Origin: Ornithinibacillus bavariensis | Lineage (GTDB): Bacteria > Bacillota > Bacilli > Bacillales > Amphibacillaceae | Direction of reading: 5' to 3' | Assembly (NCBI RefSeq): GCF_018333235.1 | Contig: NZ_BORP01000005.1 | Span: 1-64,000, forward strand | DNA length: 64,000 bases | In this document: in pieces, positions 1-64,000 of the stretch | Layout: each line of letters opens with the position of its first letter | How positions within the stretch are numbered: position 1 is the first letter of the stretch | Notes under the pieces: generated by a model | Databases searched by the model: none | Seen by the model: only the letters and a program-made list of their open reading frames with translations | What the model was told of the DNA's origin: nothing | Program-made: the position numbers and the translations under genes

Positions 1-161
1 ATAATTGATCGAGTCAATTACATTCTTAGCTACTAAAAGCACGCTAGCTTTTAGATTATTAATAGAAAAAACAGGGTATGTTTTTTCCTTACATACTGGT
101 TGTTTTGTTCAGTTTTCAAGGAGCAAAATCGATGTTGTCTTTTTAAGTGACAACTCTTAAA
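1..161 (-). promoter_or_regulatory. 5' leader of an rRNA operon (16S gene lies left of the window)
   Basis: Read on the minus strand, positions 103-127 give the segment TTGAAAACTGAACAAAAC preceded by GCTCC. This is typical of the transcribed leader just upstream of 16S rRNA in Bacillaceae. It follows directly on two strong promoters with the same orientation. The 16S gene itself is not in the window, so this is inferred from the leader and promoters. Confidence 0.7.
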
Positions 162-190
162 ATGTTACCACATCATCCTGATTATGTCAA
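162..190 (-). promoter_or_regulatory. rRNA operon promoter P2 (sigma-A)
   Basis: Minus-strand -35 TTGACA at 185-190 and -10 TAACAT at 162-167, with a 17-base spacer. It is the promoter closer to the rRNA leader, as in the tandem P1-P2 arrangement of Bacillus rrn operons. Confidence 0.75.
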
Positions 191-248
191 CAACTTTTTA
201 AAATTTATTTCTTTAAAAGTTTTTGGCGTCTTAATCAGCGACCTACTA

Positions 249-278
249 AATATATCATGGATATACCGTTAATGTCAA
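249..278 (-). promoter_or_regulatory. rRNA operon promoter P1 (sigma-A)
   Basis: Minus-strand -35 TTGACA at 273-278 and -10 TATATT at 249-254, spacer 18 bases. It lies about 88 bp upstream of P2 in the same direction, the spacing expected for tandem rrn promoters. Confidence 0.7.
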
Positions 279-441
279 CATTATTTTTCAATAAAAATTC
301 TACTTAATGTCGTTAAATAAATCTGCCGTTCTCAGAACAGCAAGTACAACTTTACCACGATGAAATCAGTTAGTCAATGGATATTTTACTTTATAGTACG
401 TCGGTATTTAATAGCCTAATATGTTCAACATTATCTATTTG

Positions 442-712
442 ACTGTTCTATTAGACTGAACTCCCGGGTTTCTGCGCTTCTCTGTCCATTAGACTTCTTC
501 TATTAGACTGTAATCCAAGCTTTCACGATTCTCTGTCCATTAGACTTCTTCTATTAGACTGTAATCCGAGGGTTCACGCTTCTCTGTCCATTAGACTTCT
601 TCTATTAGACTGTAATCCGAGGGTTCACGCTTCTCTGTCCATTAGACTTCTTCTATTAGACTGTAATCCGGGCTTTCACGCTTCTCTGTCCATTAGACTT
701 CTTCTATTAGAC
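442..712. repeat. 51-bp tandem repeat array, about five copies
   Basis: The string CTGTCCATTAGACTTCTTCT starts at 482, 533, 584, 635 and 686, exactly 51 bp apart each time. A degenerate partial copy precedes it from about 442, and the last copy is cut off near 712. Each unit holds ATTAGACT twice, 14 bp apart. Copies three and four are nearly identical and the others differ at a few positions in the middle. The period is divisible by three and the plus strand stays open through it, but there is no start codon or ribosome binding site. I treat it as non-coding. It sits upstream of the rRNA promoters and ahead of ygzB. Confidence 0.9.
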
Positions 713-812
713 CGGTCTTTGGTGTCATTTTGTACATTTTAGTGAAAACAATTCTATCGATTGTCTAGATTATGCTATACTATGCATGAAAGTATAAGGA
801 GGATACATAAGA

Positions 813-1199
813 ATGGCTCAACTCGTTTATTCAAGTAAAATTAACAAAATACGTTCTTTTGCCTTAATCTTAGTTTTTGCCGGGATTCTTTTAATGTATG
901 TTGGCTTACTACTTAAAAAAGTTGAATGGGTAATGGTTCTATTCTTTATTCTCGGGGTTATATCCATTGTACTAAGTACAGTTGTTTATTTTTGGATTGG
1001 GATGCTTTCTACAAAAGCAATCCCCATTGTTTGCCCATCATGTAATAAACCAACAAAAATGCTAGGTCGCGTTGATGCCTGTATGCACTGTAAACAACCC
1101 TTAACTCTTGATAAAGAGCTTGAAGGAAAAGAATTTGATGAGAAATATAATTCAAGAAAATACCGTAGAGAGCTAAAGAAAAAACAATCCAACAAGTAA
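813..1199 (+). CDS. ygzB: YgzB-like membrane protein with zinc ribbon (DUF2614)
   Basis: This 128-residue protein has two membrane segments (about residues 14-34 and 38-63) followed by a cytosolic zinc ribbon with Cys74-x2-Cys77 and Cys90-x2-Cys93. The phrase [10 protein letters not shown] and the tail [14 protein letters not shown] match B. subtilis YgzB, which also lies beside perR. Function is unknown. The start is set by AAGGAGG at 796-802, ten bases ahead of the ATG. It faces away from the rRNA operon and ends in its own terminator. Confidence 0.9.
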
Positions 1200-1229
1200 A
1201 GAGCATCTGCCTTATGGTAGATGCTCTTT
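1198..1229 (+). terminator. Terminator after ygzB
   Basis: Stem AAAGAGCATCT (1198-1208) pairs with AGATGCTCTTT (1219-1229) and runs into a T tract. It overlaps the ygzB stop codon. Confidence 0.85.
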
Positions 1230-1319
1230 TGCTATTTTTCCTTACATAAATAGCTATTAATCCAAGACCTATTGTGAACGTTATTGTTACAGACCATATC
1301 TGAGAATGGGGTTAGCATA

Positions 1320-1907
1320 ATGATTTTGGTCATTGATAATTATGATTCATTTACCTTTAATCTAGTACAATATATCTATGAGCTTGGCCTGGAAGTAGAA
1401 GTTAAGAAGAATGATGAAATTTCTGTATCAGATATTTTACAGCTACATCCATCCCATATTCTTCTTTCACCAGGACCAGGTAATCCAAATCATGCTGGTG
1501 TTTGTTTAGAGGTGGTTAATAAACTGCATAAGCAATTCCCTATCTTAGGAGTTTGCTTGGGACATCAAATTATTGCACAAGCATTTGGTGGAAAAATTAT
1601 CAGCGCAAAGGAACCCACACATGGTAAGATTTCCTATATCAATCATGATGGGAGAGGAATTTTCTTGAATTTAGAAAATCCATTACCGATAACACGTTAC
1701 CATTCTTTAATGGTAGAAAGTGACAGCTTACCCGAATGCCTTGAAATAAGTGCTGTCACAGAAACAGGTGAAATTGCTGCTTTAAGACACAAAGATCTGC
1801 AAATCGAAGGTATTCAAGGTCATCCAGAATCAATTTTATCCAAGGGCGGCATGCAACTTTTACATAACTTTTTCCTAATCAAAAAAGGAGTTCAATCAAA
1901 TGACTAA
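1320..1907 (+). CDS. pabA: Aminodeoxychorismate synthase, glutamine amidotransferase subunit
   Basis: This class I glutamine amidotransferase of 195 residues supplies ammonia for making 4-amino-4-deoxychorismate, the p-aminobenzoate precursor of folate. The catalytic triad is visible: Cys79 in GVCLGHQ, then His168 and Glu170 in GHPES. The N-terminus MILVIDNYDSFT is the usual one for PabA/TrpG. I therefore use the ATG at 1320 with GGGG 10 to 14 bases upstream, not the earlier in-frame ATG at 1284. TrpG is the main alternative, but the neighbour is a pabB-pabC fusion. The last eight bases overlap that gene, so the two are translationally coupled. Confidence 0.92.
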   Translation: MILVIDNYDSFTFNLVQYIYELGLEVEVKKNDEISVSDILQLHPSHILLSPGPGNPNHAGVCLEVVNKLHKQFPILGVCLGHQIIAQAFGGKIISAKEPTHGKISYINHDGRGIFLNLENPLPITRYHSLMVESDSLPECLEISAVTETGEIAALRHKDLQIEGIQGHPESILSKGGMQLLHNFFLIKKGVQSND

Positions 1908-3609
1908 TCCTTTTCTACACTTTGACTTTTATAGAAAGCCGATAACATTTAAAAATCCTATTAAAATAATTGCAGCAACAAAAATTGAACAGGTTCTTCC
2001 ATCTCTATTAGAAGTACAGCAGGCTATTATGAATGGTTATTACGCAGCAGGCTTTATTTCTTATGAAGCAGGACCAGCTTTTAATCCTCACATGGACGTA
2101 CATCATAATCATAAAATGCCACTTCTTTGGTTTGGTATTTATAATAATGTCAGTAACGAAGAACTCTCTCCAAAAGGATCTTTTTATACAAGTAATTGGG
2201 AATCAGATACAGACATTAATCAATATCAGAAATCTATACAGTCCATTAAGGATTACATACGTGTAGGGGATTCCTATCAAGTGAATTACACAATTAGAAT
2301 GAATGCTCAATTTCATGGTGATCCAATTGCCTATTATCAGCAGTTAATCCATTCGCAATCCACAAACTATGGTGCATATCTAGATATTGGTCACTATAAA
2401 ATTATATCTGCTTCACCAGAATTGTTCTTTCACCTAAAAAAAGGAAAGGTTATTACAAGACCTATGAAAGGGACAATTAGTAGAGGAGATAATCCTAAAG
2501 ATGATAAAGCTAATGCTGATTGGCTTTTCCATTCGGAGAAAAATCGAGCCGAAAACGTCATGATAGTGGATCTGCTTCGTAATGATTTAGGTAGGATCGC
2601 AAAACCAGGAACTGTAAAGGTTCCAAAGCTTTTTTCTATCGAGGCATATCCGACTGTTTATCAAATGACCTCCACTGTTGAAGCGGAAATAGATTCAAAG
2701 AAAGGAATCTTGGAAGTTCTTCAGGCACTTTTTCCATGTGGATCAATTACTGGTGCACCAAAAATTAGTACGATGAAGATTATAAAGGAATTAGAGAATA
2801 CTCCTCGAGAGGTTTATTGTGGTGCAATTGGGTATATCACACCAGAAAATGAAGCCATTTTTAATGTGCCTATTCGTACAGTCGTCCTCGATTCCGATGG
2901 AAAGGCAACCTACGGTGTTGGCGGAGGTATCACATGGGACTCCAATAAAGAAGATGAATATGAAGAGGTTTTAACGAAAACAAAGGTTCTTTCGAAGGGG
3001 CAGCAGTCTTTTCAACTTATCGAAACAATTGGACTTATAGCTGGGGAATATATCGTATTGGAAAATCACTTAAATAGATTAAGCAAATCAGCAAATTACT
3101 TTTCTTTTTCATTTCATTTAAACAAATTACGTAAAAAACTTGATGAGATTGCTCTCCTCTACTCTAAAGGAAAATGGAAAGTAAGAGTTCTACTAGGGAG
3201 GGACGGATTAACTTCTCTAGAAGTAACAGAAGAAAATATGATAGAAGGCAAACCAATCGTGACGTTGGCATCTCGTCCTATAAATAAATTGGATATCTTT
3301 CATTACCATAAAACAACGAAAAGAGACATCTATGAGGAATTGTTCGAACCGGATCTATTTGATGTTTTATTATGGAATGAGAATCAGGAAATAACTGAGT
3401 TTACTAAAGGAAATGTTGTAGTTGAAATGAATGGGACACTTTACACGCCACCTGTAGAATGCGGTTTGTTAGCGGGAACGTACAGGAAAATGCTTCTACA
3501 AAAAGAGGAAATTCATGAAAGAACCATTTCAATAAAAGAGCTTGATCAATGTCAGAGGATTTGGTTTATAAATAGCGTTAAGGAATGGCTTCCTGTTCAA
3601 TTAAAATAA
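1900..3609 (+). CDS. pabB: Fused aminodeoxychorismate synthase component I / aminodeoxychorismate lyase
   Basis: 569 residues in two domains. Residues about 95-355 are a chorismate-binding PabB domain, with PMKGTISRG, ENVMIVDLLRNDLGRI and CGSITGAPK. From about residue 370 a fold-type IV PLP domain of the PabC kind follows (LIETIGLIAGEY, HKTTKR, ITEFTKGNVVVE). With pabA this pair encodes the full route from chorismate and glutamine to p-aminobenzoate. In B. subtilis pabB and pabC are separate genes inside the folate operon. Here they are fused and stand alone beside perR, with no folate gene nearby. Fusions of this type are known in other bacteria. Confidence 0.9.
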   Translation: MTNPFLHFDFYRKPITFKNPIKIIAATKIEQVLPSLLEVQQAIMNGYYAAGFISYEAGPAFNPHMDVHHNHKMPLLWFGIYNNVSNEELSPKGSFYTSNWESDTDINQYQKSIQSIKDYIRVGDSYQVNYTIRMNAQFHGDPIAYYQQLIHSQSTNYGAYLDIGHYKIISASPELFFHLKKGKVITRPMKGTISRGDNPKDDKANADWLFHSEKNRAENVMIVDLLRNDLGRIAKPGTVKVPKLFSIEAYPTVYQMTSTVEAEIDSKKGILEVLQALFPCGSITGAPKISTMKIIKELENTPREVYCGAIGYITPENEAIFNVPIRTVVLDSDGKATYGVGGGITWDSNKEDEYEEVLTKTKVLSKGQQSFQLIETIGLIAGEYIVLENHLNRLSKSANYFSFSFHLNKLRKKLDEIALLYSKGKWKVRVLLGRDGLTSLEVTEENMIEGKPIVTLASRPINKLDIFHYHKTTKRDIYEELFEPDLFDVLLWNENQEITEFTKGNVVVEMNGTLYTPPVECGLLAGTYRKMLLQKEEIHERTISIKELDQCQRIWFINSVKEWLPVQLK

Positions 3610-3635
3610 GCCCTGCTACATTGGTAACAGGGCTT
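3608..3635. terminator. Bidirectional terminator between pabB and perR
   Basis: AAGCCCTG (3608-3615) pairs with CAGGGCTT (3628-3635). The two genes converge here and the hairpin can serve both. Confidence 0.8.
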
Positions 3636-3639
3636 CCAA

Positions 3640-4083
3640 CTAGTGTTCCACCGTTTTTTGCTGTTGGCATTCTTCACAAATTCCATACACTTCCATCCTG
3701 TGATGGCTAACGGTAAAACCAGTAACTCTTTGAGCTAATGCTTCTACCTCATCTAAGGACGGATAATGAAAGTCAACAATTTTACCGCATGACTCACAAA
3801 TTATATGGTAGTGATCACTTAAATTACATTCAAACCGACTAGAGGAATCGCCATATGTTAATTCACGAACTAGTCCATTTTCACGTAATACTCGCAAATT
3901 ATTATAAACTGTTGCCACACTCATGTTGGGAAATTTTCCTTCAAGCGCTTTATAGATATCATCTGCTGTTGGGTGAATCATGGAGTTAAGAAGATAATCA
4001 AGCACCGCATGACGTTGTGGTGTAATTCGGACACCTGACTCTTTTAGTGTATTAATTGCCCGTTGAAGCTTTTCTTCAGACAC
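3640..4083 (-). CDS. perR: Peroxide-responsive repressor PerR (Fur family)
   Basis: This 147-residue Fur-family repressor senses H2O2 through metal-catalysed histidine oxidation. The winged helix contains VRITPQRHA and [14 protein letters not shown]. The structural zinc ligands Cys96, Cys99, Cys136 and Cys139 are present, as are regulatory-site residues His37, His91, His93 and Asp104 in B. subtilis numbering. Position 85 is Glu instead of the B. subtilis Asp. Asp104, the residue linked to peroxide sensitivity, is kept. I start at GTG 4083 because GAGGTG lies six bases upstream; the longer frame to 4182 has no ribosome site and includes the promoter. A PerR-box-like site upstream suggests autoregulation. 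Confidence 0.93.
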
Positions 4084-4135
4084 GCCATGCACCTCGCTTT
4101 CATGTAGTATTCCTTTAACTATCGATTTTATTAAA

Positions 4136-4182
4136 TAATAATCTTTATAAATAGTGTACGCTTTCCAAACGTTTTTTGTCAA
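4136..4182 (-). promoter_or_regulatory. perR promoter with PerR-box-like operator
   Basis: Minus-strand -35 TTGACA at 4177-4182 and a weak -10 TACACT at 4153-4158. Just downstream, TAATAATCTTTATAA (4136-4150) matches the PerR box TTATAATNATTATAA at 12 of 14 defined bases. This fits negative autoregulation as known in B. subtilis. Confidence 0.6.
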
Positions 4183-4278
4183 TCCTAGTATATTTTAAAA
4201 GGACGAATATTATAACGCCTCCGACTAAGCGAGGGTTATCTTCTTTATATTAATATGTTACAAAGTGATTTTATTCGT

Positions 4279-4839
4279 TTATACATCCGTATGTAGAGGT
4301 AATTCTTGACCTCCTAATACTTTATTGATATACCTTGCAGCAACAAATAGAAAATCCGATAATCTATTTAAATAACTCACTACAAAGGGATTTTGGATTT
4401 CCTCCCCAAGACCAACTGTTAAGCGTTCGGCTCTTCTTATTACGGTTCTAGCTACATGAAGGGCACTAGAAGGTCGGTTTCCTGAGGGTAGAATAAACTG
4501 CTTCAGGGGCTCTAATTCCTGATCCCATTCATCTATTTGTTCTTCTAGTTCATCAATGTGCTTTTTAGTAAGTTTCCAATATACCTCTTTATCAGTAGGT
4601 GTAGCAAGCTCTGCACCAACATGGAAAAGTATTGTTTGAACACGATGCATTTGATCAAGAAAAGCTGCTTTTCCCTCCCAGTCCTCTAGCTCGATTAAGC
4701 TTGTTGCAAGCCCTATCATAGAATTTGCCTCATCACAGGTCCCATACGCTTCAACACGCAGGTGATTTTTGGGGACGCGCTTTCCATATACTAGTGATGT
4801 TGTTCCTTTATCACCAGATCGTGTATATATCCTAGCCAT
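4279..4839 (-). CDS. pduO: Cob(I)alamin adenosyltransferase, PduO type
   Basis: 186 residues. It transfers the adenosyl group of ATP to cob(I)alamin to make coenzyme B12. Family marks are TRSGDKGTTSL near the N-terminus (ATP binding), YGTCDEANS, and SALHVARTVIRRAER around residues 130-145. It is the counterpart of B. subtilis YvqK. The gene begins three bases after the upstream dehydrogenase ends, with AGGGGG overlapping that gene's last codons, so the two are probably co-transcribed. No other cobalamin genes and no B12 riboswitch are seen, so it likely serves salvage of imported corrinoid. Confidence 0.9.
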   Translation of the reverse strand: MARIYTRSGDKGTTSLVYGKRVPKNHLRVEAYGTCDEANSMIGLATSLIELEDWEGKAAFLDQMHRVQTILFHVGAELATPTDKEVYWKLTKKHIDELEEQIDEWDQELEPLKQFILPSGNRPSSALHVARTVIRRAERLTVGLGEEIQNPFVVSYLNRLSDFLFVAARYINKVLGGQELPLHTDV

Positions 4840-4841
4840 TT

Positions 4842-5789
4842 CTAATACCCCCTAGTTGTATTAATGATATTTCTATAATTTGACGCTTTGCTTATAAAAT
4901 TCTCTAGGTTTTCTTCAAATATTACTAATGCCCGCGGTAAATATTCAGGTGATTTACCGGAAATATGTGGTGTTACCGTAATATTTGGTTCCTTCCATAA
5001 AGGATGTTCTGCAGGAAGTGGCTCTTGTTCGAAAACATCTAGTATTGCATGAGCAATTTCTTTTTCTCGAACAGCGTTTAAAATTGTATCAGAAGCGACA
5101 ATATCTCCTCTACCAATGTTCACAAACACTGCGCTATCTTTCATTCGTGTAAAGTGCCCCTCATTCAAAAGATACTTTGTTTCTTTTGTACTTGGTAAAA
5201 CCGATACAACAAAATCCGCTTCTGGTAGCTTCTCGTTCAAAGAATTTAGCTGGTAGACCTCATCAAAGAAGTCTACATGGCATCCGCTACGAGAAATTCC
5301 AATCGTTTTCATCCGAAAGGCTTTGGCGAGTCTCGCAACTTCCTGACCAATTGCTCCTGTACCTAGCACTAACATCGTTTTCCCAGTAATTTCTTGTAAA
5401 GAAACCTTTGCCCATTTAGCTTGTTTTTCGTTCTCTATTAATTCTCTTTCAGTTCGATACACCTGTAACAGCATTGAAATGGTATATTCCGCCATTTGTA
5501 TTTTATGAATTCCTTTAGCGTTAGTTACAAGGATATCTCTCGCCTCAATAGCTGGGAATGGTAATCGTTCTACTCCAGCAGAGAGAACCATAATCCACTT
5601 TAATCTAGCTGCTTTTTCAATAGTCTCTTCGTTAATATCCTCACCATATGTGACAAGAACAGTAGCTTGTTCTAAGAATTTCTCCGCCTCCACTATATCC
5701 TCACAAAAAACAAATTCTTGTTGCGGGTATTTCAGCCGAAGTGTATGCTGATGTTTTTCAGATAATTTAGCTGAAAATAGAATAACCAA
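4842..5789 (-). CDS. D-isomer-specific 2-hydroxyacid dehydrogenase family protein
   Basis: An NAD(P)-dependent oxidoreductase of about 315 residues. It has the Rossmann motif VLGTGAIGQEVA and the family catalytic set: Arg in NIGRGDIV, Glu in DVFEQEPLP and His in TPHISGKS. The substrate cannot be told; relatives act on glycerate, lactate, phosphoglycerate or keto-acids. I chose the TTG at 5789 (MVILFSAKL) because GAGGGG lies nine bases upstream. An in-frame GTG at 5822 gives a longer protein but has no ribosome site. It reads into the adenosyltransferase gene with almost no gap. Confidence 0.8.
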   Translation of the reverse strand: MVILFSAKLSEKHQHTLRLKYPQQEFVFCEDIVEAEKFLEQATVLVTYGEDINEETIEKAARLKWIMVLSAGVERLPFPAIEARDILVTNAKGIHKIQMAEYTISMLLQVYRTERELIENEKQAKWAKVSLQEITGKTMLVLGTGAIGQEVARLAKAFRMKTIGISRSGCHVDFFDEVYQLNSLNEKLPEADFVVSVLPSTKETKYLLNEGHFTRMKDSAVFVNIGRGDIVASDTILNAVREKEIAHAILDVFEQEPLPAEHPLWKEPNITVTPHISGKSPEYLPRALVIFEENLENFISKASNYRNIINTTRGY

Positions 5790-5886
5790 ATAACCCATCC
5801 CCCTCATTATAAATCCATTCACTCATAAAACTTAATTCTATATTAAAACATATGAATATAAATGAACAATAAAAGAAACAGTAAAA

Positions 5887-5914
5887 AACCTGGTCACAGA
5901 AATGAAACCAGGGT
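5887..5914 (-). terminator. Terminator of the sugar transferase gene
   Basis: On the minus strand CCTGGT, a 12-base loop and ACCAGG are followed by TTTTTT, just after the stop codon of the sugar transferase. Confidence 0.75.
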
Positions 5915-5923
5915 AATCCAGAG

Positions 5924-6589
5924 CTATTTTTTTTGATAAAGTTGTAGAAAAGTGCGAAATACTATTTTTAGATCTAATTTATAGGAGCAGTTCTGTGTGT
6001 AATATAGGTCATAAATAATCTTTTGTCCATGGCGTTCATTATCGATACCTTTAATTTGAGCATAGCCGGTTAGACCAGGTCGAACCTTTAGTCTATTAAG
6101 TTGACGCTTATTATAGTAGTCCGCTATTTCAGGCACCTCTGGGCTTGGCCCTACTAAGCTCATATCCCCCTTTATCACATTTAGTAATTGTGGTAGTTTA
6201 TCCAAATGATATTTTTTCAACCATAATCCCGTTTCGGTAAATGTTACATGCTCATCTCTAGTTATCTTAAAAAAATCTGGTACCCCTCTTTCCCATGAAC
6301 TTGGAAATGGAACAGGGGGAAACTGGCGAATTACTCTAGATGCATTTGTCATTGTACGAAATGACAACATCATAAAGGTGCGATTATTTTTACCTACTCG
6401 AAGCTCACGATTGAAAATAGGCTTTCCTTCTTTCTTACCAATGTAATAAGAAACAAACAAAAATAACGGTGACAGAACAACAACCAACACCACACTAATT
6501 ACAACATCTAGTAGTCTCTTAATAAAGTAGTACAAATTAATATGAATAAAATAATTGGATCTTGTCTTTGCAGTTTCTAGCATTCCCAC
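5924..6589 (-). CDS. Initiating sugar transferase (bacterial sugar transferase family)
   Basis: About 221 residues. An N-terminal membrane helix (FIKRLLDVVISVVLVVVLSP) is followed by the cytosolic catalytic domain of polyprenyl-phosphate sugar-1-phosphate transferases. The domain shows KYHLDKLPQLLNVIKGDMSLVG and PGLTGYAQIKG. These enzymes start exopolysaccharide, capsule or glycan chains on undecaprenyl phosphate. The start is chosen at GTG 6589, seven bases after GAGGTG; a TTG at 6637 would add 16 residues without a ribosome site. No other glycan gene is near, which is unusual because these enzymes normally sit in clusters. Confidence 0.85.
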   Translation of the reverse strand: MGMLETAKTRSNYFIHINLYYFIKRLLDVVISVVLVVVLSPLFLFVSYYIGKKEGKPIFNRELRVGKNNRTFMMLSFRTMTNASRVIRQFPPVPFPSSWERGVPDFFKITRDEHVTFTETGLWLKKYHLDKLPQLLNVIKGDMSLVGPSPEVPEIADYYNKRQLNRLKVRPGLTGYAQIKGIDNERHGQKIIYDLYYTQNCSYKLDLKIVFRTFLQLYQKK

Positions 6590-6746
6590 ATGAACACACC
6601 TCTTTTGTACAGACTTTACTAATTCATATCTATTCAACTAGAGGTGCGTATATAACTCTGTCATGGAAAAGTAATATTAACATTCTATTAGCTACGGTAT
6701 ATTATTCTTTCAGATGAAAATAAAAAATATCAATAAATTAAAATAA

Positions 6747-6768
6747 GACCACACAAATTAGTGTGGTC
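6747..6768 (-). terminator. Terminator of bcp
   Basis: GACCACAC (6747-6754) pairs with GTGTGGTC (6761-6768). On the minus strand it is followed by TTATTTTAATTT. Confidence 0.75.
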
Positions 6769-6777
6769 TCTTCACTA

Positions 6778-7248
6778 TCACGATAAATTTTCACGAATAT
6801 ACTCGAGAGCTTCCTGTACATGGCCTTCCACTTTTACTTTTCGATATTCTTTTTGAAGAATTCCATTCTTATCGATGATAAAGGTAGAGCGTTCAATGCC
6901 ATAGTACTCCTTACCAAAGTTCTGTTTTAGCTTCCAAACACCGTATGCCTCTGCTACCTCATGTGATTCATCTGCTAATAGCAAAAACGGTAAATCATGT
7001 TTGTCCATAAATTTTTGATGGGAATCAATTGGGTCAGGACTAACACCGATAATTACAGCATTAAGTTCACCAAAGCTTTCATGGTGATCTCGAAAATCAC
7101 AAGCTTCCGTTGTGCACCCTGGCGTCATATCTTTTGGATAAAAATATAAAACAACATGTTTTCCTTTGAAGTCTGCCAAGCCAACTTCCTTACCATCTGA
7201 ACTAGGTAAAGTAAAGGTAGGTGCAGTTTTTCCTATCTCTAGATGCAT
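6778..7248 (-). CDS. bcp: Thioredoxin-dependent thiol peroxidase (Bcp/PrxQ peroxiredoxin)
   Basis: 156 residues. It reduces H2O2 and organic hydroperoxides using thioredoxin. The peroxidatic cysteine is Cys45 in MTPGCTTEAC and the resolving cysteine is Cys50, five residues later as in PrxQ. The fold marks LYFYPKD and GVSPDPIDSHQKF are present. It matches YgaF of B. subtilis, which also lies between perR and hemL. I see no clear PerR box directly in front of it. Confidence 0.92.
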   Translation of the reverse strand: MHLEIGKTAPTFTLPSSDGKEVGLADFKGKHVVLYFYPKDMTPGCTTEACDFRDHHESFGELNAVIIGVSPDPIDSHQKFMDKHDLPFLLLADESHEVAEAYGVWKLKQNFGKEYYGIERSTFIIDKNGILQKEYRKVKVEGHVQEALEYIRENLS

Positions 7249-7305
7249 TTTATTACCTCCAGTATCTATTGTATCTTCACTATAACACTTTAAAAGCTGG
7301 AAAAG

Positions 7306-7743
7306 CTAATCTCTTGCCCGTTCCCCCTTATGCTGTACGATATGGAAAACAAAAGCTGTCGGAAGAATGTAGCCGATTAACGCTTCAATCAATGCTAATA
7401 AGCGACCAATACCAATTGGAGTAATATCGCCATACCCGATAGTTAACATAGTAACCCCACTAAAATAAAAGGAATGGACCATGGAACCTAATGGGCTCAC
7501 TTGTCGTAGCTCTCCTCCCTCGACTAGTAAAACACCTTCAAATGAAAGTATAAAATAGATTAAACCAAAGCCAAGAATAACAATAGTATAGGTAATGATT
7601 AATGCATAGAAAATTTCAGCTGAAAATCGCTTATCCCTCATACTAATTCCAAGTAGATTTTTTTCACCTGAGATGAACTGAGACAAACTTTTTATCATTA
7701 CAAAACAAACTCCTACTATGAGGAGCCATGGCAGTATATTCAT
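7306..7743 (-). CDS. Small potassium channel family protein
   Basis: 145 residues. It has an N-terminal hydrophobic helix (1-20), a helix at about 45-68, a pore loop with the selectivity filter TIGYGD (residues 101-106) and a final helix at about 113-137. That is the two-helix-plus-pore ion channel core, with one extra helix and no RCK or cyclic-nucleotide domain. It probably forms a tetrameric K+ channel in the plasma membrane. The gating signal is unknown. It is divergent from hemL and codirectional with bcp 57 bases downstream. Confidence 0.82.
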   Translation of the reverse strand: MNILPWLLIVGVCFVMIKSLSQFISGEKNLLGISMRDKRFSAEIFYALIITYTIVILGFGLIYFILSFEGVLLVEGGELRQVSPLGSMVHSFYFSGVTMLTIGYGDITPIGIGRLLALIEALIGYILPTAFVFHIVQHKGERARD

Positions 7744-7883
7744 ATAATCTCCCTTTACAATCTGCTATTATATGTATATGCCGTAAACTAGAAGGGCTTG
7801 TCATTTAATTTTCATCTTATTTGCGTTAAAATAGGTAAGTATGAATCATGGTCAATTGACCATTTATATAGGAGGTTTACATA

Positions 7884-9182
7884 GTGGATTTTACGAAGTC
7901 AGAGCTTCTACATGAAGAAGCGCAAAAACATATAGTCGGTGGTGTTAATTCACCTTCACGTGCGTATAAGGCTGTTGGTGGAGGAGCACCGGTTTATATG
8001 GATCGAGCAAAAGGAGCATATTTTTGGGATGTGGACGGTAATAAATATATCGATTACCTTGCAGCATATGGTCCAATTATTACGGGACATGCTCACCCGC
8101 ATATTACAGAAGCTATTAAGAATGCAGCAGAAAATGGTGTCCTGTATGGAACACCAACACCTTTGGAAAATAAATTTGCTAAAATGCTAAAAGAAGCGAT
8201 TCCTTCATTGGAAAAGGTACGTTTTACAAACTCTGGAACAGAAGCAGTAATGACAACTATCCGTGTAGCAAGAGCCTACACTGGCCGTACAAAAGTCATC
8301 AAATTTGCTGGTAGCTATCATGGTCACTTTGATGCTGTTCTTGTCCAAGCCGGATCAGGACCGTCCACATTAGGAACTCCTGACTCTGCTGGCATTCCAT
8401 TATCTGTAGCACAAGATATGATTACTGTGCCATTTAATGACATCGATGCTTATAAAGAAGCTTTAGATAAATGGGGAGACGATCTTGCTTGTGTACTAGT
8501 AGAGCCGATTGTTGGTAACTTCGGTATTGTTGAGCCTAAGGAAGGCTTCCTTCAAGCAGTAAACGACTTAACCCATGAGGTTGGAGCACTAGTTATTTAT
8601 GATGAAGTTATTACTGCTTTCCGCTTTACTTATGGAAGCTCTCAGCAAATCTATGGTGTTGAACCGGACATGACCGCTATGGGTAAAATCATAGGTGGCG
8701 GGTTACCAATCGGTGCTTATGGTAGTCGTAAGGATATAATGGAACAGGTTGCTCCACTTGGCCCAGCATATCAAGCAGGAACAATGGCTGGTAATCCTGC
8801 ATCCATGTCAGCAGGTATCGCTTGTCTAGAGGTTTTACAACAAGAGGGCGTTTACGAAAGACTAGATGAACTTGGAGAACGACTTGAAAATGGAATTCGT
8901 GCAAAAGCAGACAAGTATAATATCGCCATTTCTATTAACCGATTAAAAGGCGCTTTAACTGTTTACTTTGGTAGCACGAATGAAGTAACTAACTATGCCG
9001 AAGCTGAGGCAAGCGATAGTGAAGCCTTTGCGAAGTTCTTTAAGCTAATGCTTAAGCAAGGCATTAATTTAGCGCCATCCAAATACGAAGCCTGGTTCCT
9101 GACTACTGAACATACTGAAGCAGATATAGATGAAACAATTGATGCTGTTGGAAATGCTTTTAAAGAAATGAGTACAAATTAA
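7884..9182 (+). CDS. hemL: Glutamate-1-semialdehyde 2,1-aminomutase
   Basis: 432 residues. This PLP enzyme converts glutamate-1-semialdehyde to 5-aminolevulinate in the C5 route to haem. The PLP lysine is Lys268 in [11 protein letters not shown], and [15 protein letters not shown] and SYHGHFD are typical. It corresponds to GsaB, the second copy in Bacillus that lies outside the hemAXCDBL operon, next to ygaF and perR. The start is GTG at 7884 with AGGAGG about 10 bases upstream. Confidence 0.95.
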
Positions 9183-9206
9183 TTTTTATATTCATTAAGG
9201 CAAACT

Positions 9207-9246
9207 AAAAATCGCCTACAAATTCTAGTTATTTGTAGGCGATTTT
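9207..9246. terminator. Strong bidirectional terminator between hemL and yidC
   Basis: A perfect 16-bp stem, AAAATCGCCTACAAAT (9207-9222) with its complement at 9231-9246. It is flanked by A and T runs, so it can stop both convergent transcripts. Confidence 0.92.
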
Positions 9247-9250
9247 TATA

Positions 9251-10060
9251 TTACTTTTTCTCAGATTGTTCTATCTCACGTTTGTGTGCCAAGTAAATTC
9301 TCTTGGAGATTAAGGTTTGAATAATAACGATAATACCTCCAACTGTCCAATATAACGGTAAAGCAGAGAAGGTGTTTAATGATATTACACCAATCATAAT
9401 TGGTGACATTAATCCGATTATAGCCATTTGTTTTTTCATTTTTGGATCAAGACCAATTTGTGATACCTTATATTGAATAAAATAGACAATCACCGCTATT
9501 GCTATCATCAACATATCTCTTTCTCCTAGATTGAACCAAAGAAAGGTATGTGTCGCTATTTCTGGAGTTTGCCGGATTGCATAATAAAATCCAATTAGAA
9601 ACGGAAACTGTATAAGTACCGGTAAACAACCACCAAATGATGCTAAAGGATTAAAATTATGCTTTTGATATAGTTGCATCATTTCTGCTTGCATCTTACG
9701 CTGAGACTCAGGATCTTTTTTATCCTTATATTTCTTCTGGATTTCGTCCATTTCTGGCTTAAGTTCTTTCATCTTATCTTGCATAATCAGATTATTCTTC
9801 GTTTGTTTAATCATAAATGGCATGACGACTAATCGAATAGCAATTGTGATTATGATGATGGATAAGCCATAATTATCATTAAAAAACTCTGCAATAAATT
9901 TAATAAGTGCGGAGAAATTATCAACGAATACTTCATGAAACCAGCCTGATGAATTAGCTGAATTACTACCTGAGCATCCTGCCAAAAAGACGGTTAATAA
10001 GATAAATACTCCGATGATATTTGTTTTCTTAAGGAAAGTGAATACAGATTTTTTTTGCAT
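9251..10060 (-). CDS. yidC: Membrane protein insertase YidC/OxaA (lipoprotein)
   Basis: 269 residues. It inserts proteins into the cytoplasmic membrane alone or with SecYEG. The lipobox LAGC places the acylated cysteine at residue 29. Five hydrophobic segments follow, with the family phrases IRLVVMPFMIKQTKNN and FNPLASFGGCLPVLIQFPFL. A charged KEL...KKYKDKKDPESQRK stretch forms the cytosolic hairpin. AAGGAGGATT sits seven bases before the ATG but is paired in a hairpin formed with the end of the mifM-like gene. By that context it is the inducible paralogue (YidC2/YqjG role) and not the constitutive SpoIIIJ, which normally sits with rnpA. Confidence 0.93.
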   Translation of the reverse strand: MQKKSVFTFLKKTNIIGVFILLTVFLAGCSGSNSANSSGWFHEVFVDNFSALIKFIAEFFNDNYGLSIIIITIAIRLVVMPFMIKQTKNNLIMQDKMKELKPEMDEIQKKYKDKKDPESQRKMQAEMMQLYQKHNFNPLASFGGCLPVLIQFPFLIGFYYAIRQTPEIATHTFLWFNLGERDMLMIAIAVIVYFIQYKVSQIGLDPKMKKQMAIIGLMSPIMIGVISLNTFSALPLYWTVGGIIVIIQTLISKRIYLAHKREIEQSEKK

Positions 10061-10383
10061 AGTAATCCTCCTTGTAATGTGAGTCGTAGTAGGTTTGTTG
10101 AGGATTTCGTTGCATCTTCTTCTTCATCTGGAAGTTCAATTCTTTTCGTGACTATAGCACGCCAGTTCCGCCTTGTTATAATTTCATTAGTAGCATTTTG
10201 ATTTATCTTTAATTGTACTTTACTTCGTTTTATGCCATGTATGTCTATAGGTGTATCACGATATAACTGATTTGCAACGACAGAAATGAATTGAAACGCA
10301 CATAGAACAGATAACAGCACACTCAAATAAAAATACATCGGTGAAAAATCACTAAAAAGCTCTATTAAAAAGTCCAAAATCAT
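9994..10383 (-). CDS. mifM: MifM-like regulatory arrest peptide controlling yidC
   Basis: 129 residues, starting at 10383 with GGAGG 10 bases upstream. One membrane helix lies at about residues 15-38, followed by a basic, hydrophilic tail. Trp74 and the acidic run DEEED (86-90) followed by Ala91 stand in the same spacing as the arrest motif I recall for B. subtilis MifM (Trp73 to Asp89-Ala90, 16 residues in both). In that system, poor membrane insertion leaves the nascent chain stalled and opens a hairpin that hides the yidC2 Shine-Dalgarno. Here the frame continues past the stall codons, through the yidC ribosome site and 67 bases into yidC. The residues after about 100 probably matter little. 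Confidence 0.8.
   Translation of the reverse strand: MILDFLIELFSDFSPMYFYLSVLLSVLCAFQFISVVANQLYRDTPIDIHGIKRSKVQLKINQNATNEIITRRNWRAIVTKRIELPDEEEDATKSSTNLLRLTLQGGLLCKKNLYSLSLRKQISSEYLSY
10051..10110 (-). promoter_or_regulatory. Hairpin sequestering the yidC Shine-Dalgarno
   Basis: On the minus strand AATCCTC lies nine bases after the codon for Asp90 of the MifM-like peptide. It pairs perfectly with GAGGATT, which contains the yidC Shine-Dalgarno. The loop is about 30 bases. A ribosome stopped at Asp90/Ala91 would cover the 5' arm and free the ribosome site. This is the arrangement known for mifM-yidC2 in B. subtilis. Confidence 0.75.
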
Positions 10384-10473
10384 CTGTATTCACCTCCAAT
10401 CTCTATCCTTTTCTACGTAACTAATCTTAATTCTGTTTCATCTTCTTTACAAAAGGAAATTTTTTCCTTTATA

Positions 10474-12222
10474 TCAATCGTTTAAATGCTGAACTTGGTA
10501 TAAATCATAGTAACTTCCCTTTTTCTCCATCAATTCCGAGTGTGATCCTATTTCAGTTATTTTTCCATTTTCAATTACTACAATTCTGTCGGCATGAGTT
10601 ATAGTTGCTAACCGATGTGCAACTATAAATGTTGTTCGATCAGATGCTAATTTTTCAACAGCTTCTTGAATCATATGTTCACTCTCTAAATCTAAAGCAG
10701 ATGTAGCTTCATCAAATATTAATATAGGCGGATTCTTTAAGAATACACGGGCAATAGCAATGCGCTGTTTTTGACCACCAGAAAGTTTGACACCTCTCTC
10801 ACCTACTAGAGTAGCATAGCCCTCGGGCAATTCTTGAATAAAATCATGTGCATTTGCAGCCTTAGCTGCTTGAATAACCTCTTCATCTGTTGCATTTGGA
10901 TTTCCCATCCGTATATTCTCTGCTACTGAATCACTAAATAATATATTATCCTGTAAAACCATTCCAATGTTATCGCGAAGTGAACGTGCTACAAAATCAC
11001 GAAGATCGATTCCATCTATTTTAATCGCACCATCAGTCACATCATAGAGACGTGGGATCAAACTAATTAAAGTTGATTTCCCACCTCCACTCATACCAAC
11101 AAAAGCAATTGTTTCTCCCTGTTTAACCCGAAGATTAATCCCTTTAAGAACTTCAGAATCTTCCTCGGCATATTTAAACGATACATTTTCAAAATCAATA
11201 GCACCATTTAATCGTCCAGCTTTTATAGCATTTGGCTTATCCACTATTTCATACGGCTCATTCATTAATTCAAAGACACGATCAATTGAAGCAATAGATT
11301 GTATGAGAATAGTTGAAGAGTTAATTAATCTTCGCAAAGGACTATAAACTCTTTCTAGATAACCAACAAAGGCTACCATGGTACCAAGAGTTAAATTATC
11401 TGTAATAACCTGGTAACCTGCAAAAGTTATAACTAATAAAGGTGCTAAATCGGTAATTGTATTCGTGACTGCAAACGTTTTTGCATTCCAAGTCGTATGT
11501 TCTAGTGCCTTGTTTAAAAAGCTCTTGTTTCGAACATTAAATTGCTCTTGCTCATAATCCTCTAATGCAAAGCTCCTAGTGACAGGTACGCCTTGAACTC
11601 GCTCATGCAAATGCCCTTGTACTTCAGCCAGTGCCTGAGAGCGCTGGCGTGTTAACTCTCTTAAGCGACTAAAGAAAAACTTTATGGAGAAACCGAACAA
11701 CGGGAATAAAATGATTGCTACAATGGTTAACCAGATATCCATAGTTAGCATGATGCCAATCGCAATTAATATTGTTATTAAATCTAGCCATACATTCATT
11801 AAGCCTGTCATCACAAAATTCTTTGTTTGTTCGACATCATTTATTACCCGGGAAATAATTTCGCCAGTTTTTGTCGATGCATAATAACGAAGACTCAGAT
11901 TCTGCAAGTGTCCAAAAAGCTTATCTCGTATATCGTAAAGTATCTTATTCCCTACCCATTGGGCAAGATATTGCCGAATATACTCAATCGGTGGACGTAA
12001 CACTAGAAAAATAAAGAAGGAACCACCCATTATCCAAAATAAGTGACTTAGTTTTTCATTTGTATTCCAACCATTATGTCCGATTATGTCATCAATCACA
12101 TATTTTAGAATTAAAGGTATCAATAATGGTATTCCAAATTTTAGGATTCCGATTAATATCGTCCAAAGTATTTTCCATTTATATGGTTTTACAAATTCCA
12201 TATACTGCTTAATACTGCTCAT
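10474..12222 (-). CDS. ABC exporter, fused permease/ATPase (YgaD-like)
   Basis: About 582 residues. Six membrane helices fill the first 310 residues. A nucleotide-binding domain follows with Walker [11 protein letters not shown]-loop VLQDN, signature [15 protein letters not shown] and Walker [13 protein letters not shown]. It is the MsbA/Sav1866-type half-exporter at the position of ygaD in B. subtilis. The substrate is unknown; drugs or lipids are usual for the family. The start is uncertain among three ATG codons (12243, 12228, 12222). I use 12222 because [17 protein letters not shown] matches the usual N-terminus. Confidence 0.88.
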
Positions 12223-12273
12223 TTTCATCAACTTTCTCTTCATATTTAGTAAACAAGCTAAAAAAGTAGAAAA

Positions 12274-12302
12274 GCCTTGCTACATTTGGTGTAACAAGGT
12301 TA
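12274..12302 (-). terminator. Terminator of ntdP
   Basis: On the minus strand CCTTGTTACA, a short loop and TGTAGCAAGG are followed by CTTTTC. It lies just after the ntdP stop codon. Confidence 0.7.
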
Positions 12303-12315
12303 CTGGTGATGCAAT

Positions 12316-12846
12316 TTACCAACGATACGTCAAAAATCGTTCATACCATTGATCAATAAAGCCGGGTGAGAATGGCCCCTTTCTTTGGTGAACCCAGCGT
12401 TGTAAATCATTAATATTATTATAAAGAATACGATCTAGCACTCCAGGATAATTCATTTGATTACGATGCATTTGATACTCATCTTCATCTAATAAATCAA
12501 AGGTCATATCTGGATATACTTTTAAATCTAGGTCATAGTCAATATATTTAATAGCATCATCTTCATAGACAAATGGTGAACTTATATTACAGTAATAATG
12601 AATTCCATCGTCACGTAGCATTCCAATTATATTAAACCAATGCTTTGAATGAAAATAACAAATAGCCGGCTCTCTTGTAACCCATGTGCGACCATCACTC
12701 TCCAGCACTAAAGTCCTATCATTTGCCCCGATAATAACCTGTTCGGTCCCCTTTAACACAATACTACTTTCCCATACACGGTGTAGGTGACCATTATGCT
12801 TATAGCTTTGTATTTGTATTTTTGATCCAGCCCTCGGAGCAGTCAT
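12316..12846 (-). CDS. ntdP: Nucleoside tri-/diphosphate phosphatase (DUF402, YgaC)
   Basis: 176 residues of the DUF402/FomD fold. Members hydrolyse nucleoside di- and triphosphates with a metal held by acidic residues. The acidic stretch [18 protein letters not shown] (about 115-133) carries those ligands, and [11 protein letters not shown] is typical. It matches YgaC of B. subtilis and keeps the order ygaD-ygaC-sspE. AAGGGA six bases before the ATG marks the start. The long leader contains a strong hairpin. Confidence 0.87.
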
Positions 12847-13086
12847 GATAATCCCTTCCCATCTTACTGATTAGAAAAACTTGCATTCGCTCATCTCTTA
12901 ACGAATAGGTTAGTTTTTCTTATGCCGGCGGAAAGTTGCTATACTTTCCTAACTGCCAAACAAGGATGTCCTTACCTTTTTTTGTTACTATTATATAGGT
13001 AAAGAAATAAAAGATAAAGCCAAAGGGCTTTTACAGGAAAGGTAGTTTTCTTTTCCAAAAAATATCCTGTAGTACGTGTTTCAAGC
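12847..13086 (-). promoter_or_regulatory. Leader region of ntdP; no gene seen
   Basis: About 240 bases without a supported gene, where B. subtilis carries ygaB. A -10 TATAAT is present on the minus strand near 12990-12996. About 65 bases before the ntdP start the transcript can form a hairpin in which AGAAAAACT pairs with AGTTTTTCT, with an inner ATTCG/CGAAT pair. What it does is unknown. Confidence 0.4.
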
Positions 13087-13120
13087 AAAAAGAGCTTCCG
13101 GGAGAGTGGAAGCTCTTTTT
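13087..13120. terminator. Terminator of sspE
   Basis: AAAAAGAGCTTCC (13087-13099) pairs perfectly with GGAAGCTCTTTTT (13108-13120), 22 bases beyond the sspE stop. Confidence 0.9.
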
Positions 13121-13141
13121 GTAGATTCGAGGGTAGTTAGA

Positions 13142-13306
13142 TTATTTTTTGTTAGCTTGAGATTGTTGATTTTGCTTTTTAACTTCTTGTACATCTGTTT
13201 CAGAAGCAAACTCTGTACCGTATTTTCCTTGTTGTGCTGCTGCGTTCTGCTGTTGTACTTTTTGAACATTAGTTCCTGAAGCAGATTGGTTAGGATTTTT
13301 AGCCAT
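13142..13306 (-). CDS. sspE: Gamma-type small acid-soluble spore protein
   Basis: 54 residues, rich in Gln, Asn, Lys and Ala and without Cys or Trp. The phrase KYGTEFASETDVQEVKKQNQQS is split by the cleavage-type motif TEFASET, recognised by the germination protease GPR. Gamma SASP is an amino-acid store degraded during germination. B. subtilis SspE has two such repeats and is about 84 residues; this copy has one. GGAGGTGATATAG directly before the ATG is an excellent ribosome site. It sits between ntdP and mutY, as sspE does near ygaB/ygaC in B. subtilis. Confidence 0.93.
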   Translation of the reverse strand: MAKNPNQSASGTNVQKVQQQNAAAQQGKYGTEFASETDVQEVKKQNQQSQANKK

Positions 13307-13416
13307 CTATATCACCTCCGCAGTTTTAATTTCTCCAGTTCTCTATTTGTTATCCAAGATAATTTACTTCCATATTTTTTCTTTTTATGAAAACTGTACT
13401 TGCGGAGAGGATTATT

Positions 13417-14490
13417 TTAAAGATACTGCATCATTTTTTGATGTGATACCGGAAATGGATAAGAACTTAACTCTTCTACTGGTACAAAGCACAAACTATG
13501 ATTAGTCCCATCCTCTACAATTAATTGTGCAGGATGAACCTCAAGTTCCCACGTTATATGGGAAAAGACATGTTTTAATTGTCCCTGCTTTTTCCCCATT
13601 TTAATTCGCAATCCGTATTGGTTGTAAAACCATTCCTCAACAGGACTACCGTTTAATTCTTTTACAGGAATCATTGGAAATTGCCAAAGATTAGCTAAAA
13701 GTCCATCCTTTGAACGTTTTTCAATTGCCACTTCTCCATTTTCATTTCGTATTTGCAAAACATGATAAGAGATTGTTTTGTTCTTCTTTGCTTTTGCTTT
13801 TACAGGTAGTTTATCTTCGATTCCAAGTGCAAAAGCTTGGCAATGTTCTTGAACAGGACAAAATAGACAGGAGGGCGATTTTGGCGTGCATACTGTTGCA
13901 CCTAAGTCCATAATTGCTTGGTTAAATGATGATGGATCCTCATGGGAAATAACTTCATGTATGATTTGTTCAAAAAGCTTTTTTGTCTTCTGCTGAGCGA
14001 TATCATCATCTATATTTAAAAGTCGAGAAAAGACACGCATTACATTCCCATCAACTGCTGGCACTGGTTTATTAAATGCTATGGATAAAATTGCACCTTT
14101 TGTGTAAGATCCTATCCCCTTTAATTGTTCTAGGTCCTTAGAATTATCAGGAACTTGTCCATTATATTGCTCCACCACCTCACGTACAGCATGCTGTAAA
14201 TTTCTAGCTCTAGAATAATAACCAAGTCCTTCCCATGCTTTTAATACTTCCTGTTCCTCAGCAGCAGCTAAGTCATACACTGTCGGAAATTTTTCTAAAA
14301 AGTTATGGAAATATGGAATAACTGTATCTACTTTCGTTTGTTGAAGCATAATCTCAGAAACCCAGACTTTGTATGGATCCTGGTCTTTCCTCCATGGCAA
14401 ATCTCGTTTATTAGCTTCATACCAGGACAGTAAATCCTGTTGAAAGCCCAAAATATTAAAATTATGTAACGTTCTATCTTGAACTGTCAT
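13417..14490 (-). CDS. mutY: A/G-specific adenine glycosylase MutY
   Basis: 357 residues. It removes adenine mispaired with 8-oxoguanine. The N-terminal helix-hairpin-helix glycosylase domain holds the catalytic Glu in VSEIMLQQT and Asp in VDGNVMRV. The 4Fe-4S ligands are in the C-x6-C-x2-C-x5-C string from CTPKSP to EHC. A C-terminal Nudix-like domain (about 235-355) reads 8-oxoG. I use the ATG at 14490 with AAGGAAG upstream; the frame stays open to 14547. It matches YfhQ. Confidence 0.93.
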   Translation of the reverse strand: MTVQDRTLHNFNILGFQQDLLSWYEANKRDLPWRKDQDPYKVWVSEIMLQQTKVDTVIPYFHNFLEKFPTVYDLAAAEEQEVLKAWEGLGYYSRARNLQHAVREVVEQYNGQVPDNSKDLEQLKGIGSYTKGAILSIAFNKPVPAVDGNVMRVFSRLLNIDDDIAQQKTKKLFEQIIHEVISHEDPSSFNQAIMDLGATVCTPKSPSCLFCPVQEHCQAFALGIEDKLPVKAKAKKNKTISYHVLQIRNENGEVAIEKRSKDGLLANLWQFPMIPVKELNGSPVEEWFYNQYGLRIKMGKKQGQLKHVFSHITWELEVHPAQLIVEDGTNHSLCFVPVEELSSYPFPVSHQKMMQYL

Positions 14491-14671
14491 ATTAACACTT
14501 CCTTTATGGTACACTAAAGAAACACTACCAATACTTTGTTCATACATTTTTTTTAGTGAATCTTTTCAGATTTAATATTGTAGAGAAAATTAAAACCTCA
14601 TATTGCTATAAAAACGATTCATATAAAACAGACTATATCACATTTTAATTGTACAAGGAGGAATCTGCTTC

Positions 14672-15658
14672 ATGGATACTGGAACCCACATTGTTATGGG
14701 GGTTGCATTGGCAGGCCTATCCACACTTGATCCTGTCGTCAGCAATGATCCTGTACTATTTCACGCTATATTTGCCGGCACAATTCTTGGTTCACATGCA
14801 CCAGATTTTGATACGGTGTTAAAATTACGTAATAACGCTACCTATATAAGACACCATCGAGGTGTAACGCATTCTGTTCCTGCTGTTATCTTCTGGGGGG
14901 TTCTTATTGCAAGTATAATTCATCTATTTGTACCACAAATCAATTTCTTTCATTTATGGCTGTGGACTGCTTTAGCAGTTGTTATCCATGTCTTTGTTGA
15001 TATTTTTAATGCGTATGGAACGCAGGCATATCGCCCATTTACAAATCGATGGATTGCCCATGGCTTTATAAACACCTTTGATCCATATATTTTCACCTTG
15101 CATTTAGCAGGTATAGTTGCTTGGATTATAGGTGCAAATCCCGGGTACACTTGGCTCATCGTATATGCAGTGATTGTATTATATTACCTCAAACGGTATA
15201 TGGATAAAAAAGAAATTGTAAGAACGATACGAACATATTTTCCAAATACAATAGAAGTTGCAACTTCGCCGACGGTTAAGCAAAACTATTGGCGAATAGC
15301 CATTACAACATCAACTCATTTTTATGTTGGAACAGTGGAGAATGGTCACATTGAAATTATTGACGAGTTCGAAAAGATTCCATTACCAGATTGGCCGATT
15401 ATCAATATAGCGAAACAAGACAAAAACATTTCAGCATTTTTATCCTTTTCCCCGGTGTATCGTTGGGAAGTAAGTGAATTTAATGATTACACTGAGGTAC
15501 GCTTTATTGATTTACGTTACCGGTCCAAGTCATACTATCCTTTTGTGGCAGTTGTAAAAATAAACCAGGATTTAGAAATAATTAGTTCCTATACTGGCTG
15601 GATTTTCTCTGAACACAAGCTACAGAACAAACTATATGTTGGAGATAGTCCTATTTAA
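14672..15658 (+). CDS. yfhP: YfhP-like membrane-bound metal-dependent hydrolase (DUF457 family)
   Basis: 328 residues. The N-terminal half has four to five membrane helices carrying the conserved metal-type motifs GSHAPDFD and HHRGVTHS. The C-terminal 130 residues are soluble. These motifs define the LexA-regulated/YdjM-type hydrolase superfamily, whose real substrate is unknown. It is divergent from mutY, exactly as yfhP and yfhQ are placed in B. subtilis. Start ATG at 14672 with AAGGAGG 10 bases upstream. Confidence 0.87.
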   Translation: MDTGTHIVMGVALAGLSTLDPVVSNDPVLFHAIFAGTILGSHAPDFDTVLKLRNNATYIRHHRGVTHSVPAVIFWGVLIASIIHLFVPQINFFHLWLWTALAVVIHVFVDIFNAYGTQAYRPFTNRWIAHGFINTFDPYIFTLHLAGIVAWIIGANPGYTWLIVYAVIVLYYLKRYMDKKEIVRTIRTYFPNTIEVATSPTVKQNYWRIAITTSTHFYVGTVENGHIEIIDEFEKIPLPDWPIINIAKQDKNISAFLSFSPVYRWEVSEFNDYTEVRFIDLRYRSKSYYPFVAVVKINQDLEIISSYTGWIFSEHKLQNKLYVGDSPI

Positions 15659-15671
15659 GCTTTATTAGAAA

Positions 15672-15702
15672 AGAGGTGCTAATCTTATCGATTAGTACCT
15701 CT
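15672..15702. terminator. Bidirectional terminator between yfhP and yfhH
   Basis: AGAGGTGCTAATC (15672-15684) pairs with GATTAGTACCTCT (15690-15702), with one mismatch. Confidence 0.85.
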
Positions 15703-15710
15703 AATCTTAT

Positions 15711-16046
15711 TTAGCCTAATAGCTTTTTCCCTAATAATGAAATGGGAATTGCTTCTTCTTTTTCATATACTTCATCCAATAGATTAACTCGGTGCCCCCA
15801 TGCAAAAACACCTTCCATATAATTTATTTTGAAGCTATGTCCTAAGTCATTACGCATTTCGTATATGCTCCCTGGTAAAAAGTCTTCTGGGTTTAATGTA
15901 TATGCTAATGCTACTTGCATTTTACGTTCGTACACAGCTAATTCACTAATATTTCCTAATTGTTCTGCCTTTTGTGCTTTCTCCTTAAGCTTCCCGATTT
16001 CCGCATATAGCTGTTCAACAGACAAATCACTGTAACGATAGTTCAT
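15711..16046 (-). CDS. yfhH: YfhH family protein (DUF1811)
   Basis: 111 residues, soluble. A helical N-terminus (YSDLSVEQLYAEIGKLKEKAQKAEQ) is followed by a small beta domain (LPGSIYEMRNDLGHSFKINYMEGVFAWGHRVN). It matches B. subtilis YfhH, of unknown function, which sits in the same recX-yfhH-yfhP neighbourhood. GAAAGGGGAAG before the ATG fixes the start. Confidence 0.85.
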   Translation of the reverse strand: MNYRYSDLSVEQLYAEIGKLKEKAQKAEQLGNISELAVYERKMQVALAYTLNPEDFLPGSIYEMRNDLGHSFKINYMEGVFAWGHRVNLLDEVYEKEEAIPISLLGKKLLG

Positions 16047-16148
16047 ATTGTTCTTCCCCTTTCAACTCTCTTTACATTTTATCAATTCTTTAGGACAATT
16101 GAAATGGTAATCACTTCAAAATACTTTCTAAAAAGGTGGTAATTCATC

Positions 16149-16808
16149 ATGCCTTCAGTTGCAATAACTGGTGCAGGAACTGGGCTTGGGAAGGCCTTAG
16201 CATTTCAATATGCTAAAAATGGCTATAAGGTATATTTATTGGGTAGAAGAAATGCTCCATTACAGATTGTCCAACATGGAATACTTCAAAATGGTGGTGA
16301 GGCTGAGGTTGTACTCTGTGACGTAAGAGAAATTGCTTCCGTTCAAATTGCATTCCAACGAATTGAGAAGCTCGATGTTTTTATTAATAATGCTGGAATA
16401 GGTATTTTTGGTCCTGTAATGGATTACTCTGTTGATGATATAGATGCTATATTAGATACGAATGTAAAAGGAACCGTACTGACTGTACAAGCTGCCCTTC
16501 CTCTTATACGAGAAAGTAAAGGAAGAATCTTAACGATTATTTCCACTGCGGGATTGCGTGGGAAGGTAGATGAATCCTTATACTGTGCAAGTAAGTTCGC
16601 GGTTCGTGGCTTTACAGAAGCTCTTCAAGAAGAATGGAACGATGAGGACTTCACGATAACTGCGGTATATATGGGCGGAATGAATACTCCTTTTTGGAAT
16701 AAATCTAAACATGTTAAGGATCCCTCTAACCTTAAAGCTCCAGAGATAGTTGCTGAGCAAATTTTTGCAGAGGATGATGGGCGGAAGGAAATTATTATTG
16801 ACCGATAG
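16149..16808 (+). CDS. Short-chain dehydrogenase/reductase
   Basis: 219 residues with a full classical SDR set: cofactor motif TGAGTGLGKA near the N-terminus, NNAGIG, the catalytic Ser in IISTAG and Tyr-Lys in YCASK. It is a cytosolic NAD(P)(H) oxidoreductase of unknown substrate. The C-terminus is short for the family, lacking most of the usual substrate loop after residue 185. It faces recX with a shared terminator between them. Confidence 0.85.
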   Translation: MPSVAITGAGTGLGKALAFQYAKNGYKVYLLGRRNAPLQIVQHGILQNGGEAEVVLCDVREIASVQIAFQRIEKLDVFINNAGIGIFGPVMDYSVDDIDAILDTNVKGTVLTVQAALPLIRESKGRILTIISTAGLRGKVDESLYCASKFAVRGFTEALQEEWNDEDFTITAVYMGGMNTPFWNKSKHVKDPSNLKAPEIVAEQIFAEDDGRKEIIIDR

Positions 16809-16851
16809 ACGGGTCCTTTAAAAGCATCAAAAAATAATCAATACTCAAAAC

Positions 16852-16879
16852 AAGGACTTGCCTAAAGTGACAAGTCCTT
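16852..16879. terminator. Bidirectional terminator between the SDR gene and recX
   Basis: AAGGACTTG (16852-16860) pairs with CAAGTCCTT (16871-16879). Confidence 0.8.
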
Positions 16880-16881
16880 TA

Positions 16882-17700
16882 CTATACTCTATCTTCTATT
16901 TCATCAATAAATTGATTTATTAATTCCATATGAAATCCTTTCCGATACAAGCCTTCTTTCACTTTCATCTTTAATTCATAACCAAATTTCTTACCTTCAT
17001 ATTTACGTAAAAGCTTATCGCCTTGATAAACTAATGCTTCCCATTCATCCGTATCGTTTGCCTGATTTCTTAGTTGCATGATGACATCGCTTATTACAGG
17101 CTGTTCAAAGCCCTTTTGGATCAAGGTCATTTGCAGCTGTTGGAGCTGCTTTTTATAGGATTCCTTTTTACTTGTACCTATTTTTTTATTTACCCATTTC
17201 ATTGCTTTTTCAAATTGTGTATCATAGGTGTAAAGAGCTATAGCCTCATCAGCTATAACAGCAGAAACGCCTTTATCCATTAGTTCTCGTTTAACCAAAA
17301 GTGGCCCTTTGGATGAAGTATTGATCCGTGTTAGCGTAAAAGCCTCAGCAAATTGCTGATCATTCAAAAGTCCTTCCTTCGTTAAGCGTTCCATAATTAC
17401 TGCTATATGCTCTTCTTCTACTTCTTTTTGCTTTAGATAGTCGTACATTTCTTTACGAGAACGCATCCGGTAGCTTAAATAGTTTATGGCCAGAAGATAC
17501 GATTTCTGAATAGTATCCTGCTTAATAAGTTGTTCTATTGTAGCTTCATCTAATTCAAGACCTTTACGAAGTCCAAACTCCACCAGGATAGCTTCATCAA
17601 CACTGAATCCATAGGCATCGCTATCACCTTCAACTAGATAAACATTATATCGCTGTTTACTTTTTTTCTGTGTTGTAATACGGCTAATTTTCGCTGGCAA
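16882..17700 (-). CDS. recX: Recombination regulator RecX
   Basis: About 272 residues, the long Bacillus form of RecX, made of repeated three-helix modules (for example YRMRSRKEMYDYLKQK and LTKEGLLNDQQFAEAF). RecX binds the RecA filament and modulates it. The start is taken as TTG at 17700, six bases after GAGGTG; the GTG at 17709 would overlap that ribosome site. The counterpart in B. subtilis is YfhG, divergent from yfhF as here. Confidence 0.9.
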   Translation of the reverse strand: MPAKISRITTQKKSKQRYNVYLVEGDSDAYGFSVDEAILVEFGLRKGLELDEATIEQLIKQDTIQKSYLLAINYLSYRMRSRKEMYDYLKQKEVEEEHIAVIMERLTKEGLLNDQQFAEAFTLTRINTSSKGPLLVKRELMDKGVSAVIADEAIALYTYDTQFEKAMKWVNKKIGTSKKESYKKQLQQLQMTLIQKGFEQPVISDVIMQLRNQANDTDEWEALVYQGDKLLRKYEGKKFGYELKMKVKEGLYRKGFHMELINQFIDEIEDRV

Positions 17701-17768
17701 CTTCTTCACCTCTTTTACTCATCATAACATGATAAAAAGAAAAAAGTTCGAAAAAGTGAGGGATCCTT

Positions 17769-18653
17769 ATGAATTATCTATTAACTGGTGGAACTGGATT
17801 TGTCGGAAAACATCTCGTACAAAAACTAGTACAAAATGGCCACCAAGTATATATCTTAACCCGTACACCTGAAAAATTCCCCAATAAGCAAAATATCACT
17901 TACATCGGTTTTGAAAATTCTCTTCTTCTCCCGCCCATTCACGGTATCATTAATCTTGCTGGGGAAAGCCTGTATGGATACTGGACGAAAGAGAAGAAAC
18001 AAAGAATAAAATCGAGTCGTATCAAAATAACACAAAAACTAATTGACATAATGAATAATATGAAAGAAAAGCCAAACGTTTTTATTAGTGGTTCGGCTGT
18101 AGGCTTTTATGGTGTATCGGAAGAAAAGATTTTCACGGAAGCAACCAAAAAGCCAGGAAAGGATTTTTTAGCAGATGTCGTTGTCAATTGGGAAGAGACT
18201 GCCTTCCAGGCGAAACAGCTAGGAATCAGAACTGTTTACGCAAGGTTTGGAGTAATCCTTGGAAAGGATGGAGGTACCTTTCCATTAATGACTTTACCAA
18301 CTAAATTATTTTTTGGAGGTAGAATTGGTAGTGGAGAGCAATGGACGTCATGGGTTCATATAGAAGATGTCGTTCAGATGCTGTTATTTGCTCTACATAA
18401 TGATCAGTTATCTGGGGCTTACAATATAACTGCACCTTATCCAGTTCGTAATAAAGAGTTTAATCAGGTCCTAGCCAAAAGCCTTCATCGTCCATACTGG
18501 TTCCCAACACCAAATATATTCGTACGAATTGCCACTGGTGAAATGAGTCAACTTGTTTTGAATGGGCAGTATGTCTTACCAAAAAAAGCATTGGATTATG
18601 GCTATTCCTTTGCTTATCCTTCACTCGAGTTGGCATTAAAAGACCTATGTTAA
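17769..18653 (+). CDS. yfhF: TIGR01777 family epimerase/nucleotide-sugar-type oxidoreductase (YfhF)
   Basis: 294 residues of the extended SDR superfamily. The cofactor motif is TGGTGFVGKHL at the N-terminus, INLAGESL and FISGSAVGFYG follow, and the C-terminal DUF1731 part contains PYWFPTPNIFVRIATGEMSQLVLNGQ. Relatives are called SDR39U1 or YfhF; the substrate is unknown. It is divergent from recX with a 68-base gap. Confidence 0.88.
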   Translation: MNYLLTGGTGFVGKHLVQKLVQNGHQVYILTRTPEKFPNKQNITYIGFENSLLLPPIHGIINLAGESLYGYWTKEKKQRIKSSRIKITQKLIDIMNNMKEKPNVFISGSAVGFYGVSEEKIFTEATKKPGKDFLADVVVNWEETAFQAKQLGIRTVYARFGVILGKDGGTFPLMTLPTKLFFGGRIGSGEQWTSWVHIEDVVQMLLFALHNDQLSGAYNITAPYPVRNKEFNQVLAKSLHRPYWFPTPNIFVRIATGEMSQLVLNGQYVLPKKALDYGYSFAYPSLELALKDLC

Positions 18654-18739
18654 TATCTGTTAAAAAAATTCACAAATTTTGTCGAGATTTTTGTTAAAAA
18701 AGTTGTTCCCTTTTGGATTAAATCATAGTATTATATGTA

Positions 18740-18767
18740 TTGTTATAAATGAAAGTCAAAATATAAT
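18740..18767 (+). promoter_or_regulatory. Sigma-A promoter of the structured leader RNA
   Basis: -35 TTGTTA at 18740-18745 and -10 TATAAT at 18762-18767, spacer 16. Transcription should start near 18773, just at the first base of the structured segment. Confidence 0.6.
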
Positions 18768-18772
18768 AGGGA

Positions 18773-18922
18773 AGGCAAATGGTGCGCCACCAGTTAATCT
18801 GGTTCTAGTGGGTTCGATTCCCACCCCGAATTTTTGTTGATCTTAATAAAAATTCGCGGGTGGGGTCCTAAACTAGATTCCTTTTCTTAGAACACCCTCC
18901 TGCTTAAATAAGGAGGGTTTTT
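18773..18922 (+). ncRNA. Structured attenuator-like leader RNA with a tRNA T-arm mimic
   Basis: Several helices can be drawn. ACCAG (18789-18793) pairs with CTGGT (18799-18803). GTGGG/CCCAC (18808-18812 and 18820-18824) closes a TTCGATT loop, identical to a tRNA T-arm. CCCACCC plus CGAATTTTT (18820-18835) pairs with 18848-18864 apart from one bulged C. The terminator is ACCCTCCT/AGGAGGGT (18894-18901 and 18911-18918) before a T run. The T-arm and the long helix share CCCAC and exclude each other. GGGTG at 18858-18862 can also pair with CACCC at 18893-18897 and break the terminator. I do not recognise the family. Confidence 0.6.
18894..18922 (+). terminator. Intrinsic terminator that also hides the GNAT ribosome site
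   Basis: An 8-bp perfect stem with a 9-base loop and a five-T tail. The 3' arm, AAGGAGGG, is the only ribosome binding site for the gene starting at 18925, seven bases further on. The hairpin can therefore block both transcription and translation. Confidence 0.8.
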
Positions 18923-18924
18923 CT

Positions 18925-19479
18925 ATGCTAAAAAGACGTGAGTTGTGTGAGGTCCCGGTATTATTTGAGTTGATGTCACACCCTGAAGTCTTTCCTTTCG
19001 TTAGACATAAAGCAGCAACTAGTGATGAATTCTACTTTATCACCAAGAAAACTATAGAAGCAGAAGAATCTGGGAGATTAATATCAAGAACAATAGTTGA
19101 CGAATACCAACAACCAATAGGGACAATTAATTTATTTGATATAGAAAATAATTATGGCTTTTTAGCAACATGGATTGGCCAGCCTTATTTTGGAAAAGGA
19201 TATAATCGACTGGCAAAGGAACAGTTTTTCGACGAGTTATTTTTAGAATATGGTATCGAGACCATCTTCATGAAAGTAAGAAAAACCAACATCCGCTCCA
19301 CTAAAGCCGTCCTTAAACTTCCTTACGTTGCCTTAGCCAACACTATTTATCCAGATATTTATACAAAAGTAAATGATAGAGAAGAAATTTATGATATTTT
19401 TGCAATTTCACAAGAGCATTATCTTTCCTATAGACAATTTGCAATTATCGACGCAAATGCAGATGGTGAGGTTGTTTAA
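18925..19479 (+). CDS. GNAT-family N-acetyltransferase
   Basis: 184 residues resembling RimJ/RimL-type acetyltransferases. The acetyl-CoA region is WIGQPYFGKGYNRLAKEQFFDELF (about 92-115), and KVRKTNIRSTKAVLKL follows as in ribosomal-protein and spermidine acetyltransferases. The first helix contains LMSHPEVFPFVRHKAATSDEF. The acceptor substrate is unknown. Expression appears to be gated by the upstream RNA, which is unusual for a GNAT gene. yfhE lies 57 bases downstream and may share the transcript. Confidence 0.82.
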   Translation: MLKRRELCEVPVLFELMSHPEVFPFVRHKAATSDEFYFITKKTIEAEESGRLISRTIVDEYQQPIGTINLFDIENNYGFLATWIGQPYFGKGYNRLAKEQFFDELFLEYGIETIFMKVRKTNIRSTKAVLKLPYVALANTIYPDIYTKVNDREEIYDIFAISQEHYLSYRQFAIIDANADGEVV

Positions 19480-19536
19480 ATTTGTATAAAAATTCCTAAG
19501 TTGGTTATCCTAAGCATTAAAAAGCGAGGGATGACC

Positions 19537-19653
19537 ATGCCTAAGGAAAAGCGTGAAATAAGGGATAAATATTTAAACAAAACCCAAGAAGTACTATATC
19601 AAAAAGAGTTTAAACGTGCTGACCGTGCAAGACATCAAGGAGATCGAGGCTAA
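19537..19653 (+). CDS. yfhE: YfhE family small protein
   Basis: 38 residues, highly basic: KTQEVLYQKEFKRADRARHQ is the family core, matching B. subtilis YfhE. Function is unknown; it lies beside yfhF/recX in both organisms. The start is the ATG at 19537, six bases after GAGGG; the ATG at 19531 is out of frame. A short hairpin and T run follow at 19652-19674. Confidence 0.8.
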   Translation: MPKEKREIRDKYLNKTQEVLYQKEFKRADRARHQGDRG

Positions 19654-19730
19654 CCGCTTCGGTCTTTTTTTATTGTCTATAAAAAAACTAGATAATTTTA
19701 ATTGAGCAACTTACCACCTCCTACTTCATG

Positions 19731-19841
19731 TTATTCACATAGTATTGTTGATATCTATTCACATACGCTTGTTGATAATGTGGATAATCAATATATATTC
19801 CTTTCCTTTAGTAAACAACTTGTGGACAAAGCTGTTGATAA
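19731..19841. promoter_or_regulatory. DnaA-box cluster
   Basis: Two exact DnaA boxes (TTATNCACA) occur: TTATTCACA at 19731-19739 and, on the minus strand, TTATCCACA at 19779-19787. Four one-mismatch boxes lie among and beside them: 19755-19763, 19770-19778, 19821-19829 and 19833-19841. That is six boxes in 111 bp of intergenic DNA. DnaA-box clusters away from oriC are known in B. subtilis, where they limit initiation or tie genes to DnaA. Confidence 0.65.
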
Positions 19842-19868
19842 AGTACGTTTCACTTCAAAATACTTTTC

Positions 19869-19921
19869 ATTGACAGATTTGTTCCATCTGTTATACTATA
19901 AATATAACAGATGGAACAAAA
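19869..19921 (+). promoter_or_regulatory. Promoter and 18-bp palindromic operator of the GntR/ABC operon
   Basis: -35 TTGACA at 19869-19874 and -10 TATACT at 19891-19896, spacer 16. A perfect inverted repeat, TTTGTTCCATCTGTTATA at 19878-19895 and its complement at 19903-19920, spans the spacer, the -10 and the start region. It abuts the ribosome site, so a bound repressor would cover the whole promoter. This fits autorepression by the first gene. Confidence 0.85.
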
Positions 19922-19936
19922 GGAGTGTGCTGCAAT

Positions 19937-20329
19937 GTGCTTATAAACCTTGACTTTGAAGCAAATGAGCCTATTTATCAGCAATTAACTAACCAAATAA
20001 TTGATGGAATTGCACGAAAGGAGTTAAAGCCTGGTGAAGGCTTACCGTCTGTTCGATCCCTTGCAGCTGATATCGGTATCAATCTTCATACAGTGAATAA
20101 GGCTTACCAGCAATTAAAACAAGAAGGTTTTATCCTCATTCACCGTCAAAAAGGGGTCGTTATTAATCCAGATGGAGTGCCCAAGGCTGACGAGTCCTAC
20201 CGTGCACAACTACAAAAAAAATTACGACCAATCATTGCTGAGTCAATTTGTCGTGATGTAGATGAACTCGAGTTTTTAGAGCTCTGCCAATCGATTTATA
20301 ACTCATACAAGGGAGGGACTACCTCATGA
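19937..20329 (+). CDS. GntR-family repressor, YtrA subfamily
   Basis: 130 residues: a winged helix-turn-helix (EPIYQQLTNQIIDGI, GEGLPSVRSLAADIGINLHTVNKAYQQL) and a short helical tail of about 40 residues, as in YtrA-type regulators of ABC transporter operons. I place the start at GTG 19937 (MLINLDFEANEPIY), about 11 bases after AGGAG. A longer frame beginning at GTG 19925 would start inside that ribosome site. It overlaps the next gene by four bases. Confidence 0.9.
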   Translation: MLINLDFEANEPIYQQLTNQIIDGIARKELKPGEGLPSVRSLAADIGINLHTVNKAYQQLKQEGFILIHRQKGVVINPDGVPKADESYRAQLQKKLRPIIAESICRDVDELEFLELCQSIYNSYKGGTTS

Positions 20330-21426
20330 ACAATATCATTTTACTAACAGTATTGTTACCAATATTTATCTCGACTATCTTTATTCCGTACTGGACTAGG
20401 AGAACTGAAAGCTTTGGAATCACTATTCCTGAAGAGATTTATTATACGGATAGGTTAAAAAAAATGCGCAAGCAATTTGTGATTTTTTCCGCAGTTGCAA
20501 GCGTAATACTTACCTTATTATTTTTTATCGTCATTTCCATAAATGATATAAACGATGAAATATTTGCCATTTATTTCAGCTCTCTTATTGGGCTATATCT
20601 AATCGCTCATTTTTCCATTTATTATTATTTTCACCGCAAGATGAAAAAATTAAAGCAACAAGAGAAGTGGGGAAGTGATAAACCGCAGCAGGTATTTATA
20701 GACACTGAGTTTAGAAGACAACGACTTAATCATTCTAATCTTTGGTTTGTTATCCCTTTTCTTATTTCATTTGCTACCATTGCCGTATCATTCAAGTTTT
20801 ACGATCATATTCCAAACCAGTTTCCTGTGCAATATAATTTTTCTGGTGAAGTAACGAATTGGGTTACAAAATCGCCACGAACAGTACTGGCTCTACCAAT
20901 TATCCAGCTATATTTAATTCTATTATTTATGCTTTTGAATACAATGATTGCGAAAGCAAAGCAACAAATCCATGCTGAAAGACCAGTGGAATCTATGCAG
21001 CAAAATATAATTTTTAGAAGAAGATGGTCCATATTCTTAATAGGGACTGGAATCGGAACTTCCTTACTTCTAACATTAACCCAATTTTTTATTGTTTTCT
21101 CAATAAACCCAACGGTTATATCGTACATTTCAATAATCTTTACTTTTATACTAGTTGTCTGGGCTATAATTTTGTCGATCACAACAGGGCAAGGTGGTAG
21201 CCGAGTGAAAATCGCAAAAGGCAATAGTGGGGAAATCATCAATCGAGATGACGATAAGCATTGGAAATTAGGGGTTATCTATTTTAATCCAAATGACCCA
21301 GCAATATTCTTAGAGAAACGTTTTGGGGTCGGCTGGACAATTAATTTAGCAAGACCTCTTGCTTGGATTATATTTATCGTTCTAATTGGAACGTTAATTG
21401 CAATTCCTTATTTATTAGGAGTTTAA
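20326..21426 (+). CDS. DUF1648 / DUF5808 membrane protein
   Basis: 366 residues with about seven to eight membrane helices. The middle contains the DUF1648 signature (YDHIPNQFPVQYNFSGEVTNW). The C-terminal DUF5808-like stretch HWKLGVIYFNPNDPAIFLEKRFGVGWTINLARP is typical of proteins paired with GntR regulators. DUF1648 is also found in SdpI-type immunity proteins. Its role is probably in envelope stress or export with the downstream ABC transporter; that is inference from the operon. Confidence 0.82.
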   Translation: MNNIILLTVLLPIFISTIFIPYWTRRTESFGITIPEEIYYTDRLKKMRKQFVIFSAVASVILTLLFFIVISINDINDEIFAIYFSSLIGLYLIAHFSIYYYFHRKMKKLKQQEKWGSDKPQQVFIDTEFRRQRLNHSNLWFVIPFLISFATIAVSFKFYDHIPNQFPVQYNFSGEVTNWVTKSPRTVLALPIIQLYLILLFMLLNTMIAKAKQQIHAERPVESMQQNIIFRRRWSIFLIGTGIGTSLLLTLTQFFIVFSINPTVISYISIIFTFILVVWAIILSITTGQGGSRVKIAKGNSGEIINRDDDKHWKLGVIYFNPNDPAIFLEKRFGVGWTINLARPLAWIIFIVLIGTLIAIPYLLGV

Positions 21427-21447
21427 AATGAAAGGAGATACCATTAA

Positions 21448-21639
21448 ATGGAGACTATAAATTGGGCTTTACTTGCACCCTTACTAATTATTGAATTCCT
21501 TTTGCTAATTGTTGCAATCGTTGACCTGATAAAGGTTAAAGAGACGAATGGACCTAAATGGATGTGGGCTTTAATTATAATAGTGATAAGCATTATTGGT
21601 CCGGTCCTTTACTTTATTTTTGGAAGGAGACAGCGCTAA
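21448..21639 (+). CDS. Small PLDc_N-domain membrane protein (YxlE-like)
   Basis: 63 residues with two membrane helices (about 6-28 and 38-58) and the PLD-nuclease N-terminal domain pattern GPKWMWALIIIVISIIGPVLYFIFGRR. B. subtilis YxlE, in the sigY operon, has the same form. It precedes an ABC pair there too (YxlF and YxlG). GAAAGGAG 12 bases ahead of the ATG supports the start. Its stop codon overlaps the next ATG (TAATG). Confidence 0.82.
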   Translation: METINWALLAPLLIIEFLLLIVAIVDLIKVKETNGPKWMWALIIIVISIIGPVLYFIFGRRQR

Positions 21640-22553
21640 TGGTTGCTTTACTAACGGTAGAAAAACTAACAAAAAAATATGGTACAAAAACGATCGTTGA
21701 TCAGATAAGCTTTAAATTTGGTCACCACAAATGTGTAGCTTTAATCGGACCAAACGGGGCTGGTAAGACGACTACACTTCGTACGTTGGCTGGTCTACTG
21801 CGACCCACCGAGGGTACTATTCAATTTGAATCACAAGCCAAAAATCAGGATATCCGTTCGTGGATTGGTTATTTACCACAGTATCCATCCTTCCATTCTT
21901 GGATGACTGGAAAAGAGTTTTTAACCTATAGTGGAAGACTAGCAAAACTTACAAAAATAGAAGCAGCTACAAGAGCTATAGAGCTATTAAAGGTAGTTGG
22001 AATTTCTGAAGAGGCCAGTAATGAGCGTATTTCAAGGTATTCCGGTGGAATGAAACAGCGACTTGGCATAGCTCAAGCAATTATTCATAAACCAAAATTA
22101 TTAATACTTGATGAGCCTGTTGCCTCTTTAGATCCAATTGGTAGAAGAGAAGTGCTTGTTCTAATGGAGCAGTTAAAACAAGAAATGACCATCCTTTTCT
22201 CGACACATATTTTAAATGATGCGGAAGAAGTTAGTGATGAACTTTTACTATTAAACAAGGGAAAAATAATTGAGTCTGGCTCACTTCAGGACTTACAAAA
22301 AAAGTATCAAACAACTGTAATAAAGCTAGAAATAGACGATAGTGTAGATATTTATCAGGAAAAAATTAATGCGCTTGAATCCGTAGCTAATACAAAGATT
22401 GAGCGGGGTGCTCTATTTATTTCTACTGTAGATTTGAAGATAGCACGCGAAGAAATTTTAACTCTAGCAGCGAAGGAACACTGGCCAATAACAACATTTT
22501 CAATTAATCGCGCTTCATTAGAAGATATGTTTATGAGGGTGGTGAATAACTAA
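21639..22553 (+). CDS. ABC transporter ATP-binding protein (YxlF-like)
   Basis: 304 residues. Walker A is GPNGAGKTT, the signature is YSGGMKQRLGIAQ and Walker B is LLILDEPVASLDP. The H-loop is in FSTHIL. The C-terminal 85 residues are the accessory domain common in drug and bacteriocin exporters. The start is set by translational coupling to the previous gene with GGAAGGAG upstream; the frame is open earlier but overlaps that gene. It pairs with the following permease. Confidence 0.92.
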   Translation: MVALLTVEKLTKKYGTKTIVDQISFKFGHHKCVALIGPNGAGKTTTLRTLAGLLRPTEGTIQFESQAKNQDIRSWIGYLPQYPSFHSWMTGKEFLTYSGRLAKLTKIEAATRAIELLKVVGISEEASNERISRYSGGMKQRLGIAQAIIHKPKLLILDEPVASLDPIGRREVLVLMEQLKQEMTILFSTHILNDAEEVSDELLLLNKGKIIESGSLQDLQKKYQTTVIKLEIDDSVDIYQEKINALESVANTKIERGALFISTVDLKIAREEILTLAAKEHWPITTFSINRASLEDMFMRVVNN

Positions 22554-23329
22554 TGCAATGGTCTACATTATTTCAAAAGGAATTACTAGAGAATTGGAGA
22601 AACAAAAAATGGATTTGGGTTCCGCTTGTTATTATTTTACTATCTATCATGGACCCAATAACGAATTATTTCCTGCCGCAAATAATTGAATCAGTAGGCG
22701 GTATGCCTGATGGAACAGTATTTGAACTACCTGATTTTTCACCCTCTGAGGTGATTATGATGAGTCTATCACAGCTTAGTAGCTTAGGCGTATTAGTTAT
22801 TGTCTTACTTTCCATGGGAACGATTAGTGGAGAACGGAAAAGTGGTGTATCTGAACTAATTTTAGTGAAACCCGTTTCCTATAGTAATTATATTACATCA
22901 AAGTGGCTGTCTCTACTTTTACTTGTCTGGCTATCTCTTTTCCTAGGCTTATTAATGAGCTGGTACTATACAAATATTCTATATGGGACCTTATCCTTCG
23001 TCGATTTCACTAAGGTGTTTTTCTTCTATGGAATATGGCTTACATTAGTTGTATCACTCAGTATTTTTTATAATTCAATTTTTAAATCCTCCGGTTTAGT
23101 AGCATTTTTTACGATATTGACCATTATGATCATGAGCATTATTACGAAAATTTTTCACCATGTTCTGGACTGGAGCCCGAATAATCTATCAATCTACATC
23201 CAGGAAATGCTAACTGCAGAAAAAATTAACGGCGATCTTTGGGCGACTTCAGGTGTTGCGTTGGCTATTTCAGTGCTGTTGGTACTAGTCTCAATACAAA
23301 TGTTTAAACGAAAAGAAATGGCAGGTTAA
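22553..23329 (+). CDS. ABC transporter permease (YxlG-like)
   Basis: 258 residues with six membrane helices, an extracytoplasmic loop after the first, and the ABC-2 phrase LGVLVIVLLSMGTISGERKSGVSELILVKPVSY. It starts inside the stop codon of the ATPase gene. With that ATPase it forms an exporter of the ABC-2 type, likely for an antimicrobial or envelope-active compound judging from YtrA and YxlFG relatives. Confidence 0.87.
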   Translation: MQWSTLFQKELLENWRNKKWIWVPLVIILLSIMDPITNYFLPQIIESVGGMPDGTVFELPDFSPSEVIMMSLSQLSSLGVLVIVLLSMGTISGERKSGVSELILVKPVSYSNYITSKWLSLLLLVWLSLFLGLLMSWYYTNILYGTLSFVDFTKVFFFYGIWLTLVVSLSIFYNSIFKSSGLVAFFTILTIMIMSIITKIFHHVLDWSPNNLSIYIQEMLTAEKINGDLWATSGVALAISVLLVLVSIQMFKRKEMAG

Positions 23330-23330
23330 T

Positions 23331-23367
23331 AATAAGCAGACTGGAAAGGCTATCCAGTCTGCTTATT
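23331..23367. terminator. Bidirectional terminator between two convergent ABC operons
   Basis: AATAAGCAGACTGGA (23331-23345) pairs perfectly with TCCAGTCTGCTTATT (23353-23367). Confidence 0.92.
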
Positions 23368-24069
23368 TTAATTACGCTTCTCAATGGTAACTCTTCGAAC
23401 AAATACAAAGGAGAATAAGTATAGTACTACACCTACTCCGAGGAGCTCAATAAAGAATACCATATCTAATTCTTTTGAAACACTGATGATAAATTCAAAA
23501 ATCCACCCTTTTGCAATCCCAATGAGGAAAACGATAGCTAGAGTTCCAGCTACAATTCCACCACCAGCAAGACCATATTTATAAAATAATAAGCCCATAA
23601 TAAACATAAATGCAAGGAGGAAAAACATTAAGCTAGTATCGATAAGAACACGGTTTAACCAGTTGTCTTCTACTAACATTGCTGGGTGTAGAAATTTAAA
23701 GTTATCGAGCACAGTACTTTTCGTAAGGAAAAGTACAATCTCCTGAATCGTATTAGCCACTAACGCTTTTACAAGAGCTACACCAAGAAAAAATATACCT
23801 AAACTAATAAATAAATTTTTACGAGTTGCTCCTATTTTTATTGCAAATGGAATCGTTTCCTTTACCGTCAAAAATCCTAAGATGATGCAGTAGATGTAAA
23901 TAGCGAATGGAAATCCAAATGTAAAAGCTCCATCTTCAATTCCGAGAAGATAGTATGAAAATGCTAATGATACAATTAAAACAAGTAATAGAATTGACCA
24001 AAAAATGAGTAGGGAGTGACGAATATCAGTGATGTAAAAATAGAGTAAACCCTTTATTTGTTTATTCAT
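23368..24069 (-). CDS. ABC transporter permease (second GntR operon)
   Basis: 233 residues with six predicted membrane helices, no signal peptide and no conserved catalytic motif. The first helix (LLIFWSILLLVLIVSLAFSYYL) and the charged loop IKIGATRKNLFIS resemble the small ABC-2 permeases that follow GntR/ATPase pairs in Firmicutes. It starts two bases after the ATPase gene stops. Confidence 0.8.
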   Translation of the reverse strand: MNKQIKGLLYFYITDIRHSLLIFWSILLLVLIVSLAFSYYLLGIEDGAFTFGFPFAIYIYCIILGFLTVKETIPFAIKIGATRKNLFISLGIFFLGVALVKALVANTIQEIVLFLTKSTVLDNFKFLHPAMLVEDNWLNRVLIDTSLMFFLLAFMFIMGLLFYKYGLAGGGIVAGTLAIVFLIGIAKGWIFEFIISVSKELDMVFFIELLGVGVVLYLFSFVFVRRVTIEKRN

Positions 24070-24071
24070 GA

Positions 24072-24926
24072 TTATGCCCCCTTCCTTTCTGTTAAATAAA
24101 TCATAAGATCTTGAATAGGTACACCTTCAACCGTAAGACCCGATACCTTTGCCTCTTCCATATTTCCAAAAACATATGCGGTCATCATACCCGCAAGTTG
24201 CTTCGTAGTAATTACCTCTTTATTTTGAATAAAGGCTTTCACCTGCTCGAGAGACCCTGATACTGCATAAGACCTCTTTCGTAATACATCAGCATCCTCT
24301 TGCAGGGCTAATTTTCCTTCTTGTAATATGATAACCTCTTCAAACATTAAGCTAACCTCATCAATAAGATGTGTAGAAAATATAATCGTTCGCGGCTCAT
24401 CTTCAAACTCTTCTAATAAGATATTATAAAACTTCTTCCGTGCTGCGGCATCCAGACCAATGTATGGCTCGTCAAAAACCGTTATTGGCGCCTTACTAGC
24501 GAGTCCGACAATAATTCCAAGTGCAGATTCCATCCCTTTGGATAATGTTTTCACCTTTGCCTTTGGATTAAGATTGTATTCCTTCACTAATGTATCTGCT
24601 AGTTTTTGATCCCAGGATGGATAGAAATAAGAATTAATTTTTAAGATGTTTTTCATGGTTAAATCTTTTTTAAAATTATTCCCCTCTTTGATTAAACAAA
24701 CTGACTCTGTCAATGATTGATTGTCAAAAGGATTTTCTCCGTCTATTAAAATTTCACCATCACTAGCTAAAATCTGTCCTGCTAGGATTTCCATAAAGGT
24801 TGTTTTACCTGCACCATTCCGCCCTAGCAACCCATATATCTTCGGCTCATCAAGTTGAAAGGTTAGGCTATTTAATGCTAATTTTTCCCCATACTTCTTC
24901 GTTATATTTTTTACTTCAATCTTCAT
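24072..24926 (-). CDS. ABC transporter ATP-binding protein (second GntR operon)
   Basis: 284 residues. Walker A is GRNGAGKTT. The signature is the degenerate LSKGMES. Walker B is ITVFDEPYIGLD, with FSTHLI after it. The form resembles YtrB/YhcG-type ATPases. Its first 11 bases overlap the GntR gene, so the three genes are one operon. Confidence 0.9.
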   Translation of the reverse strand: MKIEVKNITKKYGEKLALNSLTFQLDEPKIYGLLGRNGAGKTTFMEILAGQILASDGEILIDGENPFDNQSLTESVCLIKEGNNFKKDLTMKNILKINSYFYPSWDQKLADTLVKEYNLNPKAKVKTLSKGMESALGIIVGLASKAPITVFDEPYIGLDAAARKKFYNILLEEFEDEPRTIIFSTHLIDEVSLMFEEVIILQEGKLALQEDADVLRKRSYAVSGSLEQVKAFIQNKEVITTKQLAGMMTAYVFGNMEEAKVSGLTVEGVPIQDLMIYLTERKGA

Positions 24927-25290
24927 CCCCTTGTTCTCCCTCCATCATACTTATTAGCTCTGCTTGGCTAATGTGTAACTTTTTAGCTTCTTCCTTTAAT
25001 GGCAAAATATAGCTTTCATAAAAGGTCTGCTTACGCTTATCTATAATAATTTCTTTTGCATCTTCTGTGACAAACATTCCAACACCCCTTCGTTTAAACA
25101 AAATATTCTCAGCCACTAGCTCATTTATCCCCTTTGCTGCGGTAGCCGGATTTATTTTATAAAAGGATGCGAATTCATTTGTAGAAGGTACTCGTTCCCC
25201 GGCTTTTATCGAGTCATTGATGATGGAATCTTCGATATGCTCTTTAATTTGGAGGTAAATTGGCTTGTTTTCATCCAATTGGTTTTTCAT
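24916..25290 (-). CDS. GntR-family repressor, YtrA subfamily (second operon)
   Basis: 124 residues. The winged helix is in KPIYLQIKEHIEDSI and GERVPSTNEFASFYKINPATAAKGINEL, with a short helical tail. The start is ATG 25290, seven bases after GAGGAG. An ATG at 25317 lies inside the operator and has no ribosome site. It should repress its own operon through the inverted repeat upstream. Confidence 0.9.
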   Translation of the reverse strand: MKNQLDENKPIYLQIKEHIEDSIINDSIKAGERVPSTNEFASFYKINPATAAKGINELVAENILFKRRGVGMFVTEDAKEIIIDKRKQTFYESYILPLKEEAKKLHISQAELISMMEGEQGDED

Positions 25291-25303
25291 TTTTCTTCTC
25301 CTC

Positions 25304-25341
25304 GTTATATGGTTCATTACTTATGTAACTAACCATATAAC
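25304..25341 (-). promoter_or_regulatory. 11-bp inverted-repeat operator of the second GntR operon
   Basis: GTTATATGGTT (25304-25314) and its exact complement AACCATATAAC (25331-25341) are 16 bases apart. On the minus strand a -35 TTGACA lies at about 25356-25361, so the outer arm covers the -10 region. The sequence differs from the operator of the first operon, so the two repressors should not cross-bind. Confidence 0.75.
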
Positions 25342-25392
25342 AATAGAACCTTTTTGTCAACAATAATTTGCAAATTTTCTTAACAAATTTCA

Positions 25393-25433
25393 ACAGGTGC
25401 CAGGAATCACAATACTGTGGCCCTGGCACCTGT
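25393..25433. repeat. REP-like inverted repeat (GGTGCCAGG type), possible terminator
   Basis: ACAGGTGCCAGG (25393-25404) pairs perfectly with CCTGGCACCTGT (25422-25433). The GGTGCC...GGCACC core is a common interspersed hairpin of Bacillales genomes. It lies four bases beyond the MBL gene stop, without a strong T tract on the minus side. Confidence 0.7.
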
Positions 25434-25436
25434 CGT

Positions 25437-26321
25437 TTAGTTGGCATCCTGCAAGATTCCTTGCAGTGGTGATTTTTGAGGATAAATAAAGTAGTTTTTT
25501 CCTTCTGTATATATAACTAAATCACCAAATGCTGCAGTGGAATATATATGTGTGTTTAATTCGATTAGTTTTTCGATAACGCGATTGACGGGGTGACCAA
25601 AACGATTAAATTTACTGTAGGAGATAATGGCCACACTTGGATCCACTTCTTCTAGAAACTTACTGGAGCTACTTGTTTTAGATCCATGATGAGCAATCTT
25701 AATTATTTCTGCTCGTACATCATATTTTTGGGCGATTTTCTTTTCTTGTCTATCCTCAATATCTCCTAGAAACAAAAAATCCACGTCATTATAGCTAAGC
25801 TTAAGTGCAATCGAGGATTGATTATTACTCTTTCGTTTTCCATATCCATTTAAAATGCGAAAATCTAGTAGTGGATCAATGGAGATATGTTTGCCTACCT
25901 TGGCAATTGTCATTGGTATTTCCTGCCTTCGAACCTCATTCATGTAGCTAGCATAAGCCCTTGTTACATGTAGCTTCCCTGAATCTAAAATATGTTCCAC
26001 CTCAAATGTATTCAAAACAGCTGGGAGCCCACCGATATGGTCTCGGTCTGGGTGAGTAGCTATAACAAGATGAAGCTTATCAACGCCAAGTCCTTTCAAA
26101 TACTGAACTACTATTTTCCCTGCTCTTGGTGGTCCGGCGTCAATTAAGATATTCTTACCATTCGGAGTTTTAATAAATATGCTGTCACCCTGTCCTACAT
26201 TGATAAAATGGACATCCATTTTTTTGGCAAGCTGTTTAGCATAGGTAGGTGACTTGTCTACCGCCGCAAAAACAAGGAAAAACAGCATTATGAGTGCAAA
26301 TAATCTTTTGTATTGCAGCAT
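25437..26321 (-). CDS. Secreted ComEC-like metallo-beta-lactamase-fold hydrolase
   Basis: 294 residues. The N-terminus is a signal peptide or anchor (FALIMLFFLVFAAV). The MBL motifs are THPDRDHIGG, DAGPP, FLGDIEDRQE and IAHHGSKTSSS, closest to the C-terminal nuclease domain of ComEC/Rec2. Freestanding secreted relatives are common in Bacillaceae and may degrade extracellular DNA or nucleotides. Substrate and role are inference. Confidence 0.85.
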   Translation of the reverse strand: MLQYKRLFALIMLFFLVFAAVDKSPTYAKQLAKKMDVHFINVGQGDSIFIKTPNGKNILIDAGPPRAGKIVVQYLKGLGVDKLHLVIATHPDRDHIGGLPAVLNTFEVEHILDSGKLHVTRAYASYMNEVRRQEIPMTIAKVGKHISIDPLLDFRILNGYGKRKSNNQSSIALKLSYNDVDFLFLGDIEDRQEKKIAQKYDVRAEIIKIAHHGSKTSSSSKFLEEVDPSVAIISYSKFNRFGHPVNRVIEKLIELNTHIYSTAAFGDLVIYTEGKNYFIYPQKSPLQGILQDAN

Positions 26322-26463
26322 GACGAATACATCCTTTTTATTTAATTCTTTATTATACTTTCACGCTTCCGAAAGAATTATTTATTGTTTATTTTACTTT
26401 TCCCCTATTTAACAAGATAATAAGGCTAGATAGATTATTCAGTAAGCTAGGGAGGGGAAACTT

Positions 26464-27024
26464 TTGAAAAATGAAAAAGAAAAAATGGTGAATGGTGAAC
26501 TATATAATCCAGCTGACCCAGTATTAGTTGCAGACAGAATTAATGCTCGTAGGCTAACGAGATTATATAACCAGACCGTTGAAACAGAACTCGAGAAAAG
26601 AACAGAAATATTAAAAGACCTATTTGGATCAACTGGAAGTGAAATATATGTAGAGCCATCATTTCGTTGTGACTACGGCTACAATATTCATGTTGGGGAA
26701 AACTTCTATGCTAATTTTAATTGTGTATTTTTAGATGTATGTAAAATTAGTATAGGTGATAACTGTTTTATTGCACCAGGTGTTCACATTTATACGGCAA
26801 CTCATCCACTTAATGCAAAAGAAAGAACATCTGGAGTAGAATTTGGTAAGGCTGTTAGTATTGGTGACAACGTCTGGATTGGTGGGGGTTCTATTATTAA
26901 TCCAGGGGTTACGATAGGTAATAACGTTGTCATTGGTTCTGGAGCTGTTGTGACGAAGGATGTACCAGATAATGTAGTGGTTGGTGGAAACCCTGCAAAA
27001 ATAATAAAACAGATTGAAAACTAA
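26464..27024 (+). CDS. Sugar O-acetyltransferase (maltose/galactoside acetyltransferase family)
   Basis: 186 residues. An N-terminal mac domain ([22 protein letters not shown]) is followed by the left-handed beta-helix hexapeptide repeats ([49 protein letters not shown]). The catalytic His is in TATHP. It transfers acetyl from acetyl-CoA to a sugar hydroxyl. TTG at 26464 is used because AGGGAGGGG sits five bases upstream; the next ATG (26485) has no ribosome site. Confidence 0.9.
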
Positions 27025-27093
27025 AATAAATATTAAAGGTAAAGGAATAACACCTCATTAAGAGAGACGTTATTCCTTCCCACAGCAACATAT

Positions 27094-27534
27094 CTATTGA
27101 ATATTATACATATAATCAGATACTTCTTCAGGCACCTTAAAGCTAAACGTTTGTTTTTTAATTTGGAAGTCGATATACGGAACATCCTGAAAAACCATTA
27201 TCTTAGCGACTTCCTTTAGTTCTTTTTCTTTATCATTGGACCCGCCAAGTTTTTTCATTTCACTATTAAATAAAATGAATCTCTTTTCAATGCTAGAATT
27301 TGAAGGTGCTTTTTCTAGTTTCCACTTATTTATCTGAAGTGCCTGAACAATTTCTTCTATGCCCTCGTTATCCGTAATGGTTGCTATCACCCGAATTATT
27401 TTCTCCTAACACTTCAATTTTTTGTGTTTCTTCTAAGCTAGTGTTCCAGTCATTACGATTTCCTCACTCTTACAGCCAAGCAAAATAATAAGAAAACAGA
27501 TTGCTAACACTAGCAAAACTTTTTTCAGCCTCAT
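27094..27534 (-). pseudogene. Broken lipoprotein gene with two compensating frameshifts
   Basis: From ATG 27534, with AAAGGAG upstream, the frame encodes MRLKKVLLVLAICF followed by a lipobox LLGC, then stops soon after. The middle continues in another frame (DWNTSLEETQKIEVLGENNSG). The last 98 codons (VIATITDNEGIEEIVQALQ and on) return to the first frame. Joined, the parts give a plausible lipoprotein of about 145 residues of unknown function. Either the gene is decayed or two base errors are in the sequence. Reading only the last part gives a 98-residue hypothetical protein starting at GTG 27387 or thereabouts. Confidence 0.75.
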
Positions 27535-27717
27535 TTTATTCTCCTTTTAAATATTTGATTATTTTTCTTTACAAATTATTATTCATCTTTATGTAAGAAG
27601 GTTAGTACTACCAACAATTGGTCATTCTAACATAGCTTATTCTATGGAGAGAAATAAAGAAAAATATCCGAAAAAAAACGCATTGGAAACTATTCCAATG
27701 CGTCACAACATTTTTAC

Positions 27718-29874
27718 TTATTCAGATGCCATATTTACTACTATTTCGCCATCTTTCACTGACACGTGAATTTTGTCTACATTCTCTTCTTCAAGTAAAA
27801 GATCTGTTAACGGATCTTCTATTTTATCTTGGATTACTCGGCGTAATGGTCGAGCACCAAATTTAGGATCATAGCCAAGTTTTACAAGTGATTTCTTCGC
27901 ATCACTAGTTATCGTAATTTCCATATTATTTTCTTTAATCGTGTTCTTCAATTCACCAAGCATTAAGTCAACAATATCTATTAAATTATCTTCACTTAAT
28001 TCATTGAACTCCACTATAGAATCGAAACGGTTTAAGAACTCTGGTTTAAAATAAGCACTTAAATTTTCTAATGTTGATACAGACTCATGTTTGTCTTTAT
28101 TAAAGCCAACCGTGATTGGTTTAAAACCTGTTCCAGCATTACTTGTCATGATAATAACAGTATCCTTAAAGCTTACCTTTCTGCCTTGGGAATCTGTTAA
28201 ATGACCATCCTCCATGATTTGGAGGAAAATATTTTGCACATCAGGATGAGCTTTTTCAATTTCATCTAGCAAGATAATAGAGTATGGACTACGACGAACA
28301 CGTTCTGTTAATTGACCTGCTTCGTCATGGCCAATATATCCTGGAGGTGCACCGATGATTTTAGACACAGAATGTTTCTCCATGTACTCACTCATATCAA
28401 GACGAATTAACACATCACGCGAACCGAATAACTCTTCGGCTAATGCTTTCGTTAGTTCTGTCTTCCCAACACCAGTAGGGCCAATAAATAAGAAGGAACC
28501 GATTGGACGATATTTAGATTTTAGGCCTGCTCGACTGCGTCGAATAGCCTTAGCAACTTTATCTACTGCTTTATCCTGACCAATTACTTTTTTACGAAGA
28601 TTTTCACCAATATTTTTCATTTTCTCTTGTTCATCAGCTTGTAGCTTCGTTACAGGAATACCCGTTTTCTCTTCAACAATCAATTGTATATCAGAGACAT
28701 CGACATCTATTACCTGTTCTTCACCTTTTGCCTTTTCTAGCTGCTTTTGTAATTGTATTTCTTGGTAACGAAGATTTGCTGCACGTTCATAATCCTCTTG
28801 TTCTGCAGCAGCTTCTTTTTCCTTCACAATTTCATCAATACGCTTTTGAATGGAGACAGAATCGTTTTGTGAATTTGTTAGGTTTAATCGTGAACCAACC
28901 TCATCCATTAAATCAATTGCCTTGTCTGGTAAAAAGCGATCCTGAATATACCGTGCAGAAAGTGTAACAAATGCACGGATTGCTTCATCCGAATAGCGAA
29001 CTTCATGGAATTTTTCAAAACGTTCTTTTAAACCATTTAGTATTTGAATTGCTTCTTCAATAGTTGGTTCCTTTACCATAATTGGTTGGAATCGACGTTC
29101 AAGAGCAGCATCTTTTTCTATTTGACGATACTCTTTTAGGGTTGTTGCACCAATTATTTGTAACTCACCTCGGGCTAAGGCAGGCTTTAAAATATTACCT
29201 GCATCCATCTGAGAACCTTCTGCAGTTCCTGCACCTACTAAAAGATGGACTTCATCAACAAATAAAATGGTATCCTTTCGTTGATGCAATTCTTTTATTA
29301 ATTGTTTCATACGTTGTTCAAATTGACCGCGAATGCCAGTATTAGCAACTAGTGAAGCTACATCTAAAAGATATATTTCTTTATTCATTAATTTTGCTGG
29401 TACGGCACCCTCAGCAATTTTTAATGCTAGTCCTTCCGCAATTGCTGTTTTACCAACTCCAGGCTCACCAATTAATACGGGATTATTTTTTGTTCTTCTA
29501 TTTAAGGTCTCAATTACTCGCTTAACCTCTTGATCACGACCAATGACTGGATCAATTTCGCCAGCACGAGCTGCGTCTGTTAAGTTTTTACCGAGCTGAT
29601 CTAGTAATCCATTACGTTTCTTCGCTTTTTGTTTGGTTTGTGTAGCAGTGTTAGAATTTGCATTTGCGAAACCGTTATCCTGGAAAAAATTTGGTGCAAA
29701 TGCATCATTTTCTCCATCAAAGAACGGATTTTGGAAAAATCCATTTGCATTCATCATATTTTCTTGGATTTCACGGAAACATGAATTGCAAAGGTGCATC
29801 TGCATTTTTTCATCATTAAATTGCATTGCCATGTTAATATTCGCTTCATTTACACCACATTTTTGACATTTCAT
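27718..29874 (-). CDS. clpE: ATP-dependent Clp protease ATPase subunit ClpE
   Basis: 718 residues. The N-terminal zinc finger (Cys3, Cys6, Cys29, Cys32) is diagnostic of ClpE. Two AAA+ domains follow, with Walker A GEPGVGKTA and GPTGVGKTE. Between them is a UVR-type coiled coil (EKEAAAEQEDYERAANLRYQEIQLQKQLE). ClpE unfolds damaged proteins for ClpP and helps restore CtsR after heat stress. Two CtsR boxes surround the promoter. AGGAGG nine bases before the ATG sets the start. Confidence 0.95.
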   Translation of the reverse strand: MKCQKCGVNEANINMAMQFNDEKMQMHLCNSCFREIQENMMNANGFFQNPFFDGENDAFAPNFFQDNGFANANSNTATQTKQKAKKRNGLLDQLGKNLTDAARAGEIDPVIGRDQEVKRVIETLNRRTKNNPVLIGEPGVGKTAIAEGLALKIAEGAVPAKLMNKEIYLLDVASLVANTGIRGQFEQRMKQLIKELHQRKDTILFVDEVHLLVGAGTAEGSQMDAGNILKPALARGELQIIGATTLKEYRQIEKDAALERRFQPIMVKEPTIEEAIQILNGLKERFEKFHEVRYSDEAIRAFVTLSARYIQDRFLPDKAIDLMDEVGSRLNLTNSQNDSVSIQKRIDEIVKEKEAAAEQEDYERAANLRYQEIQLQKQLEKAKGEEQVIDVDVSDIQLIVEEKTGIPVTKLQADEQEKMKNIGENLRKKVIGQDKAVDKVAKAIRRSRAGLKSKYRPIGSFLFIGPTGVGKTELTKALAEELFGSRDVLIRLDMSEYMEKHSVSKIIGAPPGYIGHDEAGQLTERVRRSPYSIILLDEIEKAHPDVQNIFLQIMEDGHLTDSQGRKVSFKDTVIIMTSNAGTGFKPITVGFNKDKHESVSTLENLSAYFKPEFLNRFDSIVEFNELSEDNLIDIVDLMLGELKNTIKENNMEITITSDAKKSLVKLGYDPKFGARPLRRVIQDKIEDPLTDLLLEEENVDKIHVSVKDGEIVVNMASE

Positions 29875-29925
29875 ATTCCATTCCTCCTATTTCATCGTTA
29901 ACCATTTTAGTAAGGTCAATTTGAC

Positions 29926-29981
29926 TTTGACTATCTTTGACCTTATGCCTACATTATACTCTGACCTTTTTTGACTTTCAA
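29926..29981 (-). promoter_or_regulatory. clpE promoter with two CtsR operators
   Basis: Minus-strand -35 TTGAAA (29976-29981) and -10 TATAAT (29953-29958), spacer 17. Two heptad direct repeats of the CtsR type (GGTCAAANNNGGTCAAA) are seen. AGTCAAAAAAGGTCAGA at 29960-29976 lies between -35 and -10, and GGTCAAAGATAGTCAAA at 29926-29942 lies over the start. Each departs from the consensus by one or two bases. This matches heat-shock control of clpE in B. subtilis. Confidence 0.85.
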
Positions 29982-30044
29982 GTATTTTGTTATGTTTTTT
30001 TAGAAATTTATTCTTAGATTGTTTACGATGGTATATTTGTAGTG

Positions 30045-30220
30045 GGTTGGTATCTTGAACTACAATTATTGCGCAGGTTTGAATTTTATATATCGTGAAC
30101 ATTTTGGAGGTTTATATTTTGGTTTATTGAGCATATTATCGTCTCGTTGGGGTTCATACTTTTGACTATTGGGTACATGCTCATCTCGTGAGGCTCATAA
30201 TCTTTAACTACTAAGCACGA
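30045..30220. repeat. Degenerate tandem repeat, about 42-bp period
   Basis: Between clpE and the acyl-CoA synthetase gene, units beginning GGTTTATA (30109), GGTTCATA (30150) and GGCTCATA (30192) share the pattern ATA-TTTT/CTTT-GACTA-TTG-CTCGT at about 41-42 bp spacing. Agreement between units is only moderate. No gene is supported in 29990-30225 and nothing else is seen there. Confidence 0.45.
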
Positions 30221-30225
30221 AGAAA

Positions 30226-30247
30226 AAGACAGCAAGTGCGCTGTCTT
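30226..30247 (-). terminator. Terminator of the acyl-CoA synthetase gene
   Basis: AAGACAGC (30226-30233) pairs with GCTGTCTT (30240-30247). On the minus strand it runs into TTTTTCTT. Confidence 0.8.
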
Positions 30248-30255
30248 CACATCTA

Positions 30256-31845
30256 TTAATTGGACTTAACATTCCTATCCGCTTCTAACTGCCGTAATTC
30301 CACTCGTCTAATTTTCCCAGATACTGTTTTGGGAAGCTCTTCGATGAACTCGATCACACGAGGATATTTATAAGGGGCAGTTAAATTTTTTACATGCTCC
30401 TGTAATTCCTTCACTAGTTCGTCGGGATCTATTAATATATTTTTCTTTAGCACAACAAATGCCTTAACAATACTTCCCCTAATTTCGTCTGGACTAGCAA
30501 TAACTGCACACTCTGCCACAAAAGGATGTTTAACTAAGGCATCTTCTACCTCAAAAGGACCGATAGTGTATCCTGAGCTAATGATTATATCATCACTTCG
30601 TCCCTCAAACCAAAAATATCCATCTTCATCTTTTCTTGCTCGATCTCCAGTAATATAAAAATCACCACGTCGAGAACGTTTAGTACGGTCCGGATCCTTA
30701 TAATATTCGAGGAATAATGCAGGACTATTTAATCGAACAGCAATGTCACCAACCTCGTTTACTCCCACCGGTTCCCCAAATTCATCAACAATTTCCACAT
30801 CATTACCAGGGGTTGGTTTACCCATCGAACCTGGCTTCACCTTCATATCCTTCATAACACCCAACAATAACGTATTTTCAGTTTGACCATAGCCATCACG
30901 AACGGTAACATGAAAATATTTTTGGAACGTGTTAATTACCTCTACATTTAATGGTTCACCTGCTGAAACTGCACTATTTAAATGTGGAAGGTGATATTTA
31001 TCTAGGTTATCCACCTTTGCCATCATACGATATTCCGTTGGTGTACAGCAAAGAACATTTATTTCATGTTTTTCTAACAGAGACAAATATTTTTCAGCAT
31101 GAAACTTTCCGATATATATAAAACCAGTTGCACCCATACCAAGGACAGACAAGAAAGGACTCCAAATCCACTTTTGCCAACCAGGTCCTGCAGTAGCCCA
31201 GACCTTATCCCCTTCTTTTACACAGAGCCAATTTTCTGGTGCTGTTTTCAGATGTGCGAATCCCCAACCATGTGTATGTACAACCCCCTTCGGATTACCA
31301 GTCGTACCTGAGGTATAGGAAATAAAAGCAATATCGTCCCGAGTCGTTTCTTCCATATTAAGTTCCATAGAAGCGTCTTCCATCAGTCCATCAAGATACT
31401 TCCAGCCATCTACAGATTCTCCAACTACAAATTTAACTAATGAATTATATTCAGAAAGCCCCTTGTATTGCTCTGTAAAGGGATAGTAGCTTACAACACC
31501 ATTTATTTCACCGTGGCTTATACGGTATTGGAGATCCTGTGTTTTTAGCATTTCAGAACTTGGCACAATGATGATTCCATTCTTAAGTGCTGCCAAGTAT
31601 ACCTCGTATGCTTCAATCATTCTAGGGATCATGACAAGTAGTTTATCGCCTTTTTTCAGACCATTACTTTTAAAAACATTCCCTATTTTATTCATATTTT
31701 CTATGAGTTTACCATAAGAAATTTCCCGTATATCTCCACGTTCATTTTCCCAAATTAATGCTTTTCTGTTCGGTTGACTAGCATATTTTTCCACTTCCAT
31801 TGCGATGTTATAATCCTCTGGTGCTATTAATTCCTCTCTATTCAT
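30256..31845 (-). CDS. Acyl-CoA synthetase (MbcS/YtcI-like, acetyl-CoA synthetase family)
   Basis: 529 residues of the AMP-forming adenylate superfamily. It shows the P-loop-like ISYTSGTTGNPKGVVHTHG (about 175-193), DGYGQTE, YITGDRARKDEDGYFWFEGRSDD, and the acyl-activating Lys in KTVSGKIRR near the end. It links a short or branched-chain acid to CoA using ATP. The N-terminus NREELIAPEDYNIAMEVEKYA resembles B. subtilis YtcI/MbcS, which handles methylbutanoate-type acids. The exact acid is not decidable here. Confidence 0.85.
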   Translation of the reverse strand: MNREELIAPEDYNIAMEVEKYASQPNRKALIWENERGDIREISYGKLIENMNKIGNVFKSNGLKKGDKLLVMIPRMIEAYEVYLAALKNGIIIVPSSEMLKTQDLQYRISHGEINGVVSYYPFTEQYKGLSEYNSLVKFVVGESVDGWKYLDGLMEDASMELNMEETTRDDIAFISYTSGTTGNPKGVVHTHGWGFAHLKTAPENWLCVKEGDKVWATAGPGWQKWIWSPFLSVLGMGATGFIYIGKFHAEKYLSLLEKHEINVLCCTPTEYRMMAKVDNLDKYHLPHLNSAVSAGEPLNVEVINTFQKYFHVTVRDGYGQTENTLLLGVMKDMKVKPGSMGKPTPGNDVEIVDEFGEPVGVNEVGDIAVRLNSPALFLEYYKDPDRTKRSRRGDFYITGDRARKDEDGYFWFEGRSDDIIISSGYTIGPFEVEDALVKHPFVAECAVIASPDEIRGSIVKAFVVLKKNILIDPDELVKELQEHVKNLTAPYKYPRVIEFIEELPKTVSGKIRRVELRQLEADRNVKSN

Positions 31846-31929
31846 ACAATCACTCCCCTATTATAATTGTAGGGTTTATTATATCAATAATTCTGAAATG
31901 TTTAAATATTATTCAGCGAAAAATAAAAA

Positions 31930-31946
31930 AGAGACAGATTGTCTCT
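31930..31946 (-). terminator. Terminator of pdaA
   Basis: AGAGACA (31930-31936) pairs with TGTCTCT (31940-31946). The minus strand continues TTTTTTA. Confidence 0.65.
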
Positions 31947-31960
31947 GTCTCAGTTCTACC

Positions 31961-32761
31961 TTAAAATCCGTATATTCCTTTAGGAACCTTATCTTTTATC
32001 ACAAATTCGTCCAGACTCTTAAATGTATAGCCATTCTTTTTTAAATCCTGAAGCATTTTTTCCATTGCCATCGCATTATCCTCTGAAACTGCATGCAGTA
32101 GAATTATTGCACCAGGATGCACCTGTTCCATGACTTGGTCATAGGCATACTGCCAGCCCTTTTGTGCATTTGTATTCCAATCAATTATAGCTAATGACCA
32201 GAATACATGAATATACCCTAGTTCATTTGCCCATTCTAATGTTTGTTGATTGAACATCCCCTTGGGTGGTCGAACATACTTTATATCATCTTGACTAGAT
32301 ACCTTCCGAACAGCTTCCTCCAGCGTTTCTAATTCTCTCTTCATGACCTCTTTGGTAAGAATGGTAAAATCGGGATGGTGATACGAGTGGTTTCCGATTA
32401 TATGTCCTTCATCAACCATTCGCTTAATTAACTCTGGTTGACTATTTACATAATGGCCGGTCACAAAAAACGTTGCAGGGACTTTTTCTTTTTTTAAAAC
32501 ATCCAATATCCCTTCCGTATAGCCCTGTTCATAGCCATTATCAAAGGTTAAGTAAAGTGTCTTTTCACCCGAGTCGTCAACATAATATGCGCCATACTCT
32601 TTCAAGATTTCTCCATATCTTCCAACGTCAGGAATCTCATGATCTTTATTTTTTTTATACCCCCAACCATACCCAGCAGCTTCTGTCCCATGAATATTAA
32701 CGAAAAAAAAGGCAAGAAAAAACACAAAGGCAGTTGGTCGTAAACGATTTATTCTAAACAT
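31961..32761 (-). CDS. pdaA: Delta-lactam-biosynthetic de-N-acetylase PdaA
   Basis: 266 residues: a signal peptide followed by a NodB polysaccharide deacetylase domain. Metal and catalytic motifs are TFDNGYE, the HSYHHPDF pair of histidines, RPPKGMFN and LLHAVSED. The TFDNGYE version, with Asn where most deacetylases have Asp, is characteristic of PdaA. That enzyme deacetylates muramic acid to make muramic delta-lactam in spore cortex peptidoglycan, needed for germination. Signal peptide and family place it outside the membrane in the forespore space. Confidence 0.9.
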   Translation of the reverse strand: MFRINRLRPTAFVFFLAFFFVNIHGTEAAGYGWGYKKNKDHEIPDVGRYGEILKEYGAYYVDDSGEKTLYLTFDNGYEQGYTEGILDVLKKEKVPATFFVTGHYVNSQPELIKRMVDEGHIIGNHSYHHPDFTILTKEVMKRELETLEEAVRKVSSQDDIKYVRPPKGMFNQQTLEWANELGYIHVFWSLAIIDWNTNAQKGWQYAYDQVMEQVHPGAIILLHAVSEDNAMAMEKMLQDLKKNGYTFKSLDEFVIKDKVPKGIYGF

Positions 32762-32834
32762 AATACCCCACCTATTTTTTTCTTACCTTTTGCTAAATGA
32801 ACTATTTTTATACAGGTTAATACTTCTATGCCTA

Positions 32835-34142
32835 TTACAGGAACAATGCAGCCATCCATCCAAATAAGAATAGTGGAATATTAAAATGAGTAAATGTAGG
32901 TACACAGGTGTCCCAAATATGATTATGTTTTCCATCTGCATTTAGTCCTGATGTTGGCCCAAGGGTACTATCTGATGCAGGTGATCCTGCATCACCTAAC
33001 GCTCCCGCTGTCCCTATTAATGCAGCTGTTGCAATCGGACTAAAACCTGCTGACAAACAAATAGGAACGAATAATGCTGCAATAATTGGAATGGTTCCAA
33101 ACGATGAGCCGATTCCCATCGTAATTAGTAAACCAACTAGCAGTAAGACAAATGCGATTAGTGCTTTATTATTCCCTAAATATCCAGACGATGCTTCTAC
33201 TAATGCATCCACTGCACCTGTATCTTTTAAAATAGTCCCATATCCAGATGCAACCAACATAACAAATGCAATAGAACCCATCATACCTACACCATCAGAT
33301 ATTATTTTATCTCCTTTTGAAAATGGAACCACGAAGAAAAGAAACATCAATCCTAAACCAATTAGAGCACCGATTATTAAGCTACCAGAAATTATCTGTG
33401 CGATAAGTGCCCCTACAATAGCGAAAACTGTCAGCAAATGCTTCAAATTAAATGAAATATCAGCTGATTGCTTCTCATTATATAACGTTGCATCTTGACC
33501 ATTAGAAGTATATTCTTTATCCTTACGATACGTTATAAATACAGCGATGAGTAAACCAACAATCATCCCTAGCCCTGGAATTATCATCGACTTAGCTACT
33601 TCTCCCATTGTTATAGTGGCACCATTTTGCACCAATCCATCGTATATGATCCCGTGAAATATAAGTCCAAAACCTGCCGGAATCAAAATATAAGGAGCCT
33701 GCAATCCAAATGTTAAGGCAACTGCCACACCTCTTCTATCTACCTGCATCCTATCAAATAATGTTAATAAAGGCGGTATTAATATAGGAATAAAGGCAAT
33801 ATGAACCGGCACAACGTTTTGTGACAAGGATGCTACACCAGCTATAACTAATAAGAGCGTAGTTTTCTTTCCACTCATAATCCGAATTAAATATTTTACT
33901 AATATGTTTGTTATGCCTGTATAACTAATCGCAACAGCAAAAGCACCAAGTAATACATAGCTTAGCGCTGTGTTAGCTTGACCACCCATGCCACTAACTA
34001 GCATCTCAACAGCTTCTACTATATTTAGCCCTGACATTACCCCAGCAACTATTGCCGCGATAATGATAGATAAAATAACATTAACTCGTAATAAACTTAG
34101 AATAACCATTAATAACACTGAAACAACAACGACCCACTCCAT
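32835..34142 (-). CDS. Na+/H+ antiporter family permease (YuiF-like)
   Basis: 435 residues with about 11-12 membrane helices. Family phrases are LSQNVVPVHIAFIPILIPPLL, GSSFGTIPIIAALFVP and ALGDAGSPASDSTLGPTSGLN. It belongs to the NhaC-related group that includes B. subtilis YuiF. Transport of Na+/H+ or of an amino acid such as histidine has been proposed for relatives. The start is ATG 34142 with AGGGGGA seven bases ahead; the frame is open to 34160. Confidence 0.82.
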   Translation of the reverse strand: MEWVVVVSVLLMVILSLLRVNVILSIIIAAIVAGVMSGLNIVEAVEMLVSGMGGQANTALSYVLLGAFAVAISYTGITNILVKYLIRIMSGKKTTLLLVIAGVASLSQNVVPVHIAFIPILIPPLLTLFDRMQVDRRGVAVALTFGLQAPYILIPAGFGLIFHGIIYDGLVQNGATITMGEVAKSMIIPGLGMIVGLLIAVFITYRKDKEYTSNGQDATLYNEKQSADISFNLKHLLTVFAIVGALIAQIISGSLIIGALIGLGLMFLFFVVPFSKGDKIISDGVGMMGSIAFVMLVASGYGTILKDTGAVDALVEASSGYLGNNKALIAFVLLLVGLLITMGIGSSFGTIPIIAALFVPICLSAGFSPIATAALIGTAGALGDAGSPASDSTLGPTSGLNADGKHNHIWDTCVPTFTHFNIPLFLFGWMAALFL

Positions 34143-34270
34143 ATTTTCTTCCCCCTGCATTCCGTTTGCTTTATCACTTTAATATGATAAAGCAATAAAG
34201 CAATTTTATCAACCTCTTATTGTAGAAAAACGGATAGACTTATTTCTAATAGAACGAATACTGTAATCAA

Positions 34271-34304
34271 AAAGGCTCCGCACGTATGAATGCAGAGCTT
34301 TTCC
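34271..34304 (-). terminator. Terminator of yfkD
   Basis: On the minus strand AGCTCTGC, a ten-base loop and GCGGAGCC are followed by TTTTT, with one mismatch and a G-T pair in the stem. Confidence 0.65.
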
Positions 34305-34314
34305 TTCAACTAAC

Positions 34315-35109
34315 TTATCTAACCTCATAAGAAAAAGAAATATGGTCTTGAATCGGAATCCAAGCACCGATACCTTGTTTGGTTACATTTTTTATCACTA
34401 ATGTAGTTTTAGTCCCTTTCAACTGAATGTAAACCTCTCCAAATGTTACTTTTCCTTTTTCGTTAACTGCAGGAGCAAACGCGTGTAATAATCCGTATTT
34501 TTGTGGTTGAACCCCATAGGAATTTTCCTTTTTTGTTCCATTTCCAATGGTTGTATTATAGGATAGGGGGAGCTTTGTTTTTTGCTTTGCTGCCATAATT
34601 ATCATTTGCTTTACATCGTCTGGATTCGCTATTTTGTTGGTTAGGGCACCTTTTATATTTTTCTGTTCTTGTTGAATATAGTTAATTTTTTGTACTTCTC
34701 CACCACCAATATTATTTAGCTCATTAACATTAATTTTTTGATATTCCCAGTTAATATTGGTATCGTCTGATTCATAATTTAGTGGCCATCTTCCTAAAAA
34801 AACCATGCCACGATATCCAAAGGCAATTGGAGATGGATTTAAAGTTGTTTCATTGAGCATTTTAATTAAATTTGGATTGGAAATCTTTACTTTTGAGGTA
34901 TCTATTAATTCTTGTGAAAGCTCACTAGGCTCGATAACCTCTTCATCCTCGGTAGAATTAGGGAAGGTATTTTCCTTTGCAATATCTAATACATGGCTAG
35001 GAATATCGAATTTATTCGTTTTTGCCTCTTTTTCCTTAGCAACAGCAGGTAAAGGAAATTGTAATGCAATGAAAATCGTAATTAATGCTATGATGTATTT
35101 ATTATTCAT
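34315..35109 (-). CDS. yfkD: YfkD-like secreted protein
   Basis: 264 residues with a signal peptide (IIALITIFIALQFPLPAVA, likely cleaved after AVA). The mature part is a conserved Bacillaceae domain of unknown function (FGYRGMVFLGRWPLNYES, YGLLHAFAPAVNEKGKVTFGEVYIQL). It matches B. subtilis YfkD, which is near yfkF and yfkH-J as here. The start at ATG 35109 is supported by AGAGGAA seven bases upstream; an earlier in-frame ATG at 35151 would bury the signal peptide. Confidence 0.87.
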   Translation of the reverse strand: MNNKYIIALITIFIALQFPLPAVAKEKEAKTNKFDIPSHVLDIAKENTFPNSTEDEEVIEPSELSQELIDTSKVKISNPNLIKMLNETTLNPSPIAFGYRGMVFLGRWPLNYESDDTNINWEYQKINVNELNNIGGGEVQKINYIQQEQKNIKGALTNKIANPDDVKQMIIMAAKQKTKLPLSYNTTIGNGTKKENSYGVQPQKYGLLHAFAPAVNEKGKVTFGEVYIQLKGTKTTLVIKNVTKQGIGAWIPIQDHISFSYEVR

Positions 35110-35242
35110 CTGCCCATTCCTCTCTTTTTGCCTTAGTTTTTTCGAGCACAAATTTTTTATACATAAATAATAGAAAAGTCGGCATGGGCGTACTACACAT
35201 CACTTAATCTGTTCATTTATTTTATCATCAGGGGGAACAAGC

Positions 35243-36418
35243 ATGATATTAGATCGTTTTCGCTTTTGGATTTTAACATTACTTGTTACAATATCAGGAA
35301 TGTCACAGGGTATGCTAATGCCACTATTAGCCATCATTCTTGAACAGGCTGGTATCTCATCTTCTATAAATGGGTTACATGCCACAGGTCTCTATATCGG
35401 TGTCTTACTCGCTTCGCCATTTATGGAAAAACCGATGCACAAGTATGGCTTTAAACCAATAATCGTAATAGGTGGACTAGTTGTTATCGTCTCTCTTGCC
35501 ATTTTCCCTATATGGGAATCACTTTGGTTTTGGTTTATTCTCCGCGTTACAATCGGTATAGGCGATAATATGTTACATTTTGGAACACAGACATGGATAA
35601 CAACTACTGCAGATAAAAACTCTCGTGGTAGAAGCATTTCCATTTACGGCATGTCGTTTGGACTCGGATTTGCAATTGGTCCATTGTTAACACGACTAAT
35701 AGAATTCCATGAATCCCTACCCTTTATTGTTTCAGCTGCACTTAGTACATTAGTATGGTTACTAATGTTATTCGTTCGAAACAAATGGCCAAAAAATACT
35801 GTGGATACAATCTCTACCACAAAGGATAGCTCTATGAGACGATTTATCCAAACGACCAAAATAGCGTGGATTGCCCTTTTACCACCACTTGCCTATGGCT
35901 TTTTAGAAGCAACATTGCATGCTACCTTTCCTATTTATGGACTGCGAATTGGTCATAATGTTGACGTGCTCTCACTAATTATTCCATGTTTTGCCGCTGG
36001 AAGTTTAGTTTCCCAGCTGCCATTAGGAATTCTTAGTGACAAATATGGCAGAAGACATATTTTACTCGTTATTATTTCTTTAGGTCTATGCTGTTTTTTC
36101 GCTGCAGCATTGCTTGAGACATCTTCTGTCTCCTTATTTATCTTATTTTCCTTAGCAGGGGTTTTCGTTGGATCACTTTATTCATTGGGAATATCCTATA
36201 TGACAGACTTGTTACCAACAGCATTACTACCTGCTGGTAATCTTTTATGCAGTATTGCCTTTAGTGTAGGAAGTCTAGGTGGACCTTATCTAGGCGGACT
36301 ATTTATCGAGCTTTTTCCTGGAGTTTCATTCTTTTATGTAATAGCTTTTGTATTAGCGATAATAGTAGCCTTAATGCTATTTAAAGGGGATAAGAATGCA
36401 GAGATGCTTCCCCTTTAA
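35243..36418 (+). CDS. Major facilitator superfamily transporter (YfkF-like)
   Basis: 391 residues with 12 membrane helices. The inter-helix motif in the second half, GILSDKYGRRH, is the standard MFS loop. The first half has FMEKPMHKYGFKP in the equivalent place. It resembles drug-efflux members and corresponds to YfkF by position, divergent from yfkD. The substrate is unknown. GGGGGAACAAGC precedes the ATG. Confidence 0.85.
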   Translation: MILDRFRFWILTLLVTISGMSQGMLMPLLAIILEQAGISSSINGLHATGLYIGVLLASPFMEKPMHKYGFKPIIVIGGLVVIVSLAIFPIWESLWFWFILRVTIGIGDNMLHFGTQTWITTTADKNSRGRSISIYGMSFGLGFAIGPLLTRLIEFHESLPFIVSAALSTLVWLLMLFVRNKWPKNTVDTISTTKDSSMRRFIQTTKIAWIALLPPLAYGFLEATLHATFPIYGLRIGHNVDVLSLIIPCFAAGSLVSQLPLGILSDKYGRRHILLVIISLGLCCFFAAALLETSSVSLFILFSLAGVFVGSLYSLGISYMTDLLPTALLPAGNLLCSIAFSVGSLGGPYLGGLFIELFPGVSFFYVIAFVLAIIVALMLFKGDKNAEMLPL

Positions 36419-36435
36419 CTTCTTGGTTTTGGAAA

Positions 36436-36473
36436 TGTAAAACAGGAGACCTCATCAGATCTCCTGTTTTACA
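36436..36473. terminator. Bidirectional terminator between the MFS gene and tcyB
   Basis: A perfect 14-bp stem, TGTAAAACAGGAGA (36436-36449) with its complement at 36460-36473. The last codons of tcyB lie inside it. Confidence 0.88.
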
Positions 36474-37153
36474 TATTTATTAAACCTTTTTTCCAATCGT
36501 TCCTGCAAAAATGCAATTCCAATCCCTATCGGCCAATAAATTAGTGCCACCATAATGTACATTGTCATCGCATCAAAGGTACGTCCAGCTACGATTTGTG
36601 CCTTTTGAAAAAGTTCTGGTACAGTAATAATGGCTGCAAGTGATGTTGACAGCATTATACTCAAGAAAACATTCGCCAATGGTGGTATAGCTATTCGAAT
36701 CGCCTGTGGGAGAATAATAATCCTAAGTGCCTGCCAGTATCCGATGTTCAGTGCTTTAGCTGCTTCCCACTGGCCTTTATCCACACTACTTAATGCTGCT
36801 CGATAAATCTCAGCAATATAAGCCGCACTATTTAAACCAAAAGCAATAGAAGCAGCTAGAAACGCAGTAAGCTTAATTCCAATAATCGGTAAGCCATAAT
36901 AGATAAGAAACAAAAACACAATAATCGGTGTACTTCTCATAAATGAAATATACAGCCGTGATGGCCATCTTAGAACAAGCTTAGCTGATCCTCTTGCCAA
37001 AGCTATGAAAAATCCTAATACCAAACCAACTAACATTCCAATGACTGCTAATAGAATTGTTACAGGAACACCCTGCAATAAGAATGGTAAACTCTCCCAC
37101 GCTAATTCTGCATCAAACAAATTGTTTAATTGTACGCGATCTATTTCAAACAT
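36455..37153 (-). CDS. tcyB: Amino acid ABC transporter permease (TcyB/cystine type)
   Basis: 232 residues, five membrane helices, HisM/GlnP family. The EAA loop that contacts the ATPase is EAAKALNIGYWQALRIIILPQAIRIAIPP. PVTILLAVIGMLVGLVLGFFIAL is the typical first helix. It starts nine bases after the binding-protein gene ends. No ATPase gene is adjacent, although the family requires one, so a partner must be encoded elsewhere or was lost. Cystine is suggested by similarity to TcyAB; other polar amino acids are possible. Confidence 0.82.
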   Translation of the reverse strand: MFEIDRVQLNNLFDAELAWESLPFLLQGVPVTILLAVIGMLVGLVLGFFIALARGSAKLVLRWPSRLYISFMRSTPIIVFLFLIYYGLPIIGIKLTAFLAASIAFGLNSAAYIAEIYRAALSSVDKGQWEAAKALNIGYWQALRIIILPQAIRIAIPPLANVFLSIMLSTSLAAIITVPELFQKAQIVAGRTFDAMTMYIMVALIYWPIGIGIAFLQERLEKRFNKYVKQEI

Positions 37154-37162
37154 ACGATCACC

Positions 37163-38005
37163 TTAGTCAATACCCTCAATTTCAATTACTTCTTCTTCAG
37201 GTTCCTTCGAGACGTCTAATCCCCCGAAGAACTCACCAGAGATTTTCGTTAAGGTACCATCCTCTTTCATATCGGCTATTACTTCATCTATCTTCTTTAA
37301 AAGCACTTTAGCCTCTTTTGAAACGACTACATTATTTGTTGTTGGATGAAAGCGCAGGTCCGGATGTAGCGTAATATTGAACTCAGGAAATGCAGTAATC
37401 GCAAGTTTTTGTAAATAGTAATCATTTATTACTACGTCTGTTCGCCCATTATGAACATCACGAAGATAAGCATCATTCGTCACATTACCATATGTAACAA
37501 CCTCAGCATCAAATTTTCTAGCAATATCACTATAAACTGTAGTTGCCGCACCTCCAGCTTTTTTCCCTTTTAAATCTTCTAATGTATGAATTCCTGATAA
37601 ATCATCTGCCCTTACAATCATCGTTGCAAATGAATATTTAATCGGTTCAGAAAAACCAAATTTATCTCGACTTGCCTCACGTGGACCTGCTTGGATCATA
37701 TCAACACGTCCACTCTGCAATGCAGAAAGCATCGCATCAAAAGCCATCGTCTCGAATTTAACGTCAACCCCTAAACGTTTACCAATTTCACGAGCAACTT
37801 CTACATCATATCCAGTCAGCTCCTCTGATCCTTCTGGATAATAAGATGCTGGAAATAATGTCCCAGCTGTCCCTACAACAATCTCGCCAGATTCTTGGAT
37901 TGATGCCCAAATTTTATCTTCTGTTTTTTCTTCCGTATCGTTCCCACATGCTGATAAGAGCAGAAAAATACTAGATAAGATGGTTAACCAAATAATTTTT
38001 TTCAC
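37163..38005 (-). CDS. tcyA: Amino acid ABC transporter substrate-binding lipoprotein (TcyA type)
   Basis: 280 residues. The lipobox LSACGND places the lipidated Cys at residue 20. The SBP family 3 fold follows (GTAGTLFPASYYPEGSEELTGYDVEVAREIGKRLGVDVKFE, DMIQAGPREASRDK). It delivers an amino acid, probably cystine, to the TcyB-type permease. The C-terminus ends in an acidic tail. Confidence 0.85.
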   Translation of the reverse strand: MKKIIWLTILSSIFLLLSACGNDTEEKTEDKIWASIQESGEIVVGTAGTLFPASYYPEGSEELTGYDVEVAREIGKRLGVDVKFETMAFDAMLSALQSGRVDMIQAGPREASRDKFGFSEPIKYSFATMIVRADDLSGIHTLEDLKGKKAGGAATTVYSDIARKFDAEVVTYGNVTNDAYLRDVHNGRTDVVINDYYLQKLAITAFPEFNITLHPDLRFHPTTNNVVVSKEAKVLLKKIDEVIADMKEDGTLTKISGEFFGGLDVSKEPEEEVIEIEGID

Positions 38006-38158
38006 AATAACTCCCCCTATTTAACCTGTTACACATTTTCAACAATTCTGATTGTAACAGTATATATCATTCATAGCAATATAATTACTCACAGAGAAAA
38101 AGCTGTATTCGCATTATTATTAGGTGAAATGTAACAATATGAAGGTTAGACTGAAAAA

Positions 38159-38216
38159 TTGACATTACTAGTATTCATGTTAAACTGTAATAAATATTAC
38201 ATTATAATAATTATAA
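38159..38216 (+). promoter_or_regulatory. zosA promoter with a perfect PerR box
   Basis: -35 TTGACA at 38159-38164 and -10 TAAACT at 38181-38186. TTATAATAATTATAA at 38202-38216 matches the PerR box TTATAATNATTATAA at every defined base. It lies over the transcribed start. perR is in this same window at 3640-4083. In B. subtilis zosA is a PerR target. Confidence 0.88.
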
Positions 38217-38253
38217 TTTAGGTAGGTGTATATCATCTTAGGAGGGGAAAATA

Positions 38254-40179
38254 TTGCATTTACTTTCAAGACATAAGTTAGATGAACGTTTATTTACAAA
38301 ATCCAAGGTAGCATTTTGGGAAAAAGTATTTTCTAATCTAGAATTAATTGCTGCTTTCATAAGTGGGGCAATCATACTAATTACATGGCTTTCAAAAGAT
38401 CATCTTTCGGATACCACGTGGGTTATATTACATCTATTTGCATTTGCTATTGGCGGATATGCAAAAGCAAAGGAAGGAATTACCGAAACAGTAAAAAATA
38501 AAGAAGTAAATGTAGAATTGCTTATGATTTTCGCTGCTATCGGTTCAACTATTATTGGTTATTGGACAGAAGGAGCCATACTGATATTTATTTTCGCTTT
38601 GTCTGGTGCACTAGAGACATATACTACAAATAAGAGCAATAAAGAAATTTCTGCACTTCTAAAATTACAGCCGGAAACAGCTTCTGTGATTAAAAATGGT
38701 TCAGAACAAATAGTTCCAGTAGAAGAATTAGTAATAGGAGATAAAATTCTCGTGCGTGCCGGGGAGAGAATCCCTGCTGATGGGATGATAATAAAGGGCA
38801 CTACATCAATAGATGAAAGTGCGATTACCGGTGAATCCATACCAGTTTTAAAAGAAAGAAACGAACAAGTCCTAGCTGGAACAGTTTCGATCGATGGGAC
38901 CATCACAATTGAAATTACAAAACAAGCCAATGATACCATGTTCCAGAAGATTATTAATCTAGTCCAATCCGCACAAGAAGAAAAATCCCCTTCTCAACAA
39001 TTTATAGATAAGTTCGAAGGGACATATGTAAAAGTTGTTCTTGTTGTGTTTTTGATTATGCTATTCTTACCTTACCTTTTATTTGATTGGTCCTTAGAAG
39101 ACAGTATTTATCGAGCAATCATTCTTCTAGTGGTTGCATCACCCTGTGCATTAGTTGCTTCGATTATGCCAGCAACTTTATCTGCTATTTCAAATGGTGC
39201 TAGGAGTGGTGTACTATTTAAAGGCGGCATACACATAGAAAATCTTAGTCAGATCAAGGCTATTGCATTTGACAAAACAGGTACCTTAACAACTGGAAAA
39301 CTAGCCGTAACAGATTATTACATTACACCTGATATGGATCAAAATACTATCATTGGAATTACTGGTGAAATTGAAAATGGGTCTTCACATCCGGTTGCCA
39401 ATGCTATCTCCTCTTTCAGTATAAATAATAGTTTGAAAGGAGATTGGGAAATTTCGAATATAAAGACCGTTAGCGGTAATGGTGTAGAAGCATGTGTAGA
39501 TGGTCAGCTATGGAAGATTGGCAAAGCTAATTATGTAGGCATTGAGCTGGCAGAAGCCTTTCATGGCGGAATAATGAGGAAGCACCAAAGTGAAGGAAAA
39601 ACCATTGTTTTCGTAAAAGCAAATGAAAAAATAGTAGCACTATATGCCTTAAAGGACTCTATACGAGAAGATGCTAAAGAATTAATTCATAATCTAAATA
39701 AGCTTGGTGTAGAGACAGTTATGTTAACAGGGGATAATGAATTAACTGCTAAAGAAATCGCTGAGGAATCTGGTATTACACATTATATTGCTAATTGCCT
39801 CCCCGAAGAAAAGGTAACACATATAAAAAAACTTAAAGAAACATATGAGAATGTAGCAATGGTTGGTGATGGAATAAATGATGCTCCAGCATTGGCTACA
39901 GCTAATCTCGGTATTGCAATGGGAGAAGGAACTGATGTTGCATTAGAAACTGCTGACATTATTCTCATGAAAAGTGATCTAGCCAAGATTACTAAAGCTA
40001 TAAAGCTTTCTAGTAGAATGAACCAAATCATCAAACAAAATGTATTCTTCTCCATTAGTGTTATCGCTATCTTGATTCTATCCAACTACTTTCAAGCCTT
40101 GGATTTACCACTTGGAGTAATAGGTCACGAAGGTAGTACTATCCTTGTAATCCTAAATGGGTTACGGCTATTAAAATAA
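38254..40179 (+). CDS. zosA: Zinc-type P1B ATPase ZosA
   Basis: 641 residues. It has a metal-binding helix with SPCALVAS (a CPx variant with Ser first, as in ZosA), the phosphorylation site DKTGTLTTG, the HP-type SSHPVANAI and the hinge VGDGINDAPALATANLGIAMG. There is no N-terminal metal-binding domain. B. subtilis ZosA imports Zn2+ as part of the peroxide response. The perfect PerR box upstream supports the assignment over CadA. The start is TTG 38254 with AGGAGGGG six bases before. Confidence 0.92.
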   Translation: MHLLSRHKLDERLFTKSKVAFWEKVFSNLELIAAFISGAIILITWLSKDHLSDTTWVILHLFAFAIGGYAKAKEGITETVKNKEVNVELLMIFAAIGSTIIGYWTEGAILIFIFALSGALETYTTNKSNKEISALLKLQPETASVIKNGSEQIVPVEELVIGDKILVRAGERIPADGMIIKGTTSIDESAITGESIPVLKERNEQVLAGTVSIDGTITIEITKQANDTMFQKIINLVQSAQEEKSPSQQFIDKFEGTYVKVVLVVFLIMLFLPYLLFDWSLEDSIYRAIILLVVASPCALVASIMPATLSAISNGARSGVLFKGGIHIENLSQIKAIAFDKTGTLTTGKLAVTDYYITPDMDQNTIIGITGEIENGSSHPVANAISSFSINNSLKGDWEISNIKTVSGNGVEACVDGQLWKIGKANYVGIELAEAFHGGIMRKHQSEGKTIVFVKANEKIVALYALKDSIREDAKELIHNLNKLGVETVMLTGDNELTAKEIAEESGITHYIANCLPEEKVTHIKKLKETYENVAMVGDGINDAPALATANLGIAMGEGTDVALETADIILMKSDLAKITKAIKLSSRMNQIIKQNVFFSISVIAILILSNYFQALDLPLGVIGHEGSTILVILNGLRLLK

Positions 40180-40207
40180 GCTCCTTGGGGTTATCCCCTA
40201 GGAGCTT
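40178..40207. terminator. Bidirectional terminator between zosA and yfkH
   Basis: AAGCTCCTTGGGG (40178-40190) pairs with CCCCTAGGAGCTT (40195-40207), one mismatch. Confidence 0.88.
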
Positions 40208-40209
40208 TA

Positions 40210-41019
40210 TTACATTTTGATAAGTGTTGCATTTATAATTCCACCAACAATTACAATAAATGCTGATATATAAAACCATATCATCAACGATATTACTGCC
40301 CCTAAACTTCCATACATGGTTGAATAATGCGCTAGATTAGCTACATAATAGGAGAAAACATAGGAAGTTAATTGCCATGCTATGGTAGAAAAAAGCGATC
40401 CCCAAAATACATCTTTAAAACGTACTTTCGCATTTGGGGCAAAGCGATATAGAAAAAGAAATACGATAAAAAACACAATTGATGTAAATACCCATCTGAG
40501 CATTTCCCACACTGTTACAAAGTCGTCGGATAAACCAAAAAACGAGAATAAATAAATCCCGATCATTTTTCCTAGGACAGGAAGCAAAATAGCAAGAAAC
40601 AATATACCAACCATTGCAATCGTAAATACTACTGCTATAAACCTAGAAAAAATAAATGAACGATTCTCTTCAACCTCGTAAGCACTATTTAATACCCTCA
40701 TAATTGCATTAATCCCATTTGAAGCTACCCATAATGTACCAATTATTCCTATCGACAACAGATGACCATTTTGTTGCTCAACCAATTGCTGGACGTTTTC
40801 CTCAATCAATTGCATCGAATCTCGTGGAGCCACTGATGATAGCATTAAGGTCAAGATATCAGTATTTATAGGAAGATACCCAAGCAATGTCACCAATACA
40901 ACTAGTAAGGGGAAAAGAGATAATAGAAAAAAATAAGCTAACTGTGCAGATAATCCAAATGCTTGTTCCTCGTATATTCGCCCAATTAGCTTGTTTAAGA
41001 AAGCTTTTGCCTTTTGCAA
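40210..41019 (-). CDS. yfkH: YihY/BrkB family membrane protein (YfkH)
   Basis: About 269 residues with six membrane helices. Family phrases are GLSAQLAYFFLLSLFPLLVVLVTLLGYLP, RFAPNAKVRFKDVFWGSLFSTIAWQLTSYVFSYYV and YGSLGAVISLMIWFYIS. Members were once called RNase BN but are thought to be transporters or envelope proteins. I use TTG 41019, five bases after GGGAGGGG; the frame is open to 41034. It forms an operon with the next two genes, as yfkJ-yfkI-yfkH in B. subtilis. Confidence 0.87.
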   Translation of the reverse strand: MQKAKAFLNKLIGRIYEEQAFGLSAQLAYFFLLSLFPLLVVLVTLLGYLPINTDILTLMLSSVAPRDSMQLIEENVQQLVEQQNGHLLSIGIIGTLWVASNGINAIMRVLNSAYEVEENRSFIFSRFIAVVFTIAMVGILFLAILLPVLGKMIGIYLFSFFGLSDDFVTVWEMLRWVFTSIVFFIVFLFLYRFAPNAKVRFKDVFWGSLFSTIAWQLTSYVFSYYVANLAHYSTMYGSLGAVISLMIWFYISAFIVIVGGIINATLIKM

Positions 41020-41040
41020 GCCATCCCCTCCCAACTAACA

Positions 41041-41331
41041 TTATCCCTCTATTCTTTTTGGTTTTGACAATTTTTCTAATGAGTTTTCAACTTGTTCAAG
41101 TGCATTCATAGCATTTTGCGCTTGGTAACTGAAGCTTTCACTAAATTCTTCTACCGCAATTCTTGCATTACGAATCCCTTGTGTTGGATTATGAATAAAG
41201 TTAGATGACTTATCTCTAATTATTCTTAATTTATGCTTTGAATAATTTCTAGTCTCCCAGTCACATAGCGCTACAACTCCACCCACTGCTGCACCAATAA
41301 CCATACCAGTGATTAATCTTCTCTTTCCCAT
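41041..41331 (-). CDS. YfkI-like small membrane-anchored protein
   Basis: 96 residues. A glycine-rich N-terminal helix (LITGMVIGAAVGGVVALCD) is followed by a charged coiled-coil-like tail (RIAVEEFSESFSYQAQNAMNALEQVENSLEKLSK). The form is like YtxH-type proteins, and by position it is yfkI. Function is unknown. AAAGGAGCG precedes the ATG. Confidence 0.75.
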   Translation of the reverse strand: MGKRRLITGMVIGAAVGGVVALCDWETRNYSKHKLRIIRDKSSNFIHNPTQGIRNARIAVEEFSESFSYQAQNAMNALEQVENSLEKLSKPKRIEG

Positions 41332-41352
41332 CTGTTCGTTCGCTCCTTTTTA

Positions 41353-41823
41353 TTAGATGTTATGGTTGTCCCGAATATACGAAAGTAAATGCCCACATCC
41401 TTTTGAAACTAACTCATAAGTATAGTCAAAATCTCCCGTATAATAAGGATCTGGAATATTTTCTTCCTTCGCTTCTGGTACGAATTCCATCAATTTTGCT
41501 ATCCTGACATGACCATCGTCCGAATTAATTTGATATAGGTCTTTTATATTTTGGTCATCCATCGCAATAATATAATCAAAATCATCCCAATCCTGTTTTG
41601 ACACCTGTCTCGCTTTCAAGCCAGCATAGTTTATATGATATTTATCTAAAATTTTTCTTGTTCCCTCATGAGGTGGTTCTCCAACATGCCAGTTCCCAAT
41701 TCCACCAGAATCTACTTTAATTGCATTGGATAAATTATTCCTATTTACAAGGTCACGAAATATCGCCTCTGCCATTGGCGAACGGCAAATATTTCCTAGG
41801 CAAACAAATAATACATGAATCAT
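41353..41823 (-). CDS. yfkJ: Low-molecular-weight protein tyrosine phosphatase (YfkJ)
   Basis: 156 residues. The P-loop is CLGNICRS: catalytic Cys8, and Arg14 as in the C-x5-R motif. The general acid Asp is in IPDPYY near residue 124. It dephosphorylates phosphotyrosine proteins; the B. subtilis enzyme is linked to ethanol and spore stress resistance. First gene of the yfkJ-I-H operon. Confidence 0.92.
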   Translation of the reverse strand: MIHVLFVCLGNICRSPMAEAIFRDLVNRNNLSNAIKVDSGGIGNWHVGEPPHEGTRKILDKYHINYAGLKARQVSKQDWDDFDYIIAMDDQNIKDLYQINSDDGHVRIAKLMEFVPEAKEENIPDPYYTGDFDYTYELVSKGCGHLLSYIRDNHNI

Positions 41824-41990
41824 CTATTATTCCACCTTTCAACTCCTATTATAATCCTATAATTACCATTGTTTAAATGAAAAGTATGAAAAATAGAATC
41901 TATTGTCTTTATCTGTCAAACAAGTCATTTTCTAAGAAATCTTTTATACATATGATATAGATAAAAGAATTATTAAAAAGGGAGGGATAA

Positions 41991-43349
41991 ATGATGCAGG
42001 CTGTAATAAATAATATTAGTAATTTTGTATGGGGACCACCAATGTTGATTCTGATTGTAGGGACAGGTATCTATTTAACTCTACGTCTAGGATTTCTACA
42101 AATTCGCACCCTTCCATATGCACTACGACTCGCTTTTAGCCCTAAACGTCAGGATAAAAAGTCAAAAGGAGATATTAGTCACTATCAAGCACTTACTACT
42201 GCAATGGCGGCAACAATCGGTACAGGAAATATTGTTGGAGTTGCAACGGCTGTTGTACTAGGGGGGCCAGGAGCAGTTTTTTGGATGTGGATTACTGCAT
42301 TATTCGGTATGGCAACAAAGTATGCTGAGGCTATACTTGCTGTCAAATACCGAGTAGAAAATAGTAAGGGTGAAATGTCTGGTGGTCCGATGTATTACTT
42401 AGAAAGAGGGTTAAATGCCAAATGGTTAGGAATATTATTTGCTCTATTTGGTGCTGTCGCAGCATTTGGTATTGGAAATATGGTCCAATCCAACTCCGTA
42501 TCCGATGCTTTGGAGAGCTCATTTAATATTCCAACATGGGCAACTGGAATTGCTCTCACTATATTAGCTGGCTTAGTTATCATTGGTGGAATTAAAAGTA
42601 TCGGAAAGGTGACAGCATTCTTTGTACCAATAATGGCATTATTTTATGTCATCGGTGGTCTTATCATTATCTTCATGAATCTTTCAATTGTTCCGGATGC
42701 TATTGCTCTTATATTTACAGACGCCTTTTCCGCTAGTGCTGTAGGTGGTGGAATTCTCGGTACTGTTATCCGTTATGGAGTTGCACGTGGAGTTTTCTCA
42801 AATGAAGCAGGTTTAGGCTCAGCACCAATAGCGGCAGCAGCTGCAAAAACGGACTACCCTGGCAGACAGGCCTTAGTATCCATGACACAAGTATTTATCG
42901 ATACTATTATTGTGTGTTCTATCACAGGAATAACCATTGTTATGGCTGGCTTAGCTGATAGCGGCCTTGAGGGTGGCCCATTAACCATGGCTTCCTTTGA
43001 ACTTTTCCTAGGAGAAACTGGAGCACATATCGTTACAATTGGTATCGTGTTATTCGCTTTCTCAACGATTGTCGGCTGGTCTTATTATGGAGAAAAATGC
43101 TTTGCTTATCTATTTAATAACGATAAAGTAGTTCCAATTTATCGTGTACTCTTCGTTCTAGCTGTTCTCTATGGTTCTATCGAAACACTTGACTTAGTCT
43201 GGGGAATCTCTGATGTCATGAACGCATTAATGGCAGTGCCTAACTTAATCGGAATTCTAGGATTAACGGGTGTGGTCGTATACGAAACCAAGAAATTCCT
43301 AGAGGTTGCCAAAAAGGAAAAAGAGCAAGAACGAATAAGTAATACGTAA
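41991..43349 (+). CDS. alsT: Sodium:alanine/glycine symporter (AGCS family)
   Basis: 452 residues with about 10-11 membrane helices. AGCS marks are GDISHYQALTTAMAATIGTGNIVGVATAV, GGPGAVFWMWITALFGMATKYAE and GVARGVFSNEAGLGSAPIAAAAAKT. It imports alanine, glycine or glutamine with Na+. Two adjacent ATG codons are possible starts (41991 or 41994), after GGGAGGG. Confidence 0.92.
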   Translation: MMQAVINNISNFVWGPPMLILIVGTGIYLTLRLGFLQIRTLPYALRLAFSPKRQDKKSKGDISHYQALTTAMAATIGTGNIVGVATAVVLGGPGAVFWMWITALFGMATKYAEAILAVKYRVENSKGEMSGGPMYYLERGLNAKWLGILFALFGAVAAFGIGNMVQSNSVSDALESSFNIPTWATGIALTILAGLVIIGGIKSIGKVTAFFVPIMALFYVIGGLIIIFMNLSIVPDAIALIFTDAFSASAVGGGILGTVIRYGVARGVFSNEAGLGSAPIAAAAAKTDYPGRQALVSMTQVFIDTIIVCSITGITIVMAGLADSGLEGGPLTMASFELFLGETGAHIVTIGIVLFAFSTIVGWSYYGEKCFAYLFNNDKVVPIYRVLFVLAVLYGSIETLDLVWGISDVMNALMAVPNLIGILGLTGVVVYETKKFLEVAKKEKEQERISNT

Positions 43350-43371
43350 TAAATATAAAGGAAGAATTTAG

Positions 43372-43411
43372 AAAAGCATTCGTCAACCTGCTTGTTGGCG
43401 GATGCCTTTTA
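43372..43411 (+). terminator. Terminator of alsT
   Basis: A stem with small mismatches, AAAAGCATTCGTCAAC against GTTGGCGGATGCCTTTT, ends in a short T run. Confidence 0.7.
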
Positions 43412-43445
43412 AGTTTCAAAGTACACTAATAAATTCTCACTTTAA

Positions 43446-43988
43446 CTAATCCTCAAGTAATATCCCTGCTATTCTTAAAGCCTCACATGCCTCATCAAGA
43501 ATTAATTCATTCTCCGCTTCAATGGTATGTAAGTGTACACCTTCTGTAAGCTGGGAAAGAAGCGATGCACCTGTGTTATTCAGTTCATCAAGAAAAGTAT
43601 TAACATCTTTTCTATTTTTCAGCATCAATGATCCTGTGATATCGCCATAAATAGGATGTTCTACCATGACATTTCGTATTACAACTCCATGATCAACTAA
43701 TATATACAGCTCCTCTGCTGTCTGTTCGGCTGTGTGCTTTACTACTATTACTCTAGAAGCATGCTGTTCATAATTATTTTCCCGCAAGTAAATATATCCT
43801 CTGGCAGTCGCTATAATTGGCTCACCTGTTGCTTTTAATAGAGAAATATCCTGAACAATGACCTGACGACTTACATTGGTTCGCTCTGATATCTCCTTTC
43901 CAGTTAGGGGCTCACTTTCTTCCTTTAACCACGATAGTATTAGTTTCCGCCTATTTTCCCCTAAAATCTTATTCGTTTCCCCACTCAT
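43446..43988 (-). CDS. niaR: Niacin-responsive repressor NiaR (3H domain, YrxA)
   Basis: 180 residues. An N-terminal HTH_11 domain (RKLILSWLKEESEPLTGKEISERTNVSRQVIVQDISLLK) is joined to a 3H domain whose conserved histidines bind metal and niacin (VKHTAEQTAEEL, VVEHPIYGD-like MVEHPIYGDITG, EGVHLHTIEA). NiaR represses NAD synthesis and niacin uptake genes when niacin is plentiful. It is divergent from a symporter pair with a palindrome between them. In B. subtilis the gene is next to nadBCA, which is not seen here. Confidence 0.9.
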   Translation of the reverse strand: MSGETNKILGENRRKLILSWLKEESEPLTGKEISERTNVSRQVIVQDISLLKATGEPIIATARGYIYLRENNYEQHASRVIVVKHTAEQTAEELYILVDHGVVIRNVMVEHPIYGDITGSLMLKNRKDVNTFLDELNNTGASLLSQLTEGVHLHTIEAENELILDEACEALRIAGILLED

Positions 43989-44121
43989 TCTCTATTAACC
44001 TCCACATCAAAATTTTATCAGGAATAGTGCTAAATGTTATTTCTATTATAGCTAACTTTCTTAGACAAAGCATTTGAGGAGATAAAAAAATCAATTGCAA
44101 ATTAGAGCTATTTGTGTAAAT

Positions 44122-44139
44122 ATATGTGTAAAGACATAT
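44122..44139. promoter_or_regulatory. Candidate operator between niaR and the symporter genes
   Basis: ATATGT (44122-44127) and ACATAT (44134-44139) form an inverted repeat with a six-base spacer. A second TGTGTAAAT lies 10 bases upstream. It is placed between divergent niaR and transporter genes. Assignment to NiaR is inference, as I cannot score it against the motif. Confidence 0.4.
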
Positions 44140-44193
44140 GTAAACATTATTTTGTATTAGTATGGGGTTTACAACTTGTGGAGGAGATAAGAA

Positions 44194-44382
44194 ATGGAGA
44201 AAAGAAAATCAAATTGGTTTTGGGGAATAGTTATTAGTTTCACCATCCTATTAGCCTATATCGTACCATACACTATTCTTTCCAAAGTACACGCCTGGAA
44301 TGGTAGCTTCCTATACTGGACTATAACAGGCATTATTATCATCATAGCGAATTTATTTATCACTAGAGGCTGGAGGGATTAG
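44194..44382 (+). CDS. Small two-helix membrane protein of a symporter pair
   Basis: 62 residues with two membrane helices (about 9-29 and 38-57). It ends two bases before the symporter gene, the arrangement seen for YhdT-PanF or DUF4212-symporter pairs. It probably assists the symporter. GGAGGAGAT about eight bases before the ATG supports the start. Confidence 0.75.
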   Translation: MEKRKSNWFWGIVISFTILLAYIVPYTILSKVHAWNGSFLYWTITGIIIIIANLFITRGWRD

Positions 44383-44383
44383 C

Positions 44384-45868
44384 TTGAATACTAGTCTTGT
44401 TATTTGGGGTATTGTTATTTATACCATTGTTGCTTCTCTGATTGCGATTTTATCAAGAAAAGGGAATCTACCTGGGATGTCGGGCTATTTTATAGGAAAT
44501 CGTAAAATGAACGGAATTCTGTCCGCACTTAGCTATAGTGCTACAACCTATAGTGCATTTATGATGGTAGGACTTGCAGGGCTAACCTATCAAGGGGGTG
44601 TAGGGGCATTAGGCTTTGAAATTGTTTATTTTACAGGGGTTTCACTCATTTTGATCTTCGGGCCAAGATTTTGGTTAATAGGAAAGAAAAATGGCTATGT
44701 TACACCTTCAGAAATGGTTGGAGATCGTTATAAGAGCAAGGCTGTTGCCGCTGTAATTGCACTCGTTAGCTGCTTGTTTTTAATTCCGTATAGTGCAGTT
44801 CAGCTTGCAGGAGTCGGCTACCTACTCCAAGGAATGACCAATAATTCTATTCCATTTACTGTTGGAGTTATTATTGCTGTTATCTTAGCATTGTTCTTTT
44901 CCTATACTGCTGGTATCCGCTCTGTTGTTTGGACTGATTCATTACAGGCAATATTTATGATTATTACCTCAACACTAGTAGTCATTCTAATTGTTCATTC
45001 ATTAGGAGGGTTTACTCAATTCTTTGAGAATATTCAAGCTACAAAGCCTGAGTCTCTATCGGTTCCAGGAAATGGCTACTTTAGCTTCATTACATTTCTT
45101 AGCTTAACCATACCATGGTTCTTCTTTAGCATATCAAATCCACAGGTTAGCCAACGGATGTTTATGCCAAACTCCTTTAAGGGGTTACGTCAGATGCTAA
45201 TTGGGTTTCTAATATTTGGACTCATTTATACGTTAGTTTCCGTTTTATGGGGATTCTCAGCTTTACAGCTTTATCCTGATTTAGACAATGCAGACCTAGC
45301 AACGCCTAGCTTATTATCTTCTAGTGTCGTCCCACCACTATTAGGTGTTATCGTTATGGTAGGTATCCTAGCAGCAGCTGTATCAACCATTGACTCTATT
45401 ATGTTAACCTTATCTTCCATGTTTGCTCGGGACGTATATGGAAATATGAAAAGTCGACCAGATGATAGCAAACAATTAAAGGTAGGAAAGATAGTCATTC
45501 CAGTAATTGCTATCCTGGCATATGCCTTTGCCGAATTAGAATTAAATTTGATAGCTGTATTATCCGTAGCAGCTTCCTCTGGATTAATTGTCGCCGTTCC
45601 TGCAACAATAGGAGCTTTTTTCTGGAAAAGAGGTACTGCACCTGCTGTCCTTTCAAGTGTATTAGTCAGTGCGTTCTTAGTATTGTTCTTGGAAGCGACT
45701 GGCACTAAACCATTCGGACTTGGATCAGGGATTTGGGGGCTTCTCGTATCAACACTCTTATTTATAGGGGTTAGTCTCTTCACCAAGGCTCCAAAGGAAA
45801 AAGCAGAGGAATTTATTTCTATAATGAAAAATTATCATCGAAAAGTTAGCACGAACAAAAATGGATGA
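44384..45868 (+). CDS. Sodium:solute symporter family transporter
   Basis: 494 residues with about 13 membrane helices, SSSF fold. SYSATTYSAFMMVGLAGLTYQGGVGALGFE and RFWLIGKKNGYVTPSEMVGDRYKSK are the Na+/substrate core and intracellular loop; AVSTIDSIMLTLSSMFARDVYGN is also typical. The pattern is closest to PanF-type and monocarboxylate transporters. The divergent niaR makes nicotinate or a related acid a candidate substrate, but that is inference. Start is TTG 44384, with TGGAGGG ahead of it. Confidence 0.82.
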   Translation: MNTSLVIWGIVIYTIVASLIAILSRKGNLPGMSGYFIGNRKMNGILSALSYSATTYSAFMMVGLAGLTYQGGVGALGFEIVYFTGVSLILIFGPRFWLIGKKNGYVTPSEMVGDRYKSKAVAAVIALVSCLFLIPYSAVQLAGVGYLLQGMTNNSIPFTVGVIIAVILALFFSYTAGIRSVVWTDSLQAIFMIITSTLVVILIVHSLGGFTQFFENIQATKPESLSVPGNGYFSFITFLSLTIPWFFFSISNPQVSQRMFMPNSFKGLRQMLIGFLIFGLIYTLVSVLWGFSALQLYPDLDNADLATPSLLSSSVVPPLLGVIVMVGILAAAVSTIDSIMLTLSSMFARDVYGNMKSRPDDSKQLKVGKIVIPVIAILAYAFAELELNLIAVLSVAASSGLIVAVPATIGAFFWKRGTAPAVLSSVLVSAFLVLFLEATGTKPFGLGSGIWGLLVSTLLFIGVSLFTKAPKEKAEEFISIMKNYHRKVSTNKNG

Positions 45869-45894
45869 AAAATATTAATAATATAAATACGCCA

Positions 45895-45927
45895 AAAGAG
45901 CCTGTAAGTATATCTCACAGGCTCTTT
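45895..45927. terminator. Bidirectional terminator after the symporter gene
   Basis: AAAGAGCCTGT (45895-45905) pairs with ACAGGCTCTTT (45917-45927). Confidence 0.85.
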
Positions 45928-45979
45928 ATTAGATTATATACCGAAGTAGAATCAGAATTTGTCGCTATATATTAGAAAA

Positions 45980-46648
45980 CTAATTCGCTAAAGGCGCAAT
46001 ACAAGCTTCATCATTATTCTTAGCAGTATTAACATAGTTTGAAACATTATAAGCTGCAAATTTTTCTGGTTCTAGGTTAAAGAGAAATTCATGTGCTTTA
46101 TTAGGTTCCATCACTTCTGGTGCAATCCATTCATCCTCCTTATTCTTCGGAAGGATAATTGGCATTCGATGATGTATCTCCTTCATAAAAGGATTTGCTT
46201 CACGTGTTAATATCGTGCAAGTAAACAAGTCCTTTCCATCATGGCTCCACCTATCCCACAAACCTGCAAAAGTAAAAAGCTTTCGGTCCGTTAAGTGGAT
46301 GCGCTTAGGTTGTTTCGTATCCCCTATTCGTTGCCATTCATAAAAGCTATCAGCTACTATTAAACAACGCTTACGCTTCATAAGATTTTTAAAGCTAGGC
46401 TTTTGATGTGCAGATTCACTTCTGGCATTAATCATTTTATAGCCAATCCTGTCATCTGTTGCGAATGAAGGAACAAGCCCCCAGCGTAAATATCCTGCTC
46501 GCTTCGCTTTTCCATCGTTAATAATAGCTAACACTTTTTGACCTGGAGCAATATTAAAGCTAGGCTGATAATCATCAATCTCTTGTTGAATTCCATACTC
46601 CTCTAAAATTTCTAGCTCATCTGCTAAAAGCGTGTACCTCCCACACAT
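45980..46648 (-). CDS. SRAP-domain protein (HMCES/YedK family)
   Basis: 222 residues starting MCGRYTLL. Cys2 becomes the N-terminal residue after Met removal and forms the covalent link to abasic sites in single-stranded DNA. Other conserved marks are NARSESAHQKPSF, CLIVADSFYEW and HHRMPIIL. The protein shields abasic sites from strand breakage. The start at 46648 is set by GAAGGAGG seven bases ahead and the need for Cys at position 2. It follows the glutaminase gene closely. Confidence 0.9.
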   Translation of the reverse strand: MCGRYTLLADELEILEEYGIQQEIDDYQPSFNIAPGQKVLAIINDGKAKRAGYLRWGLVPSFATDDRIGYKMINARSESAHQKPSFKNLMKRKRCLIVADSFYEWQRIGDTKQPKRIHLTDRKLFTFAGLWDRWSHDGKDLFTCTILTREANPFMKEIHHRMPIILPKNKEDEWIAPEVMEPNKAHEFLFNLEPEKFAAYNVSNYVNTAKNNDEACIAPLAN

Positions 46649-46673
46649 GAAAATACCTCCTTCAACATAGCTA

Positions 46674-47669
46674 TTAGAAAACACTTAAATCCCACTGAGA
46701 GGCAATATGCTTCAGTAGCTTTATACCTGCTATACTGTTCCCTCTATCTTCTAATGCCGGTCCATAAACTCCAATTCCACAACCTTCTATAAAAGGAAGG
46801 TATCTCTCTCTTACCCTTGGTGGTGCTACCGCCATGATTCCACCAGAGACCCCACTTTTTGCAGGGATTCCAACATAGGTAGCAAATTTTCCTGATGCAT
46901 CATACATACCGCAGGTTAGCATTAAGGCTTTTACAATTCGAGCTATTTGTCGTGGAATGATTTCTCCCTCACCAAAGGGATCCCTTCCATCATTGGCAAG
47001 TATTAAACCAATCCTTGCTAAGTCATCAACCGTTATTTCAATGGAGCATTGCTTAAAATAAGTCTCTAATGTTAATTCAAGATTAGACTCCAAAAATCCT
47101 GTCTCCACTAAATAATAACCAATTGCCCTATTTCTAGCCGAAGACTCCTCCTCTGATTCAAATACAGCCTGATTTATAGTAGGGCGATAGCCAATCATTT
47201 TTTCCAATAGCTTTAAAATCGGTTCTAGTTTTTCCATTGCCGTCTTACCATTTAACATTGATGTAACGGTTAATGCACCTGCATTCACAAAAGGATTTAA
47301 CGGTTTATCAATGCTTTTCATTTCCAAGTGCATGATAGAATTAAATGCCTCCCCGGTCGGTTCAACGTCAACCCGGTCAAGAACATAACCAATCCCCTTT
47401 TCCATACAGGCCACCATAAAACTAATTACTTTAGAAATGCTTTGGATTGTAAACGGAATATCCGTATCACCTGATTTAACAATCATGCCATTCTTTCCAT
47501 GAATAGAAATTCCAAGATGGTTTGGATTTGCTTTTGCCAAAATTGGAATATAGGATGCTACTTGTCCCTCTTTTGTATGCTTTCGATAAAAATCAACCCA
47601 ATCATCTACATATCCTTGCAACCAGTCTTTGTCTGCCTTTGTGCTCCAATTCACAGTACCCTGAACCAT
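46674..47669 (-). CDS. glsA: Glutaminase
   Basis: 331 residues of the beta-lactamase-like serine glutaminase family. The catalytic Ser-Lys is in IQSISKVI, and NPFVNAGALTV and KSGVSGGIMAV are conserved. It hydrolyses glutamine to glutamate and ammonia in the cytosol, where it can feed nitrogen metabolism or acid and salt response. It is the homologue of YbgJ/YlaM. Probably co-transcribed with the SRAP gene. Confidence 0.93.
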   Translation of the reverse strand: MVQGTVNWSTKADKDWLQGYVDDWVDFYRKHTKEGQVASYIPILAKANPNHLGISIHGKNGMIVKSGDTDIPFTIQSISKVISFMVACMEKGIGYVLDRVDVEPTGEAFNSIMHLEMKSIDKPLNPFVNAGALTVTSMLNGKTAMEKLEPILKLLEKMIGYRPTINQAVFESEEESSARNRAIGYYLVETGFLESNLELTLETYFKQCSIEITVDDLARIGLILANDGRDPFGEGEIIPRQIARIVKALMLTCGMYDASGKFATYVGIPAKSGVSGGIMAVAPPRVRERYLPFIEGCGIGVYGPALEDRGNSIAGIKLLKHIASQWDLSVF

Positions 47670-47776
47670 CTATTTCACCTCAAAAAACTATTCGACAAAA
47701 ATCATCTGCTAACAGTAGTATGTATCGTAATTCTCTATATATCAACTAAATTAACTAACATTTTCCGTTACAAAAA

Positions 47777-47812
47777 AAACAGCGGGCTGGAACTATAAGC
47801 CTCACTGCTCTT
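47777..47812 (-). terminator. Terminator of plsC
   Basis: On the minus strand GCAGTGAGGCT and AGCCCGCTGT form a stem with small mismatches, followed by TTTTTTT. Confidence 0.75.
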
Positions 47813-47825
47813 AGAATAGATAAAA

Positions 47826-48599
47826 CTAGTGTGTGTGAATTACAATATCCTCATTAGAGGCATCCTCATTACTAAGCACATCGTTCAGTGGTAATGCGGA
47901 TTGAACAATTCCTTGAAGCTTTGCAGCTAATTCAGCACTTTTTAATGATATAAATTGTTCTGGTAAAATCGGTTTATGAATAGTCATGTAGATGGTTGTA
48001 CCCTTTACACGTCCATTCTCTTCCTCTAGCATTTTATAAGTTCCATTTATTGTAACAGGCACAATCGGCACTTTAGCTTTAGTTGCTAGACGTAAACTAC
48101 CTGGTTTAAATTCATTAAGCTTCGTCCCTCTACTTCGCGTACCTTCAGGAAAAATAACAATGGAATGACCATTTTTCAAATTTTCAATCCCTTGATTAAT
48201 AGCGTTCATTGATTGACGCCGATCAGATCGGTCAATAAAAACACACTGAAGCAGCTCCATCCAGGTACTAATAATTGGTAGTTTTTTTATCTCTTTTTTA
48301 GCAATGAATCCAACCGGTCTTCCAAGATGTCCTAAAATGGCTAATATATCAAATAACCCTTGATGGTTTGCTACATATAGAACTGGCCCATCAGGAATAT
48401 TTTCTCTTCCTGTAACATGAACATTTGTGCCTGATTTCTGAATTACCTTTTGCGAAACACGCATCGGTGTCTCAAAAATTTTTCTACGTGTTTCATCTGT
48501 GCTAGGTTGTTGAATGAATCGCTTCGCTTGTTTTAAATTGAATAGACTTCCAATAACTAATAGAATCGCATATGTATAAATCCAAAACGTAAATAACAT
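47826..48599 (-). CDS. plsC: 1-acyl-sn-glycerol-3-phosphate acyltransferase
   Basis: 257 residues. An N-terminal membrane helix is followed by the acyltransferase motifs NHQGLFD (catalytic His-x4-Asp) and FPEGTRSRG (glycerol-phosphate binding). It adds the second acyl chain to lysophosphatidic acid to make phosphatidic acid. Start is ATG 48599, seven bases after GGAGGGG; the frame is open to 48614. The relative in B. subtilis is YhdO. Confidence 0.88.
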   Translation of the reverse strand: MLFTFWIYTYAILLVIGSLFNLKQAKRFIQQPSTDETRRKIFETPMRVSQKVIQKSGTNVHVTGRENIPDGPVLYVANHQGLFDILAILGHLGRPVGFIAKKEIKKLPIISTWMELLQCVFIDRSDRRQSMNAINQGIENLKNGHSIVIFPEGTRSRGTKLNEFKPGSLRLATKAKVPIVPVTINGTYKMLEEENGRVKGTTIYMTIHKPILPEQFISLKSAELAAKLQGIVQSALPLNDVLSNEDASNEDIVIHTH

Positions 48600-49009
48600 C
48601 GCTGTCCCCTCCATTGTTCATTATACTAAGAACCTAGCAATGTTAAAAGTTTCGAGTGAACTAAAAATTATGCCAGAGGACTGTAATTAAATTCCCCAAA
48701 TTAAGCTGAGAAAGACAATCCCTTTTATTCTTAGACATAAACTAACATGTATTTTTCACCATATTTTTCCTCTTCTATTACATTCGGAAAAAAATGTAAA
48801 GCAATTGAAACTTGAGTTTGTCTCCAGAATATCTTATTTTAGTATAGTAGCTATTTTTATATAAAACATTAGAAAGCCAATAATTGCTAATAATGTTAAA
48901 TATATTGCAGATAATAAATTTATCTGACCTTATAACACCCATAAATTTATTGTCGAATAAGAAAGTTATAATACACAAACATTATTCGTCATCACTGGAG
49001 GATTTTATT
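48600..49009. other. 410-bp intergenic region between plsC and mreBH
   Basis: AT-rich with no supported gene. It contains the start regions of two divergent transcripts. The only site I can place is the SigI-like promoter at its right end. Confidence 0.6.
48935..48957 (+). promoter_or_regulatory. SigI-like promoter of mreBH
   Basis: ACACCC (48935-48940) and CGAA (48954-48957) are 13 bases apart, resembling the ACCCCC / CGAA pattern of Bacillus SigI promoters. mreBH is a known SigI target in B. subtilis. The -35 has one departure from the C run. Confidence 0.45.
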
Positions 49010-50017
49010 ATGTTTTCAAATGCAGAAATTGGAATTGATCTTGGAACTGCTAATATACTTATTTATTCCAAAAACAAAGGAATTATTTTAAACGAGCCAT
49101 CTGTCGTAGCCATAGACATAAACACAAAACAGGTAGTTGCTGTTGGTGCTGATGCAAAAGAGATGATAGGTAAGACCCCAAGAAACATTGTCCCTATCCG
49201 ACCATTAAAAGACGGTGTTATTGCCGATTATGATATTACTGCACAAATGCTAAAGGCTTTTCTTAAAAAAGTAAGTAAAACACTAGGCATGTCAATGCGT
49301 AAACCAAATGTAGTTGTATGCACACCATCTGGAAGCACAACTGTTGAACGAAGAGCAATCCATAATGCCGTGACAAGCTATGGTGCAAAACAGGTTCATT
49401 TGATTGAAGAACCAGTAGCAGCAGCTATTGGTGCTGATTTGCCAGTGGATGAACCAATCGCTAACGTTATTGTTGATATCGGCGGAGGTACCGCAGAGAT
49501 TGGGATAATTTCTCTAGGTGGAGTAGTTTCCTCAAGCTCGGTTCGTGTTGGTGGAGACAAGATGGACGACGAAATTATTCAATACATCCGTAAAAAATAT
49601 AATATTTTAATTGGTGAACGTACTGCAGAAAATGTAAAAATTGAAATTGCTTATGCACATCCAAATCATAAAGAAGAGTTTGTTGATGTACGTGGTCGTG
49701 ATATGGTAACAGGTTTACCAAAAACCGTAACGATTTCATCAAAAGAAGTATACCAAGCTATTAAAGAGTCCCTAGAGCAAATACTACAGGCTATTCATGT
49801 TACGCTTGAAAATTGCCCACCAGAACTAAGCGGTGATATTGTTGATCGTGGAATTGTTATTACTGGTGGAGGTTCCTTATTAAAGGGTATGCAAGAATGG
49901 CTTGCAACCGAGTTATCCGTCCCAGTTCATATTGCACCAAACCCACTTGAATCAGTTGCAATTGGTACAGGTAAAGCAATTAAAATGATAGCAAAGCTTG
50001 AGAAAGCTGCAAAATAA
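49010..50017 (+). CDS. mreBH: Actin-like cell-shape protein MreBH
   Basis: 335 residues, the exact length of B. subtilis MreBH. Actin-fold nucleotide motifs are [33 protein letters not shown] and [24 protein letters not shown] is at the end. It forms membrane-bound filaments that guide wall synthesis and place the hydrolase LytE. MreBH is favoured over MreB and Mbl by the stand-alone setting and the phrases [21 protein letters not shown] and NVVVDIGG-like [12 protein letters not shown]. The start is ATG 49010 with GGAGG nine bases ahead; the frame is open upstream. Confidence 0.9.
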
Positions 50018-50045
50018 AACGGGAGTTCTCTCCTGTTTTATTTTT
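50016..50045 (+). terminator. Terminator of mreBH
   Basis: AAAACGGGAG (50016-50025) pairs with CTCCTGTTTT (50030-50039), followed by ATTTTTT. Confidence 0.88.
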
Positions 50046-50268
50046 TATGATTACTAAAATTTTTGTTATTTTTATACAATTTTCCTATTATATTTCCGTA
50101 GCTTGGTGTTGTTTTCTGATATCAGTATTGTAATCCCCAACATTTAATTTATGATTACAATTTTGAATGACAACGAAAACGAAAGCTAGCCTTCCTTTAA
50201 ATTGAAAAAATTCCTCTAACACTATTTACAAATTTTTCAGAATACATTAAACTGAAACTAATGAGTCG

Positions 50269-50283
50269 TGTAAAGCGCTTACA
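50269..50283 (+). promoter_or_regulatory. cre-like CcpA site upstream of the acyl-CoA operon
   Basis: TGTAAAGCGCTTACA is the cre palindrome TGTAAGCGCTTACA with one extra A. The right half is perfect. It lies 207 bases before the CoA-transferase gene, whose operon would be a sensible target of catabolite repression. Confidence 0.45.
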
Positions 50284-50338
50284 AATCAATGCGACATGAC
50301 TGTTTATACAATTACTACTAGTATCAAAATAACTGCCT

Positions 50339-50445
50339 AGCTTGTTCACAGTTCATCTCCTGACCTGTTTCAACAAGCCTAAAGCCAGTTCATCATGATA
50401 CAGCTTCCTTGCTGTGTTCATTTTGAGATTGGCTTTTTTTGTTTG
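50339..50445 (+). ncRNA. Structured leader RNA with terminator before the acyl-CoA operon
   Basis: GCTTGTT (50339-50345) pairs with AACAAGC (50372-50378). AAAGCCA (50381-50387) pairs with TGGCTTT (50430-50436), enclosing an inner ACAGC/GCTGT hairpin with loop TTCCTT. A run of seven T follows, so the second element is an intrinsic terminator. It is about 45 bases ahead of the CoA-transferase start. GTTCAT occurs three times. It may be an attenuator or a free small RNA; I do not recognise a family. Confidence 0.5.
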
Positions 50446-50489
50446 TTAAAATGTAACATCACATGGACAAATTAGAAAGGAGTGAAGTC

Positions 50490-51647
50490 GTGACGGGAGC
50501 TTTAAGTAAAATAAGAGTACTTGACTTATCCCGTGTTCTTGCAGGACCTTACTGCACGATGATCCTAGGTGATCTAGGTGCTGAAGTGGTAAAAGTAGAA
50601 GCACCCGGTGGAAGTGATGAGACACGATTCTGGGGGCCACCTTTTCAGAATGGTATAAGTGCCTATTATTTGTGTGCTAATCGTAATAAGAAAAATATCA
50701 CACTTAACTTAAAGTCCACAGAGGGAATTGATACAATTAAGAGCTTAATTCAGGAGTCTGACGTCATTATTCATAATTTTAAAACGGGAACCATGGAGCG
50801 TTTTGGAATTGATTACGAATCATTAGAAAAACTAAACCCTGGTATCGTGTACTGCTCCATTACTGGCTTTGGTGAAACTGGCCCGTATAAAGAGTTACCT
50901 GGCTATGATTTTATCATTCAAGCCATGAGTGGGCTAATGAGTATTACTGGTGATGAACATTCCGGTCCCCAAAAGGTAGGGGTCGCAATTACAGATATTT
51001 TGACTGGAATGTATGCAGCAATCGGTATCCAAGCAGCATTGCTTGAACGAGAAAAGTCAGGACGAGGTCAAAAACTGGATATTTCTCTATATGACTCTGC
51101 TGTGAGCGCATTAGTCAATATTGGAAGTAATTATTTAATGGCTCAAAAAGTCCCATCTCGACTTGGTAATCAGCATGCCAATATTGTTCCCTACCAAACT
51201 TTTGAAACAATGGATGGACATATGGTGATTGCTATTGGAAATGACAATCAATTCAAAGCTTTTTGTACTATTCTAGGAAAAGAACAATATAGTGAAGATG
51301 AGCGTTTTAAGACAAATCCAAAGCGTGTAGAAAATCGGGATACGATTGTTCCACTAATCCAAAAAGTTTTACTGACAAAACCAACTAGCTACTGGCTAGA
51401 CAGATGCCATGAACACAATATTCCATGTGGACCAATTCAAAATTTACAAGAAGTTACGGATGACCCTCAGTTACACGCACGGGAAATGTTTTGGGAAATG
51501 GAACACCCAACTGCTGGCGTTATAAAGATGATTGGAAGTCCGTTAAAACTATCTCGAACACCAGTTACATTAAGGCATCATCCCCCAAACCCTGGAGAGC
51601 ACAATGATGAACTTTTAGATTCTCTTAAAGTGAACAAGGAGAAGTGA
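50490..51647 (+). CDS. CoA-transferase family III (CaiB/BaiF)
   Basis: 385 residues. The N-terminus IRVLDLSRVLAGPYCTMILGDLGAEVVKVE and the catalytic Asp region YDFIIQAMSGLMSITGD are standard for class III CoA-transferases, which move CoA between carboxylic acids. GTG 50490, seven bases after AAAGGAG, is the better start; the ATG at 50463 lies before that ribosome site. It begins an operon with an acyl-CoA dehydrogenase and a semialdehyde dehydrogenase. A glutarate or similar dicarboxylate substrate is plausible from that context. Confidence 0.88.
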   Translation: MTGALSKIRVLDLSRVLAGPYCTMILGDLGAEVVKVEAPGGSDETRFWGPPFQNGISAYYLCANRNKKNITLNLKSTEGIDTIKSLIQESDVIIHNFKTGTMERFGIDYESLEKLNPGIVYCSITGFGETGPYKELPGYDFIIQAMSGLMSITGDEHSGPQKVGVAITDILTGMYAAIGIQAALLEREKSGRGQKLDISLYDSAVSALVNIGSNYLMAQKVPSRLGNQHANIVPYQTFETMDGHMVIAIGNDNQFKAFCTILGKEQYSEDERFKTNPKRVENRDTIVPLIQKVLLTKPTSYWLDRCHEHNIPCGPIQNLQEVTDDPQLHAREMFWEMEHPTAGVIKMIGSPLKLSRTPVTLRHHPPNPGEHNDELLDSLKVNKEK

Positions 51648-51652
51648 GTAAA

Positions 51653-52072
51653 ATGGCTCCAAATAATAAATTGACTGATTCTGAACAAGTGGTTGAATTT
51701 ATGAACAATCTGGAACATCCTTTTAAAGAGGAAATTATTGCAGTAAGAAAAATAATTTTAGCAACGAACAACAGAATCACCGAAAAAATAAAATGGAATG
51801 CACCAAGTTTCTGTGTGAATGGTGATGATAAGATAACATTCAATCTTCGTGGAAAAGGATTTTTTCGATTAATATTTCATTGTGGGGCAAAAGTAAAGGA
51901 AGTCCCACATAGGCAACCCCTCATTAACGATGAAGGCGGTTTATTAGAATGGGCCAGTTCAGATAGAGCAATATTGAAATTTACTGACATGAATGATGTG
52001 ATATCGAAAGAAAATTATTTGAAAGAAATTATTAATAAATGGATTGATGCAACAGAAAGTTATCCAAATTAA
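51653..52072 (+). CDS. DUF1801 family protein
   Basis: 139 residues, soluble, with the DUF1801/YdhG-like fold pattern (HPFKEEIIAVRKIILATNNRITEKIKWNAPSFCVNGDDKITFNLRGKGFFRLIFHCG). Function is unknown. It overlaps no neighbour and starts six bases after the CoA-transferase stop. Its place inside a catabolic operon is odd and may be incidental. Confidence 0.8.
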   Translation: MAPNNKLTDSEQVVEFMNNLEHPFKEEIIAVRKIILATNNRITEKIKWNAPSFCVNGDDKITFNLRGKGFFRLIFHCGAKVKEVPHRQPLINDEGGLLEWASSDRAILKFTDMNDVISKENYLKEIINKWIDATESYPN

Positions 52073-52088
52073 ATAGGAGTGAATACAA

Positions 52089-53291
52089 ATGAATTTTAAT
52101 TTTTCAGAAGAACAAAACTTGTTACGTCAAACGGTAAGAAGTTTCGTAGATAAAGAGGTTATGCCATATATCGCAGAATGGGATCGCCAAGGGCAATTTG
52201 ACCCAACTATTTATAACAAACTTGCAGACTTAGGATTTATGGGAGTTTGCATTCCTGAAGAATATGGTGGAAGTGGAATGGATTATAACTCTTTAGCGAT
52301 TGTGTGTGAAGAGCTTGAACGTGGGGATACAGCATTTCGAACTGCTGTTTCGGTTCATACAGGATTAAATTCTATGACTCTATTACAATGGGGAACAGAA
52401 GAACAAAAACAAAAGTATCTGACACCTCAAGCAAAAGGAGAAAAAATTGGCGCCTTCGGTTTAACTGAGCCGGGAGCTGGTTCTGATGTAGCTTCTCTTC
52501 AATCGACTGCAGTGCGAAATGGGGATTATTATATTTTAAATGGGCAAAAAACATGGATTTCACTTTGTGATGTTGCTGATCACTTCCTAGTTTTTGCTTA
52601 TACAGATAAATCGAAAAAGCATCACGGTATTTCTGCATTCATTGTGGAAAGAACCTGGGAGGGGTTCTCCTCTAAAGCAATTAAGGGGAAGCATGGTATT
52701 CGTTCTGGGAATACTGGGGAGCTTTTCTTCGATAATGTAAAAGTACCTGCTGAAAACTTACTAGGGGAAGAAGGTGAAGGCTTTAAGATTGCCATGTCAG
52801 CTCTTGACAATGGTAGATTCACCGTTGCGGCTGGTGCAGTTGGGCAAATAATGGCTTGCCTTGAATCGAGTGTGAAATACTGCCATGAACGTGAAACATT
52901 TGGAAAACCAATCGGTAAGCATCAGTTAGTACAGCAAATGATTGCAAAGATGGAAGCAGGTCTACAGATGAGTCGACTCCTTGTCTATCGTGCTGGCGAA
53001 CTGAAAAACGAAGGAAAACGGAATACAAGAGAAACCTCTCTAGCAAAGTGGCAAGCATGTGATTTTGCTAATCAAGCAGCAGATGATGCAATGCAAATTC
53101 ATGGTGCATACGGTTATTCCGACGAATATCCGGTTGAGCGCTATCTTCGTAATTCTAAAGCACCGGTTATTTATGAAGGAACTAGAGAAATTCATACCAT
53201 TATGCAGGCAGAGTATGTCCTTGGTTACCGTAAAGATAAACCATTAAATAAAACATTACCAGCCTGGAACCCAGATAAAGAATTAGTGTAA
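52089..53291 (+). CDS. Acyl-CoA dehydrogenase family protein
   Basis: 400 residues with the full ACAD fold. FAD and substrate motifs are GLTEPGAGSDVASL, WISLCDVADHFLVFAYT and DNGRFTVAAGAVG. The C-terminal domain has ERETFGKPIGKHQLVQQMIAKME, and the catalytic-base Glu is in VIYEGTREIH. It oxidises an acyl-CoA to the enoyl-CoA with electron-transfer flavoprotein. With the CoA-transferase and semialdehyde dehydrogenase around it, glutaryl-CoA is one candidate substrate; short-chain acyl-CoA is the other. Confidence 0.9.
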   Translation: MNFNFSEEQNLLRQTVRSFVDKEVMPYIAEWDRQGQFDPTIYNKLADLGFMGVCIPEEYGGSGMDYNSLAIVCEELERGDTAFRTAVSVHTGLNSMTLLQWGTEEQKQKYLTPQAKGEKIGAFGLTEPGAGSDVASLQSTAVRNGDYYILNGQKTWISLCDVADHFLVFAYTDKSKKHHGISAFIVERTWEGFSSKAIKGKHGIRSGNTGELFFDNVKVPAENLLGEEGEGFKIAMSALDNGRFTVAAGAVGQIMACLESSVKYCHERETFGKPIGKHQLVQQMIAKMEAGLQMSRLLVYRAGELKNEGKRNTRETSLAKWQACDFANQAADDAMQIHGAYGYSDEYPVERYLRNSKAPVIYEGTREIHTIMQAEYVLGYRKDKPLNKTLPAWNPDKELV

Positions 53292-53388
53292 AGTTACATG
53301 TAATTATCGCACCTGTAAATTGATAGAACGATACGGGTGCGATATGCTTATTTATAGAAATAAAATACTCTTTAGGGAGGATGAAAAT

Positions 53389-54837
53389 ATGATTTCCACA
53401 TTAACAAAAAGTATTTATATTAATGGGGTTTGGCGTGAGGTAGATGAGGAAAAAACACAAACTGTGTATAATCCTGCTACATTAGAACCAATATCAGCGG
53501 TTGCTTATGGAGGGCAGGAGGAAACAAGAGAAGCAATTGAAGCTGCTGCTAATGCCTTTCCACAATGGAGCGAAATGACCGGAAGACAGCGTTCTCGCAT
53601 TCTATATAAAGCTGCTGAGCTGATGCGTAAAGATGCAAAACGACTAGGAGAAATCCTTACTTCTGAGCAGGGTAAACCTCTTAATGAAGCTATTGGTGAG
53701 GTAAAAGGTGCGGCTGGCTTTTTACTTTGGTATGCAGAGGAGGCTTCTCGTGGATATGGTGAATGGATCCCTTCTTCCGTTAAATCAAAACGCATGTTAG
53801 TTATACCAAAACCCATTGGTGTTGTAGGCGCCATTACACCATGGAACTTTCCCTCATCGATGATTACTCGTAAATTAGGTCCCGCTCTAGCAGCAGGGTG
53901 TACGGCTGTATTAAAGCCTTCACCTGAAACACCGTTATCCGCAATTGAAATTGTTAAAATATTTGAAGAAGCCGGCATGCCTCCTGGAGTCGTGAATCTT
54001 GTAACAGGGGATGCACAGGAAATTGGAAAAGAAATGCTAACGAATAAAGAAGTGAAACTTATTACATTTACTGGTTCGACTGCTGTCGGAAAATACTTAA
54101 TGCGTGAAGCCGCTGACCAGGTAAAAAAAGTATCGCTGGAGCTTGGTGGTCACGCACCAATCATTGCCTTTGAAGATGCCGATCTGGAAAAAGCAACTTC
54201 CCTATCTTTAGCAAGTAAATTTCGTAACAATGGGCAAACCTGTATTTGTGCTAACCGCCTTTATGTACATGAATCCATTGCTGATAAATTTACGGCTCTA
54301 TTAAAAGAAAAGCTGGAAAAAATGAAGGTTGGTAATGGTATGGATGAAGGGGTTGAACTAGGCCCGCTAATTAGTGAACAGGCACGTGAAAAGGTTGAGG
54401 CCCATCTTCTCGATGCACTTGAAAAAGGGGCCGAAATTGTGTCTGGTGGAAACAAATGGGAAGGTGAATTAAAAGGTTACTTCTGCCCTCCTACCATTGT
54501 TAAAAACGCAACAGATGATATGATTGTAATGAATCAAGAAACATTCGGACCGTTATTCCCAATCCAAACATTTACCGATGAAGACGAAGTAATTCAAAAA
54601 GCAAACAATACAGATTATGGTTTAGCTGCTTATATTTTTACGGAGAACACTGCCCGCACATTACGAGTTGCGGAAAAACTAGACTATGGTATGGTTGGTG
54701 TAAATGATGTCTTCCCTTCCGTTCCAGAGGCACCATTTGGTGGAATTAAACAGTCTGGTAGTGGTGGTAAAGAAGGTGGTCATCACGGAATGGATGAATT
54801 TTTGGAGAGAAAATTGGTATCGATTGCAATTGACTAA
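53389..54837 (+). CDS. gabD: NAD(P)-dependent succinate/glutarate-semialdehyde dehydrogenase
   Basis: 482 residues of the aldehyde dehydrogenase superfamily. PWNFPSSMITRKLGPALAAGCTAVLKPSPETPLSA, the catalytic Glu in LELGGHAPII and Cys in NNGQTCICANR are GabD-like. It oxidises succinate semialdehyde, or glutarate semialdehyde, to the acid. AGGGAGG eight bases before ATG 53389 sets the start; the longer frame from 53320 lacks a ribosome site. It follows the acyl-CoA dehydrogenase gene by about 100 bases. Confidence 0.9.
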   Translation: MISTLTKSIYINGVWREVDEEKTQTVYNPATLEPISAVAYGGQEETREAIEAAANAFPQWSEMTGRQRSRILYKAAELMRKDAKRLGEILTSEQGKPLNEAIGEVKGAAGFLLWYAEEASRGYGEWIPSSVKSKRMLVIPKPIGVVGAITPWNFPSSMITRKLGPALAAGCTAVLKPSPETPLSAIEIVKIFEEAGMPPGVVNLVTGDAQEIGKEMLTNKEVKLITFTGSTAVGKYLMREAADQVKKVSLELGGHAPIIAFEDADLEKATSLSLASKFRNNGQTCICANRLYVHESIADKFTALLKEKLEKMKVGNGMDEGVELGPLISEQAREKVEAHLLDALEKGAEIVSGGNKWEGELKGYFCPPTIVKNATDDMIVMNQETFGPLFPIQTFTDEDEVIQKANNTDYGLAAYIFTENTARTLRVAEKLDYGMVGVNDVFPSVPEAPFGGIKQSGSGGKEGGHHGMDEFLERKLVSIAID

Positions 54838-54843
54838 GCATAG

Positions 54844-54882
54844 AAAAAATCGGTATTAGCTTTTTGCTAGTACCGATTTTTT
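54844..54882. terminator. Strong bidirectional terminator after gabD
   Basis: AAAAAATCGGTATTAGC (54844-54860) pairs with GCTAGTACCGATTTTTT (54866-54882), one mismatch. Confidence 0.92.
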
Positions 54883-54885
54883 CTC

Positions 54886-55923
54886 TTAATTAGGGCAATT
54901 CCATCCATACTCTTCTTCAAAGCTACAGACAAGCCCTCCATTAGTGCTTCCATCTGGTTTTACATGGTAGTAATGAATTTCTTCTCCTTTCTTATCAAGA
55001 TATAACAAGGTGTAGCTTTCTACTTTTTTATTTTCATTCCATTCTACGAATAATTGGGCTTGAATGATGCCATTTTCCATGCCATGAATATCTGCACCAT
55101 TCTGGAATCCTTGGTCATCATAGGCATACCCTCCAATTGTTCCAAAATCATATCGCCAAAACTTCGTTCCATCATTAGTGGATTTCCCAGTAATAAATTC
55201 GCTACCGAACAAGGTTTTCACTTCATTTTCTGATAGTAAAATATTTAGTTTTTTCTTAAATTCTTCCATATGCTTTATTTGATCATTACCTTCCTTAAAC
55301 GTTGGGTTTACTAAATAAGAGTTCATGATAGAATCACCCCTTATTTGTAGGCTATAGCCCCTTTGTTCTGTAACGTTTAATAATACCCTTGAAGTAGAAT
55401 ATGTTGTTGTACCTCCGTTGGACAATTCTAATTCAACTTCATATAGCCCTTCTCCAAGTTCAGAATCATAAAAATTAAAATTGAATGTATCACCTCGTTT
55501 TATTTCAGAACTATCAGCATTTGCCGCACCTTGTAACCGCACCATTCTCCCGTCCTGATAGATTTTTAAATATATGTGACTTATATTAAAATTAGTTTGA
55601 TTCTCGATACGAATCGTAATTTCATCCTCTTCTTCATTTGCAATGGGAGCATCACCAGATACTTCAGGTGCCGGTTCTGTTTGATTGTTTCCTGCCAGGT
55701 TGAGGTTGCTATAATTCAATAGTGGTAAAGCGATGATAATGATTAATCCTAAAACAACAGCAGTTGCGACATAATGCTTCCATTGAAAGGCTGTTTTTTT
55801 GGGGAATGATTCTTCCATTTTTCGATTGATTTTAGTGAGAATTTCCTGTTGCTCATGGTTAGAGAGCTTTATTCTATTGTTCAATCCTTTTAACCCTTGA
55901 TTCATTTCATCATATGGTCTCAT
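54886..55923 (-). CDS. Putative anti-sigma factor (membrane protein)
   Basis: 345 residues. A cytosolic N-terminus of about 48 residues (LSNHEQQEILTKINRKMEESF) is followed by one membrane helix (about 50-69) and a large extracytoplasmic part. The outer part has an Ig-like stretch (IRIENQTNFNISHIYLKIYQDG) and a C-terminal domain. The gene overlaps the ECF sigma gene by 14 bases, the usual layout for sigma and its anti-sigma. No zinc-binding anti-sigma motif is visible. The sensed signal is unknown. Confidence 0.75.
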   Translation of the reverse strand: MRPYDEMNQGLKGLNNRIKLSNHEQQEILTKINRKMEESFPKKTAFQWKHYVATAVVLGLIIIIALPLLNYSNLNLAGNNQTEPAPEVSGDAPIANEEEDEITIRIENQTNFNISHIYLKIYQDGRMVRLQGAANADSSEIKRGDTFNFNFYDSELGEGLYEVELELSNGGTTTYSTSRVLLNVTEQRGYSLQIRGDSIMNSYLVNPTFKEGNDQIKHMEEFKKKLNILLSENEVKTLFGSEFITGKSTNDGTKFWRYDFGTIGGYAYDDQGFQNGADIHGMENGIIQAQLFVEWNENKKVESYTLLYLDKKGEEIHYYHVKPDGSTNGGLVCSFEEEYGWNCPN

Positions 55924-56434
55924 GACTAAAATTCTCCTTTCCCAGTTCTTTTCGCAGTGCTTTAATCGCTCGAAATAAAGTAACCTTTACCTTATTTTCC
56001 GTCCAGCCTAGAATTTCCGCTGTTTCACTTATCGAAAATTCCTTAATCTTTCTAAGTACGATAACATCCCGATAGGATAATTTCAGTTTACTAAGTGATA
56101 AGTATAGTTCTTTTTCCGTCTCATTTAAAATGGCCATTTCCTCTGGACTTGGTTCATTTGCATTCAATAAGGAAAATGAATCCAATAAAGATGCAATTGG
56201 CTTCTTCTTCCTCATATCATCAATAGTCACATTTCTAGCAATTCGAAAAAGCCAGCCTCTGACATTGTCGCCCTTGAACGAATTAATATTACTGTATGCA
56301 CGAAGAAAGGTATCCTGTAAGATATCCTTTGCTAGCTCATGGTCACTGACTAAAAAATATATATAATTATAAATATCATTACTATAAGCTAGGTACCAAT
56401 CGCTTATACGCTGTTTCCCGACATGTTGGTCCAT
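55910..56434 (-). CDS. ECF-type RNA polymerase sigma factor (SigX/SigW-like)
   Basis: 174 residues. Region 2 is ELAKDILQDTFLRAYSNINSFKGDNVRGWLFRIARNVTIDDMRKKK, region 4 is LKLSYRDVIVLRKIKEFSISETAEILGWTENKVKVTLFRAIKALRKEL. There is no region 1 or 3. It should direct transcription of an envelope stress regulon. An ECF-type promoter lies directly upstream, so it probably activates itself. Confidence 0.9.
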   Translation of the reverse strand: MDQHVGKQRISDWYLAYSNDIYNYIYFLVSDHELAKDILQDTFLRAYSNINSFKGDNVRGWLFRIARNVTIDDMRKKKPIASLLDSFSLLNANEPSPEEMAILNETEKELYLSLSKLKLSYRDVIVLRKIKEFSISETAEILGWTENKVKVTLFRAIKALRKELGKENFSHETI

Positions 56435-56476
56435 AACCTCATTTCCTCTCCATTAATTTAGTGCCTTTACTTAATC

Positions 56477-56502
56477 AACGAATCTATGTTTAAAAAGTTA
56501 CA
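56477..56502 (-). promoter_or_regulatory. ECF sigma autoregulatory promoter
   Basis: Minus-strand -35 TGTAAC (56497-56502) and -10 CGTT (56477-56480) are 16 bases apart, matching the AAC / CGT pattern of SigX- and SigW-type promoters. It lies 43 bases before the sigma gene. Confidence 0.65.
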
Positions 56503-56509
56503 TATAAAA

Positions 56510-56537
56510 AAATAAACGCCGATTATAGCGTTTATTT
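56510..56537 (-). terminator. Terminator of the ZIP transporter gene
   Basis: AAATAAACGC (56510-56519) pairs with GCGTTTATTT (56528-56537). The minus strand continues TTTTTTA. Confidence 0.82.
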
Positions 56538-56557
56538 CTTCTATTTTTATATCCTGA

Positions 56558-57373
56558 CTAACCAAATGCCACATCCAAAATCATCATTAAAACAAAGCCA
56601 ATCATTAAACTCATCGAAGCCAGGTCCTTATTTCCTTTTTCCTGAGAGCTCGGAATAACTTCTTCAGCGACAACAAATATCATCGCGCCAGCAGCAAAGC
56701 TTAAAGCATAAGGTAATAACGGCTCAATGAAGGCTACTGCAAATGCACCGATTACTGCGGCTATTGGTTCTACCATTCCCGAAAATTGTCCATAAAGGAA
56801 GCTCTTTCCTCGGGACATTCCCTCACCGCGTAATGGCATAGATACAGCGACACCCTCTGGGAAGTTCTGTATACCAATTCCAATGGCCAATGTTATTGCG
56901 CCTGCCAATGATGCCTCGGTTCCACCATTTGCTAAAGCCCCAAATGCTATACCTACCGCTAGACCCTCTGGAATATTATGCAATGTGATAGCCAATACCA
57001 AAAGCGTACTCCTTTTTCTTTCGAAATGACGACGTCCTTCTGCCTTTCCAATTGGTGTATTTGGATGAAGATGAGGAAGAATTTTATCGATTCCCCATAA
57101 AAATACACCACCTAATAAAAATCCAAAAGCAGCTGGAAACCATGCCGCAATTGCATTATCCTTTGACATTTCGATGGAAGGAGCAAGCAATGACCAGTAG
57201 CTTGCTGCTATCATAACCCCACCAGCAAAGCCAAGCATACTGTCTAGGAGACGTTGATTTAAATTCTTTGTGGCAAATACTACTGCAGCTCCAAGTGCTG
57301 TCATCCCCCAAGTAAAAAGTGTTGCAAATAATGCTTGCGTAATTGGGCTAAACTGTTCAAAAAACTCTACCAT
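56558..57373 (-). CDS. ZIP family metal transporter (GufA/ZupT-like)
   Basis: 271 residues with eight membrane helices. The metal-site helices are [14 protein letters not shown] (about 133-146) and the second [13 protein letters not shown] His-rich loop ([12 protein letters not shown]) lies between helices 3 and 4. It imports zinc or related divalent metals. Confidence 0.9.
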
Positions 57374-57550
57374 ATGAAAAGAACTCCTTAGTAAGTAACC
57401 TGTATTATGATTAAAATGTTTCCTTCAGTAAACATTTTAATCCCAGACCATAAACTAGTCAATTATAATAAATTAGAATATCATTACTAGTTTCATGCAA
57501 AAATACAATTTCATGCCCACAAGTTACCTAAAAGTTCCTTAGATTTTATT

Positions 57551-58390
57551 TCATATTGAAAGTGTTCCCCTTACAAATTCAGCAAATTTTTCTTCTTCTT
57601 CTGAAAAAGGATTGTGATTACTTTCTTCAAATATAGTTAGTGAGGAATTTGGGATTGATTCGGCAATTTCAATTCCGAATTTCATTGGGCATTGTGCGTC
57701 ATATTTACCCGTATAAATAAAGCTTGGAATTTGGATCTGTTTAATTTCTTCACGAATATCAAAAGTAGGGTATTCTACTTTTCTGAAGTAGTCTAGCCTC
57801 GGGCCAACAGTCCTGCCACTATTTGGTTTCTTGTATGCCGCTAACATTTTCTCCTCAGAATAAAAGGACATCAAATCCCATTCATAGCCTAATTTTCTAC
57901 GAACCTCAAGAGGAGTATTGGGGTTATTAAGTTTATCCATTATTTCTACGATACGCTTAAAATTAGGATTTTTACTACAATAAATCGAGTCTGGATCTTG
58001 TCCGTATTTATAGCTTGCAGCCGCCCCTCCAGCAACTATTTTCGTCAATCTGGAAGGACGATTAATCGCATACTTTAAAGCGAGCATACCACCTGCAGAA
58101 TGTCCCGCGAAGCCCCATTTAGAAATACTAAGGGCTTCTCTAATCGCTTCTAGGTCTAGCACAGCAGCATCCATACTGTATTCACTTTCATCACTTGCTT
58201 CTGAAGAGTTACCAGCACCCTTCAGGTTAATTAAATACACTTTATAATACTTGGTGAAGGGATTGGCAAAGGTATTCCCACGCTCATTGAAGGCACTATA
58301 ATGATGTGTAACAGCAAGTGGCTCTCCTTCCCCTTTTTCAAATAACTCAAAAGTCCCTCTATCTGTCTCTATTAATCTTTTCTCCCACAT
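57551..58390 (-). CDS. Alpha/beta hydrolase (proline iminopeptidase-like)
   Basis: 279 residues. The nucleophile Ser is in GHSAGGML, the acid Asp in YTGKYDAQCP and the His in ESNHNPFSEEE. LINLKGAGNSSEAS is the oxyanion region seen in peptidase S33 relatives. The substrate is unknown. The Nudix gene ends three bases before this gene starts, so they share a transcript. Confidence 0.85.
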   Translation of the reverse strand: MWEKRLIETDRGTFELFEKGEGEPLAVTHHYSAFNERGNTFANPFTKYYKVYLINLKGAGNSSEASDESEYSMDAAVLDLEAIREALSISKWGFAGHSAGGMLALKYAINRPSRLTKIVAGGAAASYKYGQDPDSIYCSKNPNFKRIVEIMDKLNNPNTPLEVRRKLGYEWDLMSFYSEEKMLAAYKKPNSGRTVGPRLDYFRKVEYPTFDIREEIKQIQIPSFIYTGKYDAQCPMKFGIEIAESIPNSSLTIFEESNHNPFSEEEEKFAEFVRGTLSI

Positions 58391-58393
58391 TTG

Positions 58394-58855
58394 TTACTCC
58401 CCCTTTAATAGTTCTTGTATGTAATCATTAATAATTGGTATATCTGGTGGACTTATGTTTTTAGGAAGGTCGTCAAAACGAAAAAACCGTAAATTGTCCA
58501 CTTCATTTTCATCCTTAACAAGCTCGCCTTTATAATCAATACACAAATATGCAGGTACAACATTGTATACCTCATCACCATGGGGGTATTTATAGTAGAA
58601 CGCTTCCCCTGAGTATATGTTAATGAGTTCTAGGTCCTTTGCTGTTAATCCCGTTTCTTCTCTTAACTCTCTTCTTGCCACTTCTTCCAGTGATTCACCC
58701 AGCTCCATGGAACCTCCAGCTAATCCCCAGCAATGATTGTCCTTTCGCAGTTGAAGTAATATTCTATTTCGATTGTCAATTAGCAACACACAAGCACCTA
58801 CCATGATAAATGGGCGTGAACCTACGATCTTTCTTAAATCCTTTATGTATCCCAT
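58394..58855 (-). CDS. Nudix hydrolase
   Basis: 153 residues. The Nudix box reads GGSMELGESLEEVARRELREETGL in two overlapping parts (GGSMELGES and RRELREETGL) near residues 46-69. It hydrolyses nucleoside diphosphate derivatives; the substrate is not known. First gene of a two-gene operon with the alpha/beta hydrolase. Confidence 0.88.
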   Translation of the reverse strand: MGYIKDLRKIVGSRPFIMVGACVLLIDNRNRILLQLRKDNHCWGLAGGSMELGESLEEVARRELREETGLTAKDLELINIYSGEAFYYKYPHGDEVYNVVPAYLCIDYKGELVKDENEVDNLRFFRFDDLPKNISPPDIPIINDYIQELLKGE

Positions 58856-59009
58856 TTAGATTCCCCTTTTAAGTTCACAGTAATTGGAAGTTGCAATTGA
58901 TAGATTGTAATATGGTTAACAACTTCTTCAATTTGAATGATTATTTTTTCGTAACTTTTCTATCTTACTCCAATTTATCTCTTATTTTGTTTAGTCTTTC
59001 ACCTGATTT

Positions 59010-59108
59010 TTACAATGATATTACATCTTTATATTTTGAGTAATATTCCTTTCGTCGATGTAAAGAAGGCATCATTGGAAATGAATTAATGGAATCATTT
59101 ATTTTCAT
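59010..59108 (-). CDS. Possible 32-residue small protein
   Basis: ATG at 59108 has AAGGTGG eight bases upstream, a good ribosome site, and a TATAAT-like -10 about 40 bases before it. The product (MKINDSINSFPMMPSLHRRK and on to KDVISL) is basic and not recognised. Its reading depends on the ribosome site alone, so it may not be a gene. Confidence 0.35.
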   Translation of the reverse strand: MKINDSINSFPMMPSLHRRKEYYSKYKDVISL

Positions 59109-59178
59109 GACTGTTACCACCTTTTAGATTATCTATCAATTATTATAACAAAAATTCCAAAATCTCTATAAAATAAAA

Positions 59179-59204
59179 ACGCATAGTAGCAATTACTATG
59201 CGTC
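59179..59204 (-). terminator. Terminator of glpD
   Basis: ACGCATAGTA (59179-59188) pairs perfectly with TACTATGCGT. The minus strand continues TTTTATTTTATA. Confidence 0.85.
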
Positions 59205-59228
59205 GTGTATCTCAATATTTTGCTTTGA

Positions 59229-60896
59229 CTATTTCGAATCAACTGGATGTATTGCCTCAAACAATAGCTGGTCTAGTTCCTTGGTGTATTCTGAAACTTG
59301 TTCATTCGACCAGTTGAATACTTTTGCCAAATAAGAAATTACTTGATCCTTATGTTCTTTTACCCAATTTATATTAAAAAACAATGCTCCAGTACGTCTG
59401 ATGAAGAAGTCGACTGGTTTATATACTAATTCATACTCAATTCCGTAACGAAGCATAGCAACTACTACTGGGCTCATATTTTCAGATTGGACATTTTCTT
59501 TTTCACGCTGGTATATGTCAAAAATGATATCAACGTTTGAACCATATCTTTTAACTAGACCTTTAGCAAGGTTTTCATCGATTCCAAGCTGTATACCTTT
59601 AGATACCTTTTGATTTACGAACCTTTCAAAACCTGTAGAACCGCCTACATCACCTCCAGAAATACGTAATTCCTTCGTTTGTGTTCCTGGAAATGCTCTT
59701 CCTTCTTCTTGCTGAAGTTGTTTTCCAACTAAATCAACAATACTCTCGGCCATTTTTCGATATCCCGTTAACTTTCCACCAGCAATAGAAATAAAACCTG
59801 AATCAGATATAAAAATCTCATCTCTTCTAGATATTTCTGAAGGGTTCTTCCCTTCTTCGTGAATTAATGGTCGTAAACCAGCCCAACTTGATTCTACATC
59901 TTCTGACTTAATTTTAACGTTAGGAAACATATAGTCAATTGCCTTTAAGACGTAATCTCTATCCTCTACAGTCATTGTTGGGTGTGCAATCTCTCCTTTA
60001 TAGACAGTATCGGTAGTACCTACATAGGTTTTTCCCTCTCGTGGAATAGCAAATACCATTCGTCCATCAGGAGTATCAAAATATATCGCTTGTCTTAATG
60101 GGAACCTTTTCCCATCAAATACAAGATGAATCCCTTTTGTAAGCTGTAGTGTCTTACCTTTTTTTGAATGATCGATTTCCCGTAACGTATCCACCCACGG
60201 TCCAGCAGCATTAACAATCTTCTTCGCGTAAATCTTTTGAGTGGAACCATCTATTTGATCTTCTACTTCCACACCTGTTACCTTTTTATTCTCATAAATT
60301 AAATTAGTAACTTTCATATAGTTTATTGCATGTGCACCTTTTTCAACTGCCTTTTTCATGACCTCGATAGTTAAACGTGCATCATCTGTTTTATACTCGA
60401 CATAATATCCTGCACCTTTAAGATTTTTAAAATTCAACAGCGGTTCTCGTCTCATCGCTTCGTCTGGTGTAAGCATCTTTCTTCTTTCGCTCTTCTTAAC
60501 ACCTGCAAGAAAATCGTACACTCGTAAACCTATATTTGTGGTAAACGGACCAAATGTACCTCCTTTATAGAATGGAAGCATCATCCATTCTGGAGTAGTC
60601 ACATGTGGGCCGTTTTCATAAACAATTGCTCGTTCCTTACCAGTCTCTGAAACGACACCAATTTCAAATTGTTTTAAATACCGAAGACCTCCATGAACAA
60701 GCTTAGTCGACCTACTAGAAGTACCTGCAGCAAAATCTTGCATCTCTACTAACGCTACCTTCATACCTCTTGTTACAGCATCCAGTGCAATACCAGCACC
60801 AGTAATTCCTCCACCAATGATAAGTAAATCAAGGGATTCATTACTAATTTTAGTCTTTAAATCATCTCGTTCTAAGCTTGAAAACATATTATTCAC
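59229..60896 (-). CDS. glpD: Aerobic glycerol-3-phosphate dehydrogenase
   Basis: 555 residues. The FAD motif [21 protein letters not shown] is at the N-terminus. [29 protein letters not shown] and [15 protein letters not shown] follow, all typical of GlpD. It oxidises glycerol-3-phosphate to dihydroxyacetone phosphate and passes electrons to menaquinone. A terminator in its own leader suggests GlpP-type antitermination. Confidence 0.95.
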
Positions 60897-60957
60897 TCCT
60901 TTTTAATAACCAATTGGTTCACTATTGGATAGGTAAATAATTCGTCGAAAATAAATA

Positions 60958-61002
60958 GAGAGACCACAAATTACCCTATACTATAGAGCTCTGTGGTCTC
61001 TC
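60958..61002 (-). promoter_or_regulatory. Leader terminator of glpD (GlpP-type attenuator)
   Basis: GAGAGACCACA (60958-60968) pairs perfectly with TGTGGTCTCTC (60992-61002), with a T-rich run after it on the minus strand. It lies 60 bases before the glpD start, so most transcripts would stop unless antiterminated. In B. subtilis GlpP with glycerol-3-phosphate reads through such a site. Confidence 0.7.
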
Positions 61003-61163
61003 AAGGAAATCCGTCCAAGCTTAACATGCCTTTAATGAAACGTTTAACCACTACTTTATGATTGACATTTTTGTGATATCTTATGCGGTAGGATACTCCC
61101 TATGGTGTGGTGGGAGAATTTGATATCATCTCAACATCTAAGCATTAATCGTAATGACATCCG

Positions 61164-62675
<1,512 letters not shown>

Positions 62676-62696
62676 TCACCATTTCTAAAAACTCTT

Positions 62697-63500
62697 TCAT
62701 TGATTATGTGCTTTTTTAATTTCTATTGATGCAGCTGCTACTAAAATAATAGCAACAACAGCACTAAACATCCAAAATCCTGCAGAATATACGCCGTCAA
62801 ATATTGCTTTATAGAAGAACCCTCCATAAATACCACCCAATATTGGGCCAATTACTGGAATCCAAGCATATCCCCAATTCGAGCTTCCCTTTCCAGGGAT
62901 AGGAAGTAAAGCGTGTGCAATTCTTGGCCCTAAATCACGAGCTGGATTAATCGCATATCCAGTAGGACCACCTAAGGACATACCAATTGCTACAATTAAT
63001 AGACCTACAATAACAGGGTTTAACCCTTCAGTAAACTCATTGATTCCGATAAATAACAATCCAAAGACTAGGACAAACGTACCAATCATTTCAGTTACAA
63101 GATTTGATAGTGGACTACTTACTGCTGGATCTGTAGAGAACACAGCTAGTTTAAGCCCTGGATCTTTCGTTTCTTTCCAATGTGGTAAAAATGCAAAATA
63201 GACTACTGCGGCTCCAATGAATGCTCCTATCATTTGACCAGAAATAAACATTGGTACTTTAGACCATGGAAAATCTCCAATCGATGCAAAAGCTAATGTT
63301 ACAGCAGGGTTTAGATGAGCACCAGAAATACTACCAGCGGCATATACCCCCATTGTTACAGCTAGACCCCAGCCTAATGTGACTAGTACCCAACCGCCAC
63401 CTTCGCCTTTTGACTTATTTAAAATATTAGTAGCAACCACTCCACCACCGAAAATGATAAGGATCATGGTACCAATAAGTTCTGCTACAAATTCTGACAT
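62697..63500 (-). CDS. glpF: Glycerol uptake facilitator (aquaglyceroporin)
   Basis: 267 residues, six membrane helices. The two aquaporin loops carry HLNPAVT and YAINPARDLGPR. The Asp after the second NPAR is the mark of glycerol-conducting members. It lets glycerol diffuse in before GlpK traps it. First gene of the glpFK operon. Confidence 0.94.
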   Translation of the reverse strand: MSEFVAELIGTMILIIFGGGVVATNILNKSKGEGGGWVLVTLGWGLAVTMGVYAAGSISGAHLNPAVTLAFASIGDFPWSKVPMFISGQMIGAFIGAAVVYFAFLPHWKETKDPGLKLAVFSTDPAVSSPLSNLVTEMIGTFVLVFGLLFIGINEFTEGLNPVIVGLLIVAIGMSLGGPTGYAINPARDLGPRIAHALLPIPGKGSSNWGYAWIPVIGPILGGIYGGFFYKAIFDGVYSAGFWMFSAVVAIILVAAASIEIKKAHNQ

Positions 63501-63566
63501 GTAAAATCCCCCATTCTATAATTGGAAACGTATTCAACAAGTTGTATACATATTGACAATACAAAA

Positions 63567-63620
63567 AGCCCACACTTAGTTTGTATACTCCATAACAGAA
63601 TATACGAATAAGTGTGGGCT
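63567..63620 (-). promoter_or_regulatory. Leader terminator of glpFK (GlpP-type attenuator)
   Basis: AGCCCACACTTA (63567-63578) pairs with TAAGTGTGGGCT (63609-63620). On the minus strand the stem ends in TTTTTG, 66 bases before glpF. The position between promoter and gene implies control by antitermination, as for glpFK in B. subtilis. No glpP gene is in the window. Confidence 0.78.
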
Positions 63621-63655
63621 CGATGTCTCCGTCACATGAATTAACTTGTACTGTT

Positions 63656-63684
63656 ATTCTACTCCTCCATGAAACCGTTGTCAA
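63656..63684 (-). promoter_or_regulatory. glpFK promoter with overlapping cre site
   Basis: Minus-strand -35 TTGACA (63679-63684) and -10 TAGAAT (63656-63661), spacer 17. TGACAACGGTTTCA (63670-63683) matches the CcpA cre pattern TGNAARCGNWWNCA at 13 of 14 positions and covers the -35 and spacer. It closely resembles the cre known at this place in B. subtilis glpFK. Confidence 0.82.
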
Positions 63685-63700
63685 CGAATTATTTTTTAAT

Positions 63701-63848
63701 AATTTTAGTTTCCAACGTTTTAAATTGGAGGTGCTTACTGCTTTAGCTCCGCTTCCTAAGACATATAGAACATTTTGCTCGGACCTATTAAAGCCAGATA
63801 CCCCCGTTTATTCCCAACTTATGGATAATTTTCCATCAAATGATAAAA
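63701..63848. other. Intergenic region upstream of glpFK
   Basis: About 150 bases with no supported gene, promoter or repeat. A plus-strand frame crossing it also runs through the glp promoter and has no ribosome site. Confidence 0.5.
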
Positions 63849-63886
63849 GAATCCCTTCAAAGTAATCTTTCTCTTTGAAGGGATTC
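63849..63886 (-). terminator. Terminator of the gene at the right edge
   Basis: A perfect 14-bp stem, GAATCCCTTCAAAG (63849-63862) with its complement at 63873-63886. The minus strand continues TTTTATC. Confidence 0.88.
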
Positions 63887-63910
63887 AAATAAATATGCTA
63901 AATCTAAGTC

Positions 63911-64000
63911 TTATTTAACAGCTTTTTCAGCTGCTTGTTTTACTTCCTCAAGCGTTTTTCCCATCCCTGATTCAACTGATGCAACAAACGCACCCTCTAG
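63911..64000 (-). CDS. C-terminal end of an unidentified protein (cut by the window edge)
   Basis: The last 29 codons read LEGAFVASVESGMGKTLEEV then KQAAEKAVK and stop at 63911-63913. The alpha-helical, Lys/Ala/Glu-rich end and the terminator 25 bases later show this is a real gene end. Too little is present to name the family. Confidence 0.7.
   Translation of the reverse strand, partial: LEGAFVASVESGMGKTLEEVKQAAEKAVK

Follow-up and report, generated by a model that had tools for sequence, protein, structure and literature searches.

A MifM-type leader frame that overlaps yidC2 in Ornithinibacillus bavariensis, and its probable organisation as a two-lock translational switch

A small open reading frame located ahead of the second YidC/Oxa1 insertase gene of Ornithinibacillus bavariensis runs through the ribosome site and start codon of that gene, yidC2, which raises the question of what the frame encodes and why it extends into its neighbour. 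The locus was examined in the window, the whole 64,000-nt stretch of contig NZ_BORP01000005.1 analysed here (positions 1 to 64,000), and its features are listed in Table 1. An earlier note on this DNA had described a 129-residue frame with one membrane helix, Trp74 and a DEEED-Ala motif ending at residue 91, and had the frame running on through the yidC ribosome site and 67 nt into yidC. Both descriptions were correct, the overlap being of that length with the stop counted in, and the two genes are in different reading frames. The window probably carries a mifM-yidC2 operon of the Ornithinibacillus/Paucisalibacillus group that is organised as a two-lock translational switch, in which a hairpin (lock B) would close the yidC2 Shine-Dalgarno (SD) sequence and a longer helix (lock A) would close the ribosome site of mifM.

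Table 1. Features of the mifM-yidC2 locus, with positions counted from the first letter of the window
Feature	Position	Strand	Basis or remark
mifM-type leader ORF	9994..10383	minus	ATG, 129 codons; overlaps yidC2 by 67 nt
yidC2, second YidC/Oxa1 insertase, lipoprotein-like signal	9251..10060	minus	PF02096, 1.4e-43
Overlap, two reading frames	9994..10060	minus	mifM stop past lock A
Predicted transmembrane segment, mifM residues 18-36	10276..10332	minus	mean hydropathy 2.21
Predicted arrest region, residues 71-91: Trp74, K80-R81-I82, P85, DEEED (86-90), Ala91	10111..10173	minus	conservation
ECF-sigma-type promoter motif, TGAAAC (10440-10435), 17 nt, CGTA (10417-10414)	10414..10440	minus	ahead of mifM
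Lock B 5' arm, anti-SD, codons 93-95	10100..10106	minus	7-bp perfect helix
Lock B 3' arm, most of yidC2 SD (GGAGG, 10071-10067)	10064..10070	minus	pairing probability with 5' arm 0.98
Lock A 5' strand: mifM SD, spacer, first two start-codon bases	10382..10397	minus	MFE fold and covariation
Lock A 3' strand: yidC2 +12 to +27, codons 4-9	10034..10049	minus	complementary to mifM ribosome site; synonymous constraint

No NCBIfam model matched the mifM ORF, and its single Pfam match (RNA_pol_Rpb1_7, E 0.01) fell below the cut-off (16.3 of 23 bits). No Rfam family matched this region, and the PDB sequence search returned nothing better than E 0.36 for MifM. The gene is to this extent as uncharacterised-looking as had been claimed, but MifM is already known as a family, for which section 19 of PMC10987492 gives 572 non-redundant sequences from 592 genomes, and the window gene is not new as such.

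A search with the window MifM alone found relatives in 73 of the 159 genomes of the family, and a 30-member profile found mifM-type frames in 97 of the 159, representing 27 of 46 genera. Relatives were matched to genomes of Paucisalibacillus, Ornithinibacillus, Oceanobacillus, Virgibacillus, Lentibacillus and Gracilibacillus, and the profile also reached other yidC-linked frames of 94-98 codons elsewhere in the order (E 5e-5 to 4e-4). As 29 relatives share 24-47% identity with the window MifM and retain invariant residues, the window frame is taken to be coding. All 30 aligned sequences have Y19, W74, K80, R81 and P85 in common, the alignment columns of residues 82, 86 and 87 are at least 90% conserved in the same set, and the clade consensus around the Trp is NWITxKTKRI. 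Within the family, mifM was present in 96 of 102 genomes with at least two PF02096 copies, compared with 1 of the 57 that have a single copy, as counted from tables.

The locus was also compared with the classification of MifM in PMC10987492. The frame is a small ORF upstream of yidC on the same strand in a member of the Firmicutes, and its N-terminal localisation signal, a single hydrophobic segment preceded by acidic and followed by basic residues, has behind it a soluble part with 54 residues up to the last acidic one, where at least 30 are called for. Within residues 70-100 there is a strongly acidic five-residue window, D86-D90, in which all five residues are acidic. As for the MifM mechanism, a stem-loop involves the yidC2 SD, with its 5' arm just behind the predicted stall site, and the genome holds two PF02096 loci in total, the second on another contig (C6), as expected of a target yidC that exists in addition to a primary spoIIIJ. 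The distance from the end of the transmembrane segment to the last acidic residue, 54 in the window, has a median of 56 over 102 loci when measured by simple hydropathy, a method different from the predictors of PMC10987492 and one by which 51 of 102 relatives scored above 1.6 and many were modest; the median given for MifM in the relevant part of that paper is 54.

The published features of mifM-yidC2 (yqjG) of B. subtilis, as given in the cited passages, include a leader upstream of the second yidC, an N-terminal transmembrane segment, a Trp (73 there, 74 here), an acidic arrest cluster followed by Ala, a stem-loop on the yidC2 SD and a spacing of ~54 between transmembrane segment and arrest site (PMC10987492), and all of these are shared by the window locus. 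According to excerpts of the respective papers, MifM of B. subtilis is 95 codons long, arrests only a few codons ahead of its stop (PMC6037786), requires R69, I70, W73, I74, M80, N81 and DEED (PMC4423224), and has the arrest sequence RIxxWIxxxxxMNxxxxDEED (PMC7897499). The earlier note had given the same spacing and position for the B. subtilis motif (W73, D89-A90), in agreement with the excerpt of PMC4423224; Trp and acidic cluster are 13 residues apart in both proteins (W74 and E87-D90 here). It had also noted that N-terminal and linker residues differ. R69-I70, I74 and M80-N81 are not conserved, the window having T70-R71, R75 and R81-I82 instead, such that just the Trp and the acidic cluster are kept. 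None of the loci compared carried a B. subtilis-type arrest motif. A diverged insertion sensor had been suggested, but this is no isolated divergence, as the frame occurs in 97 of 159 family genomes. The central claim, a MifM-type arrest peptide and an SD-sequestering hairpin ahead of yidC2, found support in homology, synteny, spacing, conservation of the hairpin and co-occurrence with a second yidC. These data support assignment of the frame as MifM-type, and arrest and insertion sensing are predicted for it.

The hairpin on the yidC2 SD is a 7-bp perfect helix with a mean pair probability of 0.98 in the fold of a longer mRNA, and it was found as claimed, with its 5' arm right after the predicted stall and its 3' arm in the SD. 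The 91-nt stretch containing it has a minimum free energy (MFE) of -12.6 kcal/mol (z -2.58), a value reached by 2 of 200 shuffles. Taken alone, the pairing of the yidC2 SD in the window is unexceptional, the SD being unpaired at 0.19 versus 0.36 in synonymous shuffles (23rd percentile). Over the 103 overlapping-frame loci defined below, in which the hairpin is kept, the mean was 0.097 versus 0.287 when the preceding mifM codons were shuffled synonymously, and 55 of the 103 were at or under the 5% level. RNAalifold applied to the gapped alignment returned no structure, and folds of individual loci and a count of the named structure were used instead; in 66 sequences thinned at 80% identity, 86.6% of lock B cells were paired. 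The distance of the anti-SD arm from the acidic cluster is nearly fixed, with the median and both quartiles at 7.33 codons (5-95% range 6.33-10; n=102), as expected if a ribosome stalled at the acidic cluster must cover this arm. In the window the arm presumably falls within the footprint of a ribosome stalled at codons 90-91.

The extent of the overlap was examined in 132 loci. Three of them (L085, L110 and L115) lack a recognisable yidC2 start, leaving 103 phase-2 and 9 phase-1 overlapping loci and 17 with a short mifM frame. L110 and L115 have a mifM frame, but the DNA behind it showed no recognisable start of a sufficiently long yidC2 frame; a broken or misassembled yidC2 is one possibility in these two genomes. 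The family accounts for 97 mifM loci, 95 of them with a recognisable yidC2 start, and in 95 of 95, the count made without selection for overlap, the mifM frame passes that start. Moreover, the acidic cluster lies 62, 65, 68, 71, 74 or 80 nt from the yidC2 start, always in the same phase, in 93 of the 95. Outside the family, 17 of 34 loci with a yidC2 start overlap and 17 stop 16-31 nt before yidC2, in mixed phases. The run-on into yidC2, which had been presented as a difference from B. subtilis, is thus present, but it is a phase-locked feature of the clade, tied to a second RNA pairing, and not a quirk of one species.

No stop interrupts the mifM frame up to yidC2 codon 14 in 100 of 103 phase-2 loci, where 68.9 were expected from synonymous shuffles of yidC2. 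The frame is open to yidC2 +27 in 103 of 103 (34 and 41 for the other frames), a count to which only the last 27 nt contribute, as this set is open to the yidC2 start by definition. A at yidC2 codon 2 was found in 0 of 103 phase-2 loci, 6 of 9 phase-1 loci and 14 of 17 short-frame loci, and in 17 of 37 SD-preceded ORFs of the window. This avoidance is no more than suggestive, since A is also rare at codon 2 of spoIIIJ, a gene without a mifM (1 of 30; a start was placed in 30 of 31 control loci). Codon 2 of the spoIIIJ genes (L001, L167-L196) begins with C in 26 of 30.

The first codons of yidC2 are under strong synonymous constraint. The ratio of synonymous conservation was 2.56 in the first six codons, 1.27 in the next six and 0.92-1.13 in later blocks, versus 1.28 in the first six codons of the spoIIIJ control. 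One later spoIIIJ block, codons ~31-36 (consensus ESEGIW), has a raised ratio of 1.44. At one pair of yidC2 positions, Val is encoded by GTA in 73 of 75 cases and Phe by TTC in 79 of 80, against background use of 0.24 for GTA and 0.33 for TTC. The constraint is accounted for by the complementarity of this stretch to the mifM SD together with its spacer and start codon.

This constraint was at first attributed to the peptide encoded in the mifM tail, where L-Y-S is found in 71 of 102 loci and arises from seven different nonamers, as would be expected of a functional motif such as a second pause or tail signal. That reading was dropped, the same bases being complementary to the mifM ribosome site, and it is now considered very improbable. 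The bases covary with the mifM leader, and L-Y-S is missing from the mifM tail in two phase-shifted loci in which the RNA complement is kept with changed bases (16 nt in L079, 12 nt in L070). In all, four phase-shifted loci (L070, L079, L140 and L144) keep the pairing with changed leader bases. A further candidate, pairing of the yidC2 stretch of lock A with the arrest codons, was unsupported, with 8 of 66 loci ranking among the top 5% (mean 0.305 against 0.260).

In the window, lock A comprises 16 bp (duplex -22.7 kcal/mol) and belongs to the MFE structure predicted for the 459-nt mRNA, in which each leader base is paired at a probability of 0.93-1.0. Over 102 loci, L146 being left out for want of a mifM start, native duplexes averaged -23.1 kcal/mol, versus -18.4 with swapped partners and -9.0 with an unrelated yidC2 stretch. 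The native duplex was better than its own swapped mean in 92 of 102 loci and was the best 30-nt partner within the locus in 99, and the lock A energy was at or under the 5% level of yidC2 synonymous shuffles in 84. With the register fixed (99 loci; L150, L153 and L166 had no SD match), the 12-bp core was 93.5% paired, whereas permuted partners reached at most 86.9% in 200 permutations. Both locks together, in the 66 thinned sequences, had 88.8% of cells paired versus 84.3% when shuffled (0 of 500 as high) and 46.7-53.7% when slid; for the two lock A helices the values were 91.5% and 80.0%.

Compensatory change was seen within lock A. In the fixed register, 70 of 120 leader changes were compensated, 10 were one-sided and still paired, and 40 break the pair. 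On a tree built from the part of YidC2 that the overlap does not encode, both sides of lock A change on 19 branches, 13 of which stay paired. In registers slid by 1-3 nt, 3-8 branches change both sides and 1-3 stay paired, and in those slid by 30, 33 and 36 nt the corresponding numbers are 7 and 2, 16 and 9, and 12 and 4, at slides where the element changes about six times as often. Against the two-lock reading stand the 40 leader changes that break a pair, and the 45 branches that change the leader alone and 40 that change the element alone. Sequence analysis establishes both predicted pairings and their conservation.

An entirely different sequence forms lock A in five loci of another family (L091, L092 and L101-L103), with about -17.6 to -23.0 kcal/mol at the mifM SD, although in L101 another site scores better than this SD. 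None of the five has an apparent ATG, GTG or TTG at a normal distance after the strong SD, and AUC may serve as the first codon of their mifM frame. Six loci came from a distant family whose genomes are large, and in three of them (L244, L245 and L246) the best upstream partner of the yidC start region (-19.2 to -21.5 kcal/mol) is a stretch of different sequence that has an SD-like site where mifM probably starts, possibly representing an independent lock A.

That the overlap and the second complementarity are by-products without a regulatory role, added to ordinary MifM control of the B. subtilis kind, is quite unlikely. The known parts that can be read from sequence are indeed present, and the whole 438-nt mRNA is no more stable than its shuffles (z 0.08), a result that counts against the two-lock reading. 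However, the locking of phase in 93 of 95 loci, the codon choice at yidC2 codons 4-9 and the compensatory changes would all be unexpected of by-products.

The complementary stretches flank mifM as an inverted repeat, and they could in principle act as DNA, either around an invertible segment or as a protein-binding site. This is the least credible of the alternatives, and DNA inversion was rejected because G-U pairs, which make sense in RNA alone, are common in lock A (65 of 99 loci at offset 1). In addition, one arm lies on the SD and start codon, and yidC2 starts behind mifM on the same strand in 95 of 97 family frames, the other two having no recognised start.

A further alternative is that the long helix is a signal for processing or decay, for example an RNase III site near the 5' end, or that it mainly blocks initiation of yidC2 and not of mifM. 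A helix of 16 bp may be long enough for an RNase III-type site, and the yidC2 strand occupies positions +12 to +27 in 92 of 102 loci, presumably partly within the footprint of the initiating ribosome. Nevertheless, the mifM SD, spacer and start codon form the centre of the pairing, which is what masking of a ribosome site would predict, and the pairing reaches the first two G of the mifM GGAGG in 89 and 87 of 99 loci, partly as G-U; this alternative is accordingly judged unlikely. The third and fourth SD bases are paired in just 69 and 54 of 99, which is again a point against the two-lock reading.

A link between overlap and lock A was apparent across the locus classes. Lock A of -15 kcal/mol or better was found in 102 of 103 phase-2 and 9 of 9 phase-1 overlapping loci (111 of 112) but in only 4 of 17 short-frame loci, with class means of -24.0, -23.3 and -11.2; this count used the best of several SD-like sites instead of assigned mifM starts. 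With assigned starts the same threshold was reached in 100 of 102, 4 of 9 and 1 of 17 loci, respectively, the mifM start probably being misassigned in L153 (-8.3) and in five loci of one genus. The SD region was a better partner of the yidC start than 14 windows inside mifM in 103 of 103 phase-2, 8 of 9 phase-1 and, weakly, 11 of 17 short-frame loci, the last count being a point against the two-lock reading. The four short-frame loci comprise three at -15.6 and L082, in which a strong lock A (-26.5 in this count, -28.0 in another) accompanies a mifM frame that stops 16 nt before yidC2, arguing against the overlap being indispensable. A large clade has inherited overlap and lock A jointly, and its loci therefore do not represent independent events; the counts overstate independence. 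In 102 of 102 loci mifM terminates beyond the yidC2 strand of lock A, at a distance of 1-79 nt (median 22).

Comparison of the loci shows a conserved set of predicted parts, namely a MifM-type frame, the lock B hairpin, a lock A of 12-16 bp and a frame that runs past lock A, and from these we infer arrest, switching and a role for the overlap. It is an even call whether they form a bistable, ribosome-operated double lock, in which each start site is opened by ribosomes on the other gene and the out-of-frame overlap is the path along which the lock of the sensor is unzipped. At rest both ribosome sites would be closed. As the mifM site is transcribed ~330 nt ahead of its partner, new messages would be expected to load mifM ribosomes first. 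With enough YidC, MifM would be inserted and arrest released, and the released ribosome would cross the yidC2 start and lock A before terminating, after which the locks could re-form and the message return to the state with both closed; lock A would reopen whenever another ribosome crosses. With too little YidC, a stall at about codons 90-91 would cover the 5' arm of lock B and free the yidC2 SD, and ribosomes initiating on yidC2 would then cover the yidC2 strand of lock A, keeping mifM loadable and sustaining the ON state. On this model the purpose of the overlap is to carry a released mifM ribosome across the yidC2 strand of lock A, a passage needed to reopen the mifM start, and an earlier mifM stop would let the message silence its own sensor.

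Relative to published MifM, in the parts of the literature cited here, the conserved overlap through the yidC2 SD and start and the helix on the mifM ribosome site are additional. The cited passages on B. subtilis, which is represented here by publications, call its stem-loop intergenic, whereas here the mifM frame extends into yidC2, and codons 4-9 of that gene pair with the mifM ribosome site. The word 'overlap' is absent from the main text of PMC10987492 and PMC7897499, and a literature search covering titles and the openings of abstracts, with most subscription journals outside it, found no report of a mifM-yidC2 overlap or of a helix on the mifM ribosome site. CliM-yidC2 of Clostridia shares a YidC-monitoring arrest peptide, an N-terminal transmembrane segment and a stem-loop over the yidC2 initiation site, but has a different arrest motif, and no second lock is described in the cited part of PMC13183943. 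SecM-secA and VemP-secDF2 likewise have a monitoring substrate whose arrest controls a downstream localisation gene, and an SD stem-loop is described for secA; they differ in monitoring Sec and not YidC and in their arrest sequences, and the cited parts of PMC10987492 and PMC7897499 describe no lock on the leader's own ribosome site.

A start site closed by a distant coding sequence and opened by crossing ribosomes is familiar from the coat and replicase genes of phage MS2. There, an upstream coding stretch closes a downstream start, whereas here the yidC2 start region would close the upstream mifM start.

Transcription of the operon was considered through the motif upstream of mifM, which we take to be ECF-type by its likeness to a sigma-W-like consensus. 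The motif (TGAAAC, 16 or 17 nt, CGTA) was found upstream of mifM in 33 of 128 loci, with a background of 0.0016 per 110 nt, and may point to transcription of the sensor operon under envelope stress; sites resembling those of sigma-A, at 3 mismatches or fewer, are commoner (96 of 128).

In the cited parts of PMC10987492, PMC7897499 and PMC13183943, leaders that act as monitoring substrates are described as one-lock systems, in which the ribosome site of the target gene alone is masked. In the loci described here the leader's own ribosome site also appears to be masked by the target gene, an arrangement that more than 100 species conserve with compensatory changes, and that gives the conserved gene overlap a plausible purpose. 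If this is correct, the locus would be an arrest-peptide switch in which the 5' coding sequence of the target gates translation of the leader, and a handful of synonymous changes would be enough to test what the out-of-frame overlap is for. It would also offer a compact design for translational switches, and would add feedback, and possibly memory or bistability, to insertase homeostasis.
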